Shown here: one piece after another, positions 1 to 25,304 of the stretch | Position numbering within the stretch: position 1 is the first letter of the stretch | Layout: the number at the start of each line of letters is the position of its first letter | Virus record (IMG/VR): IMGVR_UViG_3300007540_000092 | Span: 1-25,304 of that record | Origin: a virus | DNA length: 25,304 nucleotides | Direction: 5' to 3' (one strand) | Translations under genes and position numbers: made by a program | The notes under the pieces: generated by a model | The model's input: the letters and a program-made list of their open reading frames with translations, nothing else | What the model was told of the DNA's origin: nothing | Database searches by the model: none

Positions 1-1
1 A

Positions 2-3000
2 GATTTATATTCTGCCTTCTTAGGTATCACACCATCTGGAAGTTTATTTCCTTTCCCTGATATGACAGGTAGCTTACCTACCCCTTCAGGATATGAATAC
101 GTGGATACCCAAATCACTTCATCAAACGTCATAACCCCATTAAATGATGTAAATAAGCGTTTATATAAACGAATTTACCATAACATACCGTATTTACTTA
201 AAACTAAAGGTACAGTAGCGGGTTTAAGAGCATTAATTACTTCATATGGTATCCCTGATACAATTTTAAGAGTGAATGAATTTGGGGGTAAGGATAGAAA
301 TGAATCACAAGATTGGGATTTAAAACAAAATGTATTTAACTATGCCTTTAACACTGGAAAAGATTCTATTAATTATATACAATCCCCAACATGGGATTCA
401 AATCCTCTTTTCCCCGGGGGTGATAGCTCCCCTAAATCAATTCAACTTCGATTTAAATCCGCAGGTATACCTGCACCAATTAATAATATAGCAAGTACAA
501 ATATTAGATATTCTCAATCTTTATTTTCCACCGATCAAGGTGGTAATCTAGTATTAGAATATACAGGTAATGGGTTTGTAACAGATTCTCATTCCGGATC
601 CATAACTAACCCTTATGATAATTATGGGACACTTAAATTTATACCTGCTGCAAGTGATAACCCTAGTATTAGTGCTAGTGTATATTTACCTTTCTTCAAT
701 GAAGGTTGGTGGTCAGTGCAGATAAATGTTGATAGTAATAACACAGCCTCCTTATATGTAGCAAATGAAATAGATGGTAGAATTGGTTTTAATGAATCCT
801 CTTCTACAACCGGTTACGATGGTGCCGAATGGGCTGATGCTTCCATAGGGTATTTAAATAAAAACACAGATATAACACCTTCAGGAATGGGAACATACCA
901 ACCCTTTTCTGGTTCTTTTCAAGAATGGAGATATTGGGTACAACCCCCATCACAAAACAATTTTTATAATTTCACAGTTAACCCATATTCTACAGAAGGA
1001 AATGGTACAAATACAACCCCAGATCATCTATATTTTAGAGCCGATTTAGGTACCCAATTAAATACTAGTAGTAGAACATCTATACATCCTAGAGTAACTG
1101 GATCTGCGGCCCAAATAACTTCATCATTCGATGGAGGCGATAGTAATTTTACTATAAATGTAGGAAACATTATAAATGCCACTACAAGTGATTTAAATGG
1201 TTGGTTTACTATTGGTGGAAATACCCAATTATCTATTGTTAATGGTAGTATTAGAGCAACAATTCCTACGGGATCAAATACTATAGGATTTTCAACCCCT
1301 ATATCTACCGTTATAGGTCAAGTATATTCTATAAAAGTAAACGCAACAAAAAATAATACTAATGGAGATTTAATTGTTAGAGTTAGCAATGTTGAATCAC
1401 TAAATTCTGCATTATTAATTAATATATCAGACAATTCAACCACAACCGCATTTAATCAAAGAGTAACAAACGAAGGCTTTACAGTAGAAGCTTTAGATTG
1501 CGTTAATAATATAACAAATACGTTTGACACTACGTTTGACAGTACCTTTACAGCTACTTCAACAACTTCTTATATAGGGGTATTAGGGTCAAGCCAAACT
1601 ACCGGAAATTTTATTGAATCTAACTTAATATCCGTTACTTCAAATACATCAAATGATGGTGTTTGGGTTACAAATGTAGAAAATATATTCCAAGACCAAG
1701 CACCTTCAGGTATTAAAAATAGAATAACTGATAAAATAGCACTTGAAAATGTTAATATAGCAGAGTCACCTTATGGTTTCGCCACTTCATCTTCAACAGT
1801 ACCTACTAAATCAACTCAAAATTCTTTATCACCCTTTCAATCAATACAACAAGAATCATTTGTAAGTTCAAGTTATACTCCTGATGTAAATTATTTAGAG
1901 GTAACATTTTCTCCATCCAATCAAATCAATGATGATATTAATGCTCAAATTGGGTATTTTAACATAGGTGATTATATCGGAGACCCGAGACAAATATCAT
2001 CATCAGATCGTAGCTATCCTAATTTAGATACCTTAAGAGATGCATATTTTGAAAAATATATTAAGAGTTATAATATTGTAGATTTTATTCGTTTAATAAA
2101 ATTCTTTGACAATTCATTATTTAAAATGATCAAAGATTTTACCCCGGCTCGTACAAGCTTAGCTTCAGGTGTAGTAGTAAAACAACATTTATTAGAAAGA
2201 AATAGACAAAGACCAGCACAAGTTTCTTTGGAAAACGTAACATACAGTGGTTCAATTAAACCCCAATCTAGAAACTATGATACAGGTTCCGGCGATGTAG
2301 GTCAATACGAAGCAATGGGTGGTTCTTCAATATACAAATTTACTGGAGGTACAGGAGGTTCATTTGAACGATTTAACGGGTTACAATCCCACCCAGAATA
2401 TGTAAATAATAGATTTAATTTAACTCAAAGTTATAGCGAATCAATAGAGGGTTCTATAGCTAATACCATAAACAATGAAGGAGAATTTGTAGGATATAGA
2501 GAAATTTTAACTACAAATCAAGACGAATTTTACAATGGTGAATTTAGTGGTTCAAATCTAACAGTAACAACCCAATCCTTAAACCCCGATTGTGGTCCCT
2601 ATCTAAAAGTAACAGATAAATCTATTTTCTTTAACCCTATTATCTTTAGTCTAACTGCAGGTAGTAGTTTCCAAGGTACAACTACTGAAAATGAAATTAG
2701 ATTTAATTTAAATACACCAAAATCAGGAGATGCTTGGATTATTTCTGAACAAACTACAATTGGTAGTCCTATTTCTAAAGTAAAATATATAAAATTATCT
2801 AATAACGATATAAATGGTGTATCTATTAAAAACTATTTAGAAGATTCTCCCTCTATAAAATGGGTTACATCTGATGCTAATGTTTTAGGTGGAGGGGGAG
2901 TAGCTGAATATATAATTGAAGGTGTAACTACTTTTGCTAACAGCACATTATTAAGAATATCACAAACTCAAGGGGATAATATTGTTAATGGTAGTTATTT

Positions 3001-6000
3001 CCCAATTACCTCATCACAAGATGCAGGTTCAGAAAATTGGAGTTTAATAGTTCATGGTAATTACACATCATCAAATAGTTTAGGTCAAGATAATGATAAT
3101 TTACAACAAGGAAATTTTATAAATTCCTCTGTCGAAAATCAAAAACAACATTTTTGGTATTGGAATGATATTACTAGTATACAAGATACCCAATCTTTTT
3201 TCAACCCCGGTTTAAGTAATACCCCAACTTCTCTCATATTATCTGATGAAACTAAATTTAATTATGGATCATATAACCCAAAAAGGACATCAAATATACC
3301 CTGGCTTTTTTCCGCTTCTATATCATATAGCTCCTCAGATTTAGGGACAGGTAATATCATTACTACAAATGGTACCTACCACTCAGCTTCTAAATATTCG
3401 GGATTAGAACTATATGATCAAGATTTTACATTTAGCGCAGGGGTAAATAACAGTGGTGTATTTAAACCCTCCCCATTAATTACTGAAAATTTAAGCAATT
3501 CAGTATTTAAAACAACATATAATAATTTAATACCTGGGGATTCAGGTTCTGCTCCTGGTCTAATTGGTGGACATCCTAAAATAAAACTCCCAGGTACTGC
3601 ATCCTTAGATTTTTATTTCCCAAGTTTAACAATTGGGGGGGTACCTAGAACTCTAAATCCCGCAATAACAGATTGGACCCCTCTATCAGGTAGTCTTATT
3701 AGCACTAATGATAACTTTTCTCTTACCTTTTATACCCCTAATGGGATAGGTTTTGAATATATAAATTGGTCAGGTTCAGGAGAGTCTGAAGATGGAGCCC
3801 TTAGGATAGATTATGAAAAATTAGAGAATCGTTTAGAATTAGATTATGGGCAGACGGGAGTTAGTTTTCTTAGTGGCGAAATATCATTAAATCTTTTTAT
3901 CTCGGCTTCCATTTCTAATTTTACCGCTTCTATATCATCACGTTATGAAGGAAATACATCTGTAGGAAATTGGGAAAGATCAAATATAATACCTTCTACA
4001 GGTAATATAATAAATATAAACAATGGCAAATTCGTAATAAACCCAAAAAATCCTAATAATATTCAACATTATACTTCATTCAAAATCGAGTTAAAATCCC
4101 CAGAAGAAAACTTTGAATATTCCATAGGAACATATAATGGTACTATATCCGCTACATATTTTGATAGTTCTTTTAACCAACATACAAATAGAGTCCCAAT
4201 AAGTCCTAATAATGCTTGGGAAACAACATTATTTCAAAGTTCATCTAATAACTTACAAGAATTTACCTCTTCAATAACATCACCTGCAGGTTCATACCCT
4301 ACAATTTCACTCCAAGCTAATTTAAAAAAAATAGGATTAAATGGGGATACTCTTATAACATCATCAAATATTATCTCAAATGAAGAAATCTTTGGTGGAA
4401 AAACATTTATATTTGCTGATTCTCCCATTACACAAATACCTGATATAAATTTAATAGATGATATGTATTACATTGAGTATTCAATGAGTAAGTATAATAC
4501 AGAAGGAGATACGGCTAATAATACATTTAATGTAGAATTTTTAGAATCCGGAGATATTAATTCTAAAATTCTAATTTCCCAAACTGCATCATCTGCGGGA
4601 AGTGATTATAACCTAACTGGTTCCCTTTTAATAGAACAGGGAAATTATGATAATCCTAACCAAATGGGAGATACAATAATATCCCAACAATTTATAGTAC
4701 CAAATTCAAATTCTAATGGTTCTGTAACTTTAACAGGTTCATTTGAATATCCCTTTAAATATGATGATACTTTTAGAATGGCTGTAGAAGTTTCTAAGAG
4801 CTTTGGGGCAGGGTTAACTATAACTGAATACTCTATGAGTATATTTCCAAGTCAATCCCTTTTATCTCCATTACCTGATCCAACACTATCGTATTCCAAC
4901 TATAAAATACCCACATCAAATGGGTTTATTATTCCTAGTTATTTCGGAGCAAATATTTTACCCTTTAATTTAGCTTTAGATTGTCAACCTCTATTAAACA
5001 ATTATAACGATATAAGAGAAAATCCATACTTAATGGATATTAGTTTTAATAATGTAAGTGGTTCAATCCAACCCGTAAACTTTACTCAAATACTATCAAA
5101 CACCGCTGATAAAGCATCAGTCCCTGAATCTAATTATACAAGCACACGCTCAATTAGACCTAGATATTTAGGAACAAAAACAACAAGTGCTGATTATAAT
5201 ATATGGTCTATCCAAGATGTAGATACTTTTGGTAAAAATCCTGTAATAGAGTTAAAAGATGCTTATTTTGGGTATTTTACTAGTATGAAAGATTTATACC
5301 CTTTAGTTAATGATAAAATATCATTAGAATTAACTTATTTATTAGATCAACAAAGTAATGCAATTCCCCCTAGTTTAGAGGGATATGGTATTGACATTTT
5401 GAAAAAAACATTCCCCCTAGACAACCCCATATCTATAGGATTCATATCAGCTAGTAATACAGCTCAGGAATTAGATGATAGTTATCCTATATTTAAAATT
5501 ACAGAAAAACCAACACCTATACTATATACACAAACCTCAAGTGCAGGTTATACTACTAATATACCTTTAACAGGATCAGGTCGTATCAGTATGTATGATA
5601 ATAATGATATAGATACATTTGTAGATTATTCTTTTATAGCTCAAGGTACTTCTTCATGGGCTGATGGTGGTAACTATACTAAAGCTGGGGGTATTTACAC
5701 ACAAATAATAAACCCTACTGAAGAAATAGTATTGAATCCCTATAATGCCAATTCAAACCATTATCTAAACCCTTACTCCACAGAGGATGGAACACTAATC
5801 TTCAGTAATGACCCTAACCACCCCCAAAGAACTATAAACAAAAACCCACAAAGGATTTCAATGCAAACTTCATTTGCAACTAGTTTCTTAAATGAATCTG
5901 GTGGGGTTGAGTTGGCATTTGATATTCAAATGTTAAGTGGAAGTACTCCTGTAAATTTTGAATTAGAAGATATTAGTTTAAAAGTATATCGAAGTGGAAA

Positions 6001-7009
6001 AGAACCATTTGATGTTGGGAGTATAATAGGAACAGGTATTGATAATTTATTAAGGTTTGTAGGTAGTACTTCTACTAAGAGTGGAGGGTTATTTAGAAGA
6101 AGTAAAAATATTATAAAAACTTCAAATGTTGGGACCTATAATGAACAAAGGGGTAGTTATTATGCCTTAATTGAAAATATACCTTTAAATTCATTTTTAG
6201 TACAAAAAGGAATATATACTGCGGGTAAAGGGGGAATATTATTTCAAGGTGATATTACAGGGTTAGAATTTATTATTAAAGCTAATAGTGGCAAACATAT
6301 AATTTTAGATAATGATCAAATAAAATTCCAACTACAGATAGAAATTCAAAACCCTAAAGAGGAAGTATTTGGGGGTAATGTGTTATTCCCTACAGACTAT
6401 GATGGGCCTATTTTCCCTGCTAAAATATCTACCATCGGAGAAAGAACAGCTTTATTAGCTGGGGATAATATAGGAAGTGCCCCATTCTGGGCATATGAAA
6501 ATGGAAATAAAGATATTTTAATAATGTCCTCTCCCAATATTAATGAGGCATATGGTAGTGGATTCTACCAAGGACCAACCCCTTATCAACCTGGACCTAG
6601 TGAATATTTTGATAGTGGAGTTGAACCCCCAGAAACACAATTTCCAAAAATTACACTACCTATAGAATTTTTCCCTGGAGATGAAATACGATTTGGAAAT
6701 AACGAAAACCATTCATATACTATCCTATCTATTACCCACCCTGAAAACAATATAAATGGTGGAAGTGGTAAAATAAAAATAAAATTAGATCGTGAAGTAC
6801 CTGAAAATATAAATAAGGATTTTTTCTTAATAAGAAGATACACTCCAAAAGCAAGTAGTTTCATAATAAACACACCATTTCCATATGCATCAGGATCCTT
6901 AGGATCAACAGCTAATGGTATTATTTATCCTACTTTCCCAACGGAATTTATCAAAACCAGTGGTTCTTTAATAATAACTGATTTAATCAGTAAAGGAGTA
7001 ATAACTTAA
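2..7009 (+). CDS. Giant tail/baseplate-type structural protein, 5' end outside the window
   Basis: The frame is open from base 2 to the TAA at 7007-7009 (2335 codons seen), with no stop before the ATG at 62. That ATG is therefore probably internal and the true start lies upstream. Composition is rich in Ser, Asn, Thr and Gly with many short SGS/TGS patches and beta-type sequence, as in extracellular virion proteins. Two stretches look conserved. Bases about 150-300 hold YLLKTKGT followed by GLRALITSYGIP, reminiscent of the KGT...LR...G segment of P2 gpI-type tail proteins. Bases about 2040-2215 hold IKFFDNSLFKMIKDF and then KQHLLER, which I recall from very large proteins of uncultured marine phages. 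No catalytic motif or tape-measure coiled coil is visible. It leads a run of structural genes. A virion role is well supported; the exact place (baseplate wedge, tail sheath accessory or fibre base) is inference. Confidence 0.75.
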   Translation, partial: DLYSAFLGITPSGSLFPFPDMTGSLPTPSGYEYVDTQITSSNVITPLNDVNKRLYKRIYHNIPYLLKTKGTVAGLRALITSYGIPDTILRVNEFGGKDRNESQDWDLKQNVFNYAFNTGKDSINYIQSPTWDSNPLFPGGDSSPKSIQLRFKSAGIPAPINNIASTNIRYSQSLFSTDQGGNLVLEYTGNGFVTDSHSGSITNPYDNYGTLKFIPAASDNPSISASVYLPFFNEGWWSVQINVDSNNTASLYVANEIDGRIGFNESSSTTGYDGAEWADASIGYLNKNTDITPSGMGTYQPFSGSFQEWRYWVQPPSQNNFYNFTVNPYSTEGNGTNTTPDHLYFRADLGTQLNTSSRTSIHPRVTGSAAQITSSFDGGDSNFTINVGNIINATTSDLNGWFTIGGNTQLSIVNGSIRATIPTGSNTIGFSTPISTVIGQVYSIKVNATKNNTNGDLIVRVSNVESLNSALLINISDNSTTTAFNQRVTNEGFTVEALDCVNNITNTFDTTFDSTFTATSTTSYIGVLGSSQTTGNFIESNLISVTSNTSNDGVWVTNVENIFQDQAPSGIKNRITDKIALENVNIAESPYGFATSSSTVPTKSTQNSLSPFQSIQQESFVSSSYTPDVNYLEVTFSPSNQINDDINAQIGYFNIGDYIGDPRQISSSDRSYPNLDTLRDAYFEKYIKSYNIVDFIRLIKFFDNSLFKMIKDFTPARTSLASGVVVKQHLLERNRQRPAQVSLENVTYSGSIKPQSRNYDTGSGDVGQYEAMGGSSIYKFTGGTGGSFERFNGLQSHPEYVNNRFNLTQSYSESIEGSIANTINNEGEFVGYREILTTNQDEFYNGEFSGSNLTVTTQSLNPDCGPYLKVTDKSIFFNPIIFSLTAGSSFQGTTTENEIRFNLNTPKSGDAWIISEQTTIGSPISKVKYIKLSNNDINGVSIKNYLEDSPSIKWVTSDANVLGGGGVAEYIIEGVTTFANSTLLRISQTQGDNIVNGSYFPITSSQDAGSENWSLIVHGNYTSSNSLGQDNDNLQQGNFINSSVENQKQHFWYWNDITSIQDTQSFFNPGLSNTPTSLILSDETKFNYGSYNPKRTSNIPWLFSASISYSSSDLGTGNIITTNGTYHSASKYSGLELYDQDFTFSAGVNNSGVFKPSPLITENLSNSVFKTTYNNLIPGDSGSAPGLIGGHPKIKLPGTASLDFYFPSLTIGGVPRTLNPAITDWTPLSGSLISTNDNFSLTFYTPNGIGFEYINWSGSGESEDGALRIDYEKLENRLELDYGQTGVSFLSGEISLNLFISASISNFTASISSRYEGNTSVGNWERSNIIPSTGNIININNGKFVINPKNPNNIQHYTSFKIELKSPEENFEYSIGTYNGTISATYFDSSFNQHTNRVPISPNNAWETTLFQSSSNNLQEFTSSITSPAGSYPTISLQANLKKIGLNGDTLITSSNIISNEEIFGGKTFIFADSPITQIPDINLIDDMYYIEYSMSKYNTEGDTANNTFNVEFLESGDINSKILISQTASSAGSDYNLTGSLLIEQGNYDNPNQMGDTIISQQFIVPNSNSNGSVTLTGSFEYPFKYDDTFRMAVEVSKSFGAGLTITEYSMSIFPSQSLLSPLPDPTLSYSNYKIPTSNGFIIPSYFGANILPFNLALDCQPLLNNYNDIRENPYLMDISFNNVSGSIQPVNFTQILSNTADKASVPESNYTSTRSIRPRYLGTKTTSADYNIWSIQDVDTFGKNPVIELKDAYFGYFTSMKDLYPLVNDKISLELTYLLDQQSNAIPPSLEGYGIDILKKTFPLDNPISIGFISASNTAQELDDSYPIFKITEKPTPILYTQTSSAGYTTNIPLTGSGRISMYDNNDIDTFVDYSFIAQGTSSWADGGNYTKAGGIYTQIINPTEEIVLNPYNANSNHYLNPYSTEDGTLIFSNDPNHPQRTINKNPQRISMQTSFATSFLNESGGVELAFDIQMLSGSTPVNFELEDISLKVYRSGKEPFDVGSIIGTGIDNLLRFVGSTSTKSGGLFRRSKNIIKTSNVGTYNEQRGSYYALIENIPLNSFLVQKGIYTAGKGGILFQGDITGLEFIIKANSGKHIILDNDQIKFQLQIEIQNPKEEVFGGNVLFPTDYDGPIFPAKISTIGERTALLAGDNIGSAPFWAYENGNKDILIMSSPNINEAYGSGFYQGPTPYQPGPSEYFDSGVEPPETQFPKITLPIEFFPGDEIRFGNNENHSYTILSITHPENNINGGSGKIKIKLDREVPENINKDFFLIRRYTPKASSFIINTPFPYASGSLGSTANGIIYPTFPTEFIKTSGSLIITDLISKGVIT

Positions 7010-7010
7010 C

Positions 7011-7020
7011 ATATTTATAA
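7011..7020 (+). promoter_or_regulatory. Recurrent ATATTTATAA motif, candidate late promoter
   Basis: ATATTTATAA lies 20 bases before the ATG at 7040, between structural genes. The same ten bases recur before other late-type genes in this window. T4-like late promoters are single AT-rich -10 boxes (TATAAATA), so a comparable role is plausible but unproven. Confidence 0.35.
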
Positions 7021-7039
7021 CATATAATTATATAACAAA

Positions 7040-7702
7040 ATGGGATATTTAAATAATTCAGTAATAACAGTTGATGCCATTCTAACCAAAAAGGGTAGAG
7101 AGTTATTGGCAAGAAACGATGGTTCATTTAGAATCACTCAATTCGCATTATCAGATGACGAAATTGATTATACACTATATAATCCAATTCACCCCTCTGG
7201 GTCTGCATATTATGGAGAAGCAATTGATAACATGCCACTTTTGGAAGCCTTTCCAGATGAGCAACAAATAATGAAATATAAATTAGTTACTTTACCTCGT
7301 GGAACCTCAAAACTACCTGTGCTAGATTTAGGATATGCTGCTATTACTTTAAAACAAGGAGCTCAATTATCCATTACCCCTCAAACTTTGAATTATTTAG
7401 GAAATACCCAAACATTTGAAACTAGTGGATACTCAGCAACTATAGGAGATATTCGTTTACTCAGTTCATTCCAAGGATTAGGAATTCAATCTACGGCGGC
7501 AACAACATCTAATACAACTCAAACTATTGGGACTAATGTATCTAAGACTATAATAGGTACTCAAATCAACTTAACTTCAACCACTATTAATACTCTATTT
7601 GGTACTAATACTCAATTAAAAACCACTTTAACAGTAATAGGATTGGATAGTGGAGCTAGATTAACAATCCCAGTAACAATAACTCAAAACCAATTAACAT
7701 AA
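7040..7702 (+). CDS. Virion structural protein, 220 aa
   Basis: This 220-aa protein begins MGYLNNSVITVDAILTKKGR, a start I associate with a family of uncharacterised structural proteins in T4-like marine phages, which continue with an ITQFALSDDEIDYTLYNP-like stretch as here (residues about 33-50). The N-terminal 110 residues are well conserved in style, with aromatic and charged residues. The C-terminal half is a Thr/Ser/Gln-rich beta region. There is no signal peptide or membrane segment. It sits 30 bases after the giant protein and one base before the next gene, within a structural block. An ATATTTATAA motif lies just upstream, so it may have its own late promoter. The biochemical role is unknown; a tail or baseplate accessory is inferred from context. 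Confidence 0.7.
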   Translation: MGYLNNSVITVDAILTKKGRELLARNDGSFRITQFALSDDEIDYTLYNPIHPSGSAYYGEAIDNMPLLEAFPDEQQIMKYKLVTLPRGTSKLPVLDLGYAAITLKQGAQLSITPQTLNYLGNTQTFETSGYSATIGDIRLLSSFQGLGIQSTAATTSNTTQTIGTNVSKTIIGTQINLTSTTINTLFGTNTQLKTTLTVIGLDSGARLTIPVTITQNQLT

Positions 7703-7703
7703 T

Positions 7704-8762
7704 ATGGGCTTTAAAAGATTTGATCCAGAAGATTTCGTAATAAGTGCTAATACAGTAACTTCTACTGTGTGGTCTAATAATTCTGTATCGTTAGATACCT
7801 ACTTTACATCTTCAGTACAAAAAGAAGGATCCGCAGGGCCTTATTATTTAAATGTCTACCAAACATCATCCACTGATAACACAGCAGCAGTTCAATTTGC
7901 AATAGCCTATGGTAATGCTCAAGGAAATGGTAGTGTTCAATTCGATGCTTCTGTTCCCTTAAAATCACCCTCTACAACTATTTATGGTCAGTATCGTACT
8001 TTAATATTAGAAGATGAAAACTCTGCTTTTACTTTTGGTCCTACTTTCACAGGTAGCATCGATAATGATTTTTATGCTATAAATATAGAAAGAGCAAGAT
8101 ATAAAGAAAAGTTATTACCTGGTTCATTTAACCTAATATTATCAAGTAGTAATGCTAATCTATCATCCTTACATTTAACAGATGATTCACGATACGTAAC
8201 TTTACCTACATATTATGGTACTCAAAGAGCATATCAAATAATTAGTGGATCAGATGGAAGTCCTTGGAAAGGAAATGGTTACTCTTATAGTGGTTCCTAT
8301 GGTCTATTCCTCCCAGACATTTCCACTATATTATTAAATGCCAAAGCCTTAGATGATAATTCATCTCCTGGGGTGAATGGAACGAATGATGGTTGTGGTA
8401 TTAATTTAGGAACTACTCTTACATCTAATACCGCAGGTGATAATCCTACAAAATTATATAACCACATTTCGGGTTCATCTGGAAATATATTTAAATTAAA
8501 CTCACAGGAAACTATAACATCTGATTTTGTATTTGTCAGATCAAGAAACTCTGAATTTAATTATTCAGAAAATCCTTCTTTCATATCGGGCTCAACTGGA
8601 GAAGTTATTTATGATTATTTTATTGATAATCCTCAAACTTTCCCAACCACTGTAGGAATGTATAATGATTCAAATGAATTAATTGCAGTAGCTAAATTAT
8701 CAAGACCAATAACAAAAGATTTTACAAAGGAAGCTCTTATTAGAGTAAAATTAGATTTCTAA
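7704..8762 (+). CDS. Virion structural protein, paralogue A
   Basis: A 352-aa protein starting MGFKRFDPEDFVISANTV, one base after the preceding stop. The body is beta-rich with many Ser/Gly turns. The C-terminal 80 residues contain EFNYSENP, then TTVGMY, then ELIAVAKLSRP. The same signature closes the next gene (EFNYSQNP, TTVGLY, ELLAVGKLAKP), so the two are related by duplication. The N-termini also share an FK-x-F-x3-D pattern. No enzyme motif is seen. By composition and position between the giant tail protein and the fibre-like gene it should be a component of the virion surface, probably tail or baseplate. The exact role is not known. Confidence 0.7.
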   Translation: MGFKRFDPEDFVISANTVTSTVWSNNSVSLDTYFTSSVQKEGSAGPYYLNVYQTSSTDNTAAVQFAIAYGNAQGNGSVQFDASVPLKSPSTTIYGQYRTLILEDENSAFTFGPTFTGSIDNDFYAINIERARYKEKLLPGSFNLILSSSNANLSSLHLTDDSRYVTLPTYYGTQRAYQIISGSDGSPWKGNGYSYSGSYGLFLPDISTILLNAKALDDNSSPGVNGTNDGCGINLGTTLTSNTAGDNPTKLYNHISGSSGNIFKLNSQETITSDFVFVRSRNSEFNYSENPSFISGSTGEVIYDYFIDNPQTFPTTVGMYNDSNELIAVAKLSRPITKDFTKEALIRVKLDF

Positions 8763-8767
8763 AATGA

Positions 8768-9775
8768 ATGGCTGCTTTCAAACAATTCAATACCCAAGAT
8801 GTAATAGTATCACCCCTTGAAGTTAATAAACATTTTTACCTTCAAGGTGGGGATGAATTAATAACTTCCAATATTGGTGTAGATAGATATATTGGCTTAA
8901 CTGGAGAATATATAGCTTCAGGAAGTCAAACTACAGGCAATATCCCAGGTCAAGAAAAACCCTCCGTTTTAATATACGACTCAATTAAACACTTATACTA
9001 TGGGAATTACATTTCAGGTAGTGGGGGTTTTACACAAGATGCAGTAACCGCTAGTTTCAATACTGATGACACTATAACAGGTCCGGTTCAAACAACTAAC
9101 TATTACGATTACCCACAAACTACAGTTTGGGCTAATAGAGACTTTCCAACCTCTAGTCTAGCAACCCCTTCTATACCTATAGGTGTCATATCAATACCAT
9201 CAAAAATATATGGGGATTACATTCAACCACATTCTTTTTTTCTAAAACATAACACTTCAGGTTCTATTAAAGATGATGGTAATGGTAGATTATTATGGAA
9301 GGAAGAAGGAGCTGAAGATTCATCTTATTCATATTTAGCAGGTAATATAATATACCAACATGGTATTGTAACTTTATTTAATAATGAATTATTAGCTATA
9401 CCTGAAGGCTACTATGGCGAAGCAATTTATGACCTGTCAGTATATGAGGAAATATCTGATCTTGAATTTATTAATGCTTTTATTTCTTCTAATGAAGTAA
9501 GTATGTCTTTCTCTAGTTCATATGGGTTATACGAAACCCAATATAAATGTACTATATCAGAGAATGAATTTAATTACTCACAAAACCCCACAATGTTAAG
9601 TGGAAGTGAAGGGTATTTATACAATCAATTTACAGGTTCATATTTTGAGCCTTATGTTACAACAGTAGGTTTATATAGTCCTGATTATGAGTTATTAGCA
9701 GTAGGAAAGTTAGCAAAACCACTACTAACTTCTAGAACAACCGATACAACAATTTTAATAAATATAGATAGATAA
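8768..9775 (+). CDS. Virion structural protein, paralogue B
   Basis: A 335-aa protein starting MAAFKQFNTQDVIVSP. The ATG at 8768 is preferred over one at 8764, which lies in a different, unproductive frame. Its C-terminus carries EFNYSQNP, TTVGLY and ELLAVGKLAKP, matching the preceding protein, whereas the central 200 residues have diverged. This suggests a shared C-terminal assembly or attachment domain and a variable middle. Tyr, Ser and Gly are abundant, as in phage surface proteins. It is followed by a 29-base gap holding an ATATTTATA motif and then the fibre-like gene. A structural role is inferred from the paralogy and the neighbourhood. Confidence 0.7.
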   Translation: MAAFKQFNTQDVIVSPLEVNKHFYLQGGDELITSNIGVDRYIGLTGEYIASGSQTTGNIPGQEKPSVLIYDSIKHLYYGNYISGSGGFTQDAVTASFNTDDTITGPVQTTNYYDYPQTTVWANRDFPTSSLATPSIPIGVISIPSKIYGDYIQPHSFFLKHNTSGSIKDDGNGRLLWKEEGAEDSSYSYLAGNIIYQHGIVTLFNNELLAIPEGYYGEAIYDLSVYEEISDLEFINAFISSNEVSMSFSSSYGLYETQYKCTISENEFNYSQNPTMLSGSEGYLYNQFTGSYFEPYVTTVGLYSPDYELLAVGKLAKPLLTSRTTDTTILINIDR

Positions 9776-9778
9776 AAA

Positions 9779-9788
9779 ATATTTATAG
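9779..9788 (+). promoter_or_regulatory. Recurrent ATATTTATAg motif, candidate late promoter
   Basis: ATATTTATAG ends 16 bases before the ATG of the fibre-like gene at 9805. Nine of ten bases match the copies at 7011, 18098 and 18825. Confidence 0.35.
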
Positions 9789-9804
9789 TTAAATATAATA
9801 CAAA

Positions 9805-10755
9805 ATGGCAAAAACACTTTCAAAAGATGGTATAATAACAGGACAAAAGATCAAAATTGAACATATAACTCAATCTATTGATGCTTTAACTGGGATAGAG
9901 GATTATGATATAAATATTTCTGGTTCTTTAGATATAACAGGAAGTTTAGATGTATTGGGGGGTAGTAATATTACAGGTATTTTAAATGGTGGTAAAATAA
10001 CACCTTTACTATTAAAAAATTCTAGTAGCACAAATAATACAGCTGTGTCTTTAAGACTTCAAACAGACCCTTTATCTAATGTTAATAGTTACTCTGAGAT
10101 TGTAGGTTTAAGAACAGGTTCACCTACAACTGGAGGCAATAGAATGATATTTTTAACTACTTCTGCTACAGCTGGAAGTGCATCTGAAAGAATGAGACTT
10201 GATTACCTTGGTTTAGGTATAGGTTCTTTTGGTACTACAACAATTACAGATTCTAGGTTAGGTAGGTTTGCAGATGGAACAGCAAACTCCCCTGCTTATG
10301 CTTTTAGCAACGATGTTTCTACAGGGATGTATCGTATTGGAACAAACATTTTAGGCTTTTCTACTGCGGGTTCTGAAAAAATGCGTATTAATAGTAATGG
10401 TAACATATCTATTGGAGGAACAACTAATAATAGCTATAAGTTAAATATCCAAGGAGATATATCCTTAGTATCAGGTAATGAGAGTTATGCTATTATTTCC
10501 CCAAGTCAGAGTAATCAAGGTATGAAAATATCTGTAGGAGACCCTGCTGATGCTTTGCTTCCATTAATTACTTTTAATGGAACTTATCAAACGGTAAAAA
10601 TTGGTCCTTCAACATCTCTTTCAAAACTAGCTGTAAAGGGTGGGGATATAGAGGTTGAAGATATTGCAAGCGGAATTATACTTAAATCACCAAACGGAAC
10701 TCGATATAGGATTACAGTTGCAGATAATGGTATTTTAAATACCCTAGCTGTTTAA
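9805..10755 (+). CDS. Tail-fibre-like structural protein
   Basis: A 316-aa protein. After a short N-terminal region (MAKTLSKDGIITGQKIK) come repeated ISGSLDITGSLDVLGGSNITG-type turns, the beta-helical repeat style of phage fibres and tailspikes. Residues about 160-215 contain FSNDVSTGMYRIGTN, then GSEKMRINSNGNISIG, a pattern common in fibre and collar proteins, often seen before an S74 chaperone. No S74 peptidase domain follows; the protein ends with a short IILKSPNGTRYRITV domain that I recall from fibre-like proteins of marine phages. The predicted role is in a surface appendage, possibly host recognition. It closes the structural block; the next gene belongs to DNA metabolism. Confidence 0.7.
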   Translation: MAKTLSKDGIITGQKIKIEHITQSIDALTGIEDYDINISGSLDITGSLDVLGGSNITGILNGGKITPLLLKNSSSTNNTAVSLRLQTDPLSNVNSYSEIVGLRTGSPTTGGNRMIFLTTSATAGSASERMRLDYLGLGIGSFGTTTITDSRLGRFADGTANSPAYAFSNDVSTGMYRIGTNILGFSTAGSEKMRINSNGNISIGGTTNNSYKLNIQGDISLVSGNESYAIISPSQSNQGMKISVGDPADALLPLITFNGTYQTVKIGPSTSLSKLAVKGGDIEVEDIASGIILKSPNGTRYRITVADNGILNTLAV

Positions 10756-10773
10756 ATAATTAAAATAAAATAT

Positions 10774-11256
10774 ATGAACTGGAAGTACCAAAATTCCCCA
10801 ATAAAGGATATCACCCAATTCCCAGATAATACTTTCGGTTTCGTCTATATGACAACACATAAACCAACTGGGAAATCTTATATTGGAAAAAAAGTACTAT
10901 TTCATAACCAAAAGAAAAAATTAGGTAAAAAAGAAATAGCTGCCCTAACTGGAGTAGTAGGTCGTCGCCCTTCATATAAATTAATAGTTAAAGAATCGGA
11001 TTGGAAAACATACTATGGTTCCCAAACCGATATTAAACGTTTATTAGTTGAAGGTAAAAAAGATGAGTTCGAACGTACTATATTAAAGTGTGTGGAGACT
11101 AAAAAACAACTTACATACTTTGAAATTAAATATCAAATGTTATATGAGGTTTTAGAAAAACCAGATGAATGGTATAACGACAATATTTTAGGTAAATTTT
11201 TTACAAAAGACCTATCAGGTCTAAATTTTGAAAGTCTCGTGGAGGACACAATATAG
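10774..11256 (+). CDS. GIY-YIG-like endonuclease of T4-like phages
   Basis: A 160-aa protein with a GIY-YIG-type core: GFVY at residues 22-25 and YIGKK at 36-40. These are followed by a variable basic segment and then SDWKTYYGS (about 75-83), which I recall from putative nucleases widespread in T4-like marine phages. The C-terminal third has FERTIL and a Glu/Tyr-rich helix (TYFEIKYQ) that may hold the catalytic Glu. It lacks the NUMOD DNA-binding tails of the homing endonucleases in this window, so it is more likely a resident phage nuclease (repair, recombination or host DNA degradation) than a mobile one. It stops with TAG, as do the three homing endonucleases, and is in the same frame as HEG1, 18 bases further on. 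The function is by family resemblance only. Confidence 0.65.
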   Translation: MNWKYQNSPIKDITQFPDNTFGFVYMTTHKPTGKSYIGKKVLFHNQKKKLGKKEIAALTGVVGRRPSYKLIVKESDWKTYYGSQTDIKRLLVEGKKDEFERTILKCVETKKQLTYFEIKYQMLYEVLEKPDEWYNDNILGKFFTKDLSGLNFESLVEDTI

Positions 11257-11274
11257 TTTTGTACATTATCACTT

Positions 11275-11772
11275 ATGGTAAACCAATTTACTCGCATATA
11301 TTATTTACATAAAGGAGATGATGTGCCTTTTTATATAGGTAAAACTGTAAATACTAAAAACGAAAGGTTAAATGCCCATAGAGATATTTTAGGCAAAAAT
11401 ATTTTTTTAGAAGATATAGATATTATCCCTACAAAAGAATGGAAATTTTGGGAAAAGCATTATATTAGTTTATTTAAAACATGGGGTTTTATTTTAGAAA
11501 ATAAAAATAATGGTGGGGGTGGATGTATTACACATGAGGTGTCTCAACAAACTCGTACTAAAATAGGAAAGACCCATAAAGGGAAATTAAAACCCTTTAG
11601 TGAATCTCATAAACTTAATTTACGAAAATCATTACAAAATAAAAAATATCTTCCTTCCCAAGGTAAAAAAATTTCTGAAAAGTTAAAAGGTAGGAAAGTA
11701 ACATGGAAAACTGGTAAATCATCAAAATCCATATTTCAATATAGTTTAGAAAATAAGTTAATTAAAGAATAG
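11275..11772 (+). CDS. GIY-YIG homing endonuclease (HEG1), truncated by an amber codon
   Basis: The 165-aa ORF starts with the catalytic GIY-YIG domain: IYYL (residues about 8-11), FYIGKT (about 19-24), a following Arg in NAHRD, WEKHYISLF, and the NKNNGGGG loop. NUMOD3-like basic repeats follow (KIGKTHKGKLKPFSESHK and KISEKLKGRK). It ends within a NUMOD1-type DNA-binding module, in ...SLENKLIKE, at a TAG at 11770-11772. The same frame continues with the rest of that module to 11880, so the TAG appears to be a nonsense mutation, probably from a Trp codon. The catalytic domain is complete, so cleavage activity may remain with altered specificity. It is inserted between a nuclease gene and the primase gene, and is clearly related to the two HEGs near the right end. 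Confidence 0.85.
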   Translation: MVNQFTRIYYLHKGDDVPFYIGKTVNTKNERLNAHRDILGKNIFLEDIDIIPTKEWKFWEKHYISLFKTWGFILENKNNGGGGCITHEVSQQTRTKIGKTHKGKLKPFSESHKLNLRKSLQNKKYLPSQGKKISEKLKGRKVTWKTGKSSKSIFQYSLENKLIKE

Positions 11773-11880
11773 AAACATACCTCTGATGCTGTTAAAATAT
11801 ATAGTAATTCTATAAGAAATTGTGCCCAAGGAAAACAAAAAACATCACATAATTTTATTTGGAAGTATGAAAAGAAATGA
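11773..11880 (+). pseudogene. Detached C-terminal NUMOD1-like remnant of HEG1
   Basis: Reading on in the HEG1 frame after the TAG gives 35 codons: KHTSDAVKIYSNSIRNC, then AQGKQKTSHNFIWKYEKK and a TGA. This matches the second half of a NUMOD1/IENR-type module (usual pattern: EW-x-S-x2-EA..., NI-x-C-x-GK-x-KT-x3-F-x-W-x-Y). It also parallels the C-terminus of HEG2, CCNGRQKKCHGYRWRYSKI. The TAG stands where the family usually has Trp (one G-to-A change from TGG). The last 14 bases overlap the primase ATG at 11867, so this segment is partly held in place by the primase gene. Confidence 0.7.
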
Positions 11881-12802
11881 ATTTTTAGTTACATTAGTTA
11901 ATCCAATTTTAGGAAGAGGTAAAAGAACTGCTAGGGGTAATATAGCTTATAATTGTCCTAAATGTCATCATCAAAAACCAAAATTAGAAATTAATTTTGA
12001 TGAACACTCTAAACATTATCAATCATATGCTTGTTGGTCATGTGGGTTTAAGGGAAGAACCATCTATAACTTATTCAAACAGTTAAAAGCAGATTCTTCT
12101 AAGTTTACTGAATTAAATTCTTTAGTTAAATCATCTACAACTTATAATGTACAACATAATGTAGATATATTAAAATTACCACAAGAATACGTTAGCTTAA
12201 TCGATTCCTCTACACAAACCGATATTATGGCGAGACATGCTTTAGCATTCCTTAAAAAACGTAATATAACGGAATCGGATATTATCAAATACAATATAGG
12301 TTATTGTTCAAGCGGTAAATATCGGAATAGAATAGTAATACCTACATATAATAAAGATGGTTCTTTAAATTATTTTACTGCTCGTACATTTGATAAAGAT
12401 AACAATTATAAATATATGAACCCCGAATCATCAAGGGATGTAATAGCTAATGAACATTTAATAAATTGGAATATTCCAATAATTTTATGTGAAGGCTTAT
12501 TTGATGCTATTGCTATAAAAAGAAACGCAATCCCACTATTAGGGAAAAATATACAAAGTAGCTTAATGAAAAAAATAGTTACTTCTGTAGTAGATAAAAT
12601 TTACATTGCATTAGATAGGGATGCAATTAAACAAGCTTTAAGATTCTGCGAAAAACTAATGGCAGAAGGAAAGGAAGTCTATTTTGTAGATTTACAAGAT
12701 AAGGACCCGAGTGAAATGGGTTTCGAAAATTTCACTAAACTTATTCAAACTACTATCCCATTAACCTACTATGATCTAATGGAACAGAAACTAGCATTAT
12801 GA
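11867..12802 (+). CDS. DnaG-type DNA primase
   Basis: A 311-aa protein that would make RNA primers for lagging-strand phage replication. Numbered from the ATG at 11867, an N-terminal zinc-binding motif has CPKC (30-33) and CWSC (56-59). A TOPRIM catalytic core follows, with CEGLFDA (EGxxD, Glu209 to Asp213) and ALDRDA (DxD, Asp250 and Asp252). The length is close to T4 gp61, but zinc finger plus TOPRIM is the general DnaG layout. I chose the ATG at 11867 over a GTG at 11822: the added 15 residues come from sequence that encodes the HEG1 C-terminus in another frame, and MKRNEFLVTLVNPIL is a natural start. The stop overlaps the next gene's ATG (ATGA), implying coupled translation. Confidence 0.85.
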   Translation: MKRNEFLVTLVNPILGRGKRTARGNIAYNCPKCHHQKPKLEINFDEHSKHYQSYACWSCGFKGRTIYNLFKQLKADSSKFTELNSLVKSSTTYNVQHNVDILKLPQEYVSLIDSSTQTDIMARHALAFLKKRNITESDIIKYNIGYCSSGKYRNRIVIPTYNKDGSLNYFTARTFDKDNNYKYMNPESSRDVIANEHLINWNIPIILCEGLFDAIAIKRNAIPLLGKNIQSSLMKKIVTSVVDKIYIALDRDAIKQALRFCEKLMAEGKEVYFVDLQDKDPSEMGFENFTKLIQTTIPLTYYDLMEQKLAL

Positions 12803-13578
12803 TAAAAAAATCATACAAAAGATTATTAAAAATATCCGATGATTATCAACAAGTTACAATGCCTGATTCTAGGTATTACAGACGTAATGGAAAGTATTAC
12901 CCCTCTATAACCCATGTGTTAAGTTCTTACCCAAAAGGTAAATATTTTGAAGATTGGCTCAAAAAAGTAGGATATAGCGCTGAGTGGATAGTAAAAAAAT
13001 CAGCAGATGAGGGTACACTAGTCCATGAGATGATCGAGGATTGGTTAAATGGTAAAGAAATAACTTTTCTATATGATAACGGTAACCCAAAAATGCCTGT
13101 ACACGTTTGGCAAATGTTCCTTAGATTCGTTGATTTTTGGGAAACATATAAACCAACATTAATTGAAGCAGAAGTACACTTATTCTCAGATAAGATACAA
13201 GTAGCAGGAACTTGTGATTTAGTATGTGAACTAGAATTTAACGGAAAAACTGAACGTTGGATTATTGATTTTAAAACCTCTAACCATCTACAAACAACTT
13301 ACGATTTACAAGGTGCAATATACGCCCAATGTTATGAGGAATGCTATGGTAAAAAGATTGATAGAATAGGAGTTTTATGGCTTAAATCCAAATCTAGAGG
13401 TGAAGATAAACAAGGTAAACGTTTAAAAGGTAAAAATTGGGAAGTATACGAGTCTCCACGTACCCAAGAAGAAAACTTAGAAATATTTAAACATGTTAAG
13501 GCATTATTTGATATTGAAAACCCAAAACCAACTCCATATACTAACACTTTTAAAACCACTTCTAAAAGAAACTTATAA
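12799..13578 (+). CDS. PD-(D/E)XK exonuclease, RecB/Cas4-like
   Basis: A 259-aa protein with the layout of a RecB/Cas4-type PD-(D/E)XK nuclease. SITHVL and GTLVHEMIE come early (His of motif I). A core Glu sits in EAEVHLF, then GTCD (137-140, catalytic Asp140), then WIIDFKTS (Asp157, Lys159; motif III), and finally TTYDLQGAIYAQCY, the QhxxY-type motif of this superfamily. No iron-sulphur cysteine cluster is evident. Such proteins act in phage recombination and end resection. The start overlaps the primase stop by four bases, so the two are probably translated together as part of a replication/recombination unit. Family assignment is firm; substrate polarity is not known. Confidence 0.8.
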   Translation: MIKKSYKRLLKISDDYQQVTMPDSRYYRRNGKYYPSITHVLSSYPKGKYFEDWLKKVGYSAEWIVKKSADEGTLVHEMIEDWLNGKEITFLYDNGNPKMPVHVWQMFLRFVDFWETYKPTLIEAEVHLFSDKIQVAGTCDLVCELEFNGKTERWIIDFKTSNHLQTTYDLQGAIYAQCYEECYGKKIDRIGVLWLKSKSRGEDKQGKRLKGKNWEVYESPRTQEENLEIFKHVKALFDIENPKPTPYTNTFKTTSKRNL

Positions 13579-13645
13579 AGAATTTGGTTATACTATCTAT
13601 TATTAGTATATTTAGGTATAATAATTAATTAAAACAATAAAGGTT

Positions 13646-14035
13646 ATGAGTAGAGGTAGAATAGCAGAAAATAATGAAGTTTTAGATAAATGGGTGTTAA
13701 AAAGCACTGATTATACTGGTGAAACAACTATTATTAAATTTGATAGAAAAAAATCACCAAACGGTCCTTACAGAATTGAAACTATTTTACCTAAAGGTAC
13801 AAGGCTTTCTAAACCCATTATTGATAAAAATCAAAAATATACCCCACACCCCATTGTAGTTTTATTTAAAACTTCAAATAGACCTAATGCTAAATCTAAA
13901 ATTAAAGTTTTTAAAAATGATAATATTGATTACATCATATCATCCGATAAATTAGTAGGTATTCCTACTAAAGCCGAAATACTAGAAATTGGTATGGGGG
14001 AATCATTTATAGAAAAATATAAAAATTTAATTTAA
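13646..14035 (+). CDS. Hypothetical protein, 129 aa
   Basis: I do not recognise this protein. It is 129 aa, starts MSRGRIAENNEVLDKWVLK, and is rich in Lys, Ile and Pro, with beta-type stretches such as IIKFDRKKSPNGPYRIETIL and a C-terminal helix ending in IEKYKNLI. It has no cysteine pairs, membrane segment or catalytic motif that I can identify. A 67-base AT-rich gap separates it from the nuclease gene, with an AAAGG stretch two bases before the ATG that is too close to be a good ribosome site. A stray 24-codon hydrophobic reading frame follows before the kinase-like gene. Codon use resembles its neighbours and it reads as a real gene. Confidence 0.5.
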   Translation: MSRGRIAENNEVLDKWVLKSTDYTGETTIIKFDRKKSPNGPYRIETILPKGTRLSKPIIDKNQKYTPHPIVVLFKTSNRPNAKSKIKVFKNDNIDYIISSDKLVGIPTKAEILEIGMGESFIEKYKNLI

Positions 14036-14108
14036 AGAGGTATGTTAAAATTGTTTATAAAATACTACTCAATATTTTCATCAATATGTATAATAAATAT
14101 ATTTAATT

Positions 14109-14906
14109 ATGGTTAAACTTATTAATCTTTTAAAAGAAATACAAGGCAGCCCTAAAGCCATAATACTAGCAGGGGCACCTGGAGCAGGTAAAGGATATGT
14201 TCTTAAAGGATTAGATCTAGGTGGTTTAAAAGTATTAAATGTAGATAATATTTACATTAATATGTTAAAACAAGCAAACGTAAGTTTAGATTTAAAAAAT
14301 GCAACACCCGAAGAAAGAAGTGAGCAAGCTAAACAAATGACAGCTGCAAATAAAGAATTTAAGGGGAATGTGTCTTCAACTATTGAAGGAAAACAATCCT
14401 TTGTATTAGATGGAACCGCTGCCTCTGTTAAACAAACTGAAACATTAAAAACAGAACTAGAAGAAGCAGGGTATGATATATTTATGCTTTATGTTTATAC
14501 TGATCTAGAACGTTCCCTAAAACAAAACCAAGACAGATTTGACAAATCCGGAGGAGAAGACAGAAGTCTAGCCCCATCTATTGTATTACGTGCTTGGGCT
14601 AGTATAACCCAAAACTATGATATATATAAAATGATGTTTGGTGATAATTTCGTATCCGTAGCAAACACCTCAGAAGATGAAAAGTTAGGTGACTTAGATA
14701 CCATTGTAGATAAATACTTAACACCCTTTACACCTAAAGGTACAAAACCTAAAGATGCTAAAACTCAAGCCAGATCAGATAAAGCTAAGGAAGCATTAAA
14801 CCAACAGGTTAATTTACTATTAAAAAATGAAACAATACAAAATATTATAAATAATTCAACATCTAAAGAAGGAGCACAATCCAAAATTAAACAATTTTTA
14901 TCTTAA
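14109..14906 (+). CDS. P-loop kinase-like protein with capsid-targeting-like N-terminus
   Basis: A 265-aa protein with a Walker A motif GAPGAGKG at residues 22-29, then LNVDNIY (about 43-49) and a second strand FVLDGTA. It contains AITQ/ITQNYDIYKMMF-type helices and a lysine-rich C-terminal tail. The fold resembles zeta-toxin or polynucleotide-kinase-type P-loop kinases; the substrate cannot be read from the sequence. The first ten residues, MVKLINLLKE, form a short amphipathic helix ending in L-K-E, which fits a T4-style capsid-targeting sequence cut by the prohead protease. If so, the kinase would be packaged and injected. The stop (TAATG) overlaps the start of the 870-aa multidomain gene by one base, so the two are co-translated. 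Confidence 0.7.
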   Translation: MVKLINLLKEIQGSPKAIILAGAPGAGKGYVLKGLDLGGLKVLNVDNIYINMLKQANVSLDLKNATPEERSEQAKQMTAANKEFKGNVSSTIEGKQSFVLDGTAASVKQTETLKTELEEAGYDIFMLYVYTDLERSLKQNQDRFDKSGGEDRSLAPSIVLRAWASITQNYDIYKMMFGDNFVSVANTSEDEKLGDLDTIVDKYLTPFTPKGTKPKDAKTQARSDKAKEALNQQVNLLLKNETIQNIINNSTSKEGAQSKIKQFLS

Positions 14907-17518
14907 TGAGTCTAGTTAACGAATTAATTAAAGGACTATTACCTGAAGAAGAAGGTAAAAAAACTATAGGTGTATTTGGTGGTGGTTTTAAACCACCCCA
15001 TAAAGGTCACTTTGAAGTTTTAAAGACAGCTTTAGATGAAAATCCTGAAATAGACGAAATGTTAGTCTTTATTGGAAAGGGAGAAAGAGATGGGATTACT
15101 CAAGAAGAATCATATAAAATTTGGGAAATTTATGGTAAATATCTTCCATTTAAAGTTAAATATATAAAATCTACAAAACCACCAATTCAACTTATATACA
15201 ACACTGCTAAAGAAAACCCTGAATCTGAAGTACTTTGGGTTATAGGAGCAAGAGAAGCTAATGATCAAGATTTTACAGATATATCTTCACGTACCAAAGG
15301 TATTACAAAATATTCTAATCTAGAGTTACGTACAATAGTAACTAAAGGAGGGACATCAGGTACAGCAGCTAGAAATGCAGCTAAAGTATCCAAAGAAAAA
15401 CTAGATGAATTCCTCCCATCATTTTTAAGTAAAAAAGAGAAACAAGATATATTTGTTTTGTTAAGTAATTCTATTATGGAAAATGCTTCTTATTCACAAA
15501 CCATAGATATCAAGAAAGAGATAGCTAAATTAACTAAATATATGCTTGACCAAGGTAAAAATATTACACCTTTACCTAAACTTATATTTAAAAATGGTGA
15601 CAGTGCAAATGCACAAGAATTTTTAGGTAAAACCGCGTATTATGACCCTGATAGTATGTCTATCGTGTTATATACTGAAGGAAGACACCCCAAGGATATA
15701 GTGCGTTCATTCTCACATGAGATAGAACATCACGTTCAAAATATTGAAGGACGTTTAGGAAATATTACCACCACTAATACCCAAGAAGACGACCACTTAA
15801 ACAAACTAGAACAAGAAGCCAATTTAAAAGGCACAATGACTTTTAGAAATTGGACTGATGGTTTAAATGAAAATCTAAATGATGGTCTCTACCCATTTAA
15901 AGTTATAGATAAAACTTATGGTGATGGAGATAATTCACTAATTACAGTTGAATATGAATTCATAACACCAACCAATCCATATAGAGTTGAATTTTATTCT
16001 GGAGAATACAACCCTGAATCAAAAACATTTGATTTATCCTTCGGGGTACATAATGGAGATTTTAATTCACTTGATACCTTCCAAATGACAGGTGAAGGTA
16101 ATGCTAGAAAAATATTTAAAACCCTTCTTACCATTGTAGAAGATTTTATAGATAAAGAAGAGGTTGAAAAAATAGTAATAAACGGGACAGATTTAAAACG
16201 TAAAAGAATTTATAAAACCCTCTTCCAATCATCACCTTCCAAAATATCCGATAAAATAGAACTTAATGAACTCAACACTCAAGAAATAAAGTATTGGGCT
16301 TTATACGCAAATATATTTGATTATTTAAATAATAAAGATTACGAACAAAAATATCAAAAATTATTACCTAAATTAAAAGGCGAACAATTAAATGCCTTAA
16401 ATTATTTTTACGAAGAATATTTTTTAAAAGATTCCCCCTTATTAAAAGTCAACACAAGTGAGGCAATAGTAGGAGATAAAATTGAATGTGACAATTGCGA
16501 TTGGAGTTGGGATATTGTAAGTGGTGGTGATGATTTATTCTTATGTCATAAATGTGGGTATGATAATACACCTTTAAATGAAAATATACTCCCTCAAGAA
16601 AAATTTGCCCAAGAAACAGGTAAAGATTGGGCTAGGGAGTCATTACGTGTTTTAGTCCTTAAAAATTATGATTTAGAAAATTATGTAATAAAAACACTAC
16701 CTTTAGAATCCATAAAACCTACTCAATTTGGTGAGGATTATATAAACGCATCTTCAGAGTATGAAGCCAAAGTATATGATAGGTATTTAAAGGGAGAAAT
16801 AGAAGCTAGGGATGTAAGAAAAGAAGATTTTTACCCCATTGTAGTTGATAAAGGTACTATGAAGATTTTAGATGGTAACCATAGACATGCTGTACATAAA
16901 ATGTTAGGTATTCCTAAAATTAAAGCCATTCTAATATCTAAAAAAATAAACGAAAATAAAAACAAAGACCCATTTGGTATAAATGCATATGCTATGGAAT
17001 TAGGAAGGTTACGAGAAGAAGAAAAAGATTATAAAATTTATGTGGATATGGATGGTGTTGTAGCCGATTTTGATCAACGTTTCAAAGATCTATCAGGTAT
17101 AAGTCCAAGAGAATTTGAAGAAAAATATGGTAAAAATGCTTTTTGGGATTTTATAGATGAAGGTGAAAACAAACTTAAATTTTGGGTTGGTATTCCTCAA
17201 ATGTCAGATGCAAAACAACTTATAGATTATGTATCTAAATATGACTATGAAATGTTAACTGCACCTTCACTTAAAAAACAATCTTTAATGGGTAAGGGTT
17301 TATGGGTGAAAAATCAAACTAATAAAGGTTTATTTCCTTCTAAACCCAAAGTAAATTATAAAAGTGCTAAAAATAAAAAAGATTTTGCTGCTCCAAATCA
17401 TATATTAATAGATGATCGAGAAGATACTATAAATAGCTGGAATACCGCAGGAGGAATTGGTATTTTACACACTAGTGCTGCTAATACTATTAGTCAATTA
17501 AAAAAATTAAGTTTATGA
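14906..17518 (+). CDS. Six-part multidomain protein: nucleotidyltransferase, zincin, unknown, zinc ribbon, ParB-like, HAD phosphatase
   Basis: This 870-aa protein strings together unrelated modules. Residues 18-190 form a cytidylyltransferase/NMNAT-like domain (GVFGGGFKPPHKGH, HxGH at 32-35; GTSGTAAR as the second signature). Residues 193-320 carry a zinc metallopeptidase motif HEIEH (271-275) with a likely third ligand in LEQEA (302 or 304). Residues 323-452 are a conserved-looking domain of unknown function. Residues 456-557 include a CxxC...CxxC zinc ribbon (528, 531, 547, 550). Residues 560-680 look ParB-like (ILDGNHRHAV, 654-663). Residues 704-870 are a HAD 5'-nucleotidase-like domain (DMDGVVADF from Asp714). 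Linkers carry (L/I)-X-E tripeptides, usually followed by Asn, and the N-terminus ends with LLPE, so processing by a prohead protease is possible. The start overlaps the kinase-like gene; the stop overlaps the next start. Confidence 0.75.
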   Translation: MSLVNELIKGLLPEEEGKKTIGVFGGGFKPPHKGHFEVLKTALDENPEIDEMLVFIGKGERDGITQEESYKIWEIYGKYLPFKVKYIKSTKPPIQLIYNTAKENPESEVLWVIGAREANDQDFTDISSRTKGITKYSNLELRTIVTKGGTSGTAARNAAKVSKEKLDEFLPSFLSKKEKQDIFVLLSNSIMENASYSQTIDIKKEIAKLTKYMLDQGKNITPLPKLIFKNGDSANAQEFLGKTAYYDPDSMSIVLYTEGRHPKDIVRSFSHEIEHHVQNIEGRLGNITTTNTQEDDHLNKLEQEANLKGTMTFRNWTDGLNENLNDGLYPFKVIDKTYGDGDNSLITVEYEFITPTNPYRVEFYSGEYNPESKTFDLSFGVHNGDFNSLDTFQMTGEGNARKIFKTLLTIVEDFIDKEEVEKIVINGTDLKRKRIYKTLFQSSPSKISDKIELNELNTQEIKYWALYANIFDYLNNKDYEQKYQKLLPKLKGEQLNALNYFYEEYFLKDSPLLKVNTSEAIVGDKIECDNCDWSWDIVSGGDDLFLCHKCGYDNTPLNENILPQEKFAQETGKDWARESLRVLVLKNYDLENYVIKTLPLESIKPTQFGEDYINASSEYEAKVYDRYLKGEIEARDVRKEDFYPIVVDKGTMKILDGNHRHAVHKMLGIPKIKAILISKKINENKNKDPFGINAYAMELGRLREEEKDYKIYVDMDGVVADFDQRFKDLSGISPREFEEKYGKNAFWDFIDEGENKLKFWVGIPQMSDAKQLIDYVSKYDYEMLTAPSLKKQSLMGKGLWVKNQTNKGLFPSKPKVNYKSAKNKKDFAAPNHILIDDREDTINSWNTAGGIGILHTSAANTISQLKKLSL

Positions 17519-18090
17519 GTAAAGACAACGTCTTAAAAAAACAATTCCAGAAACGTGATGTACAACGTTTACGTAATTTAGTACAAGGTAAATACGGAGA
17601 AAAAATACGCTCTAGTGTTGGTTTTACAAAAGCAGATGAATTTCATGAAGAAGGGGATATATGGGAGTCTGATAGTCGTACATGGACCATTAGAGATGGA
17701 ATCAAACAAAATATTACAAAATTAGATAAGGCAAAAAAAGCACACATTATGCCTTTACTTTGTCCTAATTGTAAAAAGGTAATGAAAAACCGCAACGATA
17801 AACCCTTTTATAACTTACATAAAAAATGCTTTAATTGTGTCATTGATTTTGAACATGACCTTAAAAAACAAGGTAAATGGGAACAATACCAACGCGACAT
17901 TAAAAATGGAGAAATCGATAAACAAATCGAAGAATTTAAAGTTTACATAAAAGAAAAACTAAACGAAACTAATGATGGTTTTGTAACTGAAAATGGGGAT
18001 GTAGAAAAATGGGTAGGTAAATTAGATACTACTAAAGTTAAAGAATATACACAAGAAGTAATAAAATATCTAGAATCATTCAAACAATAA
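17515..18090 (+). CDS. Conserved zinc-finger phage protein
   Basis: A 191-aa protein starting MSKDNVLKKQFQKRDVQRLR. The first 90 residues (including GKYGEKIRSSVGFTKADEFH and a DIWESDSRTWTIRDGIKQNI stretch) are of a type I recall as conserved among T4-like marine phages but with no known role. A CPNC (about residue 83) and a later KCFNC (about 109-113) make a plausible four-cysteine zinc site. The C-terminus is charged, helical and Lys/Glu-rich. Its ATG overlaps the preceding TGA (ATGA), so it should be translated with the 870-aa protein. Nucleic-acid or protein binding by the zinc site is inference. It lacks an (L/I)-X-E leader, unlike several neighbours. Confidence 0.65.
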   Translation: MSKDNVLKKQFQKRDVQRLRNLVQGKYGEKIRSSVGFTKADEFHEEGDIWESDSRTWTIRDGIKQNITKLDKAKKAHIMPLLCPNCKKVMKNRNDKPFYNLHKKCFNCVIDFEHDLKKQGKWEQYQRDIKNGEIDKQIEEFKVYIKEKLNETNDGFVTENGDVEKWVGKLDTTKVKEYTQEVIKYLESFKQ

Positions 18091-18097
18091 CTTCTAC

Positions 18098-18107
18098 ATA
18101 TTTATAA
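18098..18107 (+). promoter_or_regulatory. Recurrent ATATTTATAA motif, candidate late promoter
   Basis: An exact copy in the 40-base gap before the gene at 18131, ending 23 bases before its ATG. It follows the end of the block of overlapping genes (14109-18090), a natural place for a new transcript. Confidence 0.4.
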
Positions 18108-18130
18108 TTATATAAATTAATTAAAAAACA

Positions 18131-18820
18131 ATGAAGAATAATTTTGATATACATGAATGGAATAGAAACCGTCTTATAGAAAGTACCCTTGGGGATGCTG
18201 ATTTAAAAGCAAAAAAAAATACCGATATTATTATTAAAAGTATATTAAAATCATTCCCAGAGTTAGATAAATTAGAACTTAGATATGCTGTATCATCTGG
18301 TTTAGCGGATATAACATTTAATAGTTTATCAGAGGTAGAATCAAATACACCCAACCCCATAGATACCATTACTACCGATGTCCCCCTATTTATACGTTTA
18401 TTAGAATACGCCAAGGAGGATGCTGAAACTGATATGGATCTTCATAATGTTGCTGAAAACTCTATCCGTTTAAGTAATAATTCTGATACTCCCCTTACAA
18501 TGGAAAATTATGATAATATAATTAGTCAAGAAGAGAGTTTAACTGCTATACAAGAGGAATTAAGATACATTCTAGAAGAAAAAGGATATTCTCCCCTTTT
18601 AATAACTAAAGAAAATCCAAAAGGTAAAACTAAGGGTTTAGATAATAAAACACTGAATAAAATTTTAAAACAAATAGCCACTAAACTACAAGAAGCAAAA
18701 CCCGGACTATGGGCTAATATTAGAGCCAAAAAAGCTAGAGGAGAAAAACCATCCCACGGTAACTCAAAAGCCTTTAAATCAGCTGTCGAATCAGGTAAGA
18801 AAATTAATAATAAAAAATAA
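18131..18820 (+). CDS. Putative packaged protein with basic C-terminal tail
   Basis: A 229-aa protein of unknown function. It begins MKNNFDIHEWNRNRLIEST, ending in L-I-E (15-17), another candidate capsid-targeting leader. The middle is acidic and helical. The C-terminus changes to a strongly basic tail with KPGLWANIRAKKARGEKPSH and ends KKINNKK; the GLWANI-RAK segment recurs in my memory of phage proteins with basic tails and suggests DNA contact. An ATATTTATAA motif sits 24 bases before the ATG, and no Shine-Dalgarno sequence is seen. The acidic core plus basic tail, together with the leader, fits an internal head protein bound to packaged DNA, but this is inference. Confidence 0.6.
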   Translation: MKNNFDIHEWNRNRLIESTLGDADLKAKKNTDIIIKSILKSFPELDKLELRYAVSSGLADITFNSLSEVESNTPNPIDTITTDVPLFIRLLEYAKEDAETDMDLHNVAENSIRLSNNSDTPLTMENYDNIISQEESLTAIQEELRYILEEKGYSPLLITKENPKGKTKGLDNKTLNKILKQIATKLQEAKPGLWANIRAKKARGEKPSHGNSKAFKSAVESGKKINNKK

Positions 18821-18824
18821 TTTA

Positions 18825-18834
18825 ATATTTATAA
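18825..18834 (+). promoter_or_regulatory. Recurrent ATATTTATAA motif, candidate late promoter
   Basis: An exact copy in the 30-base gap before the acidic protein gene at 18851, ending 16 bases before its ATG; the spacing is almost the same as at 9779. Confidence 0.4.
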
Positions 18835-18850
18835 ATAAAAATATACTATA

Positions 18851-19366
18851 ATGAGCGATTTTAATTATATTGAATACTTAAGAAATAACCCCTTACGTAA
18901 TTCTAAACCAAACAACCCATTAATCACGGAATCACAAAAAATAAATAAATCTTTATTTAAATCTAAAATCAATAAACAAGTAGTATCAATTCTTACAGAG
19001 GCCGATGAAGATTATGAAAAAATTTCACGTGAGGTAGAATATGATACTAATTCTTATTCTGATATTGAAAATGAATTATTAGCAGATTTAGATGAATCCC
19101 TATATGAAGCTAAAAAAGATGAAGATAAAGAGGAAGATGAAGAAGATGTAGAATTAGATATGGAACCTGAAGAAGATCTAGGAGGAGGGGATATAGAGGC
19201 ATTAGATCCTGAAGCAGGCTTAACACAAAATGAACAGGATATACAAAATGCTCTTAAGGTGGCCTATGATAATGCCATAGAATTAGGTGATGAAAAATTA
19301 TCTAAACAAATTGGAAACACCATAACCATGTTTACTAGAACCAGAATAGTAGGGGATTCAAATTAA
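18851..19366 (+). CDS. Acidic, putative head-associated or scaffold-like protein
   Basis: A 171-aa protein starting MSDFNYIEYLRNNPLRN, with a possible leader ending at ITE (25-27). A second (L/I)-X-E, LTE, follows near residue 50. Residues about 85-120 are an almost pure Asp/Glu tract (for example KEEDEEDVELDMEPEEDLGG). The last 50 residues form amphipathic helices (QNALKVAYDNAIELGDEKL). Strong acidity, helicity and multiple candidate protease sites resemble prohead core proteins of T4-like phages such as gp67 or gp68, though no sequence identity is claimed. An ATATTTATAA motif lies just upstream (18825-18834), so it may be separately expressed late. The protein is not otherwise recognised. 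Confidence 0.55.
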   Translation: MSDFNYIEYLRNNPLRNSKPNNPLITESQKINKSLFKSKINKQVVSILTEADEDYEKISREVEYDTNSYSDIENELLADLDESLYEAKKDEDKEEDEEDVELDMEPEEDLGGGDIEALDPEAGLTQNEQDIQNALKVAYDNAIELGDEKLSKQIGNTITMFTRTRIVGDSN

Positions 19367-19401
19367 TTTTAAAATTTTAATACTTCTTTTTATTATTATT
19401 A

Positions 19402-20547
19402 ATGCTTAACGAACGTAAACTTACAGATAGAGAACTTGAAAAGCGCGAAAGCGCTATTCAAGGTCTAAAAAAGAATAAAACATCTTTAGTTAAAAAATAT
19501 GGTAAGGATGCTGAAAAAGTTATGTATGGAATTGCAACTAAACAAGCAAAACAAAAAGTTGAAAATATGAATTTAAATAACATCCAGGGCATGATACAAG
19601 ATGCTTTAAAAAACCCTAAGACTGCTGACTTAAATAAAGATGGTAAAATATCTGACTACGAAGAAAAACGTGGAAAGACCATTGAAAAAAACATTGGGGA
19701 AGCACATTCAGGAAATCCAGACGATAGATATGAAGTAAAAAAAGGACAAGGATTTGCTGATTATGAAGTATGGGAAGGGAATGTAAAGGTAAAGGAGTTT
19801 AGCGGAAAAGATGCTAAAGAAAGAGCAGATACTGAAGCTAAAAGATTAAATGTTTTACAAGATGCCAAAAGAGTAGATAAAGCTCAAGTAGGAGAAGATT
19901 TAGATGTAGGACATCAAGACAACGAACCATCAATGTTAAAATCAGACGTATACCGTATAGCTAAAATGGCTTCAATGTTATATAAACAACTAGATTCCTA
20001 TGATAATATGGGTGAAGTTGATTTTCCACATTGGTGGCAAGCTAAAATTATCAAAGCATACGATTATTTACAATCAGCTTACGGTTATTTAGATGGTCAA
20101 GAAAAAATGGCACAAATAGATGCAATAATTAACTTGGGTGAAATTAAAACTGACTTATATGGAAATAATATTGAAGTCCCTTTTAAAAAAGGATATAATA
20201 CAGGGGAAATTAAAGAAATGATAAAATCTTCTCTAATAAAAAAAACAGATAATTCTATTTTTAAAAAAAAAACTAACGTAGAGGAAAATCTTGACAAAGA
20301 CAAAATGTCTTGTAATAAACCTAAAAGAGATACAAAACATAAAACCAAATCTCACGTTGTAAAAGCATGTGAAAAAGGAAAAGAAAAAATCATTAGATTT
20401 GGTCAACAAGGAGTAAAAGGAGCAGGATCTGCCCCTAAAAGTGATAAACAAAAATCCCGTCAAAAGGCATTTAAAGCCCGACACAAGAGTAATATTAAAA
20501 AGGGTAAAATGAGTGCTGCGTACTGGGCCGATAAAGTTAAATGGTAA
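19402..20547 (+). CDS. Modular protein with EF-hand-like loop and basic C-terminal domain
   Basis: A 381-aa protein with several modules. Residues 5-55 are a basic helical segment ([20 protein letters not shown]) that recurs in marine phage proteins I remember. Residues 76-87 are a canonical calcium-binding loop, [12 protein letters not shown] (D-x-N-x-D-G-x-I-x3-E). A compact domain follows from about residue 168, with [11 protein letters not shown] and HWWQ (210-213), also familiar from T4-like cyanophages and their relatives. The last 80 residues are very basic, begin [11 protein letters not shown], and end in [13 protein letters not shown], a tail also seen in viral DNA-associated proteins. 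The composition fits a packaged or DNA-binding protein. Calcium binding is predicted from the loop alone. Function unknown. Confidence 0.6.
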
Positions 20548-20556
20548 AAAATAAAT

Positions 20557-21033
20557 ATGACTTCTACAGAATTAAAATTAAAAATTAAATCTCTTGCTAA
20601 AAAAGTATACTCTGATAAAATAAAATCAGACGATGCTTCTATTGCATATGATGAACTAGTTAAATTTCCTGAGCTTAAACAAGTAATGGTAGACTTACTT
20701 ACTGTAGATTTTGATAAATTTTTAGAATCCGTAGATTGGATTGCTCCACGTCCATCATCTTTTCGTATAAATTTACTAAATGGGCAAAACTTTGTTCTTG
20801 TATTTGATACTAGAAGTTGGATAGCACAAGTTGAAGGTAAAAAATATTATTTATTAAATCTGGATGAAGAAGAGATGGCTGCCAAAGCTATTAGTCGCAT
20901 ACTATCTTATGGTTCCAATACAGCTGGAAAGGGTATTGAAATAGAAGGAGCAGAAGAAATAGATGGAGGTATAGAAACTGAATCTGAATCTGAATCTGAA
21001 TCTGAATCTGAATCTGAATCTGAAGAATTATAA
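20557..21033 (+). CDS. Conserved hypothetical phage protein with Glu-Ser repeat tail
   Basis: A 158-aa protein. The first 115 residues form a folded-looking alpha/beta domain (KVYSDKIKSDDASIAYDELVK, then WIAPRPSSFRINLLNG and FDTRSWIAQVEGKKYYLL). I recall similar hypothetical proteins in T4-like marine phages but know no function. A Gly-rich linker leads to an acidic C-terminal tail of seven exact Glu-Ser dipeptides encoded by a perfect hexanucleotide repeat. The tail is disordered and highly negative, and its length could change by slippage without shifting the frame. The start lies nine bases after the previous stop. No (L/I)-X-E leader is present. Confidence 0.6.
   Translation: MTSTELKLKIKSLAKKVYSDKIKSDDASIAYDELVKFPELKQVMVDLLTVDFDKFLESVDWIAPRPSSFRINLLNGQNFVLVFDTRSWIAQVEGKKYYLLNLDEEEMAAKAISRILSYGSNTAGKGIEIEGAEEIDGGIETESESESESESESESEEL
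20980..21021 (+). repeat. Hexanucleotide tandem repeat (GAATCT)x7
   Basis: Seven perfect copies of GAATCT lie in frame near the 3' end of the 158-aa gene, encoding (Glu-Ser)x7. A degenerate unit, GAAACT (Glu-Thr), precedes them and GAAGAA follows. Because the unit is six bases, gain or loss of copies would lengthen or shorten the acidic tail without frameshift. Confidence 0.95.
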
Positions 21034-21040
21034 TATAAAT

Positions 21041-22042
21041 ATGTCTACTACTATACTAAAAGAATCTTCCCTTGAATTTAAAAAAGAGGAACTAATATCA
21101 TTAATACAACATGGAGACTTCTCAACAGAACAATTAAAATCTCTAAAAAGTAGTATTATTGGTATAGAGTTTAAAGATGATTTTTTTAAGTATACTAATA
21201 GTAAAAATATAAACCAAAGAGCAGCAACTTCCATATATAATAAAGCCCTAGAATTAAACACAATCCAGGAAGTTTTAACGTATATTAAATCAGATAAACC
21301 TCATTTTACTAAATTACATAAATCAGGAAACATAAATGATATTAATAATTTTAAATCACTAGGAATTGAATTTATAAATTGGTTATATGCCTTTACTATT
21401 GGAGCCGGTGAAAATGCTGTTGGTGTAGGTAGAATGGAAGAATTCTTGATATTCATGTTAGAAGATACTAACAACCCGGGAACGGGTGATGTTGGGTTAA
21501 ATGGTAATCAAGAAATTGAAGTAAAAGGTAATAATGCTAAAATTTGGGGTCAAAAGAAAGGATTACTTAGTACTAGTGGGTTTAATAGAGGTGAAAAATC
21601 CTTAGATGAACATTTTAATAATTTAATAGATGGTGAAGTATATAAAGGGGTAGCGGGTTCCAAAACTGCAATTGCTCCTATATTATTACAAAATATAGAT
21701 ATAGCTCAAAAAAATAATATACCCGATACTAAAATTCTAAATGCCGTAAAAAATGTATTAAAGGATTTTTATATAACTCCGGAAGGAGCATTTAAAATAG
21801 ATGAATATATAACAATGGCATCACTTTCATCCTCAAAAAGATTAAATACTGACATTTTCAAAGCACAGTTAAATTTATACGCGCAAGTTGAAGGTTGGGA
21901 TTATTTATGGATAGGACAACCTAAAAAGGGTGATTATAAAATATTTACGGCCGATCAATTGAATACGGCTATAGATTTAGGTGATATAGTTATTTCTAGT
22001 AGTATGGGATTAGGTAATGTTTATAGAATGAGTGTAAAATAA
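21041..22042 (+). CDS. PD-(D/E)XK-like nuclease, putative packaged protein
   Basis: A 333-aa protein. Residues about 118-165 contain VGVGRMEEFLIFML, then GTGDVGLNGNQEIEVKG. Asp150 followed by Glu160-Val-Lys162, with an upstream Glu in RMEEF, gives the E...D-x9-E-x-K arrangement of PD-(D/E)XK restriction-type endonucleases. The rest is helical with no known partner domain, and I cannot name a family. It starts MSTTILKESS; L-K-E at 6-8 is a minimal match to the leaders ending in (L/I)-X-E on neighbouring proteins. A nuclease packaged in the head and injected could attack host DNA or competing phage. That role is inference, and the catalytic motif itself is moderately convincing. The gene starts seven bases after the previous stop. 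Confidence 0.55.
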   Translation: MSTTILKESSLEFKKEELISLIQHGDFSTEQLKSLKSSIIGIEFKDDFFKYTNSKNINQRAATSIYNKALELNTIQEVLTYIKSDKPHFTKLHKSGNINDINNFKSLGIEFINWLYAFTIGAGENAVGVGRMEEFLIFMLEDTNNPGTGDVGLNGNQEIEVKGNNAKIWGQKKGLLSTSGFNRGEKSLDEHFNNLIDGEVYKGVAGSKTAIAPILLQNIDIAQKNNIPDTKILNAVKNVLKDFYITPEGAFKIDEYITMASLSSSKRLNTDIFKAQLNLYAQVEGWDYLWIGQPKKGDYKIFTADQLNTAIDLGDIVISSSMGLGNVYRMSVK

Positions 22043-22053
22043 AATATAATAAT

Positions 22054-22386
22054 ATGTGTAAATGTGGATGTAATAGTTGTGGGGTAAACATGGGGCCCCT
22101 ATTAAAAGAAAATAGAGTAAAACATCTATTATCTAAAACCCTCCAATATCATATAGATAAAAAAATACCTATATTTGAAACAAGATATAGTGTTGGTTCA
22201 AATGATTATTTATCTTTAATTGTAGAAACGCGTAAAATGTATTCACGTAATATAATTGATTTATGTGAAGAAGATGAAAAATTAATAAAAAACCGTTTAA
22301 ATACATATTTACCACAAGAACATACTTCAAAAAAAAGTAAAAAAAATCTAATAAGGGAGATAATTAAAAATAAACTAAAGAGATAA
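22054..22386 (+). CDS. Small Cys-rich-leader protein
   Basis: A 110-aa basic protein. It opens with MCKCGCNSCGVNMG, four cysteines in nine residues, followed by PLLKE (L-K-E at 17-19). The rest is helical and Lys/Arg-rich, ending KKSKKNLIREIIKNKLKR. The Cys cluster could bind a metal or be part of a removable leader. I do not recognise the family. It lies 11 bases after the nuclease-like gene and three bases before the next, so it is probably in the same transcript. A small basic protein with an (L/I)-X-E leader resembles T4 internal proteins in general character only. Confidence 0.5.
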   Translation: MCKCGCNSCGVNMGPLLKENRVKHLLSKTLQYHIDKKIPIFETRYSVGSNDYLSLIVETRKMYSRNIIDLCEEDEKLIKNRLNTYLPQEHTSKKSKKNLIREIIKNKLKR

Positions 22387-22389
22387 ATA

Positions 22390-22719
22390 ATGAAAAAAGA
22401 ATCAAAAACTTACACACTTAAAGGTCCTGGCTCTTTAAACACTACTATAATATCTCAAGCTGAAATTTTATCTGATATCCGTTCAATTATAGGTGTTACC
22501 ACTGTAGGTTTCTCCCCAGAAGATCTTGAAAATAGAAATATTTCCTATAATAATCCTGATTATAAAGGAGAATTTAGGATTAAAATAGATAATTTCCCAT
22601 TTACAAAATTTGATAGATCAAAAACACTTAAAGATATTACAAATACTATTCGTAAAATCCCGGCTGTGAATTATTTTAGAGCAAGCTTAGAATCTTTAAT
22701 GGAAAATGAAATAACTTAA
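22390..22719 (+). CDS. Hypothetical protein, 109 aa, ferredoxin-like alternation
   Basis: A 109-aa protein starting MKKESKTYTLKGPGSLNTT. Alternating helix and strand segments (EILSDIRSIIGVTTVGF, then GEFRIKIDNFPF, then DITNTIRKIPAVNYFRAS) suggest a small beta-alpha-beta fold of the ferredoxin or ACT kind. No catalytic residues or metal ligands are apparent. The pattern 'IRSIIGVTTV...RIKID...IRKIPAV' is one I recall from hypothetical proteins of T4-like phages without a known function. It is the last gene before a pair of RNA hairpins and a terminator, so it probably ends a transcript. Confidence 0.5.
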   Translation: MKKESKTYTLKGPGSLNTTIISQAEILSDIRSIIGVTTVGFSPEDLENRNISYNNPDYKGEFRIKIDNFPFTKFDRSKTLKDITNTIRKIPAVNYFRASLESLMENEIT

Positions 22720-22729
22720 AAATAAAATC

Positions 22730-22757
22730 TTACAGACAGATTCATAGCCTGTCGTAA
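22730..22757 (+). other. RNA stem-loop upstream of the terminator
   Basis: TTAC-a-GACAG pairs with CTGTC-GTAA around the loop ATTCATAGC: nine base pairs with one bulged A. It begins ten bases after the preceding stop codon and is followed by an A-rich stretch, not a T-run. It may stabilise the transcript 3' end or be part of a small RNA with the next hairpin. Confidence 0.55.
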
Positions 22758-22776
22758 TTTAAAAAAATAGATGATC

Positions 22777-22813
22777 TGTGGCCTTCAATAATTTGGAGTC
22801 CACATTATTTTTT
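22777..22813 (+). terminator. Intrinsic terminator
   Basis: TGTGG-c-CTTCAA pairs with TTTGAG-type sequence and CCACA (22777-22804): five pairs, one C/T mismatch, then six pairs (one G-T wobble), with a TAAT tetraloop. TTATTTTTT follows directly. This is the most GC-rich and best-formed hairpin among the intergenic regions and should end the transcript running from the accessory-gene block. Confidence 0.75.
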
Positions 22814-22825
22814 CGTATATTAATG

Positions 22826-22833
22826 TATAAATA
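22826..22833 (+). promoter_or_regulatory. TATAAATA box after the terminator
   Basis: TATAAATA, the T4 late-promoter octamer, lies 13 bases after the terminator's T-run and nine bases before the ATG of the 41-aa ORF. The octamer is common by chance in such AT-rich DNA; the location at a transcript boundary is the only other support. Confidence 0.3.
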
Positions 22834-22842
22834 ATAAAAATT

Positions 22843-22968
22843 ATGATTAAAAAATTCAAAAAATGGCTTAAAGATGTTTTATATCAAAACATAATAATAG
22901 TTGAAGATATTAAGAATAGTAAAATTACCATAAACAATAAAGTAGTTTATGATGATACCAAAAAATAA
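22843..22968 (+). CDS. Small ORF, 41 aa
   Basis: ATG at 22843 opens 41 codons: a basic N-terminus, MIKKFKKWLKDVL, then IIIVEDIKNSKITIN and VVYDDTKK, ending at TAA 22966-22968. It lies after the terminator, next to a TATAAATA box at 22826-22833, and just before HEG2, whose ATG at 22970 starts one base after its stop. The alternation of hydrophobic and charged residues looks protein-like, but the length gives little support. It might be an independent small gene or the stump of a gene interrupted by HEG2. Confidence 0.4.
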   Translation: MIKKFKKWLKDVLYQNIIIVEDIKNSKITINNKVVYDDTKK

Positions 22969-22969
22969 C

Positions 22970-23632
22970 ATGACTCATATTTACATATTAGAGAGAGACG
23001 AGGTTCCATTTTATGTTGGAAAGACAAAAGACACTAGAAGAAGATTAAATAAACATAGAATAGATAAAGGGAGAAATATTAACCTAGTCATTATTGATGA
23101 AATTAATGAAAATTGGAGATTTTGGGAAAAGTATTGGATAGAACAATTTCAACAATGGGGTTTTATATTAGAAAATAAAAATAGTGGAGGGGGAGGGTTA
23201 GACTTTTGGAGTGTTGCTCAAATAAATAACCATAAAAAGTTATATACCCCCGAATTAATATCTAAGATTATTACCCCTAACAGGAATAGGAAAATAAGTA
23301 AAACTTTAAATGAAAGAGATCATTCTAAATATTATACTAAGAAAGTAAAAGAAAAAATATCTAGAGCTTTAAAAGGTAAACCAAAAAATTTTACCCAAGA
23401 ACATATAAATAATTTAAAAATAGCTAATCTAGAATCTAAAGGTAAAATGGTTTATTGTTATGATTTAGAAAATAAATACATTGGTGAATTTAGATGTTTA
23501 AGAGAAGCTAAAGAATGGTTATTACATAAAAAACCAAGAATTTCAAAAAACGTAGATAAACAAATAAAAGACTGTTGTAATGGAAGACAAAAAAAATGTC
23601 ATGGGTATAGATGGAGATACTCAAAAATTTAG
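22970..23632 (+). CDS. GIY-YIG homing endonuclease (HEG2)
   Basis: A 220-aa free-standing homing endonuclease. It begins MTHIYILERDEVPFYVGKTK: IYIL and YVGKT form the GIY-YIG core. Arg in RRLNKHR, Glu in FWEKYWIEQF, and the NKNSGGGG loop complete the domain. A NUMOD3-like repeat follows (EKISRALKGKPK), then a full NUMOD1-type module (YCYDLENKYIGEF to CCNGRQKKCHGYRWRY). I chose the ATG at 22970, which leaves the 41-aa ORF whole; an upstream in-frame ATG at 22949 would add seven residues. The 3' end overlaps the ATG of the FAD oxidoreductase (23580) in another frame. It ends in TAG. It is closely related to HEG1 and HEG3 in the catalytic half and seems intact. Confidence 0.85.
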   Translation: MTHIYILERDEVPFYVGKTKDTRRRLNKHRIDKGRNINLVIIDEINENWRFWEKYWIEQFQQWGFILENKNSGGGGLDFWSVAQINNHKKLYTPELISKIITPNRNRKISKTLNERDHSKYYTKKVKEKISRALKGKPKNFTQEHINNLKIANLESKGKMVYCYDLENKYIGEFRCLREAKEWLLHKKPRISKNVDKQIKDCCNGRQKKCHGYRWRYSKI

Positions 23633-24161
23633 CAAAAAAATAGTAATAGTTGGGGGAGGAGTAGCTGGAGCTAACACTGTCACTAAACTTGTAGATAATG
23701 GCTACCCAGGTCATTTAATAACTATAATAGATAAAGGTAATGACCCTTATAAAAGACTCCCTGAAGAAACCATGACAGGTTGGCTAGGATGTGGAGGGTG
23801 GTCAGATGGAAAATTAACATATCATACTTCTATTGGAGGTCAATTATCAAAATATTGTGGTGAAGAAAAAGCCATGGAATTAATGAAACAAGTAGTAGAT
23901 AATTTCACTCGTTTCCACCCCAAACCCGAAGAAATATTTATGTCTGACCCTAAGGAAGAACCTGAATTTATTAAACCACACTTTGGTTTAAGAATGTTTC
24001 CTGTTTGGCATATTGGAAGTAATTACCTTCTTCTTATTGCTCAAGAATGGTACCAATATTTATTATCGAAGGGTGTTAATTTCTTATGGCAACATGAGGT
24101 CACCAATATAAATTTTGAAACTAATGAAGTCGAATATAAACCAATCGAGAGTAAAAAATAA
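23580..24161 (+). CDS. FAD-dependent oxidoreductase, N-terminal part of a split gene
   Basis: This 193-aa ORF begins, after a short leader, with KKIVIVGGGVAGANT, a Rossmann FAD-binding glycine motif. It continues with GWLGCGGWSDGKLTYHTS and GGQLSKYCG and then VWHIGSNY. These match the layout of COG2509-type FAD-dependent dehydrogenases (GAGAFSDGKL, then HIGTD). Family members are roughly 450-550 aa, so about 60 percent is missing. The ORF stops at 24161 soon after NINFETNEVEYK, where the family should run on to an AvGRsG strand. That strand appears at 25236-25304 (YDSLIFAVGKSG). The gene is therefore split by the 1.1 kb holding HEG3 and the ART-like gene. The first codons overlap HEG2; an internal ATG at 23601 is also possible. 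The substrate is unknown. Confidence 0.75.
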   Translation: MEDKKNVMGIDGDTQKFSKKIVIVGGGVAGANTVTKLVDNGYPGHLITIIDKGNDPYKRLPEETMTGWLGCGGWSDGKLTYHTSIGGQLSKYCGEEKAMELMKQVVDNFTRFHPKPEEIFMSDPKEEPEFIKPHFGLRMFPVWHIGSNYLLLIAQEWYQYLLSKGVNFLWQHEVTNINFETNEVEYKPIESKK

Positions 24162-24798
24162 AGTTTTTATATATTATTTAGAAAAAAATAATATTATATT
24201 TTATATAGGTAAAACAAAAAACCCTAAATCAAGGGAAGCTGATTGGAAAAGAGAATATGGTGAAGATTTAAAATTTTTTATAATAGATGAAGTTGATAAT
24301 AATGAATGGAAGGTTTGGGAATGTTATTGGATTGAACAATTTAAACAATGGGGATTTAATTTAATAAATCAAAATAAAGGTGGAGGGGGATTAGAAAAAC
24401 ATTCTGATGAAACTATTGAAAAGATTAGATTAAAGAAGATTGGTATAAAACAAAATAGAACTAAGATAAGAAAAGATAAAGGCAAAAAACATAAAAAAAC
24501 TAAAGGAATTAAAATTGGAAGACCTGAAGGATTTGTTTATAGTGATGAATTAAAACTTCATTTAAGTAATAAAATGAAGGGAGTACCAAAACACACAGAA
24601 GAGGGAAAATTTAAATTTACAAACAAAAAAATATACACTTTTGTCAACCTTGATACTGGTGAAAAATTTAAAGGTATTAGATATAACTTTCAAAATAAAT
24701 ATAATCTGAGATATAAAGGAATATATAATTTAGTTACAAATAAAGCAAAAACATATAAAGGATGGAAAATAAAGAATTTAAAAGGTGGCAAAAATTAG
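24124..24798 (+). CDS. GIY-YIG homing endonuclease (HEG3) inserted in the FAD oxidoreductase gene
   Basis: A 224-aa homing endonuclease. IYYLEKNNIIFYIGKT gives the GIY-YIG core; WECYWIEQFKQWGF carries the Glu, and the NQNKGGGG loop follows. A very basic linker leads to a C-terminal NUMOD1-like module ending TYKGWKIK. The ATG at 24124 is preferred to a TTG at 24115. The first 38 bases overlap the end of the truncated oxidoreductase ORF in another frame. The last 37 bases overlap the start of the ART-like gene. It ends in TAG like HEG2. Its catalytic domain is closest to HEG2 of the two relatives in the window (shared YWIEQF-x-QWGF). It appears intact and is presumably the agent of the gene split. 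Confidence 0.85.
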   Translation: MKSNINQSRVKNKVFIYYLEKNNIIFYIGKTKNPKSREADWKREYGEDLKFFIIDEVDNNEWKVWECYWIEQFKQWGFNLINQNKGGGGLEKHSDETIEKIRLKKIGIKQNRTKIRKDKGKKHKKTKGIKIGRPEGFVYSDELKLHLSNKMKGVPKHTEEGKFKFTNKKIYTFVNLDTGEKFKGIRYNFQNKYNLRYKGIYNLVTNKAKTYKGWKIKNLKGGKN

Positions 24799-25232
24799 CT
24801 GGAATACTAAAAGAAGATAAAGAATTTCAAAAAGGTAATTTAGTTTATCATTCAACAGATATACAAAATGCTTCAAATATTTTAAAAAGTGGTGAAATCA
24901 AAACTTATGAAGACATATTAAAAGCAGCAAATCAAAATCCTGAAGATTGGTATGAAGACCCCAATTATGGTAAATTTGTATATGTTTCTGATTTTCCACA
25001 TAATAATAATAATTTTTATGGGTTAGGGGATTTGGATGTTACATTTGTAATAGATAGTAACAACATAAAACATAAAATGATACAAGCTGATAAAAGTTAT
25101 GAAGGTGGAACTATTTCGGTGCAAGGTAATATTCCTATAACATCTATTACTAAAGTTATACTTCATAACTCAGATGAGAATTTAATTAAATTACTAAATA
25201 ATAAAAAAATTGAATTTCAAATTCAAAAATAA
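24762..25232 (+). CDS. ADP-ribosyltransferase-like protein with capsid-targeting-like leader
   Basis: A 156-aa protein. The leader MENKEFKRWQKLAGILKE ends in L-K-E (16-18), a strong match to a T4-style capsid-targeting sequence. It is followed by LVYHSTDIQNASNILKSGEI (28-46), the YH-x-T...A-x2-IL-x-G opening of small ART-fold enzymes (PARP/KptA/DarT-like). A middle strand has KFVYVSD (about 71-77), and GGTISVQGNIPITSITKVIL (115-134) resembles the last strand with IP-x3-I. A catalytic Glu is not obvious near that strand, so activity is uncertain. If packaged and active it would be a functional analogue of T4 Alt, which ADP-ribosylates host RNA polymerase on injection. The gene sits between HEG3 and the second half of the FAD gene, with its ATG inside HEG3. 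Confidence 0.55.
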   Translation: MENKEFKRWQKLAGILKEDKEFQKGNLVYHSTDIQNASNILKSGEIKTYEDILKAANQNPEDWYEDPNYGKFVYVSDFPHNNNNFYGLGDLDVTFVIDSNNIKHKMIQADKSYEGGTISVQGNIPITSITKVILHNSDENLIKLLNNKKIEFQIQK

Positions 25233-25235
25233 AAT

Positions 25236-25304
25236 ATGAAAAACAAAATAAAATACGACTCTCTTATATTCGCTGTAGGCAAATCAGGTATTGACTTTGG
25301 TAAA
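25236..25304 (+). CDS. FAD-dependent oxidoreductase, continuation of the split gene (partial)
   Basis: The last 69 bases open a frame from ATG 25236 that leaves the window: MKNKIKYDSLIFAVGKSG and IDFGK. In COG2509-type flavoproteins the FAD domain continues with a strand of the form 'ad-x-vilAvGRsG' after the segment where the first ORF ends. YDSLIFAVGKSG fits this exactly. I therefore read it as the second piece of the oxidoreductase, now with its own ATG, four bases after the ART-like gene's stop. Whether the halves are made as two chains, spliced at the RNA level, or inactive cannot be decided here. Confidence 0.6.
   Translation, partial: MKNKIKYDSLIFAVGKSGIDFGK

Follow-up and report, generated by a model that had tools for sequence, protein, structure and literature searches.

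Marine T4-like phages appear to string unrelated enzymes into one protein with head-protease-type joints

We consider it likely, on comparative sequence grounds, that the 870-residue protein encoded in a 25,304-nucleotide viral DNA (IMG/VR record IMGVR_UViG_3300007540_000092; the window, in what follows, is this whole stretch) is a cargo polyprotein of modular build that is targeted to the capsid and cleaved by the prohead protease. Marine T4-like phages appear to string unrelated enzymes into one protein with head-protease joints. Cleavage of a polyprotein into several functional enzymes is characteristic of RNA viruses and retroviruses. The earlier note on this DNA knew of no head-processed multi-enzyme polyprotein, and our search of the open-access literature, which was not exhaustive, likewise found no description of one in a tailed phage.

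Modules and motif positions of the 870-residue protein

The open reading frame begins with ATG and spans positions 14906-17518, as first reported. Its parts and two neighboring genes are as follows, with a slash marking the predicted cut.

14109..14906, + strand: adjacent upstream gene, zeta-toxin/P-loop kinase-like (PF06414, E 2e-16), leader MVKLINLLKE/ (14109-14138)
14906..14947, + strand: N-terminal leader MSLVNELIKGLLPE/, residues 1-14, predicted capsid-targeting propeptide, ends L-P-E
14948..15481, + strand: d1, residues 15-192, nicotinate/nicotinamide mononucleotide adenylyltransferase-like, ends SIME/ (IME 15473-15481)
15482..15871, + strand: d2, residues 193-322, zincin-like metallopeptidase module (HEIEHH), ends LNE/ (15863-15871)
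15872..16270, + strand: d3, residues 323-455, DUF6934 module, ends LNE/ (16262-16270)
16271..16582, + strand: d4 plus zinc ribbon, residues 456-559, helical segment, then CDNC..CHKC, ends LNE/ (16574-16582)
16460-16576, + strand: zinc ribbon alone, CDNC..CHKC
16583..16954, + strand: d5, residues 560-683, ParB-like (DGNHRHA) module, ends INE/ (16946-16954)
16955..17017, + strand: spacer peptide NKNKDPFGINAYAMELGRLRE/, residues 684-704, between INE and LRE (17009-17017)
17018..17515, + strand: d6, residues 705-870, HAD-fold 5'-3' deoxyribonucleotidase-like domain
24762..25232, + strand: probably another cargo gene, whose leader MENKEFKRWQKLAGILKE/ matches gp22-type scaffold proteins of relatives at their C-terminus

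The description of the modules as unrelated enzymes held up, with a NadD/NMNAT fold, a zincin-like HExxH module, DUF6934, a weakly ParB-like module and a HAD fold in one chain. Module d1 carries the motifs HxGH and SGTAARN, is matched to NadD by Foldseek (best E 5.4e-06) and to NMNAT by phmmer, and matches PF01467 below the cut-off. In d2 the HExxH and a downstream Glu are invariant across 21 homologues, the secondary-structure order of the AF2 model is that of zincins, and the top Foldseek matches are zincins (selecase, IrrE, Spartan), although weak (E 0.06-0.1). Module d3 is DUF6934 (PF22028, E 7e-10), d5 has weak PHROG ParB-like matches, and d6 matches phrog_2643 (E 6e-24) and adopts a HAD fold by Foldseek. 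The zinc ribbon occurs in most of 74 non-redundant related polyproteins, and tblastn found no match to it in named phages. The spacer belongs to a family of 41 segments that are internal without exception and move among different modules.

The motif sites lie at LPE 12-14, (S)IMEN 189-193, (G)LNEN 319-323, (E)LNE(L) 452-456, (P)LNEN 556-560, (K)INEN 680-684 and RLRE 701-704, with Asn after the Glu in four and before it in four; these readings of the earlier note, and its placing of the sites at module borders, were correct. The borders were mainly derived from homologues (BLAST module ends and family cuts), some being set by eye from stand-alone homologues, and (L/I)-X-E lies within 5 residues of seven of the eight, against a random mean of 1.3 (P = 5e-5). 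The eighth, between helical d4 and the zinc ribbon near residue 518 (VNTSE-A), lacks a canonical site, and these two parts probably stay joined. The tripeptide (L/I)NE occurs four times where 0.8 are expected (P = 0.007). The total of 13 (L/I)-X-E is close to the 12.2 +/- 3.0 expected from composition shuffles; overall excess was accordingly dropped as an argument, which rests on the position of the sites. Six further tripeptides sit within modules, as had been pointed out, and folding would have to protect them. A full-length AF2 model, the kind of check that had been proposed for site exposure, shows the leader as a helix (residues 2-11) followed by coil; as its confidence is low for d2-d5, it gives no more than a hint that the sites are exposed.

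Module borders among related polyproteins

Among the 74 relatives the module order is shuffled, and the 870-residue protein itself has six or seven modules. With breakpoints taken from BLAST HSP ends alone and no motif used, (L/I)xE was found within 7 residues of 214 of 528 module starts, as compared with 82.8 +/- 8.2 at random. When all 400 AxB patterns were ranked by enrichment at module starts, LxE came first (156 versus 54 expected) and VxE second, and other residues (D, K, N or Q at P1; F/Y/W, A/G/S/T or D/E/K/R at P3) showed little or no enrichment. In order to lower the effects of kinship we also counted distinct module pairings, and across the 35 of them (L/I/V)-x-E is present at 72% of borders against a background of 21% (p = 2e-10). 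P2 varies freely and P3 alternates among Leu, Ile, Val and Met. Linkers of variable length retain LxE, as in SITGNKLDE/SIVG and SLDGTEVSSLNE/AIVG. The same breakpoint analysis applied as a control to structural and replication proteins of the loci gave 6 versus 2.7 expected on 29 breakpoints, too small a set for a control, as a second cargo family (LNERKLTE...) accounted for most of the breakpoints. Further polyvalent-type matches among the relatives, both weak, are ART-PolyVal in L135 and M48/M78-like in L011.

Shuffling this heavy at the linker points, together with the predominance of one LNE 9-mer (TTAAATGAA, 56/85), could also be read as the mark of a DNA-level recombination site that spreads modules, the peptide meaning being incidental. 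The codons at LNE, however, are near the background of these proteins and 12 different 9-mers are used, which indicates selection mainly on the peptide, and the drift at P2 and switching at P3 argue in the same direction. We rejected this explanation on codon use at LNE and regard it as wholly improbable.

Leaders, putative stand-alone cargo genes and head genes

A leader is present at 53 of 67 distinct polyprotein N-termini, and all 53 carry (L/I/V/M)-x-E, with P3 and P1 the most conserved columns; in the 14-residue leader of the 870-residue protein, longer than the 10-residue type, these two positions alone are clear. Eighteen of 61 scorable relatives (~30%) have no leader, their first residues already belonging to the NMNAT core, and in 12 of them the internal spacer is missing too. 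The proposal that one leader carries several effectors is thus not general. A recurrent internal peptide, KDPFGLNAYARELA-x-GLEE, may serve inside the chain as an additional signal for targeting or retention, and this could account for some leaderless members; no stand-alone genes starting with the KDPFGLNAYA peptide were found.

Stand-alone genes carry the same ending. The leader ends in LxE in 46/46 stand-alone zeta genes and 63/65 HAD genes, d6 occurs as a stand-alone gene with a leader in ~26 relatives, stand-alone DUF6934 homologues start MIKLIDILKE/ and end ..KIEIK, and a stand-alone zinc ribbon in L145 reads MIKLKNILTE/SIVGNKIVCDNC. In these homologues the LxE leader end coincides with the module border of the polyproteins; d5 of relative L155 is flanked by LNE/N on both sides, and in L092 and L131 the zeta module has become part of the polyprotein by fusion. 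Across gene families of the fetched loci, 49/887 have (L/I/V)xE with the Glu at residue 10, as compared with 17.0 +/- 3.3 per position. In 35 distinct zeta leaders L4, L7 and E10 are invariant and position 8 is L or I, while positions 3, 5, 6, 9 and 11-14 drift. Mutagenesis of T4 IPIII showed that targeting requires residues 4 and 7 and processing residues 8 and 10 (PMC9026906), and the conserved positions of the zeta leader are these same four.

Since the border L-x-E stands where the stand-alone leader ends, the polyprotein might instead be a fusion of former single genes in which the motifs are leader relics, packaged and injected intact to work as a 'polyvalent' protein of many domains; in phage N4 the virion RNA polymerase is packaged without being processed (PMC5512222). 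Relics should decay, but the motif is retained in nearly three quarters of distinct pairings and even in length-variable linkers, and internal borders have lost leader residues 1-7, including the conserved L4 and L7, and kept P3 and P1 alone. We therefore find this explanation unlikely, though the strongest of the competitors to a cleaved polyprotein.

An S77 (gp21-type) protease was found in 6 of 25 related records and a gp23-type capsid protein in 4 of 25, the rest being mostly fragments, and both are present in the cultured Flavobacterium phage immuto, in full vB_FspM_immuto_2-6A, where gp070 is the protease. Searches of the open-access literature turned up no virion proteomics for immuto or any other member. 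All seven proteases have (L/M/V)xE 20-30 residues before the C-terminus (LNE/G, LQE/G, LNE/S, MHE/S, VKE/S), and in the capsid proteins a conserved VxE precedes the mature core. No S77 protease, scaffold or capsid gene lies in the 25-kb window, since the window is a fragment. In immuto, 17 of 21 genes of the primase-to-terminase block, which adjoins the head genes, have an N-terminal LxE as against 33% in the background (Fisher p = 2e-5), and immuto gp088 has candidate joints at LAE before ALDDGSEVVALYAGGFKPP and MAE before GRYDTV. In four other contigs, genes close to the polyprotein were not significantly richer in leaders than distant ones (30/68 near versus 63/191 far, p = 0.11); the immuto genome, which does show the enrichment, is the better annotated.

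These observations bear on two further explanations. One is cleavage in cis by the embedded zincin-like module, which most relatives have; Iyer and colleagues put this model forward for polyvalent proteins, P1 DdrB among them (PMC5512222). The motif, however, is that of gp21; the S77 protease, the capsid protein and the leaders of zincin-less single-module genes all have the same L-x-E, and the polyproteins of L044, L120 and L145 have the linkers but not this zincin, so that we hold cis cutting to be improbable. The other is that the protein is a plain multidomain enzyme of the cytosol, unconnected to the head and with flexible linkers rich in Asn and Glu. This would fit the leaderless relatives, and linkers of that composition would not be surprising in AT-rich marine phages. 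Against it stand the specificity of the enrichment for L/I/V at P3 and E at P1, the T4-type positions kept in 10-residue leaders, and the location of the immuto block next to head genes, and we judge it very improbable.

Predicted processing and relation to known systems

We infer that the polyprotein is packaged, cleaved and injected, and its module functions are likewise predicted. The short amphipathic leader would direct the precursor into the prohead core, like the T4 capsid-targeting sequence, and an S77 (gp21-type) prohead protease would remove it and cut after the Glu of the (L/I/V)-X-E joints, mostly L-N-E. The predicted products are an NMNAT-like enzyme, a zincin-like module, a DUF6934 protein, a helical/zinc-ribbon protein, a ParB-like protein and a HAD nucleotidase, together with the 21-residue spacer; the six larger fragments would measure about 20, 15, 15, 12, 14 and 19 kDa. 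The earlier note had suggested that a prohead protease releases up to six proteins after packaging. Shuffling at L-x-E borders, L-x-E leaders, the T4-type positions and the relatives' S77 and gp23-type genes support the cutting; the product count changes to six larger fragments and two short peptides, as the RLRE site would free the spacer, and, going by T4, cleavage would take place in the prohead, ahead of DNA packaging. As the leader and gene position suggest, the products would remain in the head, enter the next host with the DNA and act at once, plausible targets being NAD+, nucleotides, and host proteins or nucleic acids. With a cutting site of its own at the border of each module, the chain could gain, lose or reorder modules without new folded linkers, and modules could switch between polyprotein and single-gene form.

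In T4, IPI-IPIII and Alt have a capsid-targeting sequence and are processed by gp21 at L/I-X-E (PMC9026906, PMC3012670, PMC5694885). The present system shares with them a short N-terminal leader (10-19 residues; 14 here and 10 in the zeta gene), the L/I-X-E motif and diverse cargo behind a common leader, and some relatives encode an S77 protease and a gp23-type capsid protein. Each T4 cargo, however, yields one mature protein, Alt being trimmed at both ends (ITE-6, LTE-619), whereas here up to six different enzymes per precursor are predicted to be cut apart at internal sites. Polyvalent proteins (Iyer et al. 2017, PMC5512222) also combine unrelated effector domains (zincin, ParB-like, ART, GNAT and others) in mosaic chains predicted to be packaged and injected, and the 870-residue protein has domains typical of them, the zincin-like d2 and the weakly ParB-like d5. 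Their processing is ascribed to zincins or to a fused assemblin-like peptidase, and the accessible part of that paper describes no linker motif, leader, NMNAT hub or trans-acting prohead protease, the terms 'linker' and 'NMNAT' being absent from it. We read the polyprotein as uniting traits of T4 internal proteins and polyvalent proteins.

The ejection proteins of giant phages, processed by phiKZ gp175 / SPN3US gp245, are similar in their S77 protease, short X-X-E motif and ejected cargo, but the motif is A-X-E or S/A-X-E rather than L-X-E, and the cleavages identified for SPN3US gp245 produce N-terminal propeptides, self-cleavage aside, and do not release several separate enzymes (PMC10052503, PMC9026906). 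P1 DarB and DdrB are likewise large multidomain injected proteins with an N-terminal capsid-targeting signal, and DdrB is reported to be processed before packaging, whereas the Dar proteins share no common leader sequence and no repeated cleavage sites at their module borders are reported (PMC9024508, PMC5512222).

We give roughly even chances to a wider reading, a general delivery system of a broad group of marine T4-like phages in which any gene behind a short L-x-E leader is head cargo and cargo genes are held in interchangeable polyproteins whose joints are prohead-protease sites; one targeting event would then load a stoichiometric set of enzymes. A head-cleaved polyprotein, if true, would explain how many early-acting effectors are loaded by one signal, and would provide a sequence rule for packaged effectors in uncultured phages (leader L4, L7, L8 and E10; joints L-x-E) and a predicted place and time of action for tens of uncharacterised modules. 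It would also offer a modular model from nature for delivering proteins with phage capsids.

Placement of the predicted cutting motif in the 870-aa protein

The window (25,304 bases, IMG/VR record) spans a stretch of a T4-like phage genome with tail, cargo and primase genes and contains the following ORF.

14906–17518, polyprotein ORF, encoding 870 aa

The seven motifs that the earlier note had listed at domain junctions were all confirmed in this protein at the positions assigned to them. The (L/I)-X-E tripeptide shows no overall excess, with 13 occurrences for 12.2 ± 3.0 predicted from composition. Its placement is non-random, and it lies within five residues of seven of the eight module borders (1.3 at random, P = 5e-5). 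Homologue alignments supplied most of these borders, and some were placed by eye. No (L/I)-X-E lies within five residues of the remaining border, where helical segment d4 meets the zinc ribbon. In the AF2 model of the full-length chain only d1 and d6, the first and last modules, are predicted with confidence; the leader and the joints lie in coil or in parts of low confidence, which fits linkers but does not prove them.

Module d1 resembles NadD/NMNAT in its fold (Foldseek best E 5.4e-06), and weak sequence matches point the same way. In d2 the HExxH motif and a downstream Glu are invariant among 21 homologues, and its AF2 model runs helix, three strands, HExxH helix and second helix, the same secondary structure order as described for polyvalent-protein zincins (PMC5512222); its best fold matches are zincins, but weak. 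Module d3 is DUF6934, a zinc ribbon (CDNC...CHKC) comes after it, d5 is ParB-like by a weak match, and d6 is a HAD 5'-3' deoxyribonucleotidase (phrog_2643 match and fold).

A 35-bp, 83% identical copy of part of the d4 region (ORF nt 1421–1455) lies in intergenic sequence at 22828–22862, before a GIY-YIG homing-endonuclease-like ORF. Two such ORFs (22949–23632 and 24115–24798) flank a truncated N-terminal fragment of an FAD/NAD-binding oxidoreductase (23580–24161) and may interrupt that gene.

Module shuffling and border motifs in relatives

Scanning viral contigs with the 870-aa protein gave 42 loci; a scan with the zinc ribbon gave 191 hits, of which 80 were kept. Together these supplied 74 non-redundant related polyproteins of up to 1496 aa, with widely varying module order and content. 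The NMNAT-like domain usually comes first and the HAD domain last or as a separate adjacent gene, and the zincin and ribbon swap places. Additional modules include a second zincin-like family and M48/M78-like peptidases, RegB-like, ART-PolyVal-like, YunG-like and other domains, several assigned by matches under curated cut-offs. One relative (locus L120, 6223–8166) combines DUF6267 with a plastocyanin/cupredoxin domain (PF00127, E 3.5e-15). A KDPFGLNAYARELA-x-GLEE peptide of about 25 aa, found at 16955–17017 in the window and in 41 segments of relatives, is mobile between modules and never N-terminal, and may serve as an internal signal for targeting or retention.

Module starts for the border test were taken only from BLAST alignment ends between shuffled relatives, which avoids circularity; the negative control, structural and replication proteins, supplied too few breakpoints (29; [LI]xE at 6 against 2.7 expected) to serve for comparison. 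[LI]xE occurs within seven residues of 214 of the 528 starts; random positions give 82.8 ± 8.2. When all 400 A-x-B patterns are ranked by enrichment, L-x-E is first (156 vs 54) and V-x-E second, with I-x-E also listed, and other residues at P1 or P3 show little or no enrichment. Because homologous borders are not independent, distinct module pairings were also counted (n = 35), and the motif is present in 72% of these against a background of 21% (p = 2e-10). The border logo, in which the choice of borders fixed P3 and P1 but not P2 and P1', has L (59%), I (22%) or V (15%) at P3, N at P2 (42%), E at P1 and N, G or A at P1'. L-N-E codon use is near background. L-x-E is retained across linkers of differing length.

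A second family, represented at 19402–20547 in the window and starting (M)LNERKLTE..ELE, has relatives of 406–841 aa, including gp079 of the cultured Flavobacterium phage vB_FspM_immuto_2-6A (immuto). Its modules are likewise shuffled with LNE-type joints, and it is probably a second cargo polyprotein.

Leaders of single genes and polyproteins

Stand-alone DUF6934 genes start with MIKLIDILKE, MIKLLNILKE, MIKLISILKE and similar leaders, each ending at the predicted cut, and the module begins at the same place after L-x-E in polyproteins. The zinc ribbon in locus L145 follows the leader MIKLKNILTE, and L-x-E lies upstream of the HAD domain, single or fused, in 63 of 65 contexts. The zeta-toxin-like gene that lies directly upstream of the polyprotein shows L-x-E in 46 of 46 cases, and in two loci (L092 and L131) this gene is fused into the polyprotein as its first module. 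Among 35 distinct ten-residue zeta leaders Leu 4, Leu 7 and Glu 10 are invariant and either Leu or Ile stands at position 8, with drift at positions 3, 5, 6, 9 and 11–14. In T4 IPIII the first ten residues suffice for packaging, residues 4 and 7 serving targeting and 8 and 10 gp21 processing (PMC9026906). Of the 887 gene families in the fetched loci, 49 have an [LIV]xE whose Glu is residue 10, compared with 17.0 ± 3.3 per position. In L145 and L180, unrelated genes in rows begin with almost the same ten residues (leaders MIKLKDILTE, MIKLISILKE and variants of these), resembling a bank of cargo genes.

The leader is absent from 18 of 61 scorable polyprotein relatives (about 30%), 12 of which also lack the recurrent internal peptide. 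A leaderless sub-group (L036, L040, L041, L113, L139 and L141) starts at the NMNAT core (MIALYPGAYKPPHRGHF), and its adjacent zeta and HAD genes retain leaders. A distance-based leader test gave no significant enrichment in four contigs other than immuto.

The ORF at 24762–25232 and its relatives have a cargo leader, F-K-R-W-Q-K-L-A-G-I-L-K-E, matching the gp22-type scaffold C-terminus (R-M/W-Q-K-L-A-G-I-I). The window copy, FKRWQKLAGILKE, matches the C-terminal tail of relatives' scaffolds (RMQKLAGII, RWQKLAGIIK); the leaders of genes in L163 and L171 and of immuto gp083 match it too. Such leaders may therefore dock where the scaffold tail docks, by mimicry.

Prohead protease and proposed processing

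A Peptidase_S77 prohead protease is encoded in six related records and a gp23-type capsid protein in 4 of 25 records searched; the protease gene is absent from the 25-kb window. In immuto, portal, protease, scaffold and capsid genes lie just downstream of the cargo block. An [LMV]xE site lies 20–30 residues before the C-terminus in all seven proteases (LNE before G in two, LQE before G in two), the region where processing is reported for T4 gp21 and phiKZ gp175. Ahead of the mature core of the capsid proteins, a V-x-E is conserved. N-terminal L-x-E occurs in 17 of 21 genes of the immuto primase-to-terminase block against a 33% background (Fisher p = 2e-5), and at background in the early/metabolic, baseplate/fiber and tail blocks.

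The best reading of these sequences is that the polyprotein would be a capsid-targeted precursor cut in the prohead by the S77 protease, as in the T4 internal-protein/gp21 system. Polyvalent proteins (Iyer et al. 2017) share the mosaic content of the family; zincins or fused assemblin-like peptidases were proposed to process them. We found no report in the open-access literature of a phage polyprotein cut by a prohead protease into several enzymes. Cutting of the window polyprotein would release six mature proteins, the leader and a 21-aa spacer. Because of the T4 precedent and the nature of the modules, the mature proteins would be expected to be injected with the DNA and to act in the new host, where the NMNAT-like enzyme, for example, could help restore NAD+ in the face of defences that deplete it. 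Reconstitution of NAD+ by phages is known (PMC12774641, PMC9503650).
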